In this document: piece by piece, positions 1 through 64,000 of the stretch
Layout: the number at the start of each line of letters is the position of its first letter
Numbering within the stretch: the stretch's first letter is position 1
Assembly: GCF_014270035.1 (NCBI RefSeq)
Contig: NZ_JACNEP010000012.1
Location: 1 to 64,000 of the forward strand
Length of the DNA stretch: 64,000 bases
Reading direction: 5' to 3'
Origin: Neptunicella marina
GTDB taxonomy: Bacteria; Pseudomonadota; Gammaproteobacteria; Enterobacterales; Alteromonadaceae
Notes under the pieces: model-generated
What the model saw: the letters and a program-made list of their open reading frames with translations, nothing else
Told to the model about the DNA's origin: nothing
Database searches by the model: none
Program-made: the position numbers and the translations under genes

Positions 1-1
1 A

Positions 2-33
2 AAAATCCGATGACCTTACGATCATCGGATTTT
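2..33. terminator. Stem-loop, probable terminator at the window edge
   Basis: A perfect 12-bp inverted repeat (AAAATCCGATGA and its complement) encloses an 8-nt loop, with A-rich and T-rich outer arms on both sides. This is the form of a bidirectional rho-independent terminator. It probably ends a gene to the left of the window, and it could also act on the SapC-like gene, whose stop is about 78 bp away. Confidence 0.6.
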
Positions 34-110
34 GATCCTCTTATGCCGAATGTCAACTTCTTAACTGATCGGCATTAGCCATCAGGCTCCTTTTTTATTC
101 TAACTTTAAA

Positions 111-833
111 TTAGTTAGCGGCTTTTAAAGACAACATTTTCTTACGTGCAACACGTTGAATTTGTTGTAAAGAGTTCAAGTGAGCATAGATAGCTGGAAG
201 TACACCTTGTTTGCGAATTTCTTCAAACTCTTCTGCAGTCATTTTCGCCAGTTTTTCTTCATCGATACGGAAGATACCGTTAATATTGAAGTTCTGACCT
301 GATTCCAGTTTGACAGATAAGTCATTGGATACTAATAAATCTTTATCTTGCAAAAATTTAACGAAGTTAGCAGTAATTTGCATGTTTTCGATAAAGCGAC
401 CGGTTTGCTCGGTACGGTTTTTGAGGAATTCTGTTTGTTCACCTTTTTCATCAAATAAAGCTTCACCTTCATCACCCACTAATTCAGAGGCTTCGTCGAT
501 ACAAACCAGAAGCTCTTTACCTTCTTCATCCGCTTTAGCAATAGAAAAGGGGTAGTTACGTAAAGCCAGAGGTACATAAGGCTCATCCCAGTTACCTTCA
601 CCAACATACAGGTTCTCACCTGGTGTTAGTCCCATCAGAGTACAAGATACAAAACGCTCTGAATCCTGAGTTTCACGCACAAAGATAATTGGCAATTGAG
701 CTGAAACAGGTACGTATTCATGGATCACTACTGGAACCAGATGCTGTCCAGCGACATGTGAAAAAGTAGAGGATTGTTTTACTTTGGTTTGAGCGTGCTT
801 TTCTTTATTCAGCGGTGCGATTTGTTCAGACAT
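111..833 (-). CDS. SapC-like family protein
   Basis: This 240-aa soluble protein has no signal peptide or membrane segment. Its overall pattern (a central region with the motif LRNYPFSIA, then an acidic segment and a Lys-rich end) matches the SapC-like family (PF07277). The family is named after a Campylobacter S-layer-associated protein, and its biochemical role is not established. In marine gammaproteobacteria such genes often sit beside TonB receptors and tryptophan-halogenase-like genes in glycan loci, but here it stands alone. The start ATG at 833 opens directly into a Lys/Gln-rich leader and no better start is visible. The family call rests on pattern recall only. Confidence 0.72.
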   Translation of the reverse strand: MSEQIAPLNKEKHAQTKVKQSSTFSHVAGQHLVPVVIHEYVPVSAQLPIIFVRETQDSERFVSCTLMGLTPGENLYVGEGNWDEPYVPLALRNYPFSIAKADEEGKELLVCIDEASELVGDEGEALFDEKGEQTEFLKNRTEQTGRFIENMQITANFVKFLQDKDLLVSNDLSVKLESGQNFNINGIFRIDEEKLAKMTAEEFEEIRKQGVLPAIYAHLNSLQQIQRVARKKMLSLKAAN

Positions 834-1092
834 GTGAGCATGTTCCCTAATTCGTTATTGTGGCGCTATCCACGTTTAAAATTTACGGCCGCTATGAATA
901 ACAGAACTGAGCCATAAAAAAAAGGCTAATTTGGCGATAACCCCAATTAATTAGGCTTAGGCGTAAAAAAGCGCAGGTTTTGTGCAAAAAATGATGTTTT
1001 TATATTCAGGACGAATTGTTAAAGATGCTTGTAAGTTAATAGTTGATTAGGATACAAGTTAGTTAAACAAAGAGTTCTACGGTATTAAAATT

Positions 1093-1830
1093 ATGTCTTT
1101 TGCGCTCAAACAATCACAAAACATAGTTGTGCTAACCGGCGCAGGGATCTCTGCTGAATCGGGTATCGCCACATTTCGTGCTGCTGATGGATTATGGGAA
1201 AATAATCGTATAGAGGATGTTGCTTCTCCGGATGCTTTTAAGCGTAATCCAACTGTGGTTTATCAGTTTTACAACCTGCGTCGCCAGCAACTTTTATCGC
1301 AGGAGATTATGCCTAATATGGCGCATATTGCGCTTGCAAACTATCAGCGGCAAACTAAAAATAAACTGACAATAATTACGCAAAATATTGATAATCTTCA
1401 TGAAAGAGCTGGAAGTGAAAATGTTTTGCATATGCATGGCGAGTTATTAAAATCGCGTTGTGTGTATAGCGATAAGATTTATCAATGTAATGCTGACCTC
1501 ACCCTGGAGGACAGGTGTTCGTGTTGTCAGCCTCAGGCAGCTTTACGTCCCCACGTCGTATGGTTTGGCGAACAACCTTTATATTTACCTGAGATAGAAT
1601 TGGCGCTGCAACAAGCTGATGTGTTTATAGCCATTGGCACCTCTGGCAATGTTTATCCTGCAGCTGGGTTTGTCAATTTAGCTAAACAAATGGGCATAAC
1701 CACAGTCGAGGTCAATATTGAACCAGGTGATAATGCAGATTTGTTTGATGTCAGTTTAATAGGGAAGGCAAGTGAAGTTGTGCCACTACTTTTTCAACGG
1801 GACACAGTATCCCAACAATCAAGGAATTAA
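1093..1830 (+). CDS. cobB: NAD-dependent protein deacylase of the Sir2 family (CobB-like)
   Basis: This is a 245-aa sirtuin that removes acyl groups from protein lysines using NAD+. The NAD-binding motif GAGISAESGI is at about residues 16-25. The QNID motif is present, followed by the catalytic histidine in HMHGEL. Four cysteines for the structural zinc are in the CVYSDKIYQC and CSCC segments. The YNLRRQQL segment keeps the Tyr and Arg that in CobB and SIRT5-type enzymes bind succinyl-lysine, so desuccinylase activity is plausible. The gene is followed after only 2 bp by the exporter gene at 1833, which suggests co-transcription. Confidence 0.9.
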   Translation: MSFALKQSQNIVVLTGAGISAESGIATFRAADGLWENNRIEDVASPDAFKRNPTVVYQFYNLRRQQLLSQEIMPNMAHIALANYQRQTKNKLTIITQNIDNLHERAGSENVLHMHGELLKSRCVYSDKIYQCNADLTLEDRCSCCQPQAALRPHVVWFGEQPLYLPEIELALQQADVFIAIGTSGNVYPAAGFVNLAKQMGITTVEVNIEPGDNADLFDVSLIGKASEVVPLLFQRDTVSQQSRN

Positions 1831-1832
1831 AC

Positions 1833-2480
1833 GTGCTTGAGATGTTACAAGCCTATCAGGTTGAGTTTTTTACAATCGCATTAATCCATCTGCTGGCTGT
1901 TGCCAGTCCCGGCCCCGATTTTGCCATTGTGCTTCGTCACAGTGTGTTGTTTGGCCGCAGAGCCGCTTTAATTACCAGTGTGGGAATAGGCTTAGCCATA
2001 TTGTTACATGTGGCATACTCATTGTTAGGAATTGGGTTATTGATTCAAACGACACCCTGGATCTTTCACACCTTAACTATAATGGCAGCGGGCTATCTCG
2101 CGTTTATAGGTTTTTCTGCGTTAAAAAGCAGTGCCTCAAAGCAAAGCGTACACCAATCGTCACAGCATCAGCATATAAGTGATAAAAAGGCGTTTCTGCG
2201 TGGATTTTTAACTAATGGTCTTAATCCAAAAGCGACCTTGTTTTTTCTTTCCTTATTTGCGGTAGTAATTTCAAAACAAACACCGCTGGAAGTTAAATTG
2301 TTCTATGGAGGGTACTTAGCAACGGCAACAGGCGTGTGGTTTTGTCTGTTATCCTGCTTTTTGAGTTACAGTAAAGTACGTAATTTTATCAGCGCAAAAG
2401 GTTATTGGTTTGATCGAATTATGGGTGTTTTGCTAGTTACCTTAGCGGCCAAACTGGTGTTTGATAGTCTGGTTAAGTAA
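1833..2480 (+). CDS. LysE/RhtB-family amino-acid exporter
   Basis: This 215-aa inner-membrane protein has about six hydrophobic segments. Its N-terminal signature ASPGPDFAIVLRHS is characteristic of LysE/RhtB exporters, and a mid-protein GFLTNGLNPKA motif follows. The family exports amino acids such as homoserine, threonine or lysine, and the substrate here cannot be told. The annotated start is GTG at 1833, two bases after the sirtuin stop, and ATG at 1842 is an alternative. A terminator hairpin overlaps the stop codon, so the two-gene unit probably ends here. Confidence 0.85.
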   Translation: MLEMLQAYQVEFFTIALIHLLAVASPGPDFAIVLRHSVLFGRRAALITSVGIGLAILLHVAYSLLGIGLLIQTTPWIFHTLTIMAAGYLAFIGFSALKSSASKQSVHQSSQHQHISDKKAFLRGFLTNGLNPKATLFFLSLFAVVISKQTPLEVKLFYGGYLATATGVWFCLLSCFLSYSKVRNFISAKGYWFDRIMGVLLVTLAAKLVFDSLVK

Positions 2481-2501
2481 ATTAACCAGACTACTATTTT
2501 T
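2466..2501 (+). terminator. Rho-independent terminator after the LysE-type gene
   Basis: A perfect 11-bp inverted repeat (AGTCTGGTTAA and its complement, 2466-2476 and 2482-2492) has a 5-nt loop and is followed by a T-rich run. The 5' arm overlaps the last codons and stop of the exporter gene. Confidence 0.75.
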
Positions 2502-2533
2502 AGTGGGATTACTCGTAAATTATACTTGAATAT

Positions 2534-3220
2534 TTATGAACAATATTTGGTTCTTTTATTAAATGAGAATATCAACATGCCTAATAACATTAGCATCCAA
2601 ACCGAAGGTTCAGGAACGGTGGCTATTGAACGGTAAAGTAAAAAACCAATATCTCTGGAACCTGAGCCTGAATGGGTGGTATCAATATCCAGTACATCTT
2701 TCCATTCCCTATTTATTCCATATGGTAAAACTGAATTTGTTGGGGTAGAAGGACTGCCACCATTGGCATATAACAAAGCAACTGAGTCGGTGTTTAATGG
2801 ATCTATCACAACAGTGTATGTCCAATTGTTAGCGTTGTTAGCATTACCAAACAATGCTAAATTTTGTGCAATGGTTATTCCGGCAGTGTTACTGCATGTA
2901 ACATTATTTAATTGAGGCAAACACGTGTTCACACTCGGGTAAAAGAGTGCGTTAAGTAACAGCCCAATGTCACCGATACCGGCTAGAGTAAAGCCTTCAT
3001 AGGCACCACCTGCGGAGATTGCAGTGACTGTTTCGGCATAGGTAAGCGATGCCAATACATCCCATCTTAACCACTCTCTATTGTTTAATGTATCAACGAT
3101 TATTTGTGTAGAACCGTCATCATTACTCGATAATGCTCCGATCGAAATAAGCGTTGCTTGCGTGTTTAGTGACACGGTTAATAACAAACATAATGAAAGA
3201 GCTAATTTTATTTTTTTCAT
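2534..3220 (-). CDS. PEP-CTERM sorting-domain exported protein
   Basis: This 228-aa protein has an N-terminal signal peptide (Lys-rich start and hydrophobic core to about residue 23). At the C-terminus it has VPEP, then a hydrophobic helix, then a basic tail (about residues 202-228). This is the PEP-CTERM signal recognised by exosortase/EpsH systems. The middle contains WLRWD and a Gly/Asn-rich region resembling other short PEP-CTERM proteins, and its function is unknown. It is monocistronic. No exosortase gene lies in this window, so sorting would need one elsewhere. Confidence 0.8.
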   Translation of the reverse strand: MKKIKLALSLCLLLTVSLNTQATLISIGALSSNDDGSTQIIVDTLNNREWLRWDVLASLTYAETVTAISAGGAYEGFTLAGIGDIGLLLNALFYPSVNTCLPQLNNVTCSNTAGITIAQNLALFGNANNANNWTYTVVIDPLNTDSVALLYANGGSPSTPTNSVLPYGINREWKDVLDIDTTHSGSGSRDIGFLLYRSIATVPEPSVWMLMLLGMLIFSFNKRTKYCS

Positions 3221-3385
3221 TTTTCTTCCCTGCTAAAAATGGGCGGTCAAAAATTGAGCAGAAAAATAGTAGCAATTTCAGACGACATTTCAATGTTTTA
3301 TTATTTTTAGCTTGACTGGGGTAAATAATAGTGGACGAATGCTTGTTGGCGTGTGACTACATCGATTTGTTATAAAAGTATTGAT

Positions 3386-3410
3386 AAAAAAAGCTCCCCA
3401 AAAGGGGAGC
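3386..3410 (-). terminator. Rho-independent terminator for the GVGE-repeat gene
   Basis: A perfect 7-bp GC-rich stem (GCTCCCC/GGGGAGC, 3393-3410) has a 4-nt loop. On the minus strand it is followed by seven T residues. It lies about 27 bp downstream of the minus-strand gene that stops at 3437. Confidence 0.9.
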
Positions 3411-3436
3411 AACCAGGGGAATACCTGCAGCATTCT

Positions 3437-4054
3437 TTACTGCTGGGTTACACTTACTTCTCCAACGCCAACTTCGGCCTCTATTGAGTACTTGCCTTCG
3501 CCATGCCAGTTAATCTCTTCTGATACAAATGAACGCGATGACTGCTGGCCTTTAAAACCACTTAAACGGGCTTCACCAACACCGGATTCGAGGTTGATTT
3601 TTCGGTAATCTGAATTAGCAGTTTCAATGTGCAGTTCACCTACACCTAACTCGGCTTCAACATCAGCTTCAACCCCTGTCAAATGCGCTTCACCAACGCC
3701 CATATCCAGTTCAATATTTGCATCGCGAGGCACACTAATGTGCCAGGTTTGCTTTATATCGTCGCCATCCACTTCAAGATGCAAAGTATTATTGATTAAT
3801 TTTTGTTGCACTTTAATGTCATCCCAGTCGACGTGCCCAAACCATTTACTGTCTGCTTCTTCAACATTAATAGTGTAATTTACAAACTGGCCATCGTGAG
3901 TGCTTAGCTCAAACTCACCAACTCCTACTTCCAGTTTGATGGTGCTATTAGTATCAACGGTAATTTGCTCCTGAAATTGTTTATTTTCTTTGGCTAATGC
4001 GCCGCCTGTTACTAACATAATGCTTGCGGTTGCAACTAAGGTTAATGTTTTCAT
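3437..4054 (-). CDS. Exported GVGE-repeat (DUF4097-like) protein
   Basis: This 205-aa protein has a signal peptide (MKTLTLVATASIMLVTGGALA). Its body carries five copies of a GVGE motif, at about residues 44-47, 119-122, 137-140, 158-161 and 196-199. Each copy sits in a beta-strand-like stretch. The pattern resembles DUF4097/DUF2807-type right-handed beta-helix proteins thought to act at the envelope, but the exact family is not certain. I chose the ATG at 4054 because AAGGAAA precedes it at good spacing and the signal peptide begins there. An in-frame ATG at 4075 would add seven residues. The gene is alone, with a strong terminator. Confidence 0.75.
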   Translation of the reverse strand: MKTLTLVATASIMLVTGGALAKENKQFQEQITVDTNSTIKLEVGVGEFELSTHDGQFVNYTINVEEADSKWFGHVDWDDIKVQQKLINNTLHLEVDGDDIKQTWHISVPRDANIELDMGVGEAHLTGVEADVEAELGVGELHIETANSDYRKINLESGVGEARLSGFKGQQSSRSFVSEEINWHGEGKYSIEAEVGVGEVSVTQQ

Positions 4055-4341
4055 TTTGTGTTTTCCTTGTATCACCCGAATATTGTTTTAGCGGTGTTCA
4101 GTTTGTTTATGTTTCAATAATCTGCAAAGCCAATGCCAGCTTATAAAGTTAAATAAATACAATAGGTTACTTTATTTTCAATAGGGGATGACTTAGTTGT
4201 AATAAGTAAAAATGACTAACTTTTAGTTATTTAAACCATACACACCCGTTTAGCTGTAACCAATTGAAACGTAATTATCACTCTAATCTGCTAACGCATT
4301 TGATATACTAGTCGCGTGAAAAATTAAGATGGTTTAAAACG

Positions 4342-5097
4342 TTGTTAGAAAAATATCAGATTCACATTGGCGGCAGTGTAGAAAAGGCGCTCAAAGGTCA
4401 GTATGACCTGGATATAAAAAAGGTATTAACTGAAGCATGGCAGCATAACAAACAGGATAAGGGTATTTTGCTGTTAGGTATTTTCCTTACTGTAGCCATT
4501 AGTCTGGCGGCTATTTCGTTGTCGACTCCCTTTTCCAGCTTAGAACAGTTAATGTTGGCTCAGCGTCAGATGGACCCATTTTTAGCTTTATTAGTGACCC
4601 TGTTTATTACCCCAATCATGGCGGGGTTAAATATGATTGGAGTACGTAAAAGTTTGGGGGCACCTGTTCAGGTAAACGATTTATTTAAATACGTGCCATC
4701 AATTTTACTATTGGGGGTAACCGAACTGGCCGTTGGATTACTAGTTAATCTGGGGCTGAGTTTGTTGATTATTCCCGGTATCTATTTACTTATTACCACC
4801 GTATTTGCCATCCCTTTAGTCAGTGAAAAACGCGCAACACCTTTAAAAGCGATTTGGATATCGATAAGGGCTGTGAATCATAAATTACCTCAGTTTATTT
4901 TGCTGTTCCTTATTGTGATTGGTCTTATGTTGCTTTGTATATTGACGATGGGCATTGCCTATATTTGGGTAGGCCCCTTTTACTTTAATGTAAAAGGTGT
5001 GATTTATCGCAACCTGTTTGGTGCGGTGATTCGCTTTAATCAAAACAATGATAATAATAAGGGGCAGGGCAATAATGAATCCGTCTTTGAAGCCTAA
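4342..5097 (+). CDS. Uncharacterised integral membrane protein
   Basis: This 251-aa protein has a cytoplasmic leader of about 45 residues and then four to six hydrophobic segments. It lacks motifs I can assign. It resembles the broad class of polytopic proteins of unknown function related to the glycerophosphodiesterase membrane domain, but this is weak. The start is TTG at 4342, and no upstream ATG is in frame. Its 3' end overlaps the next gene by 23 bp, so the unit 4342-6516 is probably an operon with the glucosaminidase-like protein and the DUF2987-like protein. Confidence 0.6.
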   Translation: MLEKYQIHIGGSVEKALKGQYDLDIKKVLTEAWQHNKQDKGILLLGIFLTVAISLAAISLSTPFSSLEQLMLAQRQMDPFLALLVTLFITPIMAGLNMIGVRKSLGAPVQVNDLFKYVPSILLLGVTELAVGLLVNLGLSLLIIPGIYLLITTVFAIPLVSEKRATPLKAIWISIRAVNHKLPQFILLFLIVIGLMLLCILTMGIAYIWVGPFYFNVKGVIYRNLFGAVIRFNQNNDNNKGQGNNESVFEA

Positions 5098-5869
5098 TTC
5101 GATGCGTAAACATGCTTTTTCGTTAGTCTCGATTTTAGTTGTGGTGGTCGCTGCAATTTATCCTTTTCTGCAGCCCGCCCCAGAACCTAAGGTTAAGCCT
5201 TCGCCACAAGCTCAGAATATTCCTGACTTTGCCAAGTTCAAAAATATCAAAAATAAGAAAAAAGCATTTTTTAACTACTTGCGCCCAGAGTTGGAACATC
5301 AAAATCAGGTTATTAAACAAGATCGTGAGTTTGTTTTAACAATGTATCAAAAGTGGCTAAGTGAGACTCCATTGGATGATGAGCAGCAAAGCCGTCTGGA
5401 TGAAATCGCTGATACTTATCAACTGGAAAACTCTCCTCAGGAGGCATCGGAATGGAATATTCTGATGCGCCGTGTTGATACGATACCGGTCGAACTTACC
5501 TTGGTACAAGCCGCAAATGAATCCGCCTGGGGTACCTCACGTTTTGCCCAGAAAGGGTATAACTTTTTTGGGTTATGGTGTTATCGCAAGGGGTGTGGTT
5601 TTGTGCCGCGTCGTCGTGATGATGACGCAGAACACGAAGTGGCAAAATTTAGGGATTTAGAACACGCGGTTGGCGCTTATCTGCGAAATTTAAATACCTA
5701 CTATGCCTACACTGAATTGAGGATTATTCGTGCGGAATTGCGTCGTTTAAAACAGCCAATCACTGCAGAGGCTATTGCGCAGGGGTTAATTAACTATTCT
5801 ACGCGACGTGAAGAGTATGTAGATGAGTTAGTGGCAATGATCCGCCATAACCGGAAGTACATGAAATGA
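5075..5869 (+). CDS. bax: Bax-like glucosaminidase-domain protein
   Basis: This 264-aa protein has one N-terminal membrane anchor (about residues 10-30) and a glucosaminidase domain in its C-terminal half. The segment LTLVQAANESAWGTSRFA contains the catalytic Glu context of the family, and YNFFGLWCYRKGCGFVPRRR follows. The length and pattern match Escherichia coli Bax. Family members are predicted to cut the N-acetylglucosamine bond of peptidoglycan. The ATG at 5075 follows GGGGCAGGGC and is preferred to the in-frame ATG at 5048, and ATG 5102 is also possible. The 3' end overlaps the next gene by four bases. Confidence 0.8.
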   Translation: MNPSLKPNSMRKHAFSLVSILVVVVAAIYPFLQPAPEPKVKPSPQAQNIPDFAKFKNIKNKKKAFFNYLRPELEHQNQVIKQDREFVLTMYQKWLSETPLDDEQQSRLDEIADTYQLENSPQEASEWNILMRRVDTIPVELTLVQAANESAWGTSRFAQKGYNFFGLWCYRKGCGFVPRRRDDDAEHEVAKFRDLEHAVGAYLRNLNTYYAYTELRIIRAELRRLKQPITAEAIAQGLINYSTRREEYVDELVAMIRHNRKYMK

Positions 5870-6516
5870 AGTTGTCTTTAGTTGGATTAATGTCACTGTT
5901 ATTACCCTTTTTCGCCACTGCTGAAACTCTTAAACTGGAATATGCCACGTTTTATTCTCATCTTCGCAAAATAGACGATGAAGCACTGAATAAACTGCAG
6001 TTTGCCTTCGGATTTAAGCATGTGGGAGAAAATCGCTTATGCCAGATTGGTAAAGCACTTATTCATACTCAGAAGGTGGATTTGCCGGTTGACGTTTCAT
6101 CTTCTCAGCGTTTTACCTTACCCACTGAGAAGGCTTTAAAACTGGCGCGAGCAGAAGTTCAACTGGATATAGTTGAGCCCGTTAACCAGTGTGATATGTC
6201 GGTTAAAATTGAAGCCAAAACGGGACTGCTAAAAGATTCACTGTCTAAAAGTGAAATAGTGATGTTAATGGCGCAGTTTGATGAATTTTATAGTGATATG
6301 GGCAGTTTTTTGTCGTTTTTAATGCCTAAACCTGATGGTTTGTTGTTCGAATTCAGTCAAAAGCAAGCCGTAACAGTTTATGGTTTAAGCCAACCGGAAT
6401 TGAAGTGGAAAGGAGAGCAGTTATTTGTAGCCCGGGAAGCCATTGAAAAAATGAAAGGCAAGTTAAGTTTTAACCTGCCTCCACAAAGTATTACCGCACA
6501 TATTAACCAAGATTAA
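5866..6516 (+). CDS. Exported DUF2987-like protein
   Basis: This 216-aa protein has a clear signal peptide ([20 protein letters not shown]) and a mixed alpha/beta body with two cysteines. I recognise the general pattern of the DUF2987 family, periplasmic proteins of unknown function in Vibrio, Shewanella and relatives. Its ATG overlaps the stop of the upstream glucosaminidase-like gene (ATGA), which implies translational coupling. Its 3' end overlaps the end of convergent ttcA by 14 bp. Confidence 0.6.
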
Positions 6517-7408
6517 TGATTTGAACTGAATTATCCTTAGTTGTTTGCGACTGAGGAAATTCAGGCTGGTCAAAAGCCGTGTCACCGCCTTCAAAAGGGG
6601 TATCCTGCGTTTTAAGCGACTTAAAATCGAACAAATTGGCGTCGGCCAGATGTGATGGCGCAACATTTTGCAGACTCCTGGCCATGCTTTCTATGCGTCC
6701 CGGGAAACGTTTGTCCCAGTCCTGTAACATTAATTTAATTGCTTTACGTTGCAGGTTTTCCTGCGAGCCACATAAGTTACAAGGAATGATCGGGAATTCC
6801 ACTAATTGAGAATATTGTTCGATATCTTTTTCGGTGCAGTATGCCAGTGGACGAATTACCATTTGCTTGCCGTCATCACTCACCAGTTTCGGTGGCATAG
6901 ATTTCAATTTCCCACCATGAAACATATTTAAAAACAGGGTTTCCAGCATATCATCGCGGTGATGACCCAGAGCAATTTTGGTGGCGCCTAACTCAGTGGC
7001 GGTGCGATATAAAATGCCACGACGTAACCGGGAGCACAATGAGCAGGTGGTTTTACCTTCAGGAATTTTATCTTTAACAATAGAGTAGGTGTCTTCTTCG
7101 ACGATTTTATATTCCACACCGAGTGTATTGAGATACTCCGGCAAAATATGCTCGGGAAAACCAGGTTGTTTTTGATCCAGATTTACCGCGACGATATCAA
7201 AGTGAATGGGTGCCAGCTTTTTTAAAAATAACAAAATATCCAGCAGGGTGTAACTGTCTTTTCCTCCGGACAGGCACACCATAACTTTGTCGCCATCTTC
7301 AATCATATTAAAGTCAGCAATCGCTTTTCCGACGCCACGACGCAATCGTTTCTGCAATTTATTGAAACTGTACTTTTGTTTTGCTAATAATTCGTCGATT
7401 TTGCTCAT
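6503..7408 (-). CDS. ttcA: tRNA 2-thiocytidine(32) synthetase TtcA
   Basis: TtcA activates C32 of certain tRNAs with ATP and inserts sulfur using a [4Fe-4S] cluster. The 301-aa protein shows the PP-loop SGGKDS at about residues 38-43 and two CxxC motifs (CSLC and CNLC) for the cluster. [16 protein letters not shown] matches the family core. The ATG at 7408 follows AGGGG and is chosen over a longer in-frame start at 7435. The C-terminal tail (about 40 residues, acidic and Gln-rich) is longer than the E. coli core. The gene is monocistronic, and its 3' end overlaps that of the convergent gene. Confidence 0.95.
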
Positions 7409-7499
7409 AGCTACCCCTAAATTTGCGGGGCGCATTATACCTGAACTGCCTGAAAAGGAAATGCGCAGCCACAGGTATGACAGCGCATGAACTATGCCG

Positions 7500-8429
7500 T
7501 TATTTTAGAGGGGACTCAAATCCTTCTGGTTTTACAGTAAGTACATCACAATCCAGAGAATCAATGACGTGTTCTGCTGTATTACCAATGAGAGCGGCTG
7601 AGATACCTGTTCTGCCCACGGTACCAATAATAACCAGCTCTGCATTAATGTCTTTGGCTACCATAGGGATAACGCTCTCTGGTAAGCCTTCATTTACATG
7701 ATTGTTACTCAGATCAAACTGATGCTTTTCGGCAAATTCACGTAATGATTGTTTGTGATAATCACGCACCGTTTCATTGTAGTTTTGTGGATCAAACTCA
7801 GGAATTTCTATTGCAATATTTACCGGCGTGCCGGGATAAGCATTAACCAGATGAACATTTGCATTAAGTGTACTGGCGACACTTTTACTTATGCTGGCCA
7901 GTTTGTCATTTAATGCTCTGTGTTCGTCATCTTCGGTTCCGGCGCTAATTGCACACAAAATATTGCCTTTCTCTGGCCAATCCTGTTCTTTTACCAATAA
8001 TACCGGACAGGGGCATTTTCGAATCAAATGCCAGTCTGTTGGGGTAAATACCACTGCCTTTAATACACTGTGTTCATGTGTACCCTTGACGACCAGATCA
8101 TATGTGCCCTGAATAACTTCATGAATGATGCTTTCAAAGGGCCGATTGTGCCATACCACCTTAATATCGATGCTTAATGACGGATCGGGTTGGTAACTGG
8201 CGATGACAGACTCCAGCCACTGGGTTCTGTCTTCGACCACCGATTGACGCATTGCTTCGCGTTCGGTAACGGACAACATGGTTGTCATTTCATAAGAAAA
8301 GTCATAAATGGTGAGCAGTGCAGTAATGCTTGCGCCGGATTTTCCAGCAATGTGTAATGCACGTTTCAGCGATTTTTGCTGCTCTGTGGCGGGGTCTATT
8401 ACTGCGAGTAGCTTTTGATATTTCATCAT
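7500..8429 (-). CDS. uspE: Universal stress protein E
   Basis: This 309-aa protein consists of two tandem Usp domains, as in E. coli UspE. Each contains a strand-helix core, and the second carries the ATP-binding-like [18 protein letters not shown] near residues 270-287. UspE is a cytoplasmic stress protein whose gene lies next to fnr in many gammaproteobacteria, as it does here. GGAGC precedes the ATG at 8429. An FNR-like box is centred about 88 bp upstream of the start, so oxygen-responsive control is likely. Confidence 0.93.
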
Positions 8430-8510
8430 AGTAAAGCTCCTGATTGCATGAATTAATCTTGCTTTATCATCAGTCTAAGCTTTCGAAGGTGGATAATCCA
8501 CCCCGAAACT

Positions 8511-8524
8511 ATGATGTATATCAA
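8511..8524. promoter_or_regulatory. FNR-type operator upstream of uspE
   Basis: The sequence ATGATGTATATCAA matches the FNR/Anr consensus TTGATnnnnATCAA at nine of ten defined positions. It lies between fnr and uspE, and transcription of uspE runs leftward from it. A minus-strand TAGACT at 8477-8472 could be the -10 box. That would place the site near -52, about one helical turn from the usual class II position. Confidence 0.6.
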
Positions 8525-8528
8525 TAAT

Positions 8529-9212
8529 TTAGTCAGCCAGAGTTGGAACCAGTAAATTAATCAGTTTGCCTTCAACTGAGATTTTGCCGTCTTTTTGTAG
8601 CTGGGTCAGAATACGGCTGACAGTTTCAATAGATAAACCAAGGTAGTTGCCAATTTCACTACGCGTCATACTTAATCGAAATGAAGTGGGTGAAAAGCCA
8701 CGATCGCCAAAACGATGGCCTAAACTCGCTAGAAAGTGGCTCAGACGTTCATTGGCTGTATATTTATTTAGCACCATCAAAGCTTCCTGATTCTGGCAAA
8801 GCATACCACTCATGGTGCGACTTAACTGTTGACGTAATTTGGGAAACATTTCGCCTAGTTCATCCAACGAGCTGTAGGGTAACTCACACACCATTGAGGT
8901 TTCTAAAGCTTCGGCAAAACTTGGATGGGTTTTATTATGGATAGCGTCAAAACCAATGACATCACCAGGCAAATGAAATGCGGTAATCTGCTCTTGTCCG
9001 TCTTCTGACAGAATAAAGGACTTAAAAGAGCCTGAGCGAACAGCATATAGTGAATGTAAGGGCTGTCCTGCTTCAAACAAACGCTGACGTCTGTGATATG
9101 GATTTTTACGCACGATAATGTCATCGAGCTTTTCAATTTCTTTTAACTCAAAGGAATAGGGCAGACATAGCTGACTAAAATGGCATTGTTGGCAACAAAG
9201 TTGGTTTTGCAT
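8529..9212 (-). CDS. fnr: FNR-type oxygen-sensing transcriptional regulator
   Basis: This 227-aa Crp/Fnr-family activator has an N-terminal cluster of cysteines in CCQQCHFSQLC. A distal cysteine lies in TSMVCELP, as in E. coli FNR, where four Cys hold an oxygen-sensitive [4Fe-4S] cluster. The C-terminal helix-turn-helix (RSEIGNYLGLSIETVSRIL) keeps the E-xx-SR recognition residues that read TTGAT. The ATG at 9212 follows AAAGGA and is preferred to GTG at 9236. The gene lies 29 bp downstream of the TauE/DsbD2-like gene, at the end of the cbb3 assembly cluster, so it may be co-transcribed with it. Confidence 0.93.
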   Translation of the reverse strand: MQNQLCCQQCHFSQLCLPYSFELKEIEKLDDIIVRKNPYHRRQRLFEAGQPLHSLYAVRSGSFKSFILSEDGQEQITAFHLPGDVIGFDAIHNKTHPSFAEALETSMVCELPYSSLDELGEMFPKLRQQLSRTMSGMLCQNQEALMVLNKYTANERLSHFLASLGHRFGDRGFSPTSFRLSMTRSEIGNYLGLSIETVSRILTQLQKDGKISVEGKLINLLVPTLAD

Positions 9213-9241
9213 CCTGAATTCCTTTGGGTTTACCACACTGG

Positions 9242-9898
9242 TTAGTGGGATTTTAATACAACTCCCAGTGCAAATAAAACCAATAATCCAGCCATTGCCT
9301 GTTTAAACAATGGTTTATTTAATAAAGATTTAATTTGATTGCCAAGTGAGCCTAGTGTAATTAGTGCGGGCAGGGTGCCTAAACCAAAAAATAACATGTT
9401 TAAAGCACCATTAATTATAGAGCCTGATGCCAAGCTCCACACCAGAGTTGAGTATACCAGACCACAGGGCAACCAGCCCCAGATAAATCCATAGGGTAGT
9501 GCGTATATTGGATGTTTAAACGGGATTAATCTTTTACTTACAGGCGCAATATATTTCCATAACCGGCCGCCCAGTTGTTCGAATTTTTTTAACCAGTTCA
9601 ACCAACCTCCGACATAACAGGCCATCAGTATTAAAAATAACGCGCTTAACCACTGTAGTATCTGAATGCCATGGCTGGCTTTATTTGCAAAAATGCTTCC
9701 GGCATAACCCGTTACTGCACCAGCAATAGTGTAGCTGATGATTCTTCCTAGGTTATAGCCGAGTAAATAGGGTAACACTGGCTTTTGTTCAGGTATGGCA
9801 AAACTCAACGCGCTCACCACGCCACCACACATTGCAACACAATGTACGCTGCCAGCAATACCAATTAGAAAAGCTGACAGCAGCGAAAACTCACTCAT
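9242..9898 (-). CDS. TauE/SafE-DsbD2-like membrane protein of the cco cluster
   Basis: This 218-aa inner-membrane protein has six hydrophobic segments. The first carries the motif GSVHCVAMCGG, and a later one WLPCGLVYS. This pattern marks the DsbD2/UreH-like branch (PF13386) of the LysE/TauE superfamily, found regularly next to ccoS in gammaproteobacteria. Roles in copper or thiol transport for cytochrome oxidase assembly have been proposed for relatives, and the actual substrate is unknown. Its start overlaps the ccoS stop by 8 bp. Confidence 0.8.
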   Translation of the reverse strand: MSEFSLLSAFLIGIAGSVHCVAMCGGVVSALSFAIPEQKPVLPYLLGYNLGRIISYTIAGAVTGYAGSIFANKASHGIQILQWLSALFLILMACYVGGWLNWLKKFEQLGGRLWKYIAPVSKRLIPFKHPIYALPYGFIWGWLPCGLVYSTLVWSLASGSIINGALNMLFFGLGTLPALITLGSLGNQIKSLLNKPLFKQAMAGLLVLFALGVVLKSH

Positions 9899-10061
9899 CC
9901 TTTTTCGACTCAGATGCTTCTATATCATCATCAAATAAAATACTGTGACCATGACGCTCCAGATCTTCAAACTGGTCAGATTTTACCGCCCAGAAAAAAG
10001 CGCCCAGTGCAACACAAACCAATAATATAGCCAGTGGTATTAGAATATACAGAATACTCAT
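9891..10061 (-). CDS. ccoS: cbb3-type oxidase assembly protein CcoS
   Basis: This 56-aa protein has one N-terminal membrane helix (MSILYILIPLAILLVCVALG). The motif FFWAVKSDQFEDLE follows, diagnostic of CcoS, and then an acidic tail. CcoS is required to put heme b and copper into the catalytic subunit of cbb3 oxidase. The ATG at 10061 shares its A with the last base of the ccoI stop (TAATG), a tight coupling that decides the start over longer in-frame options. Confidence 0.95.
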   Translation of the reverse strand: MSILYILIPLAILLVCVALGAFFWAVKSDQFEDLERHGHSILFDDDIEASESKKDE

Positions 10062-12451
10062 TAAGCTGCTCCAAAATGTTGTTTTAGCAATCTGGCTGAA
10101 TTTCCCACGACAATTAACGAGCTTGCAGACATGCCAATTACAGCAATCCAGGGGGTCAATAATCCACATACCGCTAAGGGGAGAACGATCAGATTATATG
10201 CCAGAGCCCAGGCAATATTTTGTCTTATTTTAGATTTGCTTAATCTCGCTATTTTTATCAAATAAGGCAACAATGCCAATTGAGTATTGAGTAAAATAAC
10301 ATCGGCTGAGGATTTTGCTAAATCAGTACCGCTACCTACTGCTACGGAAACATCAGCCACTGCCATAACTGGTGAATCATTAATGCCATCGCCGACCATC
10401 AAAATGTGGTGACCTTGCTGCTGCTGACTTTTTATCGTGTCTAATTTTTGTTTAGGTGAACACTCTGCAATCCATGAATCGATATTAAGTTGTTTAGCAA
10501 TCTGGCTTACATGGTCTTGTCTATCACCGCTTAGCAGCACACTTTCAATCGGTTTTAGCTGGTTAATACTGGTTTTTGCATCAACTCTAAGTTGATCTTC
10601 TATTTCGAAAGCCGCTATTAAGACATTGTCACATGTTAGAAATACCCGAGCCTTGTTTGCCTTTGCAGGTACGTTAATTTCACAAAATGCAGCAGAGCCC
10701 AGTCTATACAACTGTTGATCAATCATACCGCTTACACCCAGTCCGGAAAGAGTTTTAAACTGGTTAACCGTAAAATATTCATCACTCTCAAACGCACTGG
10801 CTATTGGATGCTCGGAATGTTGTTCCAGACTTGCAGCAATTTTTGTTACCTGATTTTCTGTGTAATTTGGACTAAAACAATAAACGGCCTGTATTGAAAA
10901 GCGGCCCTCAGTTAATGTTCCGGTTTTATCCCAGGCAATGGTGTCAATCTGGTTGAGTTTTTCCAGCACATCAGCGCGTTTAATTAACACACCTGCGCGA
11001 TTAAGTGTCGCCATTGCTGATGTAAGGGCTGTGGGGGTTGCCAAACCAAGGGCACAAGGGCAGGTCGCAACTAACACTGCAATTGCAATAAATAACGCAT
11101 GTTCCGCGTCATACTGCTGCCAGTACCAATAAGTTAATCCGGCAACAACCAATACAGCACTAACAAAATAACGGGATAAGCGGTCTGCCATTTGTGAAAT
11201 TTGTGGTTTATCGGCTAAAGCTGACTCCTGCATCATCACAATCTGATTAATTAACGAAGTATTGAGTGTATTGGTTACCACGACGGTTAATACACCCTGA
11301 TGATTGGTGCTACCGCCATAAACATTGTCATTTATTGTTTTAGTAACTGGCTCAAATTCACCGGTTAACATCGATTCGTCTATCTGGGTTGTGCCATCAA
11401 TGATGACACCGTCAACCGGGATCATCTCGCCGGCTTTAATCAGGATACGATCACCATTATTTAACTTTTTGGCCAGTACTGTTGTGAACTGGCCTTGCTC
11501 ATTTAACAAGGTTGCAGAGCTTGGCATATGCTTCATGATGCTTGCTGAAACCAGCGACGCTTTGTGTCTGGAACGGTGTTCCAGATAACGACTAATCAGC
11601 AATAAAAAGATAAACATGGATACCGATTCGAAATACACCTGATCTCGATTGACTATGGTGGCGTAACTGCTGGCAATAAAAGCCGCCCACACCGCAATGC
11701 TAATCGGTACATCCATATTGACTGTGCCTAAACGTAAGGCATTAAAAGCACTTTTATAAAAGCCGCTACCGGCATAGAGCACCACAGGAATACATAACAA
11801 CATGCTAATTGCATGAAAATAAGATTTGATTTGCGGGTCGATATCACCAAACAAGCTGAAATACAAACCAAGCGCCAGCATCATAATTTGCATGGTCATC
11901 AAACCTGCCAGCCCCAGTTTTTTTAAATAGGTTTTATTTTCTTTTTGATAGGAGGCTTCATGTTGATCCGCCTGAAAAGGTTGAGCGTGATAGCCAATTT
12001 TTTCGAAGGTCGCTAATAGCTGGCTTAATTTAAGTTGATCTGCCTGCCAGTTAATTGTTGCACGTCTGGCGGCAACATTGACACCAACTTTATTAACACC
12101 GTTTAATCGACTCAGTTGTCGTTCAATTAACCACCCACACGCTGCACAGCTAATACCTTCAATCGTTAGCTGGATTTGATTTTCATTGCCTGAATGATGA
12201 ATAAACTCCTGCTGAAAATCGCTGTCATCAAAAATATCGAGTTGCGACAGGGCATCTTCTAACTGCTCTGGCGCCGTTAGCGCAGCTTCCGTGCGAAAAC
12301 GATAATAGTCTTGCATGCCACCATCAACGATTGCTCTGGCAACAGACTGACAACCGGGACAACACATACTGCGCTCTTCATTTAAAATGAATGCGCTGTA
12401 ACGCATACCCTCATCATGAGATTGTTCACAGTGATAACAGATATCGCTCAT
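10061..12451 (-). CDS. ccoI: Copper-translocating P-type ATPase CcoI (FixI)
   Basis: This 796-aa P1B-type ATPase supplies copper for cbb3 oxidase. An N-terminal Cys-rich segment (CYHCEQ...CCPGC) is followed by a heavy-metal-associated domain with CAAC at about residues 102-105. It has eight membrane segments with the CPC motif in TCPCALGLATP. The phosphorylation site is DKTGTLTEG, the SEHPIASA motif is present, and GDGINDSP forms the hinge. Length and order match FixI/CcoI. The gene lies 2 bp downstream of ccoH. Confidence 0.96.
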   Translation of the reverse strand: MSDICYHCEQSHDEGMRYSAFILNEERSMCCPGCQSVARAIVDGGMQDYYRFRTEAALTAPEQLEDALSQLDIFDDSDFQQEFIHHSGNENQIQLTIEGISCAACGWLIERQLSRLNGVNKVGVNVAARRATINWQADQLKLSQLLATFEKIGYHAQPFQADQHEASYQKENKTYLKKLGLAGLMTMQIMMLALGLYFSLFGDIDPQIKSYFHAISMLLCIPVVLYAGSGFYKSAFNALRLGTVNMDVPISIAVWAAFIASSYATIVNRDQVYFESVSMFIFLLLISRYLEHRSRHKASLVSASIMKHMPSSATLLNEQGQFTTVLAKKLNNGDRILIKAGEMIPVDGVIIDGTTQIDESMLTGEFEPVTKTINDNVYGGSTNHQGVLTVVVTNTLNTSLINQIVMMQESALADKPQISQMADRLSRYFVSAVLVVAGLTYWYWQQYDAEHALFIAIAVLVATCPCALGLATPTALTSAMATLNRAGVLIKRADVLEKLNQIDTIAWDKTGTLTEGRFSIQAVYCFSPNYTENQVTKIAASLEQHSEHPIASAFESDEYFTVNQFKTLSGLGVSGMIDQQLYRLGSAAFCEINVPAKANKARVFLTCDNVLIAAFEIEDQLRVDAKTSINQLKPIESVLLSGDRQDHVSQIAKQLNIDSWIAECSPKQKLDTIKSQQQQGHHILMVGDGINDSPVMAVADVSVAVGSGTDLAKSSADVILLNTQLALLPYLIKIARLSKSKIRQNIAWALAYNLIVLPLAVCGLLTPWIAVIGMSASSLIVVGNSARLLKQHFGAA

Positions 12452-12453
12452 TA

Positions 12454-12942
12454 TTAAGGTATAAAATCTATCTGACTGTTACGTGGAAAACGGGTGACCT
12501 GGGTTAGTTTCCATTGCTGATTAAACGGGCGGATAGTCAGATGCCATTTACCACTGATGTCACCTGTGTGCTCGGTAACATATTCACCGGAAGGATTCAT
12601 CACCAGCTTTAAATGGAAGTCTTTTTCACTTAAGGTGGCATGATGGAAATCCAGCGTAATCGCGCTGCCATCCAGAGGTTCAAACGAATCCAGTTTTATA
12701 CGATAAAACCCATCTTTAATTGTAAGGTGTGCTTTTATACCAAGTTCGCGCGCCTTGCGTATCTCGTCCAGCTGTTCGTTTATTGCTTTACCTTTTTTGT
12801 AATAGTCACCTACTACCAGACTGTCTTCAGTATCCACCGCAATAATGACCAGATTAATACTAACGATAACCGTAATTACCGGAATTATGATCAATACCCA
12901 TGGCCAGAATTGTTTGTACCAGGGAACAGCAGGATTAGTCAT
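12454..12942 (-). CDS. ccoH: cbb3 oxidase assembly protein CcoH (FixH)
   Basis: This 162-aa protein has one N-terminal membrane anchor (WPWVLIIIPVITVIVSINLV) and a periplasmic FixH domain. The signature VVGDYYKKGKAIN is in the first third. CcoH stays with the mature oxidase and helps assembly and stability. The gene begins the ccoH-ccoI-ccoS set, and the usual partner ccoG (RdxA) is absent from this cluster. A terminator-like hairpin separates it from ccoP. Confidence 0.93.
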   Translation of the reverse strand: MTNPAVPWYKQFWPWVLIIIPVITVIVSINLVIIAVDTEDSLVVGDYYKKGKAINEQLDEIRKARELGIKAHLTIKDGFYRIKLDSFEPLDGSAITLDFHHATLSEKDFHLKLVMNPSGEYVTEHTGDISGKWHLTIRPFNQQWKLTQVTRFPRNSQIDFIP

Positions 12943-12961
12943 GATACTCCTTTGTGGACAA

Positions 12962-12988
12962 TAAAAAGCCCCGTAAAAATACGAGGCT
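12962..12988 (-). terminator. Hairpin between ccoP and ccoH
   Basis: On the minus strand a 9-bp stem (AGCCTCGTA with TACGGGGCT, one G-T pair) has a 4-nt loop and is followed by five T residues. It would end or attenuate the ccoNOQP transcript about 45 bp after the ccoP stop, reducing expression of the assembly genes relative to the structural subunits. Confidence 0.75.
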
Positions 12989-13030
12989 ATTATATTGATT
13001 CACTTGCAAAATTGTTATTGAAATTTCAAT

Positions 13031-13984
13031 TTATTCAGTATGTGACAGGCTATATACGTAAGCACTGATAACATGGATTTTTTCTTCACCCAGAATGTCT
13101 TTCCAAACTGGCATAACACCATGGCGACCATTCATTACTGTTTCAGTGACTGCACGCTCAGTGCCACCGTATAACCAGATGTTATCAGTTAGGTTAGGGG
13201 CACCCATCGCAATATTACCTTTACCGTCCTGACCATGACAGGCTGCACAGATTGCAAAACGCGCCTGACCTTTGTCGGCTAATGATTGGTCAACCTGACG
13301 GCCACTTAAGCTAAGTGCATAGGCAACCACTTCCTTAACGCCTTGCTCACCCAGAGTCGCGCCCCAGGCAGGCATTGTACCCTGACGACCTTCCATAATG
13401 GTTTTCTTAATGTCAGCAGGTGTGCCGCCATGTAACCAATCGTTATCGGTCAGGTTAGGGAAGCCTTTACCACCACGCGCATCAGAACCGTGGCACTGAG
13501 AACAGTTTTGAAGGAACAAACGTTGACCTACTTTATTTGCTTCAGGATCTTTTGCCAACGTTTCAATATCTTGTTGTGCGTATTTCGCGAAAATCGGACC
13601 ATAGGTTTCCTTGGCGTGCTCCATTTCGCGATCGTATTGTACAACCAGACCTTGTTCCTTAGCTTCTGCTGTCGCTTTTTTACCTTCTTCGATGGTCAGA
13701 ATGCCCTGATTAGAACTTTTCCAGCCCCATAGACCCTGCCAGCTACCCAGGCCAGGGTAGAGGATGAAATAAACCACACCCCACACCATGGTTAGAATAA
13801 ACAGATAGGTCCACCATTGAGGTAACGGGTTGTTAATTTCAACGATGCCATCAAATTCATGGCTCATTTCTTTACCTTCTTCTACCCCTGTTTTGTTGCT
13901 TAAACACCAACGCAACAGAAGGTAGCAGCCCAGAATTGATCCCAGTGAAATCACTGAAATCCAGATAGTCCAGAAACTACTCAT
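13031..13984 (-). CDS. ccoP: cbb3 oxidase diheme cytochrome c subunit CcoP
   Basis: This 317-aa membrane protein has two N-terminal helices and then two cytochrome c domains with CSQCH and CAACH heme sites. It feeds electrons to the catalytic subunit. The motif DGIVEINNPLPQWW before the second helix is typical of CcoP. The ATG at 13984 overlaps the end of ccoQ by 8 bp. Longer in-frame starts would run back through ccoQ and are rejected. Confidence 0.96.
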   Translation of the reverse strand: MSSFWTIWISVISLGSILGCYLLLRWCLSNKTGVEEGKEMSHEFDGIVEINNPLPQWWTYLFILTMVWGVVYFILYPGLGSWQGLWGWKSSNQGILTIEEGKKATAEAKEQGLVVQYDREMEHAKETYGPIFAKYAQQDIETLAKDPEANKVGQRLFLQNCSQCHGSDARGGKGFPNLTDNDWLHGGTPADIKKTIMEGRQGTMPAWGATLGEQGVKEVVAYALSLSGRQVDQSLADKGQARFAICAACHGQDGKGNIAMGAPNLTDNIWLYGGTERAVTETVMNGRHGVMPVWKDILGEEKIHVISAYVYSLSHTE

Positions 13985-14165
13985 TTGTAGATGACTCCCG
14001 ATTTTTTTGATCCGTTTTTGTTTGTTCTGACTCGTCAGCAAATACCAGATTGGCTGCTTCGTCGAATCCTTTTTTGGATTTCTTACTGTATGCCCAGAAC
14101 ACAATGCCGATAAAGATGACAAAGACGAGCACGGTATAAATACTGTTTAAAAGTGCTTTATCCAT
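13977..14165 (-). CDS. ccoQ: cbb3 oxidase small subunit CcoQ
   Basis: This 62-aa protein has one membrane helix (LNSIYTVLVFVIFIGIVFWAY) followed by a Lys-rich stretch and a hydrophilic tail with FDEAANLVFAD, as in CcoQ/FixQ. CcoQ stabilises the oxidase complex and is not catalytic. It starts 5 bp downstream of ccoO. Confidence 0.93.
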   Translation of the reverse strand: MDKALLNSIYTVLVFVIFIGIVFWAYSKKSKKGFDEAANLVFADESEQTKTDQKNRESSTNE

Positions 14166-14170
14166 GGGAC

Positions 14171-14776
14171 TTACTTCAATGCTGTGCCCAACGATTGCAA
14201 ATATGCAACCAGAGCATCCATTTCGGTTTTACCTTTAACAGCGGCCTGTGCGCCTGCAATGTCTTCATCGGTATATGGCACACCAAACCCACGGAAAACT
14301 TCCATTTTCTTAGCTGTTAATTCGCCATCTAAGGTATTTTCATCTAACCAAGGGAAACCCGGCATATTTGACTCTGGCACTACTGCGCGTGGATTGTGTA
14401 AATGAACACGATGCCACTGATCACTGTAACGGCCACCAACACGAGCTAAGTCAGGCCCGGTACGTTTAGAGCCCCACAGAAACGGATGTTCCCACACGGT
14501 TTCACCTGCTACAGAGTAATGACCGTAACGTTCTGTTTCTGCACGGAAGGGGCGAATCATCTGAGAGTGACAACCCACACAACCTTCACGGATATATATA
14601 TCGCGACCTTCCAGTTGAAGAGCAGTGTAAGGCTTAAGTCCTTCAACCGGTTCAGTGGTTTCTTTTTGGTACATCAGCGGCAGAATTTCCACTAATGCAC
14701 CAAAGCTGATAACGATCATGATTAAGATGGCCAGAAGCCCGGCATTCTTTTCTACTTTTTCATGCATATTCTTCAT
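14171..14776 (-). CDS. ccoO: cbb3 oxidase monoheme cytochrome c subunit CcoO
   Basis: This 201-aa protein has an N-terminal membrane anchor and one heme c site ([12 protein letters not shown]). The likely methionine ligand is in [10 protein letters not shown]. It passes electrons from CcoP to CcoN. The start could be ATG at 14776 or the ATG three codons later. The gene lies 10 bp downstream of ccoN. Confidence 0.96.
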
Positions 14777-14786
14777 GGTTTATTTC

Positions 14787-16214
14787 CTATGCCGCTTTAG
14801 GTTCAAGCTGAACGTTTTCTTCAGTGGAACGAATGGTTCTGTAGCAGTTATATGCCATCAGCAACATACCGCACACGATGAAACAACCGCCAAGGAAACG
14901 AACGAAGTAGAAGGGTTTAGATGCTTCAAGACTCTCAACGAAGCTGTAAGTCAATGTGCCATCAGAGTTAACTGCGCGCCACATCATGCCTTGCATAACA
15001 CCGGAGATCCACATGGCAACAATGTATAGAACCACGCCGATAGTGGCTAACCAGAAATGCACATTAACTAACTTGTAGCTATACATACGGGTTTTGTTAA
15101 ACAACACAGGGATTAGGTGGTACAAAGAGCCAATTGATACCATGGCTACCCAGCCTAACGCACCAGAGTGAACGTGACCAATAGTCCAGTCAGTATAGTG
15201 CGACAGGGCATTAACTGTTTTAATTGCCATCATTGGGCCTTCAAAGGTAGACATACCATAGAAAGACAATGACACAATCAGGAAGCGTAAAACGGGGTCG
15301 TGACGTAATTTATCCCAGGCACCTGAAAGCGTCATGATACCGTTGATCATGCCACCCCACGAAGGCAGGAACAAAATAACCGACATCACCATGCCCACAG
15401 ACTGAACCCAGTCAGGCAGAGCGGTATAATGTAAGTGGTGAGGACCAGCCCAGATATACAGTGAAATCAGTGCCCAGAAGTGAACAACCGACAAACGGTA
15501 TGAATATACCGGGCGGCCTGCCTGTTTAGGAATAAAATAATACATCATGCCAAGAAAACCCGCCGTCAGGAAAAATCCTACCGCGTTATGCCCGTACCAC
15601 CATTGCATCATTGCATCGACGGCACCTGCATACATGGAATATGACTTGGTGAAAGACACTGGGATTGCCATACTATTGCCAATGTGCAGCACGGCAATGG
15701 TAATAATGAATGCACCATAGAACCAGTTTGCTACATAAATATGCGATACCTTGCGCACAATAATGGTACCAAAAAAGTTAATCAGGTAAGCAATCCAGAC
15801 AATCGCAATCAGAATATCAATTGGCCATTCTAGTTCGGCATATTCTTTTGTTGACGTCATACCTTGAGGTAAAGTAATTACTGCTAAAACGATTACTGTT
15901 TGCCAACCCCAAAAAGTAAATGCAGCCAGTTTGTCACTAAACAAACGTACCTGACTGGTTCGCTGAACCACATAATAAGAGGTCGCAAATAACGCACAGC
16001 CACCGAAGGCAAAAATTACCGCATTGGTATGCAATGGTCTTAAACGCGAATAGGTTAACCATGGTGTGTTAAAGTTCAGTTCTGGCCATATTAACTGGGC
16101 TGCGATTAACACCCCGATTGACATGCCAATAATTCCCCAAACAACAGCCATGACTGAGAACTGTTTTACAACATTATAATTATATGTTGGATGTGCTTGA
16201 CTGACTTCACTCAT
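14787..16214 (-). CDS. ccoN: cbb3 oxidase catalytic subunit CcoN
   Basis: This 475-aa protein with about twelve membrane helices reduces O2 at the heme b3-CuB site. Metal ligands visible are the His of RLRPLHTNA, the His of [10 protein letters not shown], the His pair in [10 protein letters not shown], and the two His of [10 protein letters not shown]. The ATG at 16214 follows GGAAG and gives the usual CcoN length. An in-frame start at 16322 would add 36 residues without family support. The gene heads the operon, and a perfect FNR box lies about 180 bp upstream. Confidence 0.97.
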
Positions 16215-16395
16215 TTTGCTGGATCTTCCGTTGTATAAGTGTGTTGTTACAAACCCGTATTTAACCATAGGAAAATTTCTAAAAACTGCCAGCAACAATT
16301 GCCTAAGTAATTGAAAATTCACCTATTCATAATATGGATTTAGGCGCGAATGATACGTCTGTTAAGTGTAAAAGAAAAGTCAATATGTGGCTTGC

Positions 16396-16409
16396 TTGAT
16401 CCTAATCAA
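16396..16409. promoter_or_regulatory. Perfect FNR box between ccoN and the 16457 gene
   Basis: TTGATCCTAATCAA matches the FNR consensus TTGATnnnnATCAA at every defined position. On the minus strand a possible -10 box TACACT lies at 16370-16365, about 32 bp from the centre. This is close to class II activation geometry for ccoN. The box could also act rightward on the gene that starts at 16457. Confidence 0.85.
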
Positions 16410-16456
16410 TAATTCAAACTCGCCAAATAAAAACAAATCTCATATTAGGTGATTGA

Positions 16457-16909
16457 TTGATAAAGAAAAAACCAATTGCTGTTATTTTTACGATGATTTT
16501 ACTGCTAAGTATTCTGTGGATAGCACAGCAGCAACTGATTGATAAAAATGCACAGTTTTCGAACAGTTGTGAGTTAAATAGTGACTCTTGTCATTTATTT
16601 ATTAATGGTGACGCCATACAAATAACGGTGCAAAAATATCCAGTTGAGCTTGAAGAAGAGATACGTTTTGTATTTGTGCTTCCAGATGGATATCAGTGGC
16701 AAAACGGATATGTCACTGGCAGCAATATGTATATGGGGAAAATCCCTATGCTGCCTGAATCTGAAATAAAAGGGCCGCTACAGGTGGTAACGTTTTTAGG
16801 AAGTTGTAGCGAACCACATATGCGCTGGATGGCTACGGTTAACCTAAAAAATATCAAAACAGGTAAACAACAAATGTTATTTATCCGGTTTCAGACAAAC
16901 AGGCGTTAG
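16457..16909 (+). CDS. Hypothetical membrane-anchored protein beside the cco promoter
   Basis: This 150-aa protein has one N-terminal membrane or signal segment (IAVIFTMILLLSILWIA) and a predicted extracytoplasmic beta-rich domain. Cys pairs lie at CELNSDSC and a single Cys in GSCSEPHMRW. I do not recognise a family. It shares the FNR-box intergenic region with ccoN in the divergent direction, so an oxygen- or copper-related envelope role is only a guess. The start is TTG at 16457, six bases after AGGT. The 3' end overlaps the convergent antiporter gene by 4 bp. Confidence 0.55.
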   Translation: MIKKKPIAVIFTMILLLSILWIAQQQLIDKNAQFSNSCELNSDSCHLFINGDAIQITVQKYPVELEEEIRFVFVLPDGYQWQNGYVTGSNMYMGKIPMLPESEIKGPLQVVTFLGSCSEPHMRWMATVNLKNIKTGKQQMLFIRFQTNRR

Positions 16910-18483
16910 TTGTAATGCCCAATTAATTGCAAGCTCTCTTCAGCAAAACCGGTTCCGGCTTCAGTGTAAAAGTTAAATACGTTATCAACCCCTAATTTAA
17001 GCAATCGATGTCGCTCGTCTTCATAACGGGCTATCGCTGCCAGTTTGCCATGATAATTAGCGGCTTTTAGTTGCTGGTAAACATTGGTGACATCTCCAAT
17101 TGACGGGAGAGCCAGCAAGATTAACTTAATATTGGATAGATCCATGTTTTCCCACAAATCAATATCTTCAGCATCACCTAACATGATCCTGCAACCTGCC
17201 TTTCTCTGAATTTTCACTCTTTCACGGTCGGCATCCATTGCCCAGACTTTTTCACCAATAACCGCATCCAGCGCATCGTAGGCGCCTTTTCCCACTCGTC
17301 CCATTCCTATTACTAACATATCTGCCTCACGGGGTTGAGGGAGAATATCTTCGCGTAAACGATCCGGGCGTTCAAACCAGCAAATAAGAGATTTACGTTT
17401 GTTATAAAAACGATGCGAATGTTGATAAACCATAGAGGTAAGGGCAAATGAGAAACATACAGATAATGCCAGAATTACCAGCCAGTCGGAGGCCAGCATA
17501 TTCAGCTTAACGCAAAGGGCAACGACTATCAGTCCAAATTCACTGTAATTTCCCATTACCAGACCTGCCAGATAAGACGTGCGTCCACGCAGTTGCAGAC
17601 GGGTTAGCACAGCAAAAAACAAAATAAATTTCAGTGGGATTAATAAGGCAATAAATAAACCAGCCATCACCATATTAATGTCAGGCAGGGTGGTGAAACC
17701 GATAGAAATAAAAAAGCCGATAAGAAACAAATCTTTAAAGCTCATCAGCACTTTACTTAACTCTACTGCTTTGGCATGTTTACTTAGAAGCATACCCATA
17801 ATTAAAGCGCCTAAATCACCTTTAATGCCAACCAGATAAAACAATTCATAACTGCCCAGTGCCAGGAAAAAACCCGTTAACGTCAGTAACTCACCGTGAC
17901 CAGCAAAGTTTAGTAATCGATTCAGATAAGGTTTGAGCCAGAATAAGCCAACCAAGCATACAGACCAGATGGACGGGACAACGCCGGTTGCCACCACCAG
18001 AAAACCAACAGCAATAACGTCCTGCATGACCAGAATACCAATCGCCACTTTGCCATGGCGGGTTTTCATTTCACCGCTTTCTTCCAGTACTTTAACTACA
18101 CACACAGTACTGCTAAAACTGAGGGCAAACGCTAACAGTGCGGCACTTTGCCAGTCCAGAATATTGAAATACATCACACCAGCACTGGCTAAACCGGCAA
18201 ATATCACACTGATTGCTAACAACCACAATCCCATATGTGATACCGCACCAAGCCATACTTCGCGTTTAAGTAAATCAGCAACGTTTAGTTTCAGGCCAAT
18301 GGTAAACAGCATTAATGTTATGCCGATGTCGGCCAAAGCGTGAAGAGTATCGTTTGCGGTATAACCAAGGAAATTTAGCGCAAAACCAGCTAATAAAAAG
18401 CCAATCAGGGCAGGGAGTTTAAAAAAACGCACTCCCAAACCACAGACCATCGCAACTAAAATCCAGGCAAACTCCACGAACAC
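16906..18483 (-). CDS. CPA2-family cation:proton antiporter (KefB/YbaL-like)
   Basis: This 525-aa protein has about twelve N-terminal membrane segments. The family sequence LADIGITLMLFTIGLKL is near residue 50, and FALSFSSTVCVVKVLEE and IGILVMQDVIAV follow. A cytoplasmic TrkA-N-like Rossmann domain begins near residue 388 with VIGMGRVGKGAYDAL. Such proteins exchange K+ or Na+ for protons under nucleotide control. The C-terminal domain lacks a following TrkA-C domain. The gene is monocistronic. Confidence 0.85.
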   Translation of the reverse strand: MFVEFAWILVAMVCGLGVRFFKLPALIGFLLAGFALNFLGYTANDTLHALADIGITLMLFTIGLKLNVADLLKREVWLGAVSHMGLWLLAISVIFAGLASAGVMYFNILDWQSAALLAFALSFSSTVCVVKVLEESGEMKTRHGKVAIGILVMQDVIAVGFLVVATGVVPSIWSVCLVGLFWLKPYLNRLLNFAGHGELLTLTGFFLALGSYELFYLVGIKGDLGALIMGMLLSKHAKAVELSKVLMSFKDLFLIGFFISIGFTTLPDINMVMAGLFIALLIPLKFILFFAVLTRLQLRGRTSYLAGLVMGNYSEFGLIVVALCVKLNMLASDWLVILALSVCFSFALTSMVYQHSHRFYNKRKSLICWFERPDRLREDILPQPREADMLVIGMGRVGKGAYDALDAVIGEKVWAMDADRERVKIQRKAGCRIMLGDAEDIDLWENMDLSNIKLILLALPSIGDVTNVYQQLKAANYHGKLAAIARYEDERHRLLKLGVDNVFNFYTEAGTGFAEESLQLIGHYN

Positions 18484-18608
18484 TCCTTGCTAATGCGTAC
18501 TCATTTATTGTTTAGCTTATATCAGGAACGGTCTGTAAATAAACTAAGCAATTGAAGTTAATTGATAATTTGTACTATATTTGCAGCAGTTTAGACCGAC
18601 ATTTTATT

Positions 18609-18874
18609 AGAGCGTGTTTATCTTTGCGGTATATTTTTGCAACGAGTTGCGCGGTATTTAAACCATGAAGCATGAATGTGGTGTAGTTGTTCTACATAAA
18701 TGCGTGCTGAAGCAGTAGAAATGCCGCACAAACGTTGCCCGAAGGGTTCGTCCTAAACACTTTTTACTCATTGTTGCTTATTTTTGACTTAATCCATTAG
18801 GCCTGCAAATAAGCGTCGCGATTAAAAAGTGTTTAGTTAGAACAAAATTCATACAGAAAAGATCAACACGCTCT
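18609..18874. mobile_element. MITE-like non-coding inverted-repeat element
   Basis: A 266-bp element without an ORF is bounded by inverted ends AGAGCGTGTT(T/G)ATCTTT, the left copy at 18609-18625 and the right copy at 18858-18874. A nested perfect 13-bp inverted repeat, TAAACACTTTTTA, lies at 18754-18766 and 18823-18835. It occupies nearly all of the 428-bp gap between the antiporter gene and the GT2 gene. No clear target duplication is visible. The form is that of a MITE or a folded repeat, and its copy number in the genome is unknown to me. Confidence 0.7.
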
Positions 18875-18911
18875 AGTTATCTTAATACTTTCTTAAGTTT
18901 CAACCGGTATA

Positions 18912-19664
18912 GTGTTGAGATTATTTTTATTGGATGGATTTATTTTGGATCTGAGCATTATCGTTCCGGCTAAAAACGAAAAAGAAAACATTGAGCCGCT
19001 GGTAGTAGAAATTGTTAACGCGCTACAACACACCAATTTTGAGATTATCTATGTTGATGATGGCAGTGATGACGGTACCTTTGAAGAAATAGTGAGATTA
19101 CAACAGTCAGCTTACCCTATGTTAAAGGTGATTCAGCATCAGTATTCTGTTGGACAAAGTGGAGCCATATATACCGCAGTCAAAGCGGCTCAGGGTACGC
19201 TGGTTATTACACTCGATGCTGATGGTCAGAATGATCCTGCAGATATTCCTGCTATGTTGGAAAAAGCCCGCCATCAACCGGATAACAGTCATTTCTGTAT
19301 TGCGGGGTATCGTAAAAACCGCAAAGACACAGCCTGGAAGCGTTTTCAGTCGAGAGTGGCGAATCGTATAAGAAGTAAAATCTTAAACGATGGTACACCT
19401 GATACGGGGTGTGGTTTAAAAATCCTTCCGCGGGCGACATTTTTATGCTTGCCTTATTTTGATCATATGCACCGTTTTATTCCTGCTCTGGTGACTCGTT
19501 TACAAGGCAATGTCGAAGTCGTCGTTATCAATCATCGTGACAGACAGGCTGGGGTTTCAAAATATAATATGTGGGGGCGTCTGAAAGTTGGGGTAGTGGA
19601 TATGTTTGGGGTCATGTGGTTGCAAAAACGTTATAAAAAACCTGTTATTGCAAAACAACAATAA
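18912..19664 (+). CDS. Polyprenyl-phosphate-type family 2 glycosyltransferase
   Basis: This 250-aa GT2 enzyme has SIIVPAKNEKENI at the start, the DDGSDDGT motif and the DADGQNDP metal-binding motif, as in Dpm1/ArnC-like enzymes that load a sugar onto a polyprenyl phosphate. It has no C-terminal membrane helices, so it is probably a peripheral membrane enzyme. GTG at 18912 is the longest start. TTG at 18945, which gives MDLSIIVPAKNE after GGATGGA, is more likely the true one. It begins an operon with the TVP38-like and ArnT-like genes. Confidence 0.85.
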   Translation: MLRLFLLDGFILDLSIIVPAKNEKENIEPLVVEIVNALQHTNFEIIYVDDGSDDGTFEEIVRLQQSAYPMLKVIQHQYSVGQSGAIYTAVKAAQGTLVITLDADGQNDPADIPAMLEKARHQPDNSHFCIAGYRKNRKDTAWKRFQSRVANRIRSKILNDGTPDTGCGLKILPRATFLCLPYFDHMHRFIPALVTRLQGNVEVVVINHRDRQAGVSKYNMWGRLKVGVVDMFGVMWLQKRYKKPVIAKQQ

Positions 19665-19678
19665 AATCATCCACGCTA

Positions 19679-20392
19679 ATGCCTCCTGTTATGCATAAAA
19701 TATTAAAAGGCTTGCTGTTTGTTAGCATCGTGCTGATATTTGGCTATTTGCTTACCACCAGCCAGTTGTTTGAAAATTTAAATAAAAACTGGATTGATTT
19801 GCACATCCGCAATAATGGCATTCAGGGCATAGGTTATTATGTGCTAATAACCGCCATTGCTGCATCGATAGGGGCACCCCGACAGTTGCTGGCCTTTTTG
19901 GGCGGTTATGCCTTTGGTTTCGTTAACGGCACCTTGTTATCAACTATTGCCACAACACTAGGGTGTGCGCTGACGTTTCATGTGGCGAGGTTTTTATTGC
20001 GCCCGGCTATTAAGCGAAAATATGGACATCGAACGCAAAAAGTCGATGTATTTTTAACCCAGCAACCCATGTTAAAAACCATTATTATTCGCTTGTTACC
20101 GGTAGGTAATAATATGGTTACCAATCTGGTTGCCGGCGTAACACATATTAAAGCGCGTTACTTCATTACAGGTTCAGCGATTGGTTATTTGCCCCAAATG
20201 GCTATTTTTGCACTAATGGGTAAAGGCATTGTGGTGTTATCTACCTGGAAAATAGCCTTAAGTGTTTTACTGTTTTTTGTATCCAGTTATCTAAGCTGGC
20301 ATTTATACCGTCAGTATAAAGCAGCGCGTCAGCTGGATGAATTAACCTCCTCAACACAAAATCTGCCGGATACTCATCCGGGAGCCAACTAA
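19679..20392 (+). CDS. TVP38/TMEM64 (DedA-superfamily) membrane protein
   Basis: This 237-aa membrane protein has the family signature FLGGYAFGFVNGTLLSTIATTLGCALTFHVAR at about residues 73-105 (quoted in part: GGYAFGFVNG) and RLLPVGNNMVTNLVAG later. DedA-superfamily proteins act as lipid scramblases or as recyclers of undecaprenyl phosphate. Its place between a GT2 and an ArnT-like gene fits a role in moving the lipid-linked sugar or the spent carrier across the membrane, which is inference. It starts 14 bp after the GT2 stop. Confidence 0.85.
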   Translation: MPPVMHKILKGLLFVSIVLIFGYLLTTSQLFENLNKNWIDLHIRNNGIQGIGYYVLITAIAASIGAPRQLLAFLGGYAFGFVNGTLLSTIATTLGCALTFHVARFLLRPAIKRKYGHRTQKVDVFLTQQPMLKTIIIRLLPVGNNMVTNLVAGVTHIKARYFITGSAIGYLPQMAIFALMGKGIVVLSTWKIALSVLLFFVSSYLSWHLYRQYKAARQLDELTSSTQNLPDTHPGAN

Positions 20393-20404
20393 AGAGAGTC
20401 TCTA

Positions 20405-22132
20405 GTGCAAGGATTGATTGCCCGTTACTTTAATTTTGAACAGATAAAAAGCGGGCAGTACCGCGATATCAATCTGTTTTGGCTGCTGATTACGTCTTTG
20501 ACTCTTATTTTTATCGGATTAGGCTTACGTGACCCGTGGCCCGCCGACGAACCGAGGTTTGCGCATATAGCGCAGGCAATGGTGGAAAGTGGACAATGGT
20601 TTTTCCCTGTTAGGGGCGGTGAGCTTTATCCGGATAAACCTCCGATTTTTATGTGGTCTATCGCTTTTTTTTATTGGATTACCGGTTCACTTAATATTGC
20701 ATTTCTGTTGCCTTCAGCATTATGTGGCTTGTTAACCGTTTACCTGGTTTATGATATTGGTCGCCGTTTGTGGGATGACAAAACCGCTTTTATTGCAGGT
20801 TTAATGCTGGTTTTCACTCTTCAGTTTACTCTACAAGCCAAAACGGCACAGATTGATGCCATGGTGTGCGCCTGGATCACTATTGGATGTTACGGGTTAT
20901 TGCGTTTTCTGTTGATTAATAATGCACAATGGCGTTGGTATTGGCTGGCATTCTTTTTTATGGGAATAGGTGTTATTACCAAAGGCGTCGGTTTCTTACC
21001 TGTTTTAATGTTAGTGCCTTACGCCATCATCAGATACAAAAGCCCTCAACCACATGAAATACCGGGAGGAGTAAAGTGGCTATCAGGGCTGTTGGTCATG
21101 TTGGCGGCAATTGGCCTGTGGTTCGTTCCTATGCTGTTGCTGGTGGAATATCATCAAAACCCCTTATTCGAACTATATCGCGATAACATTTTGTTTAAAC
21201 AAACCGTAACGCGTTACGCTAATTCGTGGCACCATATTAAACCATTCTGGTATTACGTTGTTTCGGTTATCCCAGTTTTCTGGCTGCCGTTAAGTTTTTG
21301 CATCCCCTGGTTAATTAAGCCATGGTGGAATGCGATTAAACAGGCCGACAGACGAATCATTTTGCCACTTGGCTGGATTGTCCTGCTTTTGCTGTTTTTC
21401 AGTATTAGTCCGGGTAAACGTGGTGTATATATTTTACCGGCGCTTCCCATGCTTTGTTTAATCAGCGCGCCTTATTTGGACCAGTTGTTAAAGGCTAAGT
21501 GGCCCGCACGGTTGCTATCAGGCTTTATCGTTGTCTTAAGTGTATTACTGGTTGCAGTCGCTATTGCCGGAATTTATGGGGTGCCAAAAGCCATAAAACT
21601 GGCAGAAAAGTATGATGCTGAGCCATGGTCAATGTTATTGGCCATCGGCGCGTGCGGGTTATGTGTTACTCTGCTCTGTTTAAGAAAATCTATTATTTAC
21701 AAATGGATAGGATTCATTTCCATATTATGGGCTATTTACAGCACCTGGGGGTATCAACTATTAAACCCGGTCAAAACACCTAAAAATATTTATCAAAATA
21801 TGGCTGTGGTTGTTCCTGAAGGCGCTGAAGTAGCATTAATAAAAACCGCAGAACAATTTTTATTATTTACCCCCTATAAAATCACCCATTTTGGTTATCA
21901 TACCCCACAGGAACTGCAGCTGGCAGCAGCATGGCGTTGGCAACAAACGAACCAGCAATATATTTTAACTGACAGGGATGGCGCATCAGATTGTTATGAT
22001 ATGGAGCAAGGACTAGATGTTGGCTGGGCGCACAGAGTGCACTGGGTTGTATTGCCGCTTAGTGCTAAATTGGCAAGTTGCAAAACACAGGTTCCTGACG
22101 ATGTTCACCAGTATTTTTATCAGCATCCATAA
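20405..22132 (+). CDS. ArnT-like GT-C glycosyltransferase
   Basis: This 575-aa polytopic protein has the N-terminal motif DPWPADEPRFAHIAQAM, which matches the first periplasmic loop of ArnT/PMT-family transferases with its catalytic acidic residue. YPDKPPIFMW follows and about twelve membrane segments are present. ArnT-type enzymes move a sugar from a polyprenyl phosphate to lipid A or another acceptor. The start is GTG at 20405, 12 bp after the TVP38-like gene. The last 120 residues form a periplasmic domain. Substrate and acceptor are unknown. Confidence 0.85.
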   Translation: MQGLIARYFNFEQIKSGQYRDINLFWLLITSLTLIFIGLGLRDPWPADEPRFAHIAQAMVESGQWFFPVRGGELYPDKPPIFMWSIAFFYWITGSLNIAFLLPSALCGLLTVYLVYDIGRRLWDDKTAFIAGLMLVFTLQFTLQAKTAQIDAMVCAWITIGCYGLLRFLLINNAQWRWYWLAFFFMGIGVITKGVGFLPVLMLVPYAIIRYKSPQPHEIPGGVKWLSGLLVMLAAIGLWFVPMLLLVEYHQNPLFELYRDNILFKQTVTRYANSWHHIKPFWYYVVSVIPVFWLPLSFCIPWLIKPWWNAIKQADRRIILPLGWIVLLLLFFSISPGKRGVYILPALPMLCLISAPYLDQLLKAKWPARLLSGFIVVLSVLLVAVAIAGIYGVPKAIKLAEKYDAEPWSMLLAIGACGLCVTLLCLRKSIIYKWIGFISILWAIYSTWGYQLLNPVKTPKNIYQNMAVVVPEGAEVALIKTAEQFLLFTPYKITHFGYHTPQELQLAAAWRWQQTNQQYILTDRDGASDCYDMEQGLDVGWAHRVHWVVLPLSAKLASCKTQVPDDVHQYFYQHP

Positions 22133-22202
22133 AAACAAGACACTACATTAAATTAACGATAGACTGGCTGTTGTTCGGTTATGTAACAGAAAATGATGGA
22201 TT

Positions 22203-22589
22203 ATGACAACGATAACCCACATCTATGATAAACAACGTAAGCTGGTTAGTGTAACCGCTGTTGGTGAAGGTACGCCGGAAACTATTGTGCCTATGTACCA
22301 GAAAGCCCGTGAATTAGCAGAGTTACATAACGCAAATAAAGTAATGGTGGATCTTGTGGGACTCTCACTAGATTACGATTCTGAACATATTATTGATATT
22401 ATTTACAGATTAATTCCGGTCGTTAAAGGGCTGCAGGTTGCACGTATTGTTGATGATACAAATTTTCGTCAGGATTTGATTGAACAACTAGCAGATAGCC
22501 ATCAAATACATTTAAAAAACTTTAATAATGTTGAGGATGCATTGAATTGGTTTAGTACAGAACCTCAGTTTAGTGAGGCTGTTGACTAA
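22203..22589 (+). CDS. SpoIIAA/STAS-like small protein
   Basis: This 128-aa soluble protein alternates strands and helices as a STAS/SpoIIAA-like fold would: VMVDLVGLSLDYDSEH, then RLIPVVKGLQVARIVDD, and a C-terminal DALNWF helix. Relatives are uncharacterised, though some take part in partner-switch signalling. It starts 71 bp after the ArnT-like gene and ends 15 bp before the DUF3293 gene, so the two small genes are probably co-transcribed. Confidence 0.5.
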   Translation: MTTITHIYDKQRKLVSVTAVGEGTPETIVPMYQKARELAELHNANKVMVDLVGLSLDYDSEHIIDIIYRLIPVVKGLQVARIVDDTNFRQDLIEQLADSHQIHLKNFNNVEDALNWFSTEPQFSEAVD

Positions 22590-22604
22590 CCTGTCCGGCA
22601 TTTA

Positions 22605-23027
22605 ATGCAGAACCAAGTCCTTCATTTTGCCTATTTGGCCACGCACTATACTGTACTACAAAACCCTCCCTGGCGTTTGCGGATAGATAATGCCAATCCG
22701 GAACTGATTAATTGCTATCAAAAATTCAGGTGTTCAAGCTGCGCTTTTATTAGCGCATTTAATCCTCAGAGCAAAATGCAGCCTTATTCAGTCAATCAAT
22801 TGGCACAGCATCAGTTAATCAGGATGGTTGAGAGTAATGGATGGAATTGGCTATCTGGCTCAGCTAAAGCAATTGATGGAACATGGCCGGCGGAAGATAA
22901 TCTGCTCATCATGGGAATAACGCTTGCTGAATCATATTGTCTTGCAAAAAAACTCAATCAAAAGGCCTTTATATTCTGTGATCAGAATACTATCGCCAGA
23001 CTAATTTATACGGATGACCAGACTTAG
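22605..23027 (+). CDS. DUF3293-like protein
   Basis: This 140-aa protein contains FISAFNPQSKMQPYSVNQLAQ (quoted in part: FISAFNPQSK). A WPAEDNLLIMGITLAESYCLAKKL-type segment follows (quoted in part: EDNLLIMGI). This order matches the DUF3293 family of unknown function. Two cysteines (CSSC) lie before the first motif. It has no membrane segment. It lies just upstream of the MHYT kinase gene but is separated from it by 120 bp. Confidence 0.65.
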   Translation: MQNQVLHFAYLATHYTVLQNPPWRLRIDNANPELINCYQKFRCSSCAFISAFNPQSKMQPYSVNQLAQHQLIRMVESNGWNWLSGSAKAIDGTWPAEDNLLIMGITLAESYCLAKKLNQKAFIFCDQNTIARLIYTDDQT

Positions 23028-23147
23028 TTCAGGAATGGGGCGAAATTCATTCAATTAAACATAAAATTATGTCAATCAACGGATAATCATAGATTGTGTG
23101 TGCGAGATATGGTGTAGTTGATAACGGTTTCATGAGTAGTGAATTTT

Positions 23148-26100
23148 ATGATCAACTGGCTTCAGCAACAATTCAACATTTCCCCCGACAGCGTTCTTAT
23201 TTACGGTGATTATAACTACTGGATGGTTGGTGTTTCAGTATTTATAGCGATGTTTTCATCCTTTATGGGATTGCAAATTGCGTCTGAAGCGGTAAATGCC
23301 CCAACACTAAAGCGTAAGCGCATTATGCTATTAACTGCCAGTACCGCCCTTGGGGGAGGGATCTGGTCGATGCACTTTATAGGCATGCTGGCATTTGATC
23401 TCTGCACACCGGTTGAATATGGCTGGCTCCTGACCTTGCTTTCCGCTTTACCGGGGATTGCAGCATCCTGGGTGGCGCTGAATCACATAACGTCTCATCA
23501 GCAAAATTTTAGGTCTTTATTAGTCGAAGGCACACTGGTCGGTGCGGGCATCGGCACTATGCATTATACCGGCATGGCTGCGATGGAGATGGCACCATTT
23601 TTACGATACGACCTGTTTACCTTTCTATTATCCATTGTCGTAGCGGTAACTTTGGCTATTTTAGCCTTATGGATACGTTTTGGTTTGAGCCGTATTAAAT
23701 CCCATTTATCCGGCTGGAAAATAAATATTACTGCGGCTGTTGTTATGGGATGTGCTATTTCCGGTATGCATTACACAGGTATGGCTGCCGCAAGATTTGT
23801 AAAACCAGCGGGATTAGATTTATCAGATTCTTCTGCGGATATGTCTTTTTATCTGGCGCTGGCGGTTTCGGTTGCCACCATAGTGCTGATTAGCAGCGTT
23901 TTGGGTATAAACCTGTTGTATAAATATCGTGATATTACCAAAAGAGCCGTTCAGAGTGAGCACCGTAAACGAGCGTTAATGGACACATCAGTTGACGCAA
24001 TTATCACTATAAATAGTGATGGCTCAATACTAAGCGCAAACCTGGCGACAAAAACACTATTAGGCTGGGAGCCCGAACTGCTAGTAGGGCAAAGTGTTAA
24101 TGTTATTGCTCCTTCTGAAAAAAAGTGGAAGAGTGATGATAAAATACAGCGTTTTATTGAAACTAAAAATCCCGCAATAATTGGAAATGGGCGCGAACTT
24201 CAGGTTCAGCATAAAAATGGCGACTTAATTGATGTCAGACTTGGATTAGGCCATGTAAAACTGGAAGACGATGACTTTTTTGTCGCTTTTATTTCTGATA
24301 TCCGCCAACGTTTAAAAATGGAAAATGCATTACGGGAAAATGAAGAAAAATTCCGTTCAATGATTTCCAATATTCCCTGTATTGCCTACCGGTGTTTACA
24401 TCAAACAGACTGGCCAATGTTATTTATCAGTGACCTGGTTGAGCAAATTACCGGTTATGCCGCAAGTGAATTTACCTTACCTAAGCCCAAACGTAGTTTT
24501 GTTGATTTGATTCACCCGGAGGATCAACACCTTATTACATTTAATGACCAGATGGATGACAGTTTCAATTTTGAATACCGGATTGTGCGTAAAGATGGTG
24601 AAATTCGATGGTTAATGGAGCAGGGCAATAAGGTGCGTGACGACAATGGACGAGTTCTGTGGCTGGATGGATTTATACTGGATATAACTGAACGCCATAA
24701 AATGGAGCAACAATTACGAGAAGCAAAAGAGGCTGCTGAAAATGCAGCATCGGTGCGCGCAGCATTTATGGCTAATATGAGTCACGAAATACGTACTCCA
24801 ATGAACGCCATTATCGGTTTTAGTGACATATTACTCGAATCCAGGTTAGAGGCAGATCAAGCCAAGCAGTTACGTACTATCAATAATTCGGCCAAGTCGT
24901 TGTTACATTTATTAAACGATATACTGGATAGTGCCAAACTTGAAAAAGGTAAACTTGAACTTGAGATACGGGATTTTTCACTCATTGAAGAAGTCGATAC
25001 GGTGGTTTCGACTTTATGGTTACAAGCCCGTAATAATGGTCTGAAACTAACCACCAATATTTCCCCTAAATTAAAGGCCTGCTATCAAGGTTCTCCCGAG
25101 CGCATTCGTCAGGTACTAACCAATTTATTAAGCAATGCCGTTAAGTTTACACAACAAGGTTTTGTTGAATTAAATGTAGAACCCGAAACGGCTAATCAGG
25201 TGAAATTTAGCGTCATCGATAGTGGTATTGGCATGAGTGAGGAACAATTGGCTAATGTATTTGAGCCCTTCACTCAGGCGGACGCCTCCATGAGCCGCCG
25301 GTTTGGCGGAACCGGTTTAGGCACCACTATTTGTAAACAGTTAGTGGATTTAATGGGGGGGACCATTAGTGCTAAAAGTGAACTGGGCAAAGGAAGCGAG
25401 TTTACGGTGATTCTTCCACTGGAAGAAGGCCAACAGCAAACCAGCGAGTTGGCGATTGAATCTGTACAACTTCCACCATTAAAAATACTGATTGTTGATG
25501 ATATTCAGCAGAATATTGATTTACTGACATTATTATTTAGCCGTCACGGTCATGAGGTTGTAACCGCCCGGGATGGTCAGCAAGCATTAATTCGTATGAC
25601 TACGGAAGACAACCTGGATCTGGTCCTCATGGATGTGCAAATGCCGGTGATGGACGGATTAACGGCAGCACGGGAACGGCGTATACAAGAACAGCAAACG
25701 CAAAACTTAAAACCATTGCCGATTATTGCACTCACGGCCAGCGTGCTGGAGGATGATAAAGTAGCCGCGCAAAATGCGGGGATGGATGGTTTTGCCAACA
25801 AACCGGTAGATTTCGATATTCTTAGCGCTGAAATTGCACGTGTGTTAGGGATTGGTAAAAGAACATCCGGCACTTCCCAACAACGACAACCCTCCAAATT
25901 AATTGATGAATCAAAGGGTGTTGCATTATGGGGCAACAAAAGCGCCTATTTTTCTGAACTGCGAAACTTTACCTTGCAACATCAAACCGATTTTGAGCAG
26001 TTAATTGTCACCTGTGCTGCGCAAAACTGGCCATTGCTAAAAGCTGACGTCCATAAATTAAAAGGGTTGAGCGGAAATTTATCGTTAACACAATTAATGC

Positions 26101-26477
26101 GTCATCTGGAAAAAGTGGAATCTGTTATCCTTAGTCATCCTGAGCAATCCTGTAAGTTATTGCCGGATACATTAGAAATATTTACGAGGGTCAAAGAGCA
26201 GGTTGCTGCATACGTCAATTCAGCCGATACCACGGCAGTTACCTTATCTGAACAAAAAATCCCGAACCAGAATTTAGTTGAATTGCTCGAGGATATTTAC
26301 CGGCAGGCAACAGAAAATGAAATTGATGAAGCAAACTTAGAGCGGTTGCTGTCAATACAACATTCTGAGTATTCCTCTGAATTTCAAAACATTTATCAGG
26401 CACTCAATGATTTCGAATTTGATTCAGCACAACAACAGTTACTGCAACTAATTAATAAAGTGAAGCATCAGGATTAA
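23148..26477 (+). CDS. MHYT-domain hybrid histidine kinase
   Basis: This is a membrane sensor of about 1,109 aa. Its first 250 residues form an MHYT sensor with seven helices and three repeats of the signature (WSMHFIGM, GTMHYTGMAAMEM, SGMHYTGMAAARF). These repeats are thought to bind copper and sense O2, CO or NO. Two PAS domains follow (about 275-395 and 400-520), then HisKA with the phospho-His in MANMSHEIRTPMNA (about 540-553). Next are HATPase (NLLSNAVKF, DSGIGMS, FGGTGLGTTI), a receiver domain with the Asp in LVLMDVQMPVMDG, and an HPt domain (DVHKLKGLSGNL). ATG 23148 is chosen; GTG 23139 is also in frame. It is followed after 6 bp by the HD-GYP regulator. Confidence 0.92.
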   Translation: MINWLQQQFNISPDSVLIYGDYNYWMVGVSVFIAMFSSFMGLQIASEAVNAPTLKRKRIMLLTASTALGGGIWSMHFIGMLAFDLCTPVEYGWLLTLLSALPGIAASWVALNHITSHQQNFRSLLVEGTLVGAGIGTMHYTGMAAMEMAPFLRYDLFTFLLSIVVAVTLAILALWIRFGLSRIKSHLSGWKINITAAVVMGCAISGMHYTGMAAARFVKPAGLDLSDSSADMSFYLALAVSVATIVLISSVLGINLLYKYRDITKRAVQSEHRKRALMDTSVDAIITINSDGSILSANLATKTLLGWEPELLVGQSVNVIAPSEKKWKSDDKIQRFIETKNPAIIGNGRELQVQHKNGDLIDVRLGLGHVKLEDDDFFVAFISDIRQRLKMENALRENEEKFRSMISNIPCIAYRCLHQTDWPMLFISDLVEQITGYAASEFTLPKPKRSFVDLIHPEDQHLITFNDQMDDSFNFEYRIVRKDGEIRWLMEQGNKVRDDNGRVLWLDGFILDITERHKMEQQLREAKEAAENAASVRAAFMANMSHEIRTPMNAIIGFSDILLESRLEADQAKQLRTINNSAKSLLHLLNDILDSAKLEKGKLELEIRDFSLIEEVDTVVSTLWLQARNNGLKLTTNISPKLKACYQGSPERIRQVLTNLLSNAVKFTQQGFVELNVEPETANQVKFSVIDSGIGMSEEQLANVFEPFTQADASMSRRFGGTGLGTTICKQLVDLMGGTISAKSELGKGSEFTVILPLEEGQQQTSELAIESVQLPPLKILIVDDIQQNIDLLTLLFSRHGHEVVTARDGQQALIRMTTEDNLDLVLMDVQMPVMDGLTAARERRIQEQQTQNLKPLPIIALTASVLEDDKVAAQNAGMDGFANKPVDFDILSAEIARVLGIGKRTSGTSQQRQPSKLIDESKGVALWGNKSAYFSELRNFTLQHQTDFEQLIVTCAAQNWPLLKADVHKLKGLSGNLSLTQLMRHLEKVESVILSHPEQSCKLLPDTLEIFTRVKEQVAAYVNSADTTAVTLSEQKIPNQNLVELLEDIYRQATENEIDEANLERLLSIQHSEYSSEFQNIYQALNDFEFDSAQQQLLQLINKVKHQD

Positions 26478-26483
26478 AGGGTT

Positions 26484-27473
26484 ATGCACGACGAACATAC
26501 AAAAAGTATTCTATTGGTTGATGATGAGCCAGCTAACCTGCGGGTCCTAAAACAAATACTTCAGGACGATTATCGGCTCATTTTTGCCAAAAGCGGAGCT
26601 GAAGCTTTACGTCTGGCTGAACAAAAAAAGCCGGCTTTGATTCTGCTCGATATTATGATGCCGGATATGACCGGATTTGATGTTTGTGAACAATTAAAAT
26701 CCCACTCTGAAACAAAAAAAATTCCGGTTATTTTTGTTACCGCATTAAGTGATGAAACCGACGAGGCGAGGGGACTTGAACTTGGCGCTGTAGATTATAT
26801 TACCAAGCCAGTGTCGGCTCCGGTTGTTAGAATAAGAGTCAAAACGCACTTGTCCTTAGTGCAAGCTGAAGAATTAAAACGCACGCGATTGCAGGTTATT
26901 CAGCGTTTAGGCCATGCTGCAGAATACAAAGATAATGAAACAGGTATGCATGTTATGCGTATGAGTCATTACTCTAAAATATTGGCGTTAGCATATGGCT
27001 TTTCTCCGGAACAAGCCGATAACCTGCTGCACGCTGCGCCAATGCACGATATAGGTAAAATAGGCATTCCTGACAGCATCATGCTTAAACCCGGCAAATT
27101 GACTGATGAAGAATTTGCTGTAATGAAATCCCATCCCAATATTGGTGCAGAAATATTAGGGGATGATGATTCAGAGCTAATTACTCTGGCTAAAGTGGTG
27201 GCCTTGACTCACCACGAAAAATGGAATGGTAGCGGCTACCCTAACGGCTTAAAAGGTGAAGATATTCCAATTGAAGGTCGAATTGTTGCAATCGCGGATG
27301 TGTTTGACGCCTTAACCAGTGTGCGTCCATATAAAGATGCTTGGTCCGTTGAAGAAACCATGGAATATATTAGCAGTCAGAGTGGCAAACATTTTGATCC
27401 CAAACTGGTTGAATTAATTAAACAGGAACTTCCTGCTATTTTAGACATTAAACAACGTTATCTGGATAACTAA
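26484..27473 (+). CDS. HD-GYP response regulator (c-di-GMP phosphodiesterase)
   Basis: This 329-aa RpfG-type protein has a receiver domain with its phosphorylated Asp in LILLDIMMPDMTG (about residue 57). An HD-GYP domain follows, containing the metal ligands HDIGKIGIPD and HHEKWNGSGYPNGLKG. It would break down cyclic di-GMP when phosphorylated. It lies 6 bp after the MHYT hybrid kinase, which is its probable phosphodonor. It is convergent with the split diguanylate cyclase, whose stop is 8 bp away. Confidence 0.93.
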   Translation: MHDEHTKSILLVDDEPANLRVLKQILQDDYRLIFAKSGAEALRLAEQKKPALILLDIMMPDMTGFDVCEQLKSHSETKKIPVIFVTALSDETDEARGLELGAVDYITKPVSAPVVRIRVKTHLSLVQAEELKRTRLQVIQRLGHAAEYKDNETGMHVMRMSHYSKILALAYGFSPEQADNLLHAAPMHDIGKIGIPDSIMLKPGKLTDEEFAVMKSHPNIGAEILGDDDSELITLAKVVALTHHEKWNGSGYPNGLKGEDIPIEGRIVAIADVFDALTSVRPYKDAWSVEETMEYISSQSGKHFDPKLVELIKQELPAILDIKQRYLDN

Positions 27474-27480
27474 GAAACTA

Positions 27481-27686
27481 TTAAGTCTGTTTGTTGCTTG
27501 ATTGTTCAAACGTGACTTTATTCCTTCCATTATGTTTAGACTGGTATAGCGCGCTATCAGCCTGCTCATAGAGCTTCTCAAAACTGGTTAAACAATCCTG
27601 CGTAGTCACGCCAATTGATACGGTGCAATTTATCGATTGCAATCCTGTCGTTATTGGGGCTCCAGCTATTTTATGGCGCAAACGTT
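27481..27686 (-). pseudogene. 3' part of the diguanylate cyclase gene split by the transposon
   Basis: The frame encodes the last 65-70 residues of a GGDEF domain (INCTVSIGVTTQD, ADSALYQSKHNGRNKV). It has no start of its own and begins inside the domain, directly at the transposon target. Joined to the fragment at 49250-49985 through the shared AACGTT, it restores one frame reading ...IAER then LRHKIAG... The complete protein would be about 312 aa with a PAS-like N-terminus. As it stands the fragment lacks the GGEEF active site and cannot make c-di-GMP. Confidence 0.93.
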
Positions 27687-27732
27687 GAGGTCCGGCCGGT
27701 AAAAGCGTTGAATTTAGCCACTTCTAACGTAA
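27687..27732 (+). repeat. Left terminal inverted repeat of the transposon
   Basis: It begins GAGGTCCGGCCGG and matches the right repeat (49204-49249, inverted) over the first 37 bp with one mismatch. It then matches partially to about 46 bp, the length known for Tn4651-type repeats. The six bases before it (27681-27686) are AACGTT, the same as the six bases after the right repeat. Confidence 0.93.
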
Positions 27733-27750
27733 CCGATTGAATATTATGAA

Positions 27751-28287
27751 TTAATCAACCAGCAGTTCAAAAGTCATGGGCTTAACCTGCTTGGTTAGAT
27801 CCAGCTCAAAACTTCCTAGCCGCCCCAAATGCTCGGTATGATACGGTGAGAATTCGGCCATAATGTCGCGGGTAATATTGTACCCTTCCGACTTCAATTG
27901 ATTGAACACTTCGGTCATCGCGTTTACGTTGTATAAGATCGCGAAGTTGGCCAGCAAATGATTGTATTTAACGATTTTGCTTTGTTCGTGTCTCAAGTTT
28001 GCAGGAATTTTCCCGCCATTAGCAAAAAACAACCACCGGGCAAACTCATTGAACTCTTCGCTCTTACAGGTCGCTGCCTGGATTGTTTTGCGCAGATCAA
28101 CGTCGGTAATGTATTCCAGCAAAAACATGGTTCTGACCACGCGCCCGAGTTCACGGAACGCAAAGTACAGCTTGTTTTTCCGGTTCTTGGTGCCGAACCG
28201 GCGCAGGATTGTCGAAGCGGTGATTTTCCCTGCTTTAACTGACATGGCCGTTCGCATCATATCCGCATAGTGGACCAGCGGGGGCAT
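27751..28287 (-). pseudogene. tnpA: 3' stub of the transposon's original Tn3-family transposase
   Basis: This 178-aa frame matches the C-terminal end of Tn3-family TnpA: YADMMRTAMSVKAGKITASTILRRFG, then RELGRVVRTMFLLEYITDVDLRK, then a final HLGRLGSFEL segment. All three catalytic acidic residues lie upstream of the break and are missing. It adjoins the left inverted repeat, as a native tnpA would. The upstream frame meets a stop within the end of a second element at 28281, which has replaced the rest of the gene. Confidence 0.88.
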
Positions 28288-28318
28288 TTGAACGAAAACC
28301 TACGGTTTTGACTCCCAG
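28281..28318 (+). repeat. Probable left end of a second Tn3-family element
   Basis: The truncated tnpA stops exactly where a GGGG-starting sequence begins (GGGGCATTTGAACGAAAACC). GGGG followed by an AT-rich stretch is the usual outer end of 38-bp Tn3-family repeats. Just inside it is a perfect 9-bp inverted pair, AAACCTACG, at 28296-28304 and 28333-28341. I found no matching right end in the window by eye. Confidence 0.45.
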
Positions 28319-28349
28319 GCCCTCCGCGTAAACGTAGGTTTCCGAATAA

Positions 28350-31235
28350 TCACCCCTTCCCCTCATCTTCAATAAAGTACGTACCATTGGGCAACACATG
28401 CTTATAGGGCAATAACGAGATATGGGATAAGGTCTTGTCGTCGATATCCTCCCCCTGCTGCCGGAGCTGCTCAACCACGTCATTTATCTTGATCGTGTTC
28501 CAGTACAGAATGGCATTGGATACAAAGCTGAGGCTGCTGGCCTTGTTCATGATTTCCTCATAGTCCCCAGTGGTGAATTCACCCTGGTCCGCAAAGAATA
28601 TCCAGCGCGGCAGTTTGTGCCGGTATTCCCCTTTGTTCAGTTGCCGCTGGACGGTTTGGCGCAGTTCTTTGTCAGTCAGGTACCGCAGAATGTATTCGGT
28701 CTTGATGATCCGGCCCAGGTTGGTAAAGGCCTTGGTGAGGCGATCGGAGGGTGAACTGTTGGTCAACCGTTGAACGATGACGTGTGCTGGCGCAGTTTTC
28801 TGCTTCAGAGAAATAACCACCCGCATCATGTATTCCCATTGCTCCTCAATGATCGACAGATCAGCTGTTTTCGTGAGTAAATGGTTGAGGTCACCATAAT
28901 CGACGGATTTGTCGATACGGTATAGCTGCTGATCCTTCAGATCCCGAATAAGTGCCATAAAGTAGAAGCCAAGCAAATGACAGAGGGCGAAGACGATTTC
29001 AGTGTACCCGTGCGTATCGGTGGTGTGCTCTCGGATTTTCAGAATCGTGTTGTTTTCCAGCAGACCGTCCAGAACATACAGGGCTTCACGAGGGCTACAG
29101 GAAATGATCTTGGTGCTGAACACGGAATATTGATCGGATACGTGGGTGTAGATCCCGATGGCTTTTTCATAATAGCCGTAATAGCGGGGATAGTATGAAG
29201 CCAACAGGCTGTCGGCGCGGATTTTAAAGCGTTGCGCATCTGAAGAGGACAATGTACCGGAACCATACACCGCACTCAACGGCAGCTCATGGTGTTGATT
29301 CACAATTTCAGCACTGGCGTTGATCAGGGTTTCTTCGCGAATATAGTATTGCAGGATATGCCTTAGCATATCGACAGTAACGCCATTGACGCTGTTACTC
29401 ATGGACACGACGCCCAGGTTTGTGGCTTGTGAAATAATGGCAGCCATCAGGCTTTTGTAAAAGTTTTTGGGCCGTGACTGGTGATGCTGGATAGGGACAA
29501 AGTGACGACTGTAATGCGTCATTTGATCCACCTCCATCAGCAGTTGGTTGACTTTATCCGGTACGTCCAGTTTGTCGTCACGCTTGAGTTTCAGCCGGCC
29601 ATTGTGTATCTCGGCGAAATTATCCAGTCCAAAACGCTTTTGCGCTGCTGACACCGCTTCGTGGAACTGGGATGAAATGGCGGAACGCACTTCGTGTGGC
29701 AAAGGCTGCTGTAGCTCGGTATAGACGGTGTGTTTGGTTTCATCCCAGTTGGGCTCGTTCAAGGTCAGATCCCAGAACGACACATGCTGTTTGCTCTGTG
29801 GTAAATACAAATCGCCGGAACGCAACGCATCTTTCATCGCGAGAGCAAGGCCCATTTCCCAAACATTGCGATTGATGTTGCCGGTTTGATCTTTAAGGCT
29901 GCGACGCAGCTCGCGGGGAATGAACGCAGTCGGTGTATTCTCCGGCAGTTTTTTCAGATCGCCGTCATCCAACTGCCGGACGAACTGGATGGCTTTTATC
30001 AGTGGCCCAGAACCTTTCGCCACTTCAAACGGTAACCGTATAAAGTCGGAAAAATACTTTCGTAAACTGGGGTAACGGGTCAGCAACAAATCGCAATAGC
30101 CGCGTTCTTCCAGGCGTTTAAAAATGTGCAGATCCTCAATGGAGGCCAGCAAGTGCTTCTCGTCAATACGCTGCCATAAGTCATTCTTGTACAACGGCTG
30201 TTCCTCCGGCCATTCCAGCAAAACATGCGTGGTATCGAGCACAGCATCGATGGCTTTCTTCTGGCGTTTACGGAATTCCTTGTGCTTTTTGTCGTGACTG
30301 TTTCTGGTTTGTCGGCACAGTTCCGTCATGTACTGATCGTGCATTTTGACCAGGTTATCCAGCAGAATCTTGCGGGATTCTAACAGGAAGCACACCATCA
30401 GGGCATAGCGCTTGTGGTCTTTGAAGCGTTTCATGTCCTTGGCGCTGTAGCGCTTGGTCAGTCGATACAGGTAGTGAAGAAAAGCGGTATCAATGACCTT
30501 TTCCTCGAATTCATTAATGCCGGTGGCCACCAGATTGTCATAGCGCTCCAAATAGCGTTTCAGCGATGAGATTTTGGCGGCCGGTGGATACTCTTTGAGT
30601 TGGTTGAAGTAGGTTCGTTGATTACCGTCCGTGGTTTGCAACAGATCGTCGATGGCACCGCGCAGTTCAGGGGACATCTGATCAAACACCTGCTCGAAAA
30701 GCTGAGTGTGGACCTGGTTACAAATACGGATGATCTGCCGTTCGATGGTCGAGGGTCCTGGCAACATAATACGGTTCAACAACAGGTAACGTTCTGCCCG
30801 GTGAAAAAGTTCATCCGGCAGCAGCCCCTGACGGGCGTGTTCCTCTATCCAGCGATCCAGGTCGGCTTCCACTTTGTCATCAAACCGTTGAAAGCCCAGA
30901 TACTTGAGGATGTTATTCCGATGCTCCAATAGTGTCGCTTCCCGCTCGGGCACGTCCACGGTTAGCGTGGGCGGGTGGTCGAGTTGACTGCTTAGGTAGC
31001 TGATTACCCGGGGGGATAGATCATGGAGCTGGTTAAGAAACCGGCCATAGAGACGCATGGCGCACAGTTGGATGGCAAATCCCAGACGGTATTGCTTACG
31101 GTACTTGTTGACCACCTGGCAATCGCGTCGGCTCAGCGTCCAATCGCGAACCATTTCTTCGTCGGAAAATCGTTGTGGCAGCATTAACGGTTGGTATCGC
31201 TGCTGGTTGGTTAAGAACTGCTCTTTGGCTGTCAT
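28350..31235 (-). CDS. tnpA: Tn3-family transposase, full length
   Basis: This 961-aa DDE transposase performs replicative transposition. The N-terminal DNA-binding region (DUF4158-like, about residues 1-170) is followed by the catalytic core. D666 is in SSSDAQRF, D740 in EHTTDTHGYTE and E798 in IIEEQWEYM, at the normal spacing for the family. Length is typical, and no frameshift is seen. It differs clearly in sequence from the stub at 27751-28287, so it belongs to another element. Whether it acts on the outer 46-bp repeats is not known. Confidence 0.93.
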   Translation of the reverse strand: MTAKEQFLTNQQRYQPLMLPQRFSDEEMVRDWTLSRRDCQVVNKYRKQYRLGFAIQLCAMRLYGRFLNQLHDLSPRVISYLSSQLDHPPTLTVDVPEREATLLEHRNNILKYLGFQRFDDKVEADLDRWIEEHARQGLLPDELFHRAERYLLLNRIMLPGPSTIERQIIRICNQVHTQLFEQVFDQMSPELRGAIDDLLQTTDGNQRTYFNQLKEYPPAAKISSLKRYLERYDNLVATGINEFEEKVIDTAFLHYLYRLTKRYSAKDMKRFKDHKRYALMVCFLLESRKILLDNLVKMHDQYMTELCRQTRNSHDKKHKEFRKRQKKAIDAVLDTTHVLLEWPEEQPLYKNDLWQRIDEKHLLASIEDLHIFKRLEERGYCDLLLTRYPSLRKYFSDFIRLPFEVAKGSGPLIKAIQFVRQLDDGDLKKLPENTPTAFIPRELRRSLKDQTGNINRNVWEMGLALAMKDALRSGDLYLPQSKQHVSFWDLTLNEPNWDETKHTVYTELQQPLPHEVRSAISSQFHEAVSAAQKRFGLDNFAEIHNGRLKLKRDDKLDVPDKVNQLLMEVDQMTHYSRHFVPIQHHQSRPKNFYKSLMAAIISQATNLGVVSMSNSVNGVTVDMLRHILQYYIREETLINASAEIVNQHHELPLSAVYGSGTLSSSDAQRFKIRADSLLASYYPRYYGYYEKAIGIYTHVSDQYSVFSTKIISCSPREALYVLDGLLENNTILKIREHTTDTHGYTEIVFALCHLLGFYFMALIRDLKDQQLYRIDKSVDYGDLNHLLTKTADLSIIEEQWEYMMRVVISLKQKTAPAHVIVQRLTNSSPSDRLTKAFTNLGRIIKTEYILRYLTDKELRQTVQRQLNKGEYRHKLPRWIFFADQGEFTTGDYEEIMNKASSLSFVSNAILYWNTIKINDVVEQLRQQGEDIDDKTLSHISLLPYKHVLPNGTYFIEDEGKG

Positions 31236-31345
31236 GGGCTCTCACTTGGGCTCAGTCACGCCAACTACTCCTATAGCGTTGTTTTTATTGATGTTTTTAT
31301 ATTCGTAAGTCGCCATTGTCGTATCTAACAATCAGACGGCATTGT

Positions 31346-31383
31346 AATAACGAATAGACGATAATAAAATAACGAATAGACGA
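31346..31383. repeat. Paired 16-bp direct repeats upstream of the ATPase gene
   Basis: AATAACGAATAGACGA occurs twice, at 31346-31361 and 31368-31383, with starts exactly 22 bp apart (two helical turns). The pair lies in the 181-bp gap between tnpA and the divergent ATPase-merR genes. It may be an operator or a recombinase/transposase binding site, and no family could be assigned. Confidence 0.6.
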
Positions 31384-31416
31384 ATTTCAACCATCAATTA
31401 GCCGAGCGCTTATTTT

Positions 31417-32655
31417 ATGTACCCACGTTACTCTGAATACAATGTCAAAGAAGCGCTGAGCGACACCCCGGTGGTCTTTGTGATGGGGCCTCGCCAAGTC
31501 GGTAAAACCACTCTGGTGAAGGCGTTGATTGGTGAGATGGGCGCTGAAAACTGGGAATACATTACCCTGGACGATCAGGCCCAATTCGAAATTGCACAAG
31601 CTGATCCCGTCGGGTTCATCCGTAATCTGCCACCGAAACGAATTGCGCTCGATGAGGTTCAGCGCCTGCCTGAACTGTTCGTCTCCATTAAGCAGGCTGT
31701 GGATGAACAACGCACGGCAGGTCGCTTTCTCCTGACGGGTTCCGCCAATGCCTTGTTATTGCCCCGGCTATCGGATTCCCTGGCCGGCCGGATGGAGTCG
31801 GTTCGCCTGACAACGCTTTCCGAATGTGAGATCCATGGACGACCCCCCAGCTTTTTAAGCAAACTACTGAACCAGGAAGCGCCTTCGGCTCAGGACATTC
31901 GTGTGCGGGATCATCTACTGCAACGGTTGATTACGGGGTGTTTCCCCGAGCCTCTGCAACGTGCCAATGAGCGGCGAAGCACCGCTTGGTATCAACAGTA
32001 CGTCAGTACATTGATCCAGCGGGATATCCGCGATCTGACCCATATCGATCACCCCGATCTGATGGCCAAGTTACTCAAACTCACCGCCTTTTATGCGGGG
32101 AAACTGGTTAACCTGACCGAACTGGGCGCTAAACTTGGGCTGGATCGACTGACCATCAAAAAATACATGGCGTTGTTGGAGCAGTTGTTTTTGGTGGAAC
32201 AGCTGCCGGCCTGGCATTCCAACGAATATAAGCGCCTGGTGAAAACACCCAAACTGCACTCGGTCGATACCGGCATGATGTGCGCCGTGCGGGGCCTCAA
32301 TCGGGAGCGCCTGCTGAAACAGCCAGGTGATTTTGGGTTGGTGCTGGAATCCTTCGTCTACAACGAATTGCGCAAACAGGCGGTGTGGATCGAGGAGCCC
32401 TTGAACTTCTACCACTACCGTGACAAGGACAAGGTGGAGGTCGATGTGATCATTGAAAACGCCATGGGCGATTGTTTTGCCATTGAAGTCAAAGCGGCGG
32501 CAACCTTGAGCACGAAAGATTTTACCGGCTTGAAACGCTTTCAAAGTGTGGCCGGCAAGCGCTTTAAAATCGGTGTCCTGCTCTACGATGGCGATCATAC
32601 GACGGCTTTTGGTGACAATCTCTTTGCTGTCCCGCTGGGAGCGCTCTGGTCATGA
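31417..32655 (+). CDS. AAA ATPase with DUF4143 domain
   Basis: This 412-aa protein has a Walker A motif GPRQVGKTTL at about residues 24-33, a Walker B-like RIALDEVQRL near 78-87, and the sensor TGSAN. A C-terminal DUF4143 domain of PD-(D/E)XK-like fold follows (VDVIIENAMGDCFAIEVKAA, quoted in part: CFAIEVKAA). Such ATPases are common in bacteria and mobile elements and have no settled function. Its stop overlaps the merR start by 4 bp (ATGA), so merR is translated from the same transcript. Two 16-bp direct repeats precede it. Confidence 0.88.
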   Translation: MYPRYSEYNVKEALSDTPVVFVMGPRQVGKTTLVKALIGEMGAENWEYITLDDQAQFEIAQADPVGFIRNLPPKRIALDEVQRLPELFVSIKQAVDEQRTAGRFLLTGSANALLLPRLSDSLAGRMESVRLTTLSECEIHGRPPSFLSKLLNQEAPSAQDIRVRDHLLQRLITGCFPEPLQRANERRSTAWYQQYVSTLIQRDIRDLTHIDHPDLMAKLLKLTAFYAGKLVNLTELGAKLGLDRLTIKKYMALLEQLFLVEQLPAWHSNEYKRLVKTPKLHSVDTGMMCAVRGLNRERLLKQPGDFGLVLESFVYNELRKQAVWIEEPLNFYHYRDKDKVEVDVIIENAMGDCFAIEVKAAATLSTKDFTGLKRFQSVAGKRFKIGVLLYDGDHTTAFGDNLFAVPLGALWS

Positions 32656-33056
32656 ACGAAAACCACACCATTGGCCAGCTGGCCAAGACAGCAGGTGTCA
32701 ACGTCGAAACCATCCGCTACTACGAACGCCGTGGTTTGATCCGTCAACCACCCAAACCCGCAGAGGGATACCGTACCTACCCAAACGCAACCTTGGCTCG
32801 GATTTTATTCATCAAACGCGCCCAGGAACTGGGTTTTACGCTGGAGGAGATCAACAACCTGCTGTCATTGGGCGAGTCGCATTGCTCGGAAGTCCAGGAG
32901 CTGGCCGAAGCAAAGCTGGCCAGCGTGCGTGAAAAAATTAACGATCTACACCGCCTGCAACAGGTGTTGGAAGAGCTCGTCACACAGTGCCGGACCAATC
33001 CTGACAATGCGGCATGTCCTATTGTTGAATCCCTCCAACCTGCTCCTCGTCAATAA
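32652..33056 (+). CDS. merR: Mercury-responsive regulator MerR
   Basis: This 134-aa regulator has an N-terminal winged helix (TIGQLAKTAGVNVETIRYYERRGL) and a dimerisation helix. Three Hg-binding cysteines are placed as in Tn501 MerR: one in SHCSEV and two nine residues apart in TQCRTNPDNAAC. It twists the mer promoter at 33069-33099 to turn on merT. Unlike most mer operons, merR points the same way as merT and is coupled to the upstream ATPase by a 4-bp overlap. Confidence 0.95.
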   Translation: MNENHTIGQLAKTAGVNVETIRYYERRGLIRQPPKPAEGYRTYPNATLARILFIKRAQELGFTLEEINNLLSLGESHCSEVQELAEAKLASVREKINDLHRLQQVLEELVTQCRTNPDNAACPIVESLQPAPRQ

Positions 33057-33068
33057 AAGGCATTGGAC

Positions 33069-33099
33069 TTGACTCCGTACCTTGGTACGGGACTTACAC
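33069..33099 (+). promoter_or_regulatory. MerR-type promoter/operator for merT
   Basis: TTGACT at 33069-33074 is separated by 19 bp from a -10-like TTACAC. The spacer holds the dyad CCGTACCTTGGTACGG (33075-33090), close to the Tn21/Tn501 mer operator. The long spacer is the hallmark of MerR-family control. Confidence 0.9.
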
Positions 33100-33132
33100 T
33101 GATTTCACTAGGTCAATAAAGTGGAGTCGGCG

Positions 33133-33492
33133 ATGGCAGGAAAAGAGTCATTCACCAACACAAGGCTACCTATCATCGGTGGCATTACCGCTGCCACCGT
33201 CGCCAGCCTGTGTTGTGTTGGGCCTTTTGTGCTCCTGTCACTGGGTATCAGCGGGGCCTGGATCGGTAACCTGACTGTATTGAAGCCCTACCGTCCCGTA
33301 TTCATCATGCTTGTTATGTTGTTGCTCGGTTGGGCTGGCTGGCAGGTTTATCGACCGGTCGATACCTGTGAACCGGGAACCGTCTGCGCTGTGCCGCAAA
33401 CTCGGAAACGGCGGCAAATGGTTTTCTGGATCGCTGCAATCGTGGCGCTGGTGCTCGTCACCAGCACCTACTGGATTCCTCTGTTCGCATGA
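33133..33492 (+). CDS. merT: Mercuric ion transporter MerT
   Basis: This 119-aa inner-membrane protein has three helices. The vicinal Cys pair in SLCCVGPF sits in the first helix, and a second Cys pair (TCEPGTVC) lies in the cytoplasmic loop. MerT moves Hg(II) from MerP to the cytoplasm. I chose the ATG at 33133, which follows GTGGAG, although GTG at 33121 is in frame. The C-terminal helix reaches the stop at 33492, which overlaps the longer merP frame. Confidence 0.93.
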   Translation: MAGKESFTNTRLPIIGGITAATVASLCCVGPFVLLSLGISGAWIGNLTVLKPYRPVFIMLVMLLLGWAGWQVYRPVDTCEPGTVCAVPQTRKRRQMVFWIAAIVALVLVTSTYWIPLFA

Positions 33493-33509
33493 ACACTCTG
33501 GAGCTAACC

Positions 33510-33797
33510 ATGCAGAAAATCATTCTCGGTCTCGTATTCACCATCGCCAGCTTCTCGGCCTGGGCCAAGCCACAAACCATCACGCTGGATCTGCCAACCA
33601 TGAACTGTGCCATGTGCCCGATCACGGTCAAAAAGGCACTCACCAAGGTCCAAGGCGTGACAAAAGCCGAGGTCAGTTATGAGCATAAGCAAGCCGTAGT
33701 AACCTTTGAGGATTCCCTGACCAACGCTGACAGATTGGTCGAAGCGACCACCCATGCCGGTTATCCATCGACCATCGTGAAAACGGAAACACCATGA
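33510..33797 (+). CDS. merP: Periplasmic mercury-binding protein MerP
   Basis: This 95-aa protein has a signal peptide ending near AWAKP and a heavy-metal-associated fold with the metal site MNCAMC. The second half (GYPSTIV) closes the ferredoxin-like fold. It delivers Hg(II) to MerT. The ATG at 33510 follows GGAGC and begins the signal peptide. Its stop overlaps the next gene (ATGA). Confidence 0.94.
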   Translation: MQKIILGLVFTIASFSAWAKPQTITLDLPTMNCAMCPITVKKALTKVQGVTKAEVSYEHKQAVVTFEDSLTNADRLVEATTHAGYPSTIVKTETP

Positions 33798-34030
33798 TGC
33801 CAGAGGTGATTTTGCAGTCAGTGCTGACTTGTCCCGAATGCGGCCATAAAAAAACAGAATCCATGCCCACCGACGCGTGTCAGTGGTTCTACGAGTGTGA
33901 GCAGTGCCATGTTTTATTGAAGCCGAAGCTCGGTGACTGCTGTGTCTACTGTTCCTATGGCTCGGTACCATGCCCGCCGATACAGTTGTCACAGGGCAAT
34001 AAAGACACAGGAACCTGTTGCGGCGGTTAA
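33794..34030 (+). CDS. GDCCVxC-domain small Cys-rich protein
   Basis: This 78-aa soluble protein has ten cysteines: TCPECGH near the start, CEQCH in the middle, the family motif GDCCVYCSYGSVPCPP, and a final CC. It is a known small partner of mer transport genes, with unknown biochemistry. It probably holds Hg or another thiophilic metal in the cytoplasm. It overlaps merP by 4 bp and closes the merTP unit. No merA follows. Confidence 0.88.
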   Translation: MMPEVILQSVLTCPECGHKKTESMPTDACQWFYECEQCHVLLKPKLGDCCVYCSYGSVPCPPIQLSQGNKDTGTCCGG

Positions 34031-34184
34031 GTGGACCTCGCAAATCTGCATGTCACTCACCCGGTTAAGTCGATGATTTTCCAGTATCAATCCACCTTCA
34101 ATGATCTCTGTAAGATTAAGGAGCGAGCCTTGGTAAGGCCTCTCTATCAAAACGGTTTCCAACCGACTGTAATTTTTACTTCTC

Positions 34185-34215
34185 TTGACTCTATAGCGGC
34201 TATAGAGTTTACAAT
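34185..34215 (+). promoter_or_regulatory. PbrR/CadR-type promoter for pbrT
   Basis: TTGACT (34185-34190) and TACAAT (34210-34215) are separated by exactly 19 bp. They frame the dyad ACTCTATAGCGGCTATAGAG (34188-34207). The same dyad, with two central changes, lies upstream of the CDF gene at 36652-36682. It is the signature of Pb/Cd/Zn-responsive MerR regulators. Confidence 0.92.
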
Positions 34216-34260
34216 TGCGATCAATAATCATTAGCGATTCATGAATAAGAGAACACCGAG

Positions 34261-36201
34261 ATGTTTGATTGCAGATTGCAACGCCTGAAACGAGCCACCC
34301 TTCATGCCATCATATTTCTGATGCTGCCACTTTCTCTATCTGCCGGGGCGAATGAAGCTGAGATCCCAGACAACGTTACTCAACTCCGGCAACTGGCACA
34401 GCTCGCTGAATACATAGGCGTTGATTATGCCGAAGCGGTGAAAAACGGTCAGGTAATTAATGACAATGAATATCAGGAGATGGTGGAGTTTTCACAACTG
34501 ATTGTTAGCAAGAGCTCGCTGGCCGCCACTGCTGATGCAGAGTCACTCGCAGTGCAAGCAATGGCATTGCAGAGGGCCATCCATGATAAGAAAGGTGTTG
34601 ATGAGATCCGTCAAATGAGTGCCAGCCTACGCGGCACATTGTTGGGATTGATGCCACATTTATCCCTGCCGGAACGGATATTACCTCAAGAAAAAATCCG
34701 GCCGGTATTTGAGACTAACTGCGGATCTTGCCATGGAGTATCTGGTCAAGGTGACGGAGTGCTGGCAGCACAACTCGATCCCGCACCCACGGACTTTACC
34801 GATAAAGAGCGGGCATTAAATCGATCAATTTTGGGTTTATACGACGCCATTACCAATGGCATTGACGACACCGCCATGCCATCTTTTCAACAACTAACGG
34901 AGCAAGAGCGTTGGTCAATGGCATTCTATGTCGGTGGACTCGCTTTTCAATCCAGCGAACCTACTCACAATGATTTGAATATTACCAAACTGCAGCTGAT
35001 TAATCACAACCCACTGCAACTGGCAGCAGCACGCCCTGATATACCCCTACAAGCTTTGGAGAGTTTACGCGCTAACCCCTCGGCATTATTCAAGGCATCC
35101 CAAGATCCCTTGGCAATCACATGGAATCGACTTCAAGCCGCCCAAAAAGCGCATCAGAAGGGAGATTTTTCAACCGCAAGTGAACTCGCCGTCAGTGCCT
35201 ATCTGGACGGTTTTGAACTGATTGAAAATAGCCTCGATGCGCATGACAAAGCACTGCGCCAATCCATCGAGTCCAACATGATGGCACTACGACAATTGAC
35301 CAGCCGCCCCGACGTAAACGGAGAATTGGATTCGCTAATGGCGGAGACGCGGCATTTGTTGGATGACGCACAACGTTTGCTATCAGAGTCCACCTTGTCC
35401 AAAGAAACCTTATTCACTGCTAGTCTGGTCATATTGTTGCGCGAAGGCCTGGAGGCATTGCTGGTTATCATTGCATTAACGACGGTTTTAATAAGAACCG
35501 GGCGTCGGGATGCGCTTAAATATGTCCACATAGGCTGGATTGCGGCATTACTTGCCGGTGGTGCCACCTGGATCGCCGCTCAATCGTTGATCACGATCAG
35601 TGGTGCCAATCGTGAAATCATGGAGGGAATTGCCGCTTTATTGGCCGCGTTGGTACTGCTCTACGTTGGGATCTGGATGCATAGCAAAACCCAGGCTGCA
35701 CAATGGCAAGCCTACATTCAGCAACATGTCGATACCCAACTTAAGTCTGGCACCTTGTGGGGTCTGGTGGCGTTGGCATTTGTGGCTGTTTACCGGGAGG
35801 TGTTTGAAACCGTATTATTTTATCAATCACTCTTAACGCAGGCGGTATCAACCCAATATTCTTCTGTTGGTGGTGGCTTTGTGCTCGGTTTGTTGCTGTT
35901 AGCCATATTGGCATGGGCGTTGATCCGCTTTTCCGTCAAACTGCCGATCGCCAAATTCTTTTCAGCCACCACCTACTTGCTGCTAGCGCTGGCATTTGTC
36001 CTGATGGGCAAAGCTGTGTCGGCATTACAGGAGGCGGCCATCATCGGTATGACGTCATTACCTGTGAGTTTTGAGATTGACTGGATTGGTGTCAAATCCA
36101 CCTGGCAAGGCGTGCTTGCGCAACTTTCAGTACTTCTGGTTTACCTGGTATTTTTAGTACTGTCCAAATCAAAACACGTAAAATCACAGCCGACACCATA
36201 G
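34261..36201 (+). CDS. pbrT: PbrT-type lead/iron permease with fused cytochrome c domain
   Basis: This 646-aa protein has a signal segment and a periplasmic region with a class I heme motif (CGSCH, about residues 154-158). A C-terminal FTR1-type permease with seven helices follows. The two REGLE-like metal motifs are REGLE (about 393) and REVFE (about 511). PbrT takes up Pb(II) in Cupriavidus metallidurans, where uptake is paired with sequestration or efflux. It has its own Pb-type promoter and faces the pbrR-like gene convergently. Confidence 0.9.
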   Translation: MFDCRLQRLKRATLHAIIFLMLPLSLSAGANEAEIPDNVTQLRQLAQLAEYIGVDYAEAVKNGQVINDNEYQEMVEFSQLIVSKSSLAATADAESLAVQAMALQRAIHDKKGVDEIRQMSASLRGTLLGLMPHLSLPERILPQEKIRPVFETNCGSCHGVSGQGDGVLAAQLDPAPTDFTDKERALNRSILGLYDAITNGIDDTAMPSFQQLTEQERWSMAFYVGGLAFQSSEPTHNDLNITKLQLINHNPLQLAAARPDIPLQALESLRANPSALFKASQDPLAITWNRLQAAQKAHQKGDFSTASELAVSAYLDGFELIENSLDAHDKALRQSIESNMMALRQLTSRPDVNGELDSLMAETRHLLDDAQRLLSESTLSKETLFTASLVILLREGLEALLVIIALTTVLIRTGRRDALKYVHIGWIAALLAGGATWIAAQSLITISGANREIMEGIAALLAALVLLYVGIWMHSKTQAAQWQAYIQQHVDTQLKSGTLWGLVALAFVAVYREVFETVLFYQSLLTQAVSTQYSSVGGGFVLGLLLLAILAWALIRFSVKLPIAKFFSATTYLLLALAFVLMGKAVSALQEAAIIGMTSLPVSFEIDWIGVKSTWQGVLAQLSVLLVYLVFLVLSKSKHVKSQPTP

Positions 36202-36226
36202 GCGTCCGATTTCATGTGCGTAAGTG

Positions 36227-36634
36227 TTACCGCTTCTGATGCTGATTAGTGGTTAACGTTTGCAAGATGCCGCACTGTTCGATCGTCCTTTCACTGGAGC
36301 AGCTGCGGCGAAGTGATTTCAAATGCTCGCGCAGCTGAACCAGCTCCTGAATGCGTGTTTCCACTTGTTGAATGTGCGTATCCATCATGCGATTGACTTG
36401 ATCACATTGCGCACCCGGTGAGCGTTTTAACGTGAGTAACTGACGGATCTCGGACAAACTGAGATCCAGGTTACGGCAGAGCTTGATAAATAGCAGCTGT
36501 TCGACAGCAGCTTCATCGTAAAGTCGAAAATTGCCGTCACTACGCTGGGTCGTGCACAGCAACTGTTCTTTTTCATAGTAACGGATAGTTTGCACCGAGC
36601 AATCCGTCTTTTTTGCCAGCTCGCCAATCTTCAT
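36227..36634 (-). CDS. pbrR: Pb/Cd-responsive MerR-family regulator (PbrR/CadR-like)
   Basis: This 135-aa regulator begins MKIGELAKKTDCSVQTIRYYEKEQLL, a MerR DNA-binding domain. Metal-site cysteines are in GAQCDQV, RRSCSSE and IEQCGIL, matching the Cys positions of PbrR691 and CadR (one in the effector helix, two near the C-terminus). A short His-containing tail (HQKR) ends it. It is divergent from the CDF gene, and the shared dyad at 36652-36682 would control both. A second dyad at 34185 controls pbrT. Confidence 0.92.
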   Translation of the reverse strand: MKIGELAKKTDCSVQTIRYYEKEQLLCTTQRSDGNFRLYDEAAVEQLLFIKLCRNLDLSLSEIRQLLTLKRSPGAQCDQVNRMMDTHIQQVETRIQELVQLREHLKSLRRSCSSERTIEQCGILQTLTTNQHQKR

Positions 36635-36651
36635 TTATTTAATCTCTGTGC

Positions 36652-36682
36652 TTGACTCTATAGTGACTATAGAGTTTAAACT
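36652..36682 (+). promoter_or_regulatory. PbrR/CadR-type promoter of the CDF-czc operon
   Basis: TTGACT (36652-36657), a 19-bp spacer and TAAACT (36677-36682) enclose the dyad ACTCTATAGTGACTATAGAG. It lies between divergent pbrR and the CDF gene and differs from the pbrT dyad only in the centre. It probably drives the whole run of genes from 36712 to 44666. Confidence 0.92.
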
Positions 36683-36711
36683 GCCCGCCTTGGATACAAC
36701 AAGGGCTATTT

Positions 36712-37611
36712 ATGACAACCACATGCGGTGGCAATTGCCAAAGTGACGCGACGCAGAATACTTCCCAGACTGCCGAGGTACATGATGCTTCTCATGGCGG
36801 CTTTGTGAGTGAGTACCATGTCCCCAAGATGGACTGTCCTTCAGAGGAAGGCATGATCCGTATGGCATTGGACAGTGTGGAACCTAAAGTTACATTGGAA
36901 TTCGATACCCCCAAACGCAAGGTGCATGTCTACCATGATGATAACGCTGACCTTATTGAAAAAAGAATGCAATCAGTCGGTCTGGGCGCGAGGCTTGAAA
37001 GCACAACGCCCGTCGCCAGCGAGTCCATCGTCCGTGCACAGGCGTCCGCAAAGCAGGAGGCAGAAAGAGAAGCTGGCATTCTCAAGTGGCTACTGGCAAT
37101 CAATGGCATCATGTTTGCCATTGAAATCACCGTTGGCTGGTGGGCACAATCCACTGGTTTGATTGCGGACTCCTTAGATATGTTCGCTGATGCCGCCGTC
37201 TACGGCGTGGCGCTGTATGCCGTAGGGCACAGTGTGCGGATGAAGTTGCGTGCAGCCCATTTTTCCGGTTGGCTTCAGATCATTCTCGCCTTAGGCGCTT
37301 TGGGCGAGGTGGTAAGGCGATTGGTATTGGGTAGTGAACCGCTTTCCACTTTGATGATGAGCTTCGGGCTTGTTGCCTTGGTGGCCAATGTGACCTGTCT
37401 GCTGTTGATTGCCAAAAGCCGGGATAGCGGCGCCCATATGAAAGCCAGCTGGATTTTCTCCGCCAATGACGTGATTGCCAATCTAGGGGTGATCCTTGCC
37501 GGTGGATTGGTGGCCTGGACGGGCTCACGTTATCCAGACTTGGTGATTGGCCTTATCATCGGCTTGATTGTGTTGAATGGCGCGCGCCGCATCTTGCAAC
37601 TTAAGTCCTGA
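36712..37611 (+). CDS. CDF-type cation transporter with N-terminal metal-binding domain
   Basis: This 299-aa protein has an HMA-like N-terminal domain with MDCPSEEGMIR (about residues 40-50), preceded by CGGNC. About six membrane helices with the CDF signature ADSLDMFADAAVYG follow. The second set of acidic/polar ligands (SANDVIANLG) is present. It exports Zn, Cd, Co or Pb across the inner membrane in exchange for protons. The Cys-rich N-terminus probably hands it the metal. It is the first gene after the Pb-type promoter. Confidence 0.88.
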   Translation: MTTTCGGNCQSDATQNTSQTAEVHDASHGGFVSEYHVPKMDCPSEEGMIRMALDSVEPKVTLEFDTPKRKVHVYHDDNADLIEKRMQSVGLGARLESTTPVASESIVRAQASAKQEAEREAGILKWLLAINGIMFAIEITVGWWAQSTGLIADSLDMFADAAVYGVALYAVGHSVRMKLRAAHFSGWLQIILALGALGEVVRRLVLGSEPLSTLMMSFGLVALVANVTCLLLIAKSRDSGAHMKASWIFSANDVIANLGVILAGGLVAWTGSRYPDLVIGLIIGLIVLNGARRILQLKS

Positions 37612-37626
37612 GACACCGGGCACAAT

Positions 37627-37806
37627 ATGAACAACAAGCAATCGTCTTATGATACACCGCCAATAAAGATCCTCGACCTGGCTCGCTTTGACAGGCGGAT
37701 AACAGGTAAACGAAAGGCGCTGGGACAATCGGTGATTGACTCCGCAATCAAAGGCGGTATGCTTTGCAGCCTATTCCATTTCATTGGGGTTATGTTCGGT
37801 TTATGA
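37627..37806 (+). CDS. Possible small ORF between the CDF gene and the His-rich gene
   Basis: This 59-codon frame begins with ATG 16 bp after the CDF stop. It ends in a TGA that overlaps the ATG of the next gene (ATGA). It has a soluble basic N-terminus and a short hydrophobic end (SLFHFIGVMFGL). There is no strong ribosome site (only CCGGG) and I recognise no family. The coupling overlap supports translation, but a spurious frame cannot be excluded. Confidence 0.3.
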   Translation: MNNKQSSYDTPPIKILDLARFDRRITGKRKALGQSVIDSAIKGGMLCSLFHFIGVMFGL

Positions 37807-38150
37807 GTCGAAAAGCACTGTCTTATCTGCTGTTAGTCTTGATTGCACTGCAATCAGTGACAGCTATGGCTGACGTGCATCCCATTAATTATTCGGATAC
37901 AGCTCCTTATTCCTCCGATGGCTCATCATCGGCAATGCTGGATAGCTCGACCGTTATTGATCCGGCAGATCAAAATACCGCGCCTGACGATCTGTTTCAT
38001 TGCCATCACCATGGCTGCCATTGTCATGTCTATTTATCCGGTAACCTGACTCACTCAAACTTTTTGCATAAACATTCGTTGCATAACAACTATCAAGCCC
38101 TCATTCCCGAGGCCCCATCCTCGTCGCTGTACCGCCCTCCAATCGCCTGA
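37803..38150 (+). CDS. Small exported His-rich protein (CzcI-like position)
   Basis: This 115-aa protein has a signal peptide (RKALSYLLLVLIALQSVTAMA). A Ser/Asp-rich linker and a metal-binding cluster HCHHHGCHCH follow, then more histidines (HSNFLHKHSLHNN). It probably binds Zn, Cd or Pb in the periplasm. Genes at this position in czc operons encode small proteins such as CzcI, but the sequence link is not established. I chose the ATG at 37803 (signal peptide start) over 37764. Confidence 0.65.
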   Translation: MSRKALSYLLLVLIALQSVTAMADVHPINYSDTAPYSSDGSSSAMLDSSTVIDPADQNTAPDDLFHCHHHGCHCHVYLSGNLTHSNFLHKHSLHNNYQALIPEAPSSSLYRPPIA

Positions 38151-38233
38151 TTTTACCGATTAAGTTTTTTCTGTGTTGCCGTTATCGCTGCAACGCGCGG
38201 TTTGAATTATCTTAAATAAGTAGGATCTACCAT

Positions 38234-39574
38234 ATGCTATCAATACGTACTGCGCCGGGTTCTGGCGCTACGGGTCGGCGGAATATCAAAAGCCGCTGCA
38301 TTCTGTTCAGTTTATTATTTTTTATTTCTTCGTCGGGGCTTAACGCCGCACCTGGGGACTCAACGATCACGCTGACCAATGCAGTGCAGCGCGCCTTGTC
38401 ACAAAACCCGTCTTTAAAAGTTTTTCCCTACCGCTACGCAGCCCTTCAAGGGCAGGCCGAAACAGCCGGGTTAAGACCGGCGTATGAGCTGGGATTTGAC
38501 GCTGAAAATGTCGGGGGCACTGGGGACTTCAGCGGCGCAGGTGGTGCTGAGCTGACCATTGCGCTGTCTTCGGTCATCGAAATGGGCGGTAAGCGCATGG
38601 CTCGGCGAGGTGTTGTTTCCCACAGCCGGTCGGTTCTCGATGCCAACCGTCAGGTGGAGTCCATGGACTTATTGGGCGAAGTCACCCGTCGCTATGTCGA
38701 TGTGCTGGCGGCACAGGAGCAGGTGAACCTAGCTGGCGAGGCCGCCCAATTGGCGAGCGAGAGCTTACGCATTGTGAAAAAGCGGGCTACGGCGGGAGCG
38801 ACACCCGAGGCGGAAGTCAAACGGGCACAGGCCGCTGCCGAGCAAGCGAAGCTCGCTTTGCTTTCGGAGCAGCAACGGCTTGCTTATTTGAAAGTGTCGT
38901 TGTCTGCCCTGTGGGGGGTAACCTCACCGGACTTTGACAAAGTGGAAGGCTCTCTTTTCCAATTCGGTGAGGACGTGGCATTTGAAACTTTGTACGCCAA
39001 AGTGAAAAAGAATCCGGCGATAGAAATATTCGCGACACAGTCCCGTCTCAAGGATGCGGAAATACGCCTTGCCGAAACCCAGTCCAGCGCCGATATCAGC
39101 TGGTCGGTGGGGGTTCGTCGCTTGCAGGAGACCGATGACACCGCGTTGGTAGCGGGTTTCAGCATGCCGTTGTTTTCCGGCAAGCGAAATGTCGGCGCCG
39201 TTTCGACCGCGTTGGCCGAAAAGAATCAGGTGTTGGCAGAGCGCGATGTAATGCTGCTGGATCTTCACACGCAACTGTTCCGGGCTTTTCACAACCGCAA
39301 ACAAGCCATTGTCGCGGTAGAGGCACTGCGCACCGCCATCATTCCCGCCCTTGAGCAGGCCCTGGTAGAAACTCAGGCGGCCTATCAACGCGGTCGCTAC
39401 GGGTATCTCGACTATGTCAGCGCGCGGCAGGAATTATTGAGCGCCAGGCGCACCCAGATCGAAGCGGCCGCAGCCGCCTTAACCTATGGTGCAGAAATTG
39501 AGCAGCTAACAGCAGAGCCCTTGGCCTTGACACAGTATGGCGAAGACAACACATTTTCAGGAACCCCACAATGA
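38234..39574 (+). CDS. czcC: Outer-membrane factor of heavy-metal efflux (CzcC-like)
   Basis: This 446-aa TolC-family protein has a signal region followed by two repeated helical domains. The typical ALSQNPSLKVFPYRYAALQG opening (quoted in part: ALSQNPSLK) and a late YQRGRYGYLDYVSARQEL segment are seen. It forms the outer-membrane channel of the tripartite exporter with the adaptor and pump downstream. Its stop overlaps the adaptor start by 4 bp. Confidence 0.9.
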   Translation: MLSIRTAPGSGATGRRNIKSRCILFSLLFFISSSGLNAAPGDSTITLTNAVQRALSQNPSLKVFPYRYAALQGQAETAGLRPAYELGFDAENVGGTGDFSGAGGAELTIALSSVIEMGGKRMARRGVVSHSRSVLDANRQVESMDLLGEVTRRYVDVLAAQEQVNLAGEAAQLASESLRIVKKRATAGATPEAEVKRAQAAAEQAKLALLSEQQRLAYLKVSLSALWGVTSPDFDKVEGSLFQFGEDVAFETLYAKVKKNPAIEIFATQSRLKDAEIRLAETQSSADISWSVGVRRLQETDDTALVAGFSMPLFSGKRNVGAVSTALAEKNQVLAERDVMLLDLHTQLFRAFHNRKQAIVAVEALRTAIIPALEQALVETQAAYQRGRYGYLDYVSARQELLSARRTQIEAAAAALTYGAEIEQLTAEPLALTQYGEDNTFSGTPQ

Positions 39575-40512
39575 AATCAAATACCCAGTTAAAAAAATCA
39601 TTTATCCGTCTAATTACGTGTTGCTTTGCGATCACCCTGTTGTCTGGACAAACTTTCGCCGAGACGGGTCACGGAGAAGAGGAAGAGCACGGTGAAGAAG
39701 GCCACGTCGAGCTGACCCAGGAGCAGATAAAACATGCCGGCATTACGCTGGCAACCGTTACCTCGGGCACCATCCGCGATGTTTTGCCAGTATATGGCGT
39801 CGTCGCCACCAACGCAGAGCGTGTACAGTCGGTAACGGCACGCTTCGACGGCGTTATTCGGGAAGTTAAAAAAAGTGTTGGTGATCCGGTTCGCAAAGGC
39901 GAACCCCTGGTGACTGTGGAAGCGAATGAAAGTCTGAAAACCTATTCGATAGTATCCGCACTCAATGGTGCCGTTACCCAGCGGAATGCAAACGCTGGCG
40001 AGCACACTACGGATATCCCGTTGTTGGTAGTACAGGATTTCTCAACGGTTTGGGTGGAGCTGTCGGTTTTTCCCAAGGATGTTGCTCAGGTTGAATTAGG
40101 CCAGCGGGTTCGCATTCTCAGTCTCGATTCGACCCATATCGCAGAGGGAAAAATCATCTATATTGCGCCGCTTGGCCAAACTGGTAATCAGGCCATTATG
40201 GCGCGCGCTTTGATCGACAACCCGAATGGCATTTGGAAACCCGGTCTCTTTGTCAACGCGCAAATCACCCGCGCCGAAATAGCCGCTCCAATGGTGATCC
40301 GCAACGAAGCCTTGCAAATCGTCGAGGATAACCCTGTCGTTTTTGTTCGGGGTGAGGAAGGTTTTGAAGCACGTACAGTGACTTTGGGGCGAACCGACGG
40401 TGAGCTAACCGAAGTGGTGGCAGGTCTGTCCGCAGATGAAGTGTATGTCAGCAAAAACAGTTTTATTTTGAAAGCGGAATTGGGTAAAGGGGAGGTTGGC
40501 GATGATGATTAA
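39571..40512 (+). CDS. czcB: Periplasmic adaptor of heavy-metal efflux (CzcB-like)
   Basis: This 313-aa membrane-fusion protein has a signal peptide and then a His/Glu-rich metal-binding patch (HGEEEEHGEEGH, about residues 34-45). Lipoyl and beta-barrel domains follow (FDGVIREVKKSVGDPVRKGEPL). The shortened helical hairpin is typical of CzcB/CusB-like adaptors. The gene overlaps czcC by 4 bp. Confidence 0.9.
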   Translation: MKSNTQLKKSFIRLITCCFAITLLSGQTFAETGHGEEEEHGEEGHVELTQEQIKHAGITLATVTSGTIRDVLPVYGVVATNAERVQSVTARFDGVIREVKKSVGDPVRKGEPLVTVEANESLKTYSIVSALNGAVTQRNANAGEHTTDIPLLVVQDFSTVWVELSVFPKDVAQVELGQRVRILSLDSTHIAEGKIIYIAPLGQTGNQAIMARALIDNPNGIWKPGLFVNAQITRAEIAAPMVIRNEALQIVEDNPVVFVRGEEGFEARTVTLGRTDGELTEVVAGLSADEVYVSKNSFILKAELGKGEVGDDD

Positions 40513-40586
40513 TAGCTCCCTGAAAGACATTCTGGATTCCATCGGCCGGAGCAGCATTCTATCGCCGCTCAACGAAGGAGTGTGTG

Positions 40587-43500
40587 ATGATCGATAAACT
40601 CATTCAATTTTCCATCGCACGCCGTTGGCTGGTGATGTTTCTGGTGCTGGTAACTGGTGCCCTGGGTGTCTGGAACTATCAGCACCTACCCATCGACGCG
40701 GTACCCGATATCACCAATGTCCAGGTGCAAATCAATACCGAAGCTCCCGGCTACTCACCGCTGGAAGTGGAGCAACGCATTACGTACTTGGTGGAACTGG
40801 CGATCACAGGGCTGCCCCACGTGGAGAGTACACGTTCGGTATCACGCTATGCTCTGTCCCAAGTGACCGTGGTGTTTGAAAAAGGCACGGACATTTACTT
40901 TGCCCGCAATCTTATCAACGAGCGCTTGCAGCAGGCAAAAAGCGAGATGCCTTCAGGAATCGGTCCGGTGATGGGGCCCGTTGCCACAGGACTCGGTGAA
41001 ATCTTTCACTATGCAGTGCATGCGAAACCGGGCGCCTTGCAAGAAAATGGTGAGCCCTATGATGCGACGGCCTTACGTACCTTGCAGGATTGGGTGATCC
41101 GTCCGCAGTTACGCCTGGTTCCCGGCGTCACCGAAGTCAATACCATTGGCGGCTTCGAGAAGCAGTTCCACATCACGCCGGAACCTTCAAGACTGCTGGC
41201 CTACCAGCTCAGCTTTGATGATTTAGTAGCGGCACTGGAGAAAAACAACGCTAATATCGGTGCTGGCTATATTGAAAAAAATGGTGAGCAATATTTAATC
41301 CGCGCCCCCGGACAGGTGGCTGACATCCCTGCGATCGAAAAAATCATCGTCGCTCGTCGAGCCGGGTTACCCATTACCGTGGCTGATGTGGCCGAGGTCG
41401 GATTCGGCAAAGAGTTGCGCACAGGTGCCGCTACTCGCGATGGTGAGGAGACTGTATTGGGTACCGCCGTCATGCTGCTGGGAGGTAATAGTCGGACGGT
41501 TTCCCAGGATGTGTCGGCCAAGTTGTTGGAGATCAATAAGACGCTGCCCGAGGGCGTGATTGCCGAACCGGTTTATAACCGTACGGTACTGGTCGATAAA
41601 ACCATTGCCACGGTGCAGGCCAACCTGGCCGAAGGTGCGGTATTGGTTGTCGTCGTGCTCCTGATCATGCTCGGCAACGTCCGGGCGGCCTTACTCACCG
41701 CAATGGTGATTCCATTGTCGATGTTGATGTTGATGACGGGCATGGTGCAAACCAAGGTCAGCGCCAATCTGATGAGTTTGGGCGCACTCGATTTTGGCTT
41801 GATTGTGGATGGTGCGGTGATCATTGTCGAAAACTGTATCATGCGCTTGGCTGGGCGACAGCATCATCTTGGGCGCACCTTAAAACTGGATGAGCGTTTT
41901 CAAACGGTGTTTGCGGCCACCCGCGAGGTTTTTGAGCCGAGTTTGATCAGCGTGTTAGTGGTGATTCTGGTGAACTTACCCATCCTGGCTTTGACGGGCG
42001 TGGAAGGCAAAATGTTTACGCCCATGGCTATGGCGGTGATCATGGCCTTGCTGTCTGCGTTGGTGCTGTCACTCACCTTCGTCCCTGCCGCCGTGGCGCT
42101 GTTTATGACGGGGCATATCGAGGAGAAGGACAATTTTATTGTTCGCCACTCCAAACGGTTTTACGCCCCGGTTTTGGCGTGGGCGCTAAAGTTTCGCGTT
42201 CTCGTATTGTCTGCGGCCCTGATCTTTGTGGTTTTGGTCGGCGCACTGGCCACGCGGATGGGGACGGAATTTATCCCTAATCTGGATGAGGGCGATATTG
42301 CCGTCCAGGCACTGCGAATACCCGGCACCAGTCTCACTCAATCCCTGGATATGCAGTTTCAACTGGAAAAAGCGGTTCTGGAAATCCCTGAAGTCAAAAC
42401 CTACTTCGCGCGCGTCGGCACGGCCGAAGTTGCCAGTGACCCCATGGGGCCCAACATTTCCGATGGCTATGTCATGCTCAGGGATCGCAGTGAATGGCCC
42501 GATCCTGATAAAACCAAAGCGCAGCTGTTGGAAGAAATTGGTGAGAAACTGACGTTGTTGCCGGGAAATGCCTATGAGATCAGCCAGCCGATCCAACTGC
42601 GCTTCAATGAATTGATTTCTGGTGTGCGATCAGACCTCGGGATCAAGGTGTTCGGCGATGATTTGGACCAGCTGCTTAAATCGGGCAGCGAAATCGCGGC
42701 GGTATTGACTGGCATCGAGGGCGCCGAAGGGGTTAAGGTCGAGCAGGTGTCTGGGTTACCTATTCTGTCCATTAATGCGGATCGTTCAGCCCTGTATCGT
42801 TATGGTTTGAATGTCGCCGATGTACAGGACGTGGTCGCCGCCGCCACGGGTGGTGAGGAAGCCGGCCTGATCTTTGAGGGCGACCAGCGGTTTTCGATAG
42901 TGGTGCGAGTGGCCGAGGGCATAAGGGGCGACTTGCGCGCGTTGGAACGTTTGCCGATACCGCTGCCAGAGGGCGGCTACGTACCGCTGCGGGAAGTGGC
43001 CAGTCTCACGCTGGCCCCTGGACCTAATCAGATCTCTCGCGAAAACGGCAAGCGGCGACTGGTTGTCAGCGCGAACGTTCGCGGTCGTGATTTGGGTGGT
43101 TTTGTGGCTGAAGTTCAGGGCAAAGTTGCGCAGCAGGTGAAATTGCCGCCCGGCTATTGGCTGGAGTATGGAGGCACCTTTGAGCAACTGCAATCGGCCT
43201 CGCAGCGGTTAAGCCTGCTTGTCCCCGTCACTTTGGTGATGATTTTTGCACTGTTGATGATGACCTTTGGTTCGGCAAAAGATGCGGCATTGGTCTTCAG
43301 TGGCGTACCGCTGGCGCTGACCGGTGGCGTTATCGCCTTGTGGTTAAGAGATATTCCCCTCTCGATCACAGCCGGCGTTGGGTTTATTACCTTATGCGGG
43401 GTTTCTGTACTGACGGGGGTCATGATGGTGTCGGCCTTTCGAGATGAGCTCAATCGGGGTGAATCCGTCGAGCAGGCGATTCAGGGCGGCGCCATGTTGA

Positions 43501-43727
43501 GATTGCGGCCGATTTTGATGGTCGCTCTGGTGGCTGCATTAGGCTTCTTGCCGATGGCACTCAACACCAGCACTGGAGCAGAAGTCCAAAGACCACTGGC
43601 CACGGTAGTCATCGGCGGCATTATCTCATCCACGTTACTCACTCTATTGGTACTTCCCGGCCTTTATCGACTGGCTTGGCGAAAGCCAAAAGAGATTGAT
43701 GACAACGGCGATCCGATCGCTCAGTGA
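40587..43727 (+). CDS. czcA: Heavy-metal RND efflux pump (CzcA-like)
   Basis: This RND pump of about 1,046 aa has twelve membrane helices and two large periplasmic loops. Helix 4 carries LGALDFGLIVDGAVIIVEN, with the D, D and E of the HME1 proton relay found in Zn/Co/Cd pumps. I chose the ATG at 40587, which follows AAGGAG, over the adjacent GTG. It exports divalent cations from the periplasm or cytoplasm with CzcB and CzcC. Confidence 0.95.
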   Translation: MIDKLIQFSIARRWLVMFLVLVTGALGVWNYQHLPIDAVPDITNVQVQINTEAPGYSPLEVEQRITYLVELAITGLPHVESTRSVSRYALSQVTVVFEKGTDIYFARNLINERLQQAKSEMPSGIGPVMGPVATGLGEIFHYAVHAKPGALQENGEPYDATALRTLQDWVIRPQLRLVPGVTEVNTIGGFEKQFHITPEPSRLLAYQLSFDDLVAALEKNNANIGAGYIEKNGEQYLIRAPGQVADIPAIEKIIVARRAGLPITVADVAEVGFGKELRTGAATRDGEETVLGTAVMLLGGNSRTVSQDVSAKLLEINKTLPEGVIAEPVYNRTVLVDKTIATVQANLAEGAVLVVVVLLIMLGNVRAALLTAMVIPLSMLMLMTGMVQTKVSANLMSLGALDFGLIVDGAVIIVENCIMRLAGRQHHLGRTLKLDERFQTVFAATREVFEPSLISVLVVILVNLPILALTGVEGKMFTPMAMAVIMALLSALVLSLTFVPAAVALFMTGHIEEKDNFIVRHSKRFYAPVLAWALKFRVLVLSAALIFVVLVGALATRMGTEFIPNLDEGDIAVQALRIPGTSLTQSLDMQFQLEKAVLEIPEVKTYFARVGTAEVASDPMGPNISDGYVMLRDRSEWPDPDKTKAQLLEEIGEKLTLLPGNAYEISQPIQLRFNELISGVRSDLGIKVFGDDLDQLLKSGSEIAAVLTGIEGAEGVKVEQVSGLPILSINADRSALYRYGLNVADVQDVVAAATGGEEAGLIFEGDQRFSIVVRVAEGIRGDLRALERLPIPLPEGGYVPLREVASLTLAPGPNQISRENGKRRLVVSANVRGRDLGGFVAEVQGKVAQQVKLPPGYWLEYGGTFEQLQSASQRLSLLVPVTLVMIFALLMMTFGSAKDAALVFSGVPLALTGGVIALWLRDIPLSITAGVGFITLCGVSVLTGVMMVSAFRDELNRGESVEQAIQGGAMLRLRPILMVALVAALGFLPMALNTSTGAEVQRPLATVVIGGIISSTLLTLLVLPGLYRLAWRKPKEIDDNGDPIAQ

Positions 43728-43804
43728 CACCCTCAGGATCGCGGCAAGTATCCTCTTGCCGCGATCCATCTAACAGTAATAGCGAATTTTTTTGGAGTAT
43801 TTAC

Positions 43805-44125
43805 ATGAAACAAATTACCGCCTTTATCCACCACGTTCGATCCGCCGATGTCATCGACGCACTGCGTGACGCAGGTTACAAAAACCTATCGCTACTCGAC
43901 ATCAAGGGTACTTTGAAGCCCCTCGGAGAGCGGGAATTGGCCTATTCTGCCGAAGCTGGCGTGGTTATCTCAGAAGTACAATTATCTCTGGTCTGTGATG
44001 ACAATCAGGTGGATGAGGTGACGGCTATCATACGCAAAACCGGGAAAATCGGACCCAACATATCCGGTTGGGTATACGTCACCCCTGTCGAGCAAGCGCT
44101 ACCGATTGGAGGAAAAGAAAATTAA
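43805..44125 (+). CDS. P-II-like regulator of the czc operon
   Basis: This 106-aa protein begins MKQITAFIHHVRSADVIDAL, a P-II-type beta-alpha-beta opening, and ends with GKIGPNISGWVYVTPVE. It lacks the T-loop sequence of GlnB and belongs to the P-II-like proteins found beside metal RND genes, whose ligand is unknown. The ATG at 43805 follows GGAG. It lies 77 bp after czcA and 4 bp before the lspA start. Confidence 0.85.
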   Translation: MKQITAFIHHVRSADVIDALRDAGYKNLSLLDIKGTLKPLGERELAYSAEAGVVISEVQLSLVCDDNQVDEVTAIIRKTGKIGPNISGWVYVTPVEQALPIGGKEN

Positions 44126-44129
44126 CTTC

Positions 44130-44666
44130 ATGGCGAACTCTAACCCGACAAACACCTTTTGTGGTTGGCTGTGTCTTTCCGGTTTGATATTACTGATGGA
44201 CCAGGCGAGTAAGTATGCCGTTGAGCGTACGATAGAGTACGGTGAGCGCGTGGAGATTAACTCAATTCTTAATATCGTACACATGATGAATCCTGGGGCT
44301 GCATTCAGCTTGCTAGCTGATGCTGGTGGCTGGCAACGCTATTTCTTTATTGCATTAGCCTCTGGCGTATCGGTTTGGTTGGTTTGGACAATGCGGCGGC
44401 GTCCAACCCGGCTTGAAGCGGCGAGCTATTCGATGCTGCTTGGTGGTGCATTGGGCAACCTGGTTGATCGTGTATGGCGTGGATCGGTAGTGGACTTTCT
44501 TGATTTTCACTGGAGCTATTCTCATTGGCCAGCATTCAATCTGGCTGATACAGCGATATTCATAGGGGTATGTATTTTTATTGTGAGTACCATAGGTAGT
44601 AGGAATCATCAAGTTCATGATGAAGGCGATAACAGCGACCATGAAAACAACAAAGGAATGAGGTAA
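44130..44666 (+). CDS. lspA: Lipoprotein signal peptidase LspA of the metal cluster
   Basis: This 178-aa four-helix aspartic protease has MMNPGAAFSLL, GGALGNLVDR and FNLADTAIF, with the catalytic Asp residues in the last two. Pb clusters carry such an lspA copy (pbrC in pbrBC), which may help make a Pb-binding lipoprotein or phosphate partner. GGAGG is 17 bp from the ATG, which is long. A TTG start at 44106 or a non-canonical start closer to GGAGG is possible. Confidence 0.9.
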   Translation: MANSNPTNTFCGWLCLSGLILLMDQASKYAVERTIEYGERVEINSILNIVHMMNPGAAFSLLADAGGWQRYFFIALASGVSVWLVWTMRRRPTRLEAASYSMLLGGALGNLVDRVWRGSVVDFLDFHWSYSHWPAFNLADTAIFIGVCIFIVSTIGSRNHQVHDEGDNSDHENNKGMR

Positions 44667-44669
44667 GTG

Positions 44670-44708
44670 GAGAACACGCTCCCGCTGTGGCATGTGGAGC
44701 GTGTTCTC
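44670..44708 (+). terminator. Stem-loop at the end of the czc-lspA operon
   Basis: A perfect 13-bp inverted repeat (GAGAACACGCTCC and complement, 44670-44682 and 44696-44708) has a 13-nt loop 3 bp after the lspA stop. No T run follows, so it may stabilise the transcript or pause it rather than act alone as an intrinsic terminator. Confidence 0.65.
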
Positions 44709-44732
44709 GGATTTATCAATTACTAAATAACC

Positions 44733-45593
44733 TCATGTCTTGTCCCGTCGAAAAGGCTGCATCAACTGTTGCCAATAGTCAGCTGGATAATTCGGCGTTG
44801 AAGCGATACCAAGATCTTTAGTACCGATCGTTCGTTCAGAGTCAAAATAAGCCGTTCCCAACAAGCGATCCGTCAAGGTGGTAAAAAGCCCGAAGTTCAC
44901 ATCGCCTTCTTCTGCCGTATTTAAGTGGTGGAAACGATGCACCGCGTTGATTGCGAGAACCCTCCTCAGCGGTCCAGTAAAATACGCCACGTTCGAGTGC
45001 TGCAATAGTAACTGAAGCACTACTGCAACCACCAACAACATCAGGACATTTTGTGGCACTCCTACAAAGAGCAATGGTGTCGTTCCTGCGACGGTTTCTA
45101 TCAATTGATGCAATGGATGTTTCATAAGACCATTAAAACCGTATAGCCGTTTTACGCTGTGATGAACGGCATGAAGGCGCCACAGTGAAGAGAGGCGATG
45201 ACTGGCAAAATGCGCCAGGGTGATGCCAACATCAGAAATGAGGATCGCCAAAAGTAACTGGAAAGCCAGCGGCCACCCGGAAGGCCATATCGGTGCCAAG
45301 ACCAGCAAGCCACCAAATAACGGGAGTACAGCAACGCCAATAACATTAAGTGACTCGTTCATAAAGGCGTGAAGCAGATCGCGTCGCTGATCTTGTTGCG
45401 GTTCATTAAACGCACGATCATAGGGTGTCAGTTTTTCGGTGGCGAAGGAAATTCCTATAAATACCAAGATCAAAAATACCAGCCAACCTTGGTTGTAACC
45501 CTCGGCAACAAGATAGATAGCGACGCCATTTCCGACGAGCAAAAACAACGGCAAATACAGGAGCCTAACCAACCACGTTATGCTACGAATCAT
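44733..45593 (-). CDS. Sterol desaturase/fatty acid hydroxylase-family protein
   Basis: This 286-aa membrane protein has four to five hydrophobic segments and three di-iron His clusters: HFASH, HAVHH and HRFHH. Members hydroxylate or desaturate lipids or carotenoids. Its presence as cargo of a metal transposon is unusual, and the substrate is unknown. It lies downstream of an AraC-type regulator on the same strand, with a 74-bp gap. Confidence 0.85.
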   Translation of the reverse strand: MIRSITWLVRLLYLPLFLLVGNGVAIYLVAEGYNQGWLVFLILVFIGISFATEKLTPYDRAFNEPQQDQRRDLLHAFMNESLNVIGVAVLPLFGGLLVLAPIWPSGWPLAFQLLLAILISDVGITLAHFASHRLSSLWRLHAVHHSVKRLYGFNGLMKHPLHQLIETVAGTTPLLFVGVPQNVLMLLVVAVVLQLLLQHSNVAYFTGPLRRVLAINAVHRFHHLNTAEEGDVNFGLFTTLTDRLLGTAYFDSERTIGTKDLGIASTPNYPADYWQQLMQPFRRDKT

Positions 45594-45667
45594 TTTAACA
45601 CTCCTCGCTGATTGAGAGTGTTCAGCATCTCATGTTTACACGTAGCCACATTGAACGAAAGTGCTGT

Positions 45668-46423
45668 TTATTCTGACAAAAGCCGTTGAATAACTGCCGG
45701 GGAAACACCAAAAGCCTCGGTAACAGACCGGCAGAAATGGGCCTGATCGGAAAATCCCGATGCAATTGCCGCATCAGTGAGTGACATTTGGCGTGATAAC
45801 TCAAACCCCGTTAATAGTTTTAACCACTTTTTATAGCTGCGTAAAGGTAAGCCGGTGCTTTCGGAAAACCAGTGGGAAAAACGACTTGGGGAAAGACGAA
45901 CTTTCTTTGCCAACTCGGCTCTAGAGATTGATCGCCCATCCATGGCTTCGGCATGTAATGCTTTTAAAATGTGGCTCAATCTGCTCTTTGGATCAGATGT
46001 TTGATCGTGCCGGTAGTGACGCTCGAAAGCCTCCAGTTCGAATGAAAGGTTTTCCGTGGCAGTAAAGCGAGATAAACACGCCGTATTGAATTCCTCACGG
46101 AGTGTCCCAATGGGTTGCATCAACGGATTTTTTATGTGAGGCAGCAAGGCTTTGCAAATATCATGGGTTGGATCGATATAAATACACAGTACCTCGGCCA
46201 TTATCAATTGATGAGTAACTCTAGCCGGTATCCATAACCCCTTTTCTTTGTGCCGTGTTTCGCTGGAAATGACTTCAACGTTTGCATCTAAACCGATCGC
46301 GATTTGATGCGCCCAATGTTTATGGGGCTTATTGTCTCCTGACTCGCCGAGGAACGCACCGATACCTGGTGTTATCGCTACTGAGCCGCGCCATGGGTTC
46401 ACTAAAGTATTTGTTGTGATCAT
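45668..46423 (-). CDS. AraC-family transcriptional regulator
   Basis: This 251-aa protein has a cupin-like N-terminal sensing region and a C-terminal AraC/XylS domain with two helix-turn-helix units (RAELAKKVRLSPSRFSHWF and LTDAAIASGFSDQAHFCRSV). It probably controls the sterol-desaturase-like gene downstream. I chose the ATG at 46423, preceded by AGGG. An ATG at 46453 overlaps the tnpS stop but lacks a ribosome site. Confidence 0.82.
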   Translation of the reverse strand: MITTNTLVNPWRGSVAITPGIGAFLGESGDNKPHKHWAHQIAIGLDANVEVISSETRHKEKGLWIPARVTHQLIMAEVLCIYIDPTHDICKALLPHIKNPLMQPIGTLREEFNTACLSRFTATENLSFELEAFERHYRHDQTSDPKSRLSHILKALHAEAMDGRSISRAELAKKVRLSPSRFSHWFSESTGLPLRSYKKWLKLLTGFELSRQMSLTDAAIASGFSDQAHFCRSVTEAFGVSPAVIQRLLSE

Positions 46424-46449
46424 TACCCTATCTCTACAAAGGCAGCTTT

Positions 46450-47463
46450 TCATTGTAGTTGACTGTCTATAAGCGCTTGCAACTTTTCTAGGAGGATAAA
46501 TGAGGCATTATTGGTGAATTGCTGTCCTTCTTCGATGTACTCCCATACGGTAGCGTCGCTCTTCCAGCCGCCTTGTTTCTTAATAAACTCAAAGTCGATT
46601 TTTTCCCTCGCTGCCGATGTAGAGAGGCCACGCCGAAAGCTATGGCTGCTCAAGTCCGGCACGAAATCGAACTGACAGGCGTTGCCCAGAGTCTTGAGTA
46701 ATTGATTAATGCCACCGGGATTCAGTGCTTTGGGTTGAACCTTATCCCAACGGTTAACGGGACGAAAAACCGGACCTTCATTGATATCAGCCAATTCTAT
46801 CCAGTTCTTCATGGCCATAGCAGGACAGCAGCCTGGTGCACCGAAAGGTAATGCTCGCACTAAGCCCATGGCTTGTTGATCGGTCTTGGAACGAGACAGC
46901 CGGATGAGAAGTCCTTCTGGTTCCCACACCAGATCACCGATTTGAATGGCCACCAATTCGCTACGACGAAAGGCGCCAAAAAAGCCGGTCAACACCAGCG
47001 CGATATCCCGCTGTTTCTTTTTGGTGTCAGGCAGTTGCCGCAAGTGATTCACCATCTGGGCAATGTGCTCCAAACGTAATGCCTTGGCTTTGCGTTTGGG
47101 TTGGCCTTGAGTACGACGAACGCCTTCCATGGTTTTGCGGACCAACGGATCGCTTACCGGATCGATGAGCCCTTGGTAATGGTGCCATTGGCTAATGGCG
47201 GTCAGGTGCAGATCCAGGGTCCGGGGGTTGAGCGATTCGGCTCTGGCCAGCAGGTAACGCACGACAGTATCCCGATCCGAGGGCAGGCGACCACCCCATT
47301 TTTCAAATTGGCGAATGGCCGAGCGGTAGGCTTTGCGCGTGTTGTCGGACGTCGCTGCCTGGAGGTAGTGCCGCAATGATTCGGCTTCCTGACGTTCAAT
47401 CAGGGTCGATTCCTCATTACGTAATGGCAAGTTGCTAGCCGGTTTTGGCGGTTTGTTGTTCAT
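46450..47463 (-). CDS. tnpS: Tyrosine recombinase TnpS (cointegrate resolution)
   Basis: This 337-aa site-specific recombinase has a core-binding N-terminal domain (DNTRKAYRSAIRQFEKWG). The catalytic residues are Arg in AFRRSELV, His-Arg in SSHSFRRGLS, Trp in GGWKS and Tyr in VWEYIEE. In Tn4651-type transposons TnpS acts with TnpT at the rst site to resolve cointegrates. It is divergent from the tnpT-like gene across a 204-bp gap that holds a candidate core site. Confidence 0.88.
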   Translation of the reverse strand: MNNKPPKPASNLPLRNEESTLIERQEAESLRHYLQAATSDNTRKAYRSAIRQFEKWGGRLPSDRDTVVRYLLARAESLNPRTLDLHLTAISQWHHYQGLIDPVSDPLVRKTMEGVRRTQGQPKRKAKALRLEHIAQMVNHLRQLPDTKKKQRDIALVLTGFFGAFRRSELVAIQIGDLVWEPEGLLIRLSRSKTDQQAMGLVRALPFGAPGCCPAMAMKNWIELADINEGPVFRPVNRWDKVQPKALNPGGINQLLKTLGNACQFDFVPDLSSHSFRRGLSTSAAREKIDFEFIKKQGGWKSDATVWEYIEEGQQFTNNASFILLEKLQALIDSQLQ

Positions 47464-47542
47464 GAATAGGATTTCCTTCGATGTCGCTCAAAAGGCGGCT
47501 ATGTACCGGCGTTACAAGTCGAAAATTTACGTCAAGATCCAT

Positions 47543-47574
47543 TAACCTACGATAAGGATGATTATCAGTGGTTA
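47543..47574. other. Candidate rst core recombination site
   Basis: Two 13-bp inverted arms, TAACCTACGATAA and (complement) TAACCACTGATAA, match at 10 of 13 positions and flank the 6-bp spacer GGATGA. It lies between divergent tnpS and tnpT, where Tn4651 has its rst site. Two arms with a 6-bp spacer is the classic binding and exchange layout for tyrosine recombinases. Confidence 0.7.
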
Positions 47575-47618
47575 GTATCATGAATTCAAGCGATCTTGAA
47601 ACGAACCAATATAATGTT

Positions 47619-47639
47619 ATATTACGTGTTATGTAATAT
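47619..47639. promoter_or_regulatory. Dyad operator upstream of tnpT
   Basis: ATATTAC and GTAATAT form a perfect 7-bp inverted pair with a 7-bp spacer, overlapping the AT-rich promoter region 29 bp before the tnpT start. It could be a TnpT autoregulatory site or an accessory part of rst. Confidence 0.5.
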
Positions 47640-47667
47640 GTTACTAAATAATCCGAGAGGAATCACC

Positions 47668-48717
47668 ATGGCCCGTGCCGGAGTCACTTATCACGATATC
47701 GCTAAAGCCGCTGAAGCCATTAAAACGCAAGGCCAGGAACCCACGGTGGATCGGGTGCGCGAACACCTGGGCACCGGCAGCAAAAGCACCATCGCGCCAT
47801 TGCTCAAGCGTTGGCGGTCAGACAATGGGGAGGCGGCCGATGTCAGTGGGCTGCCGAACGACCTCGTCGAGGTGGTAAAGTCCCTGCATGAGCGGGTACA
47901 GCAGATGGCCGACCACCGTATCGAACAAGCTCGCCAGGAATTCGAGACTTTAAAGGAAGAACTCCGCAAAGAGTTGACCCATGCCGACAACACCATGGCG
48001 CAACTAACTGCCCGACAACGGGACCTGGAGAACCAGACCGAACGGCTGAGCAAAGAAAAAAGCGAGCAAAGTCGGTCCCTGGAAGACGCGCGTGTCAGCC
48101 TGGCCAAGGCCGAGTCCCAGCGGGACGAAGCTGCTGCACGGATTGTTGAATTGAAGGAGAGCGTTGCGGAACTCAAACAAGAAAATAAGGATATCCGCGA
48201 TCATTTCGAACATTACCAGCAGCGTACTGCCGAAGACCGCCAGCAGGAGCGCGAACAATTCCGTTCAGTTAACCAGGGGCTGAACGATCAGATCCAGGAT
48301 CTGCAACACCGGCTCGCCCAGGCTGAGTCGAGAGCGTCAGAGCTGTTTGACGCCAATGTGCAGTTACAACGACATGCCGATGAATTAAAACGGGCCAATG
48401 GGGCGCTAAATAGCGACGTGAAGGGAAAGATAGAAGATGTCCAGAACCTGAAACACGAGCTTGAAGAAGCCGTGGCAAAGTGCCGGGAATACCAGCATCA
48501 AAATGATCATTTGGCGCAAAACATGGCCGTGCTCACCACTCAGAAAGCTGATGTTGATAAGCAAGTGGCCGTCTTATCCCAAACACTGGAGACCACAAAA
48601 ACCGAATTGAAAACCACCCAGGATAAAGCGGCGCTTCTGATCGACGAGAATAAAGTCATTCTTCAGGAAAAAGCCGTGATCCAAGGTCAATTTAAACAGC
48701 TCCAAAGTTCGCTGTAG
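47668..48717 (+). CDS. tnpT: TnpT coiled-coil partner of TnpS
   Basis: This 349-aa protein has a KfrA-type DNA-binding N-terminal domain (VTYHDIAKAAEAIKTQGQEPTVDRVREHLGTGS, about residues 6-38; quoted here only to mark its span). A long coiled coil of nearly 240 residues follows, full of heptads rich in Glu, Lys and Gln. TnpT helps TnpS bind the rst site. The ATG at 47668 follows GAGAGG; an upstream in-frame ATG at 47596 is not needed. Confidence 0.85.
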   Translation: MARAGVTYHDIAKAAEAIKTQGQEPTVDRVREHLGTGSKSTIAPLLKRWRSDNGEAADVSGLPNDLVEVVKSLHERVQQMADHRIEQARQEFETLKEELRKELTHADNTMAQLTARQRDLENQTERLSKEKSEQSRSLEDARVSLAKAESQRDEAAARIVELKESVAELKQENKDIRDHFEHYQQRTAEDRQQEREQFRSVNQGLNDQIQDLQHRLAQAESRASELFDANVQLQRHADELKRANGALNSDVKGKIEDVQNLKHELEEAVAKCREYQHQNDHLAQNMAVLTTQKADVDKQVAVLSQTLETTKTELKTTQDKAALLIDENKVILQEKAVIQGQFKQLQSSL

Positions 48718-48836
48718 CCGGATGGATGTATTTTGAGCGCCCGGCAGCTTAATGGTGGAATCGTCGTAGCTCATCAAATTTGTCGGTTCTTCCACTTGAA
48801 GCTTCTGTGCTTCTTCACATCAAGGATCTTTTGCCA

Positions 48837-49169
48837 ATGAATCTGCTGTCAATTTTCACAATATTTGTAATTACTGCGGTTGCCGAAATTGTAGGTTGTT
48901 ATCTGCCGTGGCTGGTACTGAAACAGAACAAGTCGGTATGGTTGTTAATTCCTGCTGCGCTTTCGCTGGCGTTATTTGCGTGGCTGTTGACGCTTCACCC
49001 AACGGCGGCAGGTCGCACTTATGCTGCCTATGCGGGCATATATCTGGGCGTTGCTCTCCTCTGGTTGCGTATTGTTGACGGAGTGGCGCTCACCCGTTGG
49101 GACATCGCGGGGGCTTTGGTCGCATTGGTAGGGGTTACCATCATCGTTATACAGCCAACGGCCGGTTAG
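48837..49169 (+). CDS. ynfA: YnfA-family (UPF0060) membrane protein
   Basis: This 110-aa protein has four hydrophobic segments and the YnfA pattern: [20 protein letters not shown], then a late [20 protein letters not shown]. YnfA-type proteins are distant relatives of small multidrug exporters, and some give drug tolerance. The ATG at 48837 follows AAGGAT. It lies 34 bp inside the right inverted repeat, a common site for late-acquired cargo. Confidence 0.9.
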
Positions 49170-49203
49170 GCAAGGCGCCATAATGTTGAATAATATCAGC
49201 CGC

Positions 49204-49249
49204 TTATGCTCAAAGTGGCTAAATCCAACGCTTTTACCGGCCGGACCTC
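49204..49249 (-). repeat. Right terminal inverted repeat of the transposon
   Basis: It is the inverted counterpart of 27687-27732, with one mismatch in the outer 37 bp and about half matching in the next nine. It ends with GGACCTC and is followed by AACGTT at 49250-49255, the repeated target bases. Confidence 0.93.
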
Positions 49250-49985
49250 AACGTTCCGCTATCCGAATGGCCATATCACTTGTGGTATTAGACAAGAAAA
49301 TGGCAAATTCCTCGCCACCAATCCGACCAATAGTATCAAAGGGTCTTATTTCCTGTTGGAGTGATTGGGCTAGCTTTTTAAGTACCAGATCGCCAATTTG
49401 ATGACCAAAGTTATCATTAATTGATTTAAAAAAATCCACATCAATAATCATTAACGACATAGGTACAGACGCATTTTCGCAATTATTAAGGCTGGTTTTA
49501 ACGGTTTCAACAAAGCTTCGCCGATTCGCCACCTGGGTTAATTCATCGGTAAGTGCCATATATTTATATGAAGAGAGGGAAGACTGCAGTGTTTGTTGGG
49601 TTACTTTCTGTTTGGTAATGTCTTTTATATGCACTAACAAGTAACCGTTTTGGTTGAGTTGTTCGGAAAAGATAAACCAGCGGCCGTCAACAAAATCCAC
49701 TTCAAATAATCGGTATTCTCGTGAACGCCTGACGCTGCGAACATATTTTAGAAATGCATCAATATTACCTGAATCAACTTTTATACCACGGCCAGTGGCT
49801 TGATTAATTTTTAAAATATCCTCAAAGCAAAGCTTGCCAACATCGGAACGATTGATGGACATAATGTCCAGATAAGCATCATTACAATAAACCAACTGAT
49901 CCCGGTCATTAAATAATCCATATCCATCATTTTTAGAATGGATAAACGACATCAGAACATCGACGTAATCGTTTGTGTTGTTCAT
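49250..49985 (-). pseudogene. 5' part of the diguanylate cyclase gene split by the transposon
   Basis: The frame starts with MNNTNDYVDVLM (ATG at 49985) and encodes a PAS-like sensor domain (about residues 10-125). It continues into most of a GGDEF domain with LTQVANRRSF, DVDFFKSINDNFGHQIGD and the active site GGEEF. The last codon before the transposon is in IAER, and a TGA arises at once in the inverted repeat. The 27481-27686 fragment supplies the missing end. The truncated product lacks the last beta strands and is not expected to be active. Confidence 0.93.
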
Positions 49986-50311
49986 ACAAAACCAGTAAAT
50001 CGCTAATCTCAAAATTAATTTTAGTCTAAAAGATTCAATCAGCTATTTTTTGAAAATCAACCGGATACGGTCAGCTACTCAATGTTCGAAATTATTATTT
50101 AATTAAATTTAATTCTAAAGAGTAGAGCACCAATGTAAGTGCAAACAAGGACTAACTATTAAATAAAGCAATATAATTAATTTAACATAATATACATTAT
50201 GAGAATATGCATAAAATTATCAGAATGGCAGAATCACTATATACGTGTATATAGGTCGCACGTCTCACTGTCATTTTGCGCACAGCGTGTTTGTTATTAA
50301 ATGGTTTGAGT

Positions 50312-50488
50312 TCGAAAATTGTCGCTGGGACATTATTAGGATGTGCAGCTACGTGAAATCTGAATCAGTCTTCTTGGAGCTAGCTCAAATATTTCACGTA
50401 GCGCAGTTTTCGAAATGGAGAATTTAGATTCGCTTACTCAGTTCAAGTAGACGTTGTTATCCCGGCCGGGATATTTTTCGAAAATATC
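50312..50488. other. Cluster of dyads in a 530-bp gap without genes
   Basis: The gap 50013-50542 holds no convincing gene but several symmetric sequences. There is a 12-bp inverted pair GCTACGTGAAAT (50348-50359 and 50391-50402) with an outer related pair TTCGAAAA (50313-50320 and 50407-50414). There is also a 14-bp palindrome ATCCCGGCCGGGAT (50459-50472) and a hairpin GATATTTT-TCG-AAAATATC (50470-50488). They may form the end structure of the hsd operon or a non-coding RNA. Confidence 0.4.
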
Positions 50489-50542
50489 GCAGGATTTCAC
50501 AGGCTAAGATAAGTTAATGGAAATGCTTCAGAGTTAAGAGGC

Positions 50543-51403
50543 TTAGTGTCTTTGCTCTGGAGTTTCAGTTACAAGATCTGCTTTTGCAAATCTCAGAATG
50601 CCCTCCATATTATCGAACTGATCAACATTGACACCTAAATGTTTTATCTCGCCCACAATATGGTCATACACCTGAACAAAGTTGGCTCTATCGAGAGTTG
50701 GGCGTTCAACGGCAAATAATGCTCTATCTGGCATGACAACATTATTATTTATTAATTTTTGAATTCGATTAACCCACAGCTCGCCGTGTTCAGCAGCCTT
50801 CAAGGGAGTAAGTTGATCGAAAGCCAATGGTTTGATCACACGAATACCCTGCTCTGTTTTTCGAACAAATGGTACAGTGATGTCGAAAATACCGGCCTTT
50901 AAAGTCTTCTCAACATATTTAACAGGTAATTTAGTTTTGAAAGTTTGCCTCAACACCCTAACCATTTGCTTTTCGCGATAATCATCATTAACGAAATTGC
51001 GAGCAACAAAACGCTGATACAGGTTTTCAAGTTCTACTATGTCGTTTTCTTCACCCATCTTCCGCCCAACATTGCCGAAATGAACTACAGATTCGCGATG
51101 ACGCGTTAATTCACCAAAGTAATCAACCAGTTGTTTACCGCGTATACCATGGTCAATGCAGTATTGTTGGATACGGTCTAATTCAGCGGTAAAGGTATCA
51201 ATCGCATTCTTGTATAGTTTCCCATCCAAGTCTTCGAAAAACTGAGTTACACGGCCAAAGCGCTTGGGAGCGAGTTTAAATAAAAATCTTCCTGTCTTGG
51301 GTGCGATCAACACTACACCTACATTGGCAAACTCTCTGGTTTCAATAAAGGGCATAAAGCGCACGACTGCGTATTGATAAACAGTATTGAAATTGCTTTT
51401 CAT
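50543..51403 (-). CDS. DUF3037-family protein paired with the HipA-like kinase
   Basis: This 286-aa soluble protein begins with YQYAVVRFMPFIETREFANVGVVL (spanning about residues 10-33), the signature of DUF3037. The rest is alpha/beta without motifs I can assign. DUF3037 genes are commonly found beside HipA-like kinase genes, as here, where its ATG overlaps the kinase stop (ATGA). The role is unknown; it may be the kinase's substrate or inhibitor. It is the last gene of the six-gene hsd operon. Confidence 0.8.
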   Translation of the reverse strand: MKSNFNTVYQYAVVRFMPFIETREFANVGVVLIAPKTGRFLFKLAPKRFGRVTQFFEDLDGKLYKNAIDTFTAELDRIQQYCIDHGIRGKQLVDYFGELTRHRESVVHFGNVGRKMGEENDIVELENLYQRFVARNFVNDDYREKQMVRVLRQTFKTKLPVKYVEKTLKAGIFDITVPFVRKTEQGIRVIKPLAFDQLTPLKAAEHGELWVNRIQKLINNNVVMPDRALFAVERPTLDRANFVQVYDHIVGEIKHLGVNVDQFDNMEGILRFAKADLVTETPEQRH

Positions 51404-52131
51404 CGTAGAGCCCTCCAGAAGTCAACATGTTTGAATGCGTCCAATACTACCCTTATTCGTTCTATTTCGCCAAGCGCATTAGGTATCTCGTCTAGCCACT
51501 CCCTCGGAATGGAGCCAATAATTGCATCCAAATCGTTTAGAGTTTGTGCAAATTTTGCCGTGTAATAGTCCCGATCGATTTCAGGCTCAAACATATCGGC
51601 TTGGCCTTTAAACATAAAGTTAGCGACATGAAAGTCCTTGTGATTTTGTACACTAAAGTTAGGTTCAAATGCCAAATTATGATCAAATATTACAAGTGAT
51701 GCAGAGACAAGATTGAAATACAAGTTGGGGTTTCCACCACTTTCAGTAAGTGTTCTATCGCCATTATGAATCCAGTAATCGAACATGAACAAATCCCTTA
51801 GAACTTGACGGTCAGAGCGATATAACAATTCGACATTAACTTCAATCAAACAAGGTTTTAAAACTGAACCGAATGCGACACCGCTACCAAGACTCATCAA
51901 TAAGTCTGCGTCATATTCAACTAAAAAGTCATCAATATTAACCAATGCAAAATCAGGGATAGCTAAACCAAAACGCTGTCCTAAATTTGCGGCTATCCAT
52001 TCATACAAACAACCTTTGAATGTTGCATTGAGGCGTTTAACTACGTATTGATTATTATCATCACCCAAGCAAAGCCAAGGTTCAGTTTTGCCTTGTGTCA
52101 TTTTTTGTTGGATTTCGATGATGTTAATCAT
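51400..52131 (-). CDS. HipA-like kinase
   Basis: This 243-aa protein has the HipA-2-type pattern. A Lys in QYVVKRL is the likely nucleotide-binding residue, HNGDRTLTESGGNPNLYF (about residues 121-138) is the catalytic loop with Asp-Arg, and VIFDHNLAFE holds the metal-binding DHN. HipA kinases phosphorylate translation or DNA-binding partners, and HipA-2 proteins lack a HipB antitoxin. I chose the ATG at 52131 with AGG upstream; TTG at 52152 is in frame. It is coupled to the DUF3037 gene by a 4-bp overlap. Confidence 0.8.
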   Translation of the reverse strand: MINIIEIQQKMTQGKTEPWLCLGDDNNQYVVKRLNATFKGCLYEWIAANLGQRFGLAIPDFALVNIDDFLVEYDADLLMSLGSGVAFGSVLKPCLIEVNVELLYRSDRQVLRDLFMFDYWIHNGDRTLTESGGNPNLYFNLVSASLVIFDHNLAFEPNFSVQNHKDFHVANFMFKGQADMFEPEIDRDYYTAKFAQTLNDLDAIIGSIPREWLDEIPNALGEIERIRVVLDAFKHVDFWRALR

Positions 52132-52166
52132 TGGCTGTTTACCTAAAAGCAATTGATTTCAAATCT

Positions 52167-53054
52167 TTAGCCACGGGCCCAACCCAGTTCGACTAATACA
52201 AACCAAAGGCAGTTTAGTGCCAGATTGGCGTCTTCCTGAGAGACAGGTCGAGTTTTATGCTTTTCCTTCTCATTACTTTTACCACGTGGATGCAGCCTGC
52301 GAACAATCTCTGCACTGTGGATAATCAAGTCTTGTCCGTTTGCATTGGAGTTTTTAGCATTAGCTTGATTCTTTTTAATCCGATGGTTAATTCCCTGGCC
52401 CAATTCTAATTCTAAGTTATCTGCCAGTGTACCCAACACAATAGACAATGCGTTTCTGCAAGCATCGACAGTTTCGATTGCGCCAATTCTGTTAGCGGCT
52501 ATTTCAACATTCTCAAGTGCATCTTGTATTAGCGTTTGGGCAATTTCAGGCACCTGGTTTAACATAAGTTCCGGAACCGCCCCAAAGCTGGTCATGGCTT
52601 TCAGGGTCAATAATGGTTTGCCATCAAATTGCGTTTCAATGGATAAGATTTTCCAATAGGTATGATGAGGCGATTTGCCTAAAATAACTTTGGGTAATGG
52701 TGATAATTGACGCAGTGAAGTAAGAGAGTCTGCGTTATAACTGGTAGCTTCGAGTTCTTGTGCTTCACCTTGATCCCACCCTACTCGCTTTAAATCAGTT
52801 CGTCCAAAATCATGGACATGCCAAGGGTCATTGCGGCCTAAAACCTCAGTGTAGACTCTGCCTCGACGAATTTTGGTAATGGGATCAAAGCTATCTTCGC
52901 GAAAAATCATACTTGTTGAAGTACGACCCTGTTGCATCTCAACACCGACAAGTTCTATCGGCATAAGTGGCACATGGTAATTTATCGCTATGCCCGCGCT
53001 ACTATTGCCTTCATACAGTCGGCCGGAGCGCTTGCATATTCCTAGTTCATTCAT
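52167..53054 (-). CDS. Unknown protein between hsdS and the HipA-like kinase
   Basis: This 295-aa soluble protein lies 42 bp after hsdS and 35 bp before the kinase start. The N-terminal half includes GRVYTEVLGRNDPWHVHDFGR (about residues 64-84). The C-terminal half is helical and Asn/Lys-rich, with SAEIVRRLHPRGKSNEK and a final LALNCLWFVLVELGW helix. It has no signal peptide and no motif I can assign. I recognise no family, and the operon position suggests that it works with either the R-M enzyme or the kinase. The ATG at 53054 follows AGG; a TTG at 53072 is in frame. Confidence 0.6.
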   Translation of the reverse strand: MNELGICKRSGRLYEGNSSAGIAINYHVPLMPIELVGVEMQQGRTSTSMIFREDSFDPITKIRRGRVYTEVLGRNDPWHVHDFGRTDLKRVGWDQGEAQELEATSYNADSLTSLRQLSPLPKVILGKSPHHTYWKILSIETQFDGKPLLTLKAMTSFGAVPELMLNQVPEIAQTLIQDALENVEIAANRIGAIETVDACRNALSIVLGTLADNLELELGQGINHRIKKNQANAKNSNANGQDLIIHSAEIVRRLHPRGKSNEKEKHKTRPVSQEDANLALNCLWFVLVELGWARG

Positions 53055-53096
53055 AAATTTCGCCTGTGACAATATTTTTCAACTCATTAATAGTGT

Positions 53097-54866
53097 TCAT
53101 AACACCTGTTCCACAATGGCGTCGGTGAGGTGCAGTTGGGTGGTTTGGGCTTGGTTTAAATGGGCTTTCAGTGAGTCACATAAGGCCATTAACTTATCAA
53201 CTTTAGCGACTATGCGTTTTTGTTCTTCGAGCGGAGGAACTGGAGATACTTTCTTTTTTAAATCCCCTAGTAGTAAGTTATTTATCGCACTACCGCCTGA
53301 CTTATTTAGAAAATTGTGAGTTTCTGACTGAATAAATAAAGCCGCAAACCTGTTATAAATATAACCTTTGGCAACTTTTATAACTGCCACGCTTTTTTGA
53401 AAAGTAGTTTTCCTAGTGAAGTCATTATTTTCAACTAGCGCCATTTTCCCAATCGTAGCACCTGTATTTACCATACATATATCACCAGGTTCTAAGTTAG
53501 TCCTTTGATGAACCTCAGAAAATTCAGAAAACTCTATTTGTCTGGCTTTTTCGTAAACCAACTTTCCATTTTGAATATCTTTTGCAGATAAAAAGTAATA
53601 GCCAGAACCTTCCAAATTTACACAATCTCCGTGTTTCCCATCCGTAATTAACAACGTAATTTCCTGTAAACGACTCCAACTCCACCCCGATGGCAGGGCA
53701 TATGGCTTTTCTTCCTCTGTGATGGGGGGCAGTGGCTTTTGCTTTTTGATTTTACCGGCTTTGATTAGGGCCTGTTTTTCTGCAGCGATGCACTCCAGTA
53801 GTTTGGAAGCGGGTTCGTCGTTGGGGTCTTGTTTGACGAGTTTGCCCATAACGGCCAGTTGCAGGATGGTTTGCTTTAGCTGGTCGATGCTGTCGTCATT
53901 TGTAAACAGTACGTCAAAGTGGGCGCTGATGCGCAGCCAGCTGTCGTTGAGTTCATCGGCGCATTTGGCGTTGGTCAGGGTAGCTAGCAGGGTTTCAACT
54001 AAGGTCTGATGCGCCTGAATACTGGCCTCGGTCTCCGTCTCTAACTGATCACATAGGGCCATTAATTCATCTACTTTAGAAACAATGCGATATTGTTCGG
54101 ACAAAGGCGGTAAATTGATAATCAGCTCGCTGAACCTGTTAGAAGAGATTCCTCCTATTATCCCTGTCATTGCTTCACTAAATTGACAAAAAAACGTAGG
54201 TGACAAGTATGTATATAAAATAAATTTAGAACTTACATCTCCAAATAATTCATTAGCAAAAAGTTTATTCCCGAAACAAATATCTTGGTTGGCAATGCCG
54301 CATTTCTTACCAGCACTCCCTCCTTCTGCACAGATTAAAACAGAGTTACTGTGCGCTATTTTGAATTTAGGTTCATCGAAAGGTATTAGGACACCATTGT
54401 TGTAATCGAGAGACTTATATCCATAATCAACATCTTTTGTGGCAATAAATGGTAAGCCACTATCTAATCCAGTATATTTTTGTTCCTTTAAACGAGAATT
54501 TACGCTATTACCGTTAAAAATATTACCTATATTTCCTAACCTAATAAAAGCCGATCCATCGGGTAACTCAAACGGTTTTTCATCTTCAGTAACTGGCGGC
54601 AATTGCTTTTGCTTTTTTATTTTGCCTTCTTTTACTAATCTGGATTTTTCCGCTTCTATCTTTTTAAGCAACTCACTAGCTGGTTCATCATTGGGGTTTT
54701 GTGGGACCAATTTACCGCGCACCGCCAGCTCCAGAATCAGTTCCCGCATCTTTTTAATACCATAAATATCCAGCTTGCTGGTGCGTCCTCGTCCGGCGGC
54801 GGATTTGGTTTTGACCGCCGAGGTCCAGATATCCAGATTTTCGGTAATTATCGACTCCACAGACAT
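53097..54866 (-). CDS. hsdS: Type I restriction specificity subunit HsdS
   Basis: This 589-aa protein has two target-recognition domains, each bordered by repeated conserved helices. LAVRGKLVPQNPNDEPASELL and LAVMGKLVKQDPNDEPASKLL precede the domains, and PPLSEQYRIVSKVDELMALC and PPLEEQKRIVAKVDKLMALC follow them. The two halves define the bipartite DNA site, which cannot be read from sequence. It shares one base with the hsdM stop (TGATG). The repeats allow domain shuffling. Confidence 0.95.
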   Translation of the reverse strand: MSVESIITENLDIWTSAVKTKSAAGRGRTSKLDIYGIKKMRELILELAVRGKLVPQNPNDEPASELLKKIEAEKSRLVKEGKIKKQKQLPPVTEDEKPFELPDGSAFIRLGNIGNIFNGNSVNSRLKEQKYTGLDSGLPFIATKDVDYGYKSLDYNNGVLIPFDEPKFKIAHSNSVLICAEGGSAGKKCGIANQDICFGNKLFANELFGDVSSKFILYTYLSPTFFCQFSEAMTGIIGGISSNRFSELIINLPPLSEQYRIVSKVDELMALCDQLETETEASIQAHQTLVETLLATLTNAKCADELNDSWLRISAHFDVLFTNDDSIDQLKQTILQLAVMGKLVKQDPNDEPASKLLECIAAEKQALIKAGKIKKQKPLPPITEEEKPYALPSGWSWSRLQEITLLITDGKHGDCVNLEGSGYYFLSAKDIQNGKLVYEKARQIEFSEFSEVHQRTNLEPGDICMVNTGATIGKMALVENNDFTRKTTFQKSVAVIKVAKGYIYNRFAALFIQSETHNFLNKSGGSAINNLLLGDLKKKVSPVPPLEEQKRIVAKVDKLMALCDSLKAHLNQAQTTQLHLTDAIVEQVL

Positions 54867-56335
54867 CAGGCATTGCCCTCTTTGGACAGGACTTCGGCTA
54901 GTATGCCATTAAGCTGGTCACGCAGGATTTGGATTTGTTGCTGCTGGTCGGCGTATTGGGCGAGCAACTCTTCCGGGTCGTGGTTTTCCACTTCGCCTAC
55001 ATGGGGGTTTTTAATGTCCAGATTAAAGTTACGGGTAATGACCTCTTCGATAGAGACTTTCCAGGCCTGCTCGTTTTCGACCCGGCTGGCAAAGCCGTCT
55101 GCCTCACTGCCCCACCAGTCGATTTCGGTCTGAAATTCTTCAAACTTCATGGGTTTGGTTTTGGAATAGTTTTTAACGCCTTCCGGGTAAGGGTGCTCGT
55201 AAAACCAGATGTCTTTGGTGGGTGTGCCTTTGGCAAAGAACAGGATATTGGTTTTAATGCCGGTATAGGGGTTAAAAACACCATTGGGCAGGCGCACTAT
55301 GGTGTGCAGGTTACATTCTTCGGTCAGCAGCTTTTTGATTTTGGTCTTTACGCCCTCACCAAACAGGGTGCCGTCGGGCAATACCACGGCGGCACGTCCA
55401 CCGTCTTTGAGCACTTCGATAATCAGTTGCAGAAACAGATCGGCGGTTTCGCGGGTTTGCATCTCAGAGGGGAAATTTTTCTCGATGCCGTCTTCTTCTG
55501 TGCCGCCAAAAGGCGGGTTGGTGACAATTACATCGTAAATGGCATCCCAACTGGAAAGGGGCTTATTTAAGGTGTTGTCGTGGCGGATTTGCACCGGTAC
55601 TTCAATGCCGTGCAGCATCATATTGGTGGTGGCTAAAAGGTGCGGTAACTGCTTTTTCTCGACCCCATGAATTTGCTTTTGCAGGGTTTGATGGCCACTG
55701 CCGGTATTGACGTAATTATTGCGAACATGGTCTACCGAACAGGCCAGAAAGCCCCCCGTACCGCAGGCCGGGTCAAATATTTGTTCGCCTAATTGGGGAT
55801 CCAAACGATTGACCATAAAACGGGTCACCGCTCGCGGCGTATAGAACTCCCCGGCATTACCTGCGGCTTGCAGGTCACGCAAAATTTGCTCGTAAATGTC
55901 ACCGAACACGTGACGCTCTCTGGAATCGGTAAAATCCACCTCATTAAGCTTGTTGATCACCTGGCGCAGCAGCGTGCCGTTTTTCATGTAGTTGAACGCA
56001 TCACTAAAGGCTTCGCGCACTACAAAGCCACGCGGATTCTTATCAATGGGAGCAACCAGGTTTTTCAGATCCGGGAACAGGTCGTCATTGACGAATTCCA
56101 TCAGTTCGTCACCGGTAATACCCTGCCCGTCTGCGGCCCAGTTTCGCCACAGGTATCTATCCGGAATTGGGGGACGGTAGTCATCCAATTCAAGTTCCAG
56201 TTCTTCTTCCTGGGCATCAAAGATTTTTAAAAACAACAGCCAGGAAAGCTGGCCTAAGCGCTGGGCGTCGCCGTCTACACCTGCGTCTTTACGCATAATG
56301 TCCTGGATGGATTTAATGACAGTACTGATAGACAT
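54866..56335 (-). CDS. hsdM: Type I restriction DNA methyltransferase subunit HsdM
   Basis: This 489-aa N6-adenine methyltransferase has a helical N-terminal domain (DAQRLGQLSWLLFLKIFD). Motif I DPACGTGGFL is at about residue 195, and the catalytic NPPFGG motif is at about 273. With HsdS it protects host DNA. It lies 42 bp after hsdR and overlaps hsdS. Confidence 0.96.
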   Translation of the reverse strand: MSISTVIKSIQDIMRKDAGVDGDAQRLGQLSWLLFLKIFDAQEEELELELDDYRPPIPDRYLWRNWAADGQGITGDELMEFVNDDLFPDLKNLVAPIDKNPRGFVVREAFSDAFNYMKNGTLLRQVINKLNEVDFTDSRERHVFGDIYEQILRDLQAAGNAGEFYTPRAVTRFMVNRLDPQLGEQIFDPACGTGGFLACSVDHVRNNYVNTGSGHQTLQKQIHGVEKKQLPHLLATTNMMLHGIEVPVQIRHDNTLNKPLSSWDAIYDVIVTNPPFGGTEEDGIEKNFPSEMQTRETADLFLQLIIEVLKDGGRAAVVLPDGTLFGEGVKTKIKKLLTEECNLHTIVRLPNGVFNPYTGIKTNILFFAKGTPTKDIWFYEHPYPEGVKNYSKTKPMKFEEFQTEIDWWGSEADGFASRVENEQAWKVSIEEVITRNFNLDIKNPHVGEVENHDPEELLAQYADQQQQIQILRDQLNGILAEVLSKEGNA

Positions 56336-56377
56336 GTTACTACTCGTTATTGTTATGGTTGTAAGGCCGGAAAAATG

Positions 56378-58798
56378 CTACGCCGATTTATCGGGAAAAG
56401 CGTAAATGGCCTGTTCTAATTCGGTTATTGCCAAGTCGTATTCGTTACGCCCACCAAAACCATCTTTGACAATTTCCTTAACCGAACCAATGTCGGTAAA
56501 GGGATGCACCTTGATGGTTTGCAGGTTCTCTACTTCCAGCACGCCAGCATCGGCATATTTATCCAGCAGTTTTTCCAGCACGGTCTGGGCTTTGTCTGTG
56601 TATTTGGTGAAATAATTGCGCTTTTTAACGTTATTGGCGCGTTCTTTTCTGGTTAAAGGTGGCTGGTCGAATACAACGTGGCAGATCATATCAAATGGAT
56701 CGAGATCCTTCCCGACTTCCTGCTCCAGTGCATCCCAAATAATGCCTTCATTGGCCAGTTCATTGATAATGGTTTGTTTGCGTTCCGACTGGTTCCATTT
56801 ACGCACAAATTCATCCAGCGTGGCGAACTGTTTGGTCAGGGTTTTACGGGTGTAATCTTTAAAGGATTCAGTCACCAGTTTGCCGTCGGTGTCGTAATAC
56901 TGCACACGCTCGGCGACTTTATGTACCTTTACGCCATTAACATGGTACTTGTAGACCTTTTCTTCATCCTGCCAGTCATCACCGCCGATTTCACCATCGG
57001 GATAGTTGCTTGAGGTAATTTTATTGTCACCACTCTCTTCCTGATTAGTATCTTCGGCTTCTTTGCTTTCAATAACATCGTTAAAGTCTGAATCCGGGTC
57101 GTTAATATCCTTGGCCTTAGTCACAATTATTTTTTCTGGAATACCGTCGAAACGTTCATCGGCAAACAGTTCTGTAGCCTTTTTGAAATCCAAAATGGTA
57201 AACCAGAGCTTATTGTATTCCTCGTCGATGCGCGTACCGCGACCAATGATTTGTTTGAACTTGGTCATGGACTGGATAGATTGATCCAGCACCACCAGCT
57301 TGCAGGTTTTGGCATCCACCCCTGTAGTCAATAACTCTGATGTGGTGGCGATGACCGGATAGGATTTTTTACGATTTAAGAAGTTATCCAGCTGAGCCTT
57401 GCCAACATCATCATCACCGGTGATTTTCATCACGTATTTTTCATTTTTGGCCACCAGCTCCGGATTAAGATTAACCAGTGCACGGCGCATGCGATCCGCG
57501 TGGTCAATGTCGTTGCAAAACACGATGGTTTTGTCCATCGGATTGGTGCGCTTTAAGTAGTTGGTAATGGTTTCAGCCACCAGTTGTGTGCGCTCGTCAA
57601 TAACCATGGTGCGATCAAAGTCTTTTTGGTTGTAGATCCTGTCCTCTATTGCATGGCCCCGTTTATCTACCTGACCTTTGGTGGGTCGCCACCCCTGTAG
57701 GTCGAGATCAATATCTACCCGCACCACTTTATATGGTGCAAGGAAACCATCCTCGATACCTTCTTTTAGGGAGTACATATAGGCGGGCTCACCAAAGTAA
57801 TCGGTGTTGGACACTTCTTCGGTTTCTTTGGGGGTAGCGGTTAAACCTATTTGTGTAGCCGCACTAAAATATTCCAGTATTTCGCGCCAGGCGCTGTCAT
57901 CGGCGGCACTACCACGATGACATTCGTCGATGATAATTAGGTCGAAGAACTCTGGATCGACTTGCTTGTAAGCTTTTTGATGTTCTTCCGGGCCGGTTAG
58001 CGCCTGGTATAAGGCCAGATGCACCTCGTAGGCAGGATCGACTTTACGACCAGTAATTTTGGTCATGGCCTGGCCGAAAGGCTGAAAATCATTGTTGCGC
58101 GTATGATCGACCAATACATTTCTATCGGCTAAGAACAAAATGCGTTTTTTGGCTTTGGCTTTCCATAACCGCCAGATAATCTGAAAGGCGGTATAGGTTT
58201 TGCCGGTTCCGGTTGCCATTACTAACAGCACCCGATTTTGCCCTTTTGACACTGCCTCGATAGTTTTATTGATAGCCTGCAACTGGTAATAACGAGGCGA
58301 TTTACCGCTGCCGTCGTCATAGTAGTCTTGAGTAATTATGGGGAGTTGTTGATCGGTATAGCCTTTATAGGCGCAGAATTTAGTCCACAACACCTGGGGG
58401 CTGGGGAAGTCTTCTAAGGTGATTTCGGTTTCGAGCTGACTGGGATTGGTTTTATCGTGAAAAATAAAACCATCACCATTTGAAGCGAATACAAAAGGCA
58501 CGTCTAAGAGATTGGCATAATCCAAACCTTGTTGAATACCCTTCCCTACTTCATGTTTGTTGGCTTTGGCTTCAATGACTGCCAGCGGCATCGACACCTT
58601 GTGGTAAAGCACAATATCAGCCGATTTCACCTTTTTACGCGCTGCCGCCATGCCGCGTACCACTACTTTACCATCGCGAAGTTTTACCTCCTGACGGATT
58701 TGGTACATATCATCCCAACCGGCATCCTTAATGGCAGGCATGATGTATTTGCTGATAATGTCGGCTTCGCTGAGTGCTTTTTTATTGATTGGAGCCAC
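56378..58798 (-). CDS. hsdR: Type I restriction endonuclease subunit HsdR (EcoEI-like)
   Basis: This 806-aa translocase-nuclease has a PD-(D/E)XK nuclease near the N-terminus ([21 protein letters not shown]). The helicase motifs are MATGTGKT (I), IIDECHRG (II), GLTATP (III) and GRGTRIDE (VI). The EcoEI-type C-terminal domain follows. The GTG at 58798 is preceded by AAGGA at 8 bp. It is the first gene of the operon, and no separate regulator gene lies upstream. Confidence 0.95.
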
Positions 58799-59023
58799 AA
58801 TCAGTTCCTTAATCGTGTTTATTTAGTAATATCGTTACTTACAGCAAGCAGAACACCTATTGTTTTTTATGATTTTACTTTCTTTATGAAGAATAACAAC
58901 GGGTTATATCAAACTACCATCTGTAAGCGAACCAGAATTTGTTAAGTGTTTCTCAAGCAATGTTAGTACTCTACTTATTTTGGTGATTTTATAGATAAGT
59001 TAGTGTGCGAACATTTTATGTCG

Positions 59024-59296
59024 CTACATGCGACAATGACCTGAAAGACCAATTTGACTGGTTTTTCGCGCAACATCGGGCACTAAACCGGTGAATTTTT
59101 GTCCCGACATGGTCGTGAAGTTCAGGTTGATTTCGGTAAGAAATAGTTCATTAGCACTTATAATTCTGCCTTCAGTATCCAGCGAGACATGTAACATTTC
59201 AGATTTTAGACTGGCAAAAATTTGTTCGTAAGCGGTAAGTTTTTCTTTAGCGATTGCTAATTTTTGCTCTGAGGCTTTATTGCTGAAGTTATACAT
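59024..59296 (-). pseudogene. Truncated PAS-domain gene, probable chemoreceptor remnant
   Basis: This 90-aa frame begins MYNFSNKASEQKLAIAKEKLTAYEQIF, followed by a PAS start (LDTEGRIISANELFLTEINLNF). This N-terminus matches PAS-containing methyl-accepting chemotaxis proteins of marine gammaproteobacteria. It ends abruptly inside the PAS domain with an unrelated tail (RKTSQIGLSGHCRM). The stop lies in a hairpin TGTCGC-TACAT-GCGACA at 59019-59035. The rest of the gene is absent where the hsd block begins. It could also be an intact small PAS protein. Confidence 0.6.
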
Positions 59297-59466
59297 ATCT
59301 TGGAATTCCCTTAATTTAATATAAGTCGTAGCCCTGTGAGGCTTGTACTTACAATGTAGGAAATAAAATATAAATTCACTGAAATTTTTAACAATATCAA
59401 TGCGTTAAATGTACCTTTGTTTATTTTTTAGAGAATTTATATTGAGTAAGGTTTATTTACAAAGCT

Positions 59467-59487
59467 AAAAAGCTCTCCGAAGAGAGC
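59467..59487 (-). terminator. Rho-independent terminator of the GH5 gene
   Basis: On the minus strand GCTCTC-TTCG-GAGAGC is followed by five T residues (stem 59472-59487), a stable UUCG-loop terminator 27 bp after the GH5 stop. Confidence 0.92.
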
Positions 59488-59513
59488 CTTTTTAATACAG
59501 ACAATAAATAAAT

Positions 59514-61253
59514 CTAAAGACGGGTAAAGGTTAAATTCACTATAGTTAACGGCGTTTTACCACTGTTAAGCAATCTAATTGTGTTTGTACCTTCATATAA
59601 TGAAATATTATTTAGTGTGGCGAATTCTAATCCTTTTGAATCAGTTACTTTTGTTGATGCTGTCTGCTGATTATTGATCAATACCGATATCTGTCCTTTG
59701 GGATCTTCCGCTCGATATTTAATGCTAAGACTGTAACGACCTGCCTGTTGCGCATTTACGGTATATTGCATCCATTCCTGGTGAGTAAAGTCGTTAACAA
59801 CCGGCTCTGATGCTAAATAGGTTATGTCGACACCATCATTTCTGTATGTCATGCCCTGGTTCCAGCGTTTACCTCCAGGCCGTGTACTAACGTTACTGGC
59901 CAGTTCATCATAATACCCTACTCCCTGCCCACCTAAATCATAATTTACAGCAGCGATACTGGTTTTATTAGTGATAACATTGTCTTTATAAGCACGGGCT
60001 TTTTTGTTGTGTGGCTGAATTAACATGGCGTCGGCAACATCCGGGTGTTTGATATTATTTTCGTATTTTACATCCTGAGTGAGTTGCATAAGTGCTTTGT
60101 AAGCATGTTCTGAACTGGGCTTTTCGCCGTTATTTAGCAGATAATTAACCACATCCAGATAGCCCTCATTGGCAGGCACCTGCAGAGGGTTATTTAACCT
60201 GATTTTTTTCAATGGCCAAAATGCCCATCCGATGCCATGGCTTTCGGCCAGACCAATAGCGTCGCTAAACCACTGATTGGAGTTCTCACCGGATTCACCC
60301 AACCAAACCGGCTTATTATATTTTTCACGCATGGCTAAATGCGTTTGAATGCTATCTGTGGTGGTATCGTTCCAGTATTTGTGGAAACTGATGGCCATAT
60401 TATCATCCCAGTCTGGCGATATTCCCTGATAATTATTCCCCCAGCAGTTCCCTTCAATAATGATCATATGCTGTGTATCTTCACTGCGAATTGCCCTGGT
60501 AATATCTTTTAACAGGCTATCTAAAGGTTTATTACTGGTTTCATTACAACCATGTTTATCATCGACACTCTCAAATCCCCAGTTAGGCTCATTAATTATG
60601 TCATAGGCAGCAATCATGGGTTCATGTTTATAGCGACGTGCTAATTCTTTCCATAACGCAATGGTTTTATTACGGTTTTCATCGCTTTGCCATAAAGATG
60701 GCAAGCTTATATCGCGGTCGGAAATATTAATGTCATTGCCCTGCCCGCCCGGGGCCGCGTGCAGATCAAGGATTAAATAAATGTTATTGGCTTTACTCCA
60801 GGCCAGTAACTCATCAACCATATCAAAGCCTTTTGCCAGCCATGTTTGCTCGCCTTTCACCGGCTCCTGTTCGACAGGTAATGTAAATAAATTAAAATGC
60901 ATAGGTAAACGCACTGAGTTGTATCCCCAGTTTGCCATTGCGTCGATATCTCTTTTGGTAATAAAGTTTTTAAGCCAGGCATCATAGAAATTTTGTGTTT
61001 TTTCAGGCCCAATAAGTTCGCTAAAGGCCTGTTTTATTTTGGTTTGTGTACCAATTGGACCAAGCTCCAGCATATAACCTTCCTGAAGCATCCAGCCACC
61101 TAAGCCCATTCCACGTAAAATGAGAGGCTGGTTGTTACCATCAACTATTTGCTGTCCCTCTGCATGCACAAATCCCTGTTCTGCCTTAGCGTAACTGCTG
61201 ACAGATAATGCAGTGAAGAAGATTGCAATACTGGTTAACCTGATTTTATTCAT
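59514..61253 (-). CDS. Secreted GH5 glycoside hydrolase with C-terminal carbohydrate-binding module
   Basis: This 579-aa protein has a signal peptide ending near SSYAKA, a GH5 catalytic domain (about residues 25-390) and a CBM6-like beta-sandwich (about 440-579). LRGMGLGGWMLQEGY starts the GH5 fold. The acid/base Glu is in AYDIINEPNW and the nucleophile Glu in VWLGESGENS. Substrates of such enzymes include cellulose, beta-1,3-glucan (laminarin) and mannan; the family alone cannot decide. The ATG at 61253 follows AGAGG and begins the signal peptide. A LacI-type operator lies 72 bp upstream. Confidence 0.88.
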   Translation of the reverse strand: MNKIRLTSIAIFFTALSVSSYAKAEQGFVHAEGQQIVDGNNQPLILRGMGLGGWMLQEGYMLELGPIGTQTKIKQAFSELIGPEKTQNFYDAWLKNFITKRDIDAMANWGYNSVRLPMHFNLFTLPVEQEPVKGEQTWLAKGFDMVDELLAWSKANNIYLILDLHAAPGGQGNDINISDRDISLPSLWQSDENRNKTIALWKELARRYKHEPMIAAYDIINEPNWGFESVDDKHGCNETSNKPLDSLLKDITRAIRSEDTQHMIIIEGNCWGNNYQGISPDWDDNMAISFHKYWNDTTTDSIQTHLAMREKYNKPVWLGESGENSNQWFSDAIGLAESHGIGWAFWPLKKIRLNNPLQVPANEGYLDVVNYLLNNGEKPSSEHAYKALMQLTQDVKYENNIKHPDVADAMLIQPHNKKARAYKDNVITNKTSIAAVNYDLGGQGVGYYDELASNVSTRPGGKRWNQGMTYRNDGVDITYLASEPVVNDFTHQEWMQYTVNAQQAGRYSLSIKYRAEDPKGQISVLINNQQTASTKVTDSKGLEFATLNNISLYEGTNTIRLLNSGKTPLTIVNLTFTRL

Positions 61254-61324
61254 TAATCTGAACCTCTTAATTGTAATAATTTTATTAATGTAAGGTTTCA
61301 GAAAATAACACACATACCATGAAA

Positions 61325-61338
61325 TGTAAGCGCTTTCA
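61325..61338. promoter_or_regulatory. LacI/cre-type operator upstream of the GH5 gene
   Basis: TGTAAGCGCTTTCA matches the LacI-family/cre consensus TGWnAnCGnTnWCA at every defined position, with the central AAGCGCTT. It is placed about 72 bp upstream of the GH5 start codon. The cognate regulator is not in this window. Confidence 0.7.
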
Positions 61339-61405
61339 TGAATATGTATGTATCAAAGGGTTACCTAGGGGGAAATATAGTAGTGAGATGGCAGGCTAAT
61401 TAATT

Positions 61406-62764
61406 TTAACCGATTTCGACACGATTACGACCAGACATTTTGGCTTTGTACAATGCATTATCTGCCCGTTTAAATAAGGTATCAGCATCGTCATTATGTT
61501 CATAACAACTTACCCCAATGCTAACTGTAAATGCAGGCAAATTATCATCACTAATAATGGCGATATGCTGTCGTATGGCTTCCGCTGTGACTCGTGCAGC
61601 CCCAAGGTCTATTTGTCTCAACAAAATGGCAAACTCTTCACCGCCTAAACGATAAATATGATCAGTCGCACGCAATCTGGAACGCAGACGGCTAACCAAC
61701 ATTCTCAGGACTTCATCGCCCGCATCATGACCATACTTATCATTAATGGTTTTGAAGTGATCGACATCCAGTAATAACAAACTCAGATAACTGCCTCGGG
61801 CAGCCAGTTTAAGTTCCACCTCTATTTGTTCATCCCATTTATGACGATTATAGGCATTGGTTAATTTGTCACGAGTTGCAATCTCTAACAGATGCTGTTG
61901 AATTTCTTCTCTGTCTGTCAGGTCCTGAGACAGACGTTCCATCATGCGTTTTAGTTCACTTTCAAGTTCGGTTAACTCATCATCCCCCTTTTGCATGTCT
62001 GGCATGACTTCATCAGGTTGCATCGTTTTAATTGAATGATTAAGTATTTGTACCTGGCCTTGCAAACGACCAATACGTTGTCTGAAGGTTTGAATAATAT
62101 AAAGAGTAAGATAAATTCCGATTAATAAAGCACTGATACCAAGTACACTATTTACCAGTAAAAAATCCCTTTCATGTTTTTCGGTATAACTGGCAATTTG
62201 CTCTGTGAGGTTTTCAATTGATTTAAGCAACGACTCAATTCTACTATCCAGAACCAGATCCTGTTCATCTACTTTTTGCCATATTTGGAACTGATCATGC
62301 GTGGCATTGATGGCTGTTAAGAAATGTTGCTCGAATAACTGTCGTTGTTGATGTAACTTTTCCACCTCTTTAATAAATGTCCGGTGCTGTTCACGGTCTA
62401 CCCGAATATTACCGTTGTTAAGACCGTGTCGGACAATATCTACTGCATTATCGAGTTGTTGAGATAATTGTTGGTTGAACTGATTAAATTCCTGAATAAG
62501 ATTATGTTTATTCGCCTGATTACCTGTTGATTTATCAAGATATTCAACTTTTTCCATTAACAAATGTTGATGCAATTGCAGTATTTCAACTTCATCCATG
62601 ACATCCGTTAACGGGATATCTATTTCAGCGACTTCACGCATTTCAGTATCGATTTGCTGTAGTGTATGCACCGAATAGATGATAACCAGGAACAAAAAGG
62701 ATAAAAGTATGGCCGACAGGCCACCAATTTTTCGGGTGAGTGATGGGGAAAACCAGTTAAACAT
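61406..62764 (-). CDS. Membrane diguanylate cyclase with periplasmic helical sensor
   Basis: This 452-aa protein has two membrane helices (about residues 12-35 and 200-222) around a helical periplasmic domain. A linker or HAMP-like segment and a GGDEF domain with RDKLTNAYNRHKW, DVDHFKTINDKYGHDAGD and active-site GGEEF follow. It synthesises c-di-GMP in response to an unknown periplasmic signal. The inhibitory RxxD site is RQID, 5 residues after the GGEEFAIL segment, rather than just before the active site, so feedback inhibition is uncertain. Confidence 0.9.
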   Translation of the reverse strand: MFNWFSPSLTRKIGGLSAILLSFLFLVIIYSVHTLQQIDTEMREVAEIDIPLTDVMDEVEILQLHQHLLMEKVEYLDKSTGNQANKHNLIQEFNQFNQQLSQQLDNAVDIVRHGLNNGNIRVDREQHRTFIKEVEKLHQQRQLFEQHFLTAINATHDQFQIWQKVDEQDLVLDSRIESLLKSIENLTEQIASYTEKHERDFLLVNSVLGISALLIGIYLTLYIIQTFRQRIGRLQGQVQILNHSIKTMQPDEVMPDMQKGDDELTELESELKRMMERLSQDLTDREEIQQHLLEIATRDKLTNAYNRHKWDEQIEVELKLAARGSYLSLLLLDVDHFKTINDKYGHDAGDEVLRMLVSRLRSRLRATDHIYRLGGEEFAILLRQIDLGAARVTAEAIRQHIAIISDDNLPAFTVSIGVSCYEHNDDADTLFKRADNALYKAKMSGRNRVEIG

Positions 62765-62824
62765 CAGAACTACATCTATACCTCAAGTAATTGAAATTCT
62801 ATCAAATTTTTATCGGTAACAAAT

Positions 62825-62867
62825 TTATACAGGCGTAAATTATGCGTAATAATTTACGCCTGTATAA
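62825..62867. terminator. Perfect 18-bp stem-loop after the TonB receptor gene
   Basis: TTATACAGGCGTAAATTA (62825-62842) and its exact complement (62850-62867) enclose a 7-nt loop. It lies between the receptor's stop (62922) and the cyclase start (62764) on the minus strand. A weak AAATTTGTT follows, so it is a terminator or a stable mRNA end; the perfect symmetry could also mark a protein-binding site. Confidence 0.7.
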
Positions 62868-62921
62868 GAGTAGCTATTGGCCTGTACTCTCCTGCCCTAA
62901 TATATGTAACAGACCGTTAAA

Positions 62922-64000
62922 TTAAAAATGATATTGCATCGTTAATCTGACGGTTCTGGGTTCCACAGGGTGATAATGCAAATCTTCAACACCTTCTACA
63001 GCTTCACCAGATAAACGTGAGGCATAATAATAGTCAATATCATGGTCGTTACTATCCAGCAGATTGAGCACTTCCAGGCTTAATGCCCAATCATGCCAAT
63101 GTTTTGCCACACGTAAATTAACAATAGTACCGGGCTCCGCACGCTGTGAATTATCTTCAATCAGTGGACGACTCCCAAAGTAACGCAAACGAACCGTTGC
63201 CTGCCAGTTATTCGCAAAATTGCTTGTTGCCCCCAGTTGAACGACGTCACGAAGTGCTCCGGGAATATATTTTCCGTCGTCATTCTTGTCGGTAAACTCG
63301 GCTTGTGTATAGGTATACTCAGCATCAAAGGTCCACTGCTGGTTCGGGCGAAAATAACTGGTCACTTCAATGCCCTGGCGACGACTCGGACGGCTAGCTT
63401 CGGTATTACCGGCATCGCCCACAAAAAGCAGCTCTGAATCTAATGTCAGTCGCCAAAACGCAAAAGACGTATTCCATCTGTCCTGCCAGTTGAAACGATA
63501 GCCAATTTCACTGCCATGTGATTTAACCAGCGGATCAACCGGGTCAATATGACTGCCATCATTAGGATCTATTCTCGTTGTGGTACCACGCGCATCATTG
63601 GAATGGAAACCCTGTCCCGCCGCCAGATATATTTCGCTATTGTTGTTAAGTTGATAAGTGGCGCTGCCTTTAATACTCCATAAACCTTCTGACGTATTAC
63701 CGTTGTTAGTACTAAGCGGTATATCATTGATGTTGTTGCTAATTAAACTATCAACCCCAAAGCGGTAATAATCATAACGTACACCTATGTTTGTGCGCAG
63801 ATTGTCATTCCAGTCGTCACTTTGCTGAACATAAATGGCAGCACTTTTTTCATCAACGGCATCACTTCTTACTGCTCCCTGCCTGACGGTTTGGCGGGTT
63901 TTATATAATCCCACCTCGTCTATATCATCAAAACGGGTCTCAAACCCAACCGTTGTGCGCGACGCCTTACTAAAATCAACGTGATAGTGGCCCGCTGCGC
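62922..64000 (-). CDS. TonB-dependent receptor, C-terminal part
   Basis: The frame is open to the window edge, so the gene is partial. The visible part (about 360 residues) is the end of a beta-barrel: repeated outer-strand patterns such as NEDNLRTNIGVRYDYYRFG-type segments, EIYLAAGQGFHSND, and a final LTMQYHF ending in Phe, as outer-membrane proteins do. It imports a nutrient using TonB energy. The nearby GH5 suggests a glycan, but no substrate can be read. The frame continues past GTG at 63914 (preceding residues include FETRFDDIDE), so that GTG is not the start. Confidence 0.88.
   Translation of the reverse strand, partial: AAGHYHVDFSKASRTTVGFETRFDDIDEVGLYKTRQTVRQGAVRSDAVDEKSAAIYVQQSDDWNDNLRTNIGVRYDYYRFGVDSLISNNINDIPLSTNNGNTSEGLWSIKGSATYQLNNNSEIYLAAGQGFHSNDARGTTTRIDPNDGSHIDPVDPLVKSHGSEIGYRFNWQDRWNTSFAFWRLTLDSELLFVGDAGNTEASRPSRRQGIEVTSYFRPNQQWTFDAEYTYTQAEFTDKNDDGKYIPGALRDVVQLGATSNFANNWQATVRLRYFGSRPLIEDNSQRAEPGTIVNLRVAKHWHDWALSLEVLNLLDSNDHDIDYYYASRLSGEAVEGVEDLHYHPVEPRTVRLTMQYHF

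What the first reader, a model, noticed from the sequence alone, without database searches (positions are those of the whole stretch)
50543..58798. Type I R-M operon extended by an unknown protein, a HipA-like kinase and DUF3037
Six colinear genes (hsdR, hsdM, hsdS, unknown, HipA-like, DUF3037) have short gaps or overlaps, so they look like one transcript. HipA-like kinases can stop growth. Linking one to R-M suggests a backup that acts when restriction fails, or kinase control of the R-M enzyme. The unknown protein matches no family I recognise and may be the novel element. This is the strongest candidate in the window for an undescribed system.
Basis: partly seen in the sequence, partly recalled or inferred. 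Interest (0 to 1): 0.72.

Follow-up and report, generated by a model that had tools for sequence, protein, structure and literature searches.

The report
Three stacked phage-defence modules, one new
Six bacterial genes in a row are best read as three separate anti-virus modules sharing one stretch of DNA: an ordinary DNA-cutting system, a kinase toxin with its antidote that others have already described, and one uncharacterised protein whose predicted shape resembles RNA-cutting suicide enzymes.

Summary
The six genes are there, on the minus strand, tightly packed (50543-58798). They are not one new system. hsdR-hsdM-hsdS is an ordinary EcoAI-like type I R-M system. The last two genes, HipA_2 kinase + DUF3037, are the published defence module HipAD (= DS-6 = PADLOC PDC-M66). 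Of 19 fetched HipA_2 regions, 17 held the pair and none held a match to hsd or the middle gene. Of 7 fetched hsd-related loci none held the pair, though in 2 the place behind hsdS cannot be judged. The middle gene U (295 aa, start 53054) is the undescribed part: no Pfam, NCBIfam or PADLOC family. About 50 relatives were found, mostly Burkholderiales by title; 0 of 50 lie near HipAD. Its C-terminal half is predicted to have a HEPN fold (best 2hsb, Z 10.8) with a conserved H-x-R-G-K motif and no conserved R-x4-6-H. In 9 of 17 tested cases it follows a known or candidate defence gene. Best reading: a solo abortive-infection effector stacked, like HipAD, behind R-M genes. Functions of the window genes are inferred.

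The parts
56378..58798 (-). hsdR, type I restriction subunit (EcoAI/FtnUII-like), 806 aa
   Evidence: NCBIfam NF046051, 1178 bits against a cut-off of 550; Pfam ResIII, EcoEI_R_C, HSDR_N; PADLOC REase_I
54866..56335 (-). hsdM, type I DNA adenine methyltransferase, 489 aa
   Evidence: Pfam N6_Mtase E 5e-91 and HsdM_N; PADLOC MTase_I
53097..54866 (-). hsdS, specificity subunit with two recognition halves, 589 aa
   Evidence: Pfam Methylase_S, two stretches; PADLOC Specificity_I E 7e-202; internal repeats about 870 nt apart
53047..53100 (-). 17-codon mini-ORF bridging hsdS and the unknown gene: its start overlaps the hsdS stop and its end overlaps the unknown gene's start; possible translational coupling
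   Evidence: read from the sequence; occurs once in the window; conservation not tested
52167..53054 (-). unknown gene ('U'), 295 aa: beta-rich N-terminal domain plus a C-terminal domain (about residues 161-295) predicted to have a HEPN fold, with conserved H255-x-R257-G258-K259 and D197
   Evidence: no Pfam/NCBIfam/PADLOC family (36 sequences); 50 homologous loci; AlphaFold2 models; structure matches; conservation
51400..52131 (-). HipA_2 (HipAD toxin-type) kinase, 243 aa, with the kinase core residues K32, N123-x-D125-R126, N134, N136, D150-H151-N152
   Evidence: Pfam PF20613; PADLOC PDC-M66A; invariant residues in 7 proteins; 32% identity to phage HipA
50543..51403 (-). DUF3037 protein (HipD/DS-6B type, presumed antitoxin), 286 aa
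   Evidence: Pfam PF11236; PADLOC PDC-M66B; 31% identity over 270 columns to phage HipD

Best explanation
The run is a small defence island in which three independent modules were stacked head to tail: (1) an EcoAI-like type I R-M system that cuts unmodified incoming DNA; (2) a solo gene U whose product joins a beta-rich, presumably sensing, N-terminal domain to a HEPN-fold C-terminal domain and probably acts as an RNA-cutting abortive-infection effector; (3) the two-gene HipAD module, in which the HipA_2 kinase is held silent by the DUF3037 protein and is freed on infection to phosphorylate a target and stop growth. Shared transcription, if real, would express them together; nothing shows that they touch each other. 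Shown here: gene content, layout, family assignments, kinase core residues, predicted fold of U, separate distributions of the modules. Taken from papers on relatives: HipAD defence, and kinase toxicity neutralised by DUF3037. Inferred: RNase activity of U, its sensor role, release of the kinase on infection, co-expression.
For: Type I families. HipA_2+DUF3037 hit PADLOC PDC-M66A/B and align over most of their length with proteins annotated HipA toxin and HipD antitoxin in Escherichia phage PhiR5_1. Passages of two papers report that kinase deletion abolishes defence, that DUF3037 deletion is toxic, and that a kinase-residue mutation abolishes DS-6 defence. Independence: HipA_2 and DUF3037 hit side by side in 17 of 19 fetched regions (the other two matched neither), 0 of 19 with an hsd or U match; 0 of 7 fetched hsd-related loci, including one with a 74%-identical hsdR, carry U or HipAD (in L111 the contig ends inside hsdS and L113 is an hsdR remnant, so 5 of the 7 are informative); 0 of 50 U loci match the window's HipA_2 or DUF3037. 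U as a defence-island gene: in 17 non-redundant U loci with a same-strand gene ending within 260 bp upstream, 9 of those genes hit PADLOC at E<=1e-8; downstream 4 of 10 chosen; far control 1 of 10, a TnsB-like protein. HEPN: whole-model ranks 1-5; with the C-terminal domain alone, ranks 1-19 before the first unrelated row at Z 6.7.
Against: Tight packing (gaps of 42 and 35 nt, a possible coupling ORF) would also fit a functional unit. Foldseek alone gives no significant match for U (best E 0.47 for the domain, 0.05 for the whole model), and Z 10.8 is below the level (about 13) that the tool names for helical bundles. U has no conserved R-x4-6-H, so RNase activity may be absent. The conserved motif was partly selected for: the scan that found 44 of the loci used a pattern on it or on a second stretch. 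U is rare in this class (3 of 274 genomes, one copy broken). Of 51 U rows only 22 had a same-strand gene within 260 bp upstream, and in 17 the upstream gene is on the other strand, so U need not be operonic. The control for PADLOC enrichment is 10 genes, and some of these longest-ORF calls may not be real genes.
Confidence: 0.8

Rival explanations
1. Guard model: U and/or HipAD are held off by the intact Hsd complex and fire when a phage blocks restriction, as PrrC does beside its type Ic R-M system.
For: Same-strand, near-contiguous layout; published precedent PrrC, a HEPN nuclease encoded among hsd genes and restrained by the R-M system (passage in PMC3710099); U also sits 3 nt (L050) and 16 nt (L021) behind genes of other type I operons.
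Against: U and HipAD mostly occur without hsd in the loci sampled; of 7 fetched hsd-related loci, 5 of them informative, none carries either; no ATPase domain like PrrC's is found in window U (in 36 sequences only one weak AAA hit, E 0.17).
Confidence: 0.1
2. U is not a nuclease but a HEPN-fold binding or regulatory subunit that dampens or relays the signal of the neighbouring defence operon.
For: No conserved R-x4-6-H; some HEPN domains without the catalytic residues are thought inactive (passage); a conserved arginine-rich stretch (positions 61, 63, 64, 66) in the N-terminal domain could bind nucleic acid or a nucleotide.
Against: A set of highly conserved polar residues (D197, R200, H255, R257, K259) loosely recalls HEPN sites, in which an acid lies in helix 2 and the motif at the end of a later helix (helix numbering differs in U). 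AF0298 (2hsb), the best structural match, also lacks the motif histidine and is proposed to use another one. No other gene cluster recurs in more than 7 of 50 U loci, so no fixed partner is seen.
Confidence: 0.25
3. The kinase controls the R-M enzyme by phosphorylating Hsd proteins.
For: Only proximity.
Against: None of 19 fetched HipA_2 regions had an hsd match, and the published HipA/DUF3037 constructs protect without hsd genes being named as part of them (passages).
Confidence: 0.03

Closest known systems
HipAD (DS-6; PADLOC PDC-M66; the HipA/DUF3037 pair of Retron-Sda1)
   Same: Same two families in the same order with a 4-nt overlap; kinase core residues present; 31-32% identity over most of both proteins to HipA/HipD of Escherichia phage PhiR5_1
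   Different: Here it follows hsdS and U rather than standing alone, in a phage, or beside a retron; DS-6B is reported to have DUF1829 as well, which Pfam does not report in the window protein
EcoAI/FtnUII-type type I R-M
   Same: hsdR, hsdM and hsdS, all apparently complete
   Different: Nothing unusual except the genes that follow hsdS
HEPN abortive-infection proteins (AbiA C-terminal domain, AbiJ, HEPN-MNT toxins, AF0298-like)
   Same: Predicted fold, an extra N-terminal domain, defence-island context, an AF0298-like lack of the motif histidine
   Different: No sequence match to a held Pfam, NCBIfam or PADLOC family; H-x-R-G-K in place of R-x4-6-H; beta-rich N-terminal domain of unclear kind
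PrrC beside the PrrI (type Ic) R-M genes
   Same: A HEPN-fold gene among hsd genes
   Different: PrrC has an N-terminal ABC ATPase and a fixed R-M partner; U has a beta-rich N-terminus and usually no hsd match nearby

Membership tests
Type I R-M system | R, M and S subunits adjacent and full length | tested here: met
Type I R-M system | methylates and cuts DNA at a bipartite site | not testable with these tools
   needs methylome data or a phage assay
HipAD (DS-6 / PDC-M66) | HipA_2 kinase gene directly followed by a DUF3037 gene | tested here: met
   4-nt overlap
HipAD (DS-6 / PDC-M66) | kinase core residues present | tested here: met
   K32, N123, D125, R126, N134, N136 and D150 invariant across 7 proteins; their catalytic roles are recalled
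HipAD (DS-6 / PDC-M66) | DUF1829 in the second protein, as reported for DS-6B | tested here: inconclusive
   Pfam shows DUF3037 but not DUF1829 at E<=1, yet the protein aligns with phage HipD over 270 columns
HipAD (DS-6 / PDC-M66) | kinase toxic, DUF3037 neutralises it, pair defends against phage | not testable with these tools
   reported for relatives (passages)
HEPN superfamily (for U) | HEPN helical fold | tested here: met
   first 19 rows HEPN or HEPN-like (10 by title, 3, 6 by recall), best Z 10.8, rmsd 3.7, 114 aligned; a predicted model, and Z below the tool's safe level for helical bundles
HEPN superfamily (for U) | R-x4-6-H catalytic motif | tested here: not met
   no conserved R...H pair at that spacing among 36 aligned sequences; 13 of 36 have one somewhere in the last 140 aa. 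The superfamily includes members without it, so U is called HEPN-fold, not HEPN RNase
PrrC-type R-M-linked anticodon nuclease | N-terminal ABC-ATPase fused to HEPN | tested here: not met
   no ATPase family in window U at E<=1; predicted beta-rich N-terminus
One six-gene system | the same gene order recurring in other genomes | tested here: not met
   0 of 19 HipA_2 regions, 0 of 50 U loci, 0 of 7 hsd loci of which 5 informative; flanks up to about 10 kb, some cut by contig ends

The most novel reading that the evidence does not exclude
U founds a new HEPN-fold effector family that works as a plug-in second line: it is repeatedly placed just behind unrelated defence operons (type I R-M, Gabija, Qat, PD-T7-5, PDC-S28, capP-containing loci) and kills or arrests the cell, through a new H-x-R-G-K active site, when whichever operon stands in front of it is inhibited or overrun.
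Probability: 0.1. Interest if true: 0.75.

Novelty: new member of a known kind. Interest (0 to 1): 0.38.

Why it matters
It removes a candidate 'new six-gene system' by showing that two of its three parts are known, and it isolates the one part worth testing: a protein family with about 50 loci found, in none of the three family libraries searched (Pfam, NCBIfam, PADLOC), that lives among defence genes and has a predicted HEPN fold with an unusual conserved motif. If U proves to be an RNase effector that follows many kinds of defence operon, it would be a ready test of whether bacteria pair generic suicide effectors with arbitrary first-line defences.

Tried and rejected
Rejected: one six-gene system (order not found elsewhere). 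Rejected: U as part of HipAD (0 of 50 loci). Rejected: U starting upstream at TTG 53072 or continuing the 17-codon ORF; homologues start at the same M..LGI point. Led nowhere: profile search of U against PDB sequences (best E 0.13, SATB2); Pfam and PADLOC scans of 36 U sequences (only scattered weak hits; best E 0.0019 in one member, and 0.009 in two); Foldseek on the PDB and viral libraries with the whole model (no hit at E<=0.001). The window's U was not found in phage records at E<=0.01. PHROGs was not searched. Papers: 'DUF3037', 'PDC-M66', 'HipAD' and four combinations on HipA-like, embedded or HEPN genes were searched; nothing in the listings or passages seen describes U, but U has no name to search for. 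Brenes & Laub 2025 and Payne et al. 2024 were seen only as reference-list entries; the first is not held, the second was not tried by id.

Selection and dropped rows: HipA_2 matches over the Pfam cut-off outside the own genome numbered 15 (6, 9); I fetched larger regions for 12 of them and left out three weak ones (G138, G265, G246); of 21 plasmid and 3 phage records hit I fetched 6 and 1. In the upstream count I dropped L022, L023 and L028 (same upstream gene as L021), L027 (same as L026) and L060 (broken U). From alignment A2 I dropped L032, L051 and L054 (stop or frame break), L060, L061 and L063 (short) and three rows identical to others; from A4 also L026 and L028. The downstream set is a chosen 10, not all loci, and one row (L031) has a 518-bp gap. 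The far control is 10 of 20 randomly drawn ORFs. U start points were set by a pattern and are approximate; gene calls in unannotated loci are my own longest-ORF calls and may include false genes. The output was cut in the middle; the HipA_2 counts were redone in full.
Full report
Observation. The six genes are real and colinear on the minus strand, with short gaps or overlaps read from the sequence. Pfam and PADLOC agree on five of them and NCBIfam names HsdR: HsdR of the EcoAI/FtnUII kind, HsdM, HsdS with two recognition halves, a HipA_2 kinase and a DUF3037 protein. The fourth gene (here U) has no family at threshold in any of the three. Its likely start is ATG 53054: homologues begin at the same point. 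Between hsdS and U lies a 17-codon open frame that overlaps the stop of one and the start of the other, which could couple translation; I could not test whether it is conserved.

HipA_2 + DUF3037 is a known module. PADLOC calls the two proteins PDC-M66A and PDC-M66B. Passages of PMC12548924 describe a HipA-like kinase and DUF3037 protein beside Retron-Sda1: the pair was recognised as PDC-M66, kinase deletion removed defence against phage Bas51, DUF3037 deletion was toxic, and the retron parts were not needed. Passages of PMC13092281 describe DS-6, a HipA-related kinase with a DUF3037+DUF1829 partner, renamed HipAD, in which a mutation of a predicted catalytic residue abolished defence. A temperate-type Escherichia phage record annotates the pair as HipA toxin and HipD antitoxin directly after cI, and the window proteins align with these at 32% and 31% identity. 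Across seven relatives the kinase-core residues are invariant.

The pair travels without hsd. Regions reach about 6-10 kb on each side, less at contig ends (for example L083, L085, L088). The nearest relative (54% identity for both proteins, L084) also has no hsd or U nearby. HipA_2 over its cut-off occurs in 7 of 147 relatives and 10 of 274 genomes of the class, the own genome counted in both.

The hsd genes travel without the pair. Among 59 relatives, seven hsdR-related loci were fetched, the closest complete one 74% identical. None of the seven carries a U or HipAD match. Two cannot be judged behind hsdS: in L111 the contig ends inside hsdS, and L113 keeps only a piece of hsdR; L114 and L115 are distant (hsdR 35% and 31%). 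Behind hsdS lie other same-strand genes in L109 (231 aa, then others), L112 (390 and 310 aa) and L114 (672 aa). The slot behind hsdS thus looks like a place where cargo changes, on few examples.

U is an undescribed family living among defence genes. A scan of genome contigs gave 44 loci and plasmids gave 6, about 24-35% identical to U where most of the length is covered, mostly Burkholderiales by record title. That scan required one of two short peptide patterns, one of them on the H-x-R-G-K motif, so the 44 are not an unbiased sample; the six plasmid proteins, found without patterns, also keep H255, R257 and K259. U is in 1 of 98 relatives, the window's own genome, and in 3 of 274 genomes of the class including the own genome, one copy broken. 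None of the 50 loci has a match to the window's HipA_2 or DUF3037; 11 of 50 have some hsd-like match, several weak.

Neighbours of U. Of 51 U rows, 22 had a same-strand gene of at least 120 aa ending within 260 bp upstream (one broken U preceded by its own other half is not counted); in 17 of 51 the upstream gene is on the other strand. After dropping rows with the same upstream gene and a broken copy, 17 remained and all 17 upstream genes were scanned: 9 hit PADLOC at E<=1e-8 - a type I R subunit (L021), a type I S subunit (L050), a partial type II R match (L005), PDC-S28 (L024), PD-T7-5 (L026), QatD (L046), GajB twice (L047, L048) and capP (L058) - and 8 did not (L002, L003, L006, L025, L031, L033, L039, L056). 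One of the 8, L033, is a classical HipA by Pfam. Of 10 chosen downstream neighbours 4 hit; of 10 random ORFs at least 6 kb away 1 hit, a TnsB-like protein. So U is a defence-island gene; since the downstream side is enriched too, I do not claim that the 3' position itself is special.

Structure of U. AlphaFold2 on 36 sequences gave mean pLDDT 79, and for residues 161-295 alone, on 34 sequences, 91. Whole-model comparison puts 2hsb, sacsin HEPN, AbiA, 2q00 and a HEPN-MNT toxin at ranks 1-5. With the C-terminal domain alone the first 19 rows are HEPN or HEPN-like: 10 by their title, AbiA, 2q00 and 2jpu through the HEPN survey (2jpu is the same target protein as 2q00), and six (1ufb, 6m6u, 6m6w, 7bxo, 5yep, 1wty) by my recall; several rows are structures of the same protein. 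The best is 2hsb, Z 10.8, rmsd 3.7, 114 aligned; the first unrelated row is an argininosuccinate lyase at Z 6.7. Cautions: Foldseek E-values are not significant, and the tool warns that helical bundles can reach about Z 13 by arrangement alone. Conserved polar residues are D197, C199 and R200 in the second predicted helix and H255 (36 of 36), R257 (35 of 36), G258 (33 of 36) and K259 (36 of 36) around the end of the fourth. No conserved R-x4-6-H exists. Passages of PMC3710099 say that AF0298 (2hsb) and AbiV also lack the motif histidine while keeping the basic residue and a second conserved histidine, and that HEPN sites place an acid in helix 2 and the motif in the C-terminal part of helix 3; U fits this only loosely.

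Mechanism. Most likely three layers act separately: restriction by Hsd; growth arrest by the HipA kinase once HipD control is lost; and RNA cleavage or another lethal act by U. Precedents for the layering idea are published: PrrC among hsd genes (passage) and HEPN and other 'backup' suicide effectors in BREX operons (passages of PMC12839542).

Verdict. Observation confirmed; interpretation as one undescribed system not supported; HipAD already known; U is a new, uncharacterised family that I file as HEPN-fold with a non-canonical motif, activity untested.

Noticed in passing
window 59024-59296 (-): A 90-aa frame, most of which weakly matches stretches of 438-470-aa open frames in four other genomes: probably a truncated piece of a longer gene at the right edge of the island.
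   Followed up: partly
window 49248-50012 (-): A PAS-GGDEF protein that ends after 102 of 161 positions of the GGDEF profile: apparently cut short at the left edge of the island.
   Followed up: no
window 47596-48717 (+): A coiled-coil protein that looks like a KfrA-type DNA-binding protein (recalled from its sequence, not searched).
   Followed up: no
L021, L024, L026 (around 9.8-16.7 kb): U genes that look very alike by eye share a conserved gene further downstream (cluster 6, about 1135 aa) while the genes in front differ (type I R-M, PDC-S28, or PD-T7-5): defence cargo swapping beside a fixed U.
   Followed up: partly
L004:8940-10421, L044:10913-12406: A gene of about 495 aa follows U directly (30 and 0 nt) in Caballeronia and Paraburkholderia, with no PADLOC family (L004) and no Pfam family (L044): a second possible unknown defence protein.
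   Followed up: partly
L109:10883-13521: Behind the 74%-identical hsd operon in a same-order genome sit other genes (231-aa, 163-aa and 345-aa frames), so the region behind hsdS may be a cargo slot.
   Followed up: partly
L129 (G180), about 8155-8841: A broken U copy with several stops in a genome of the same class.
   Followed up: no
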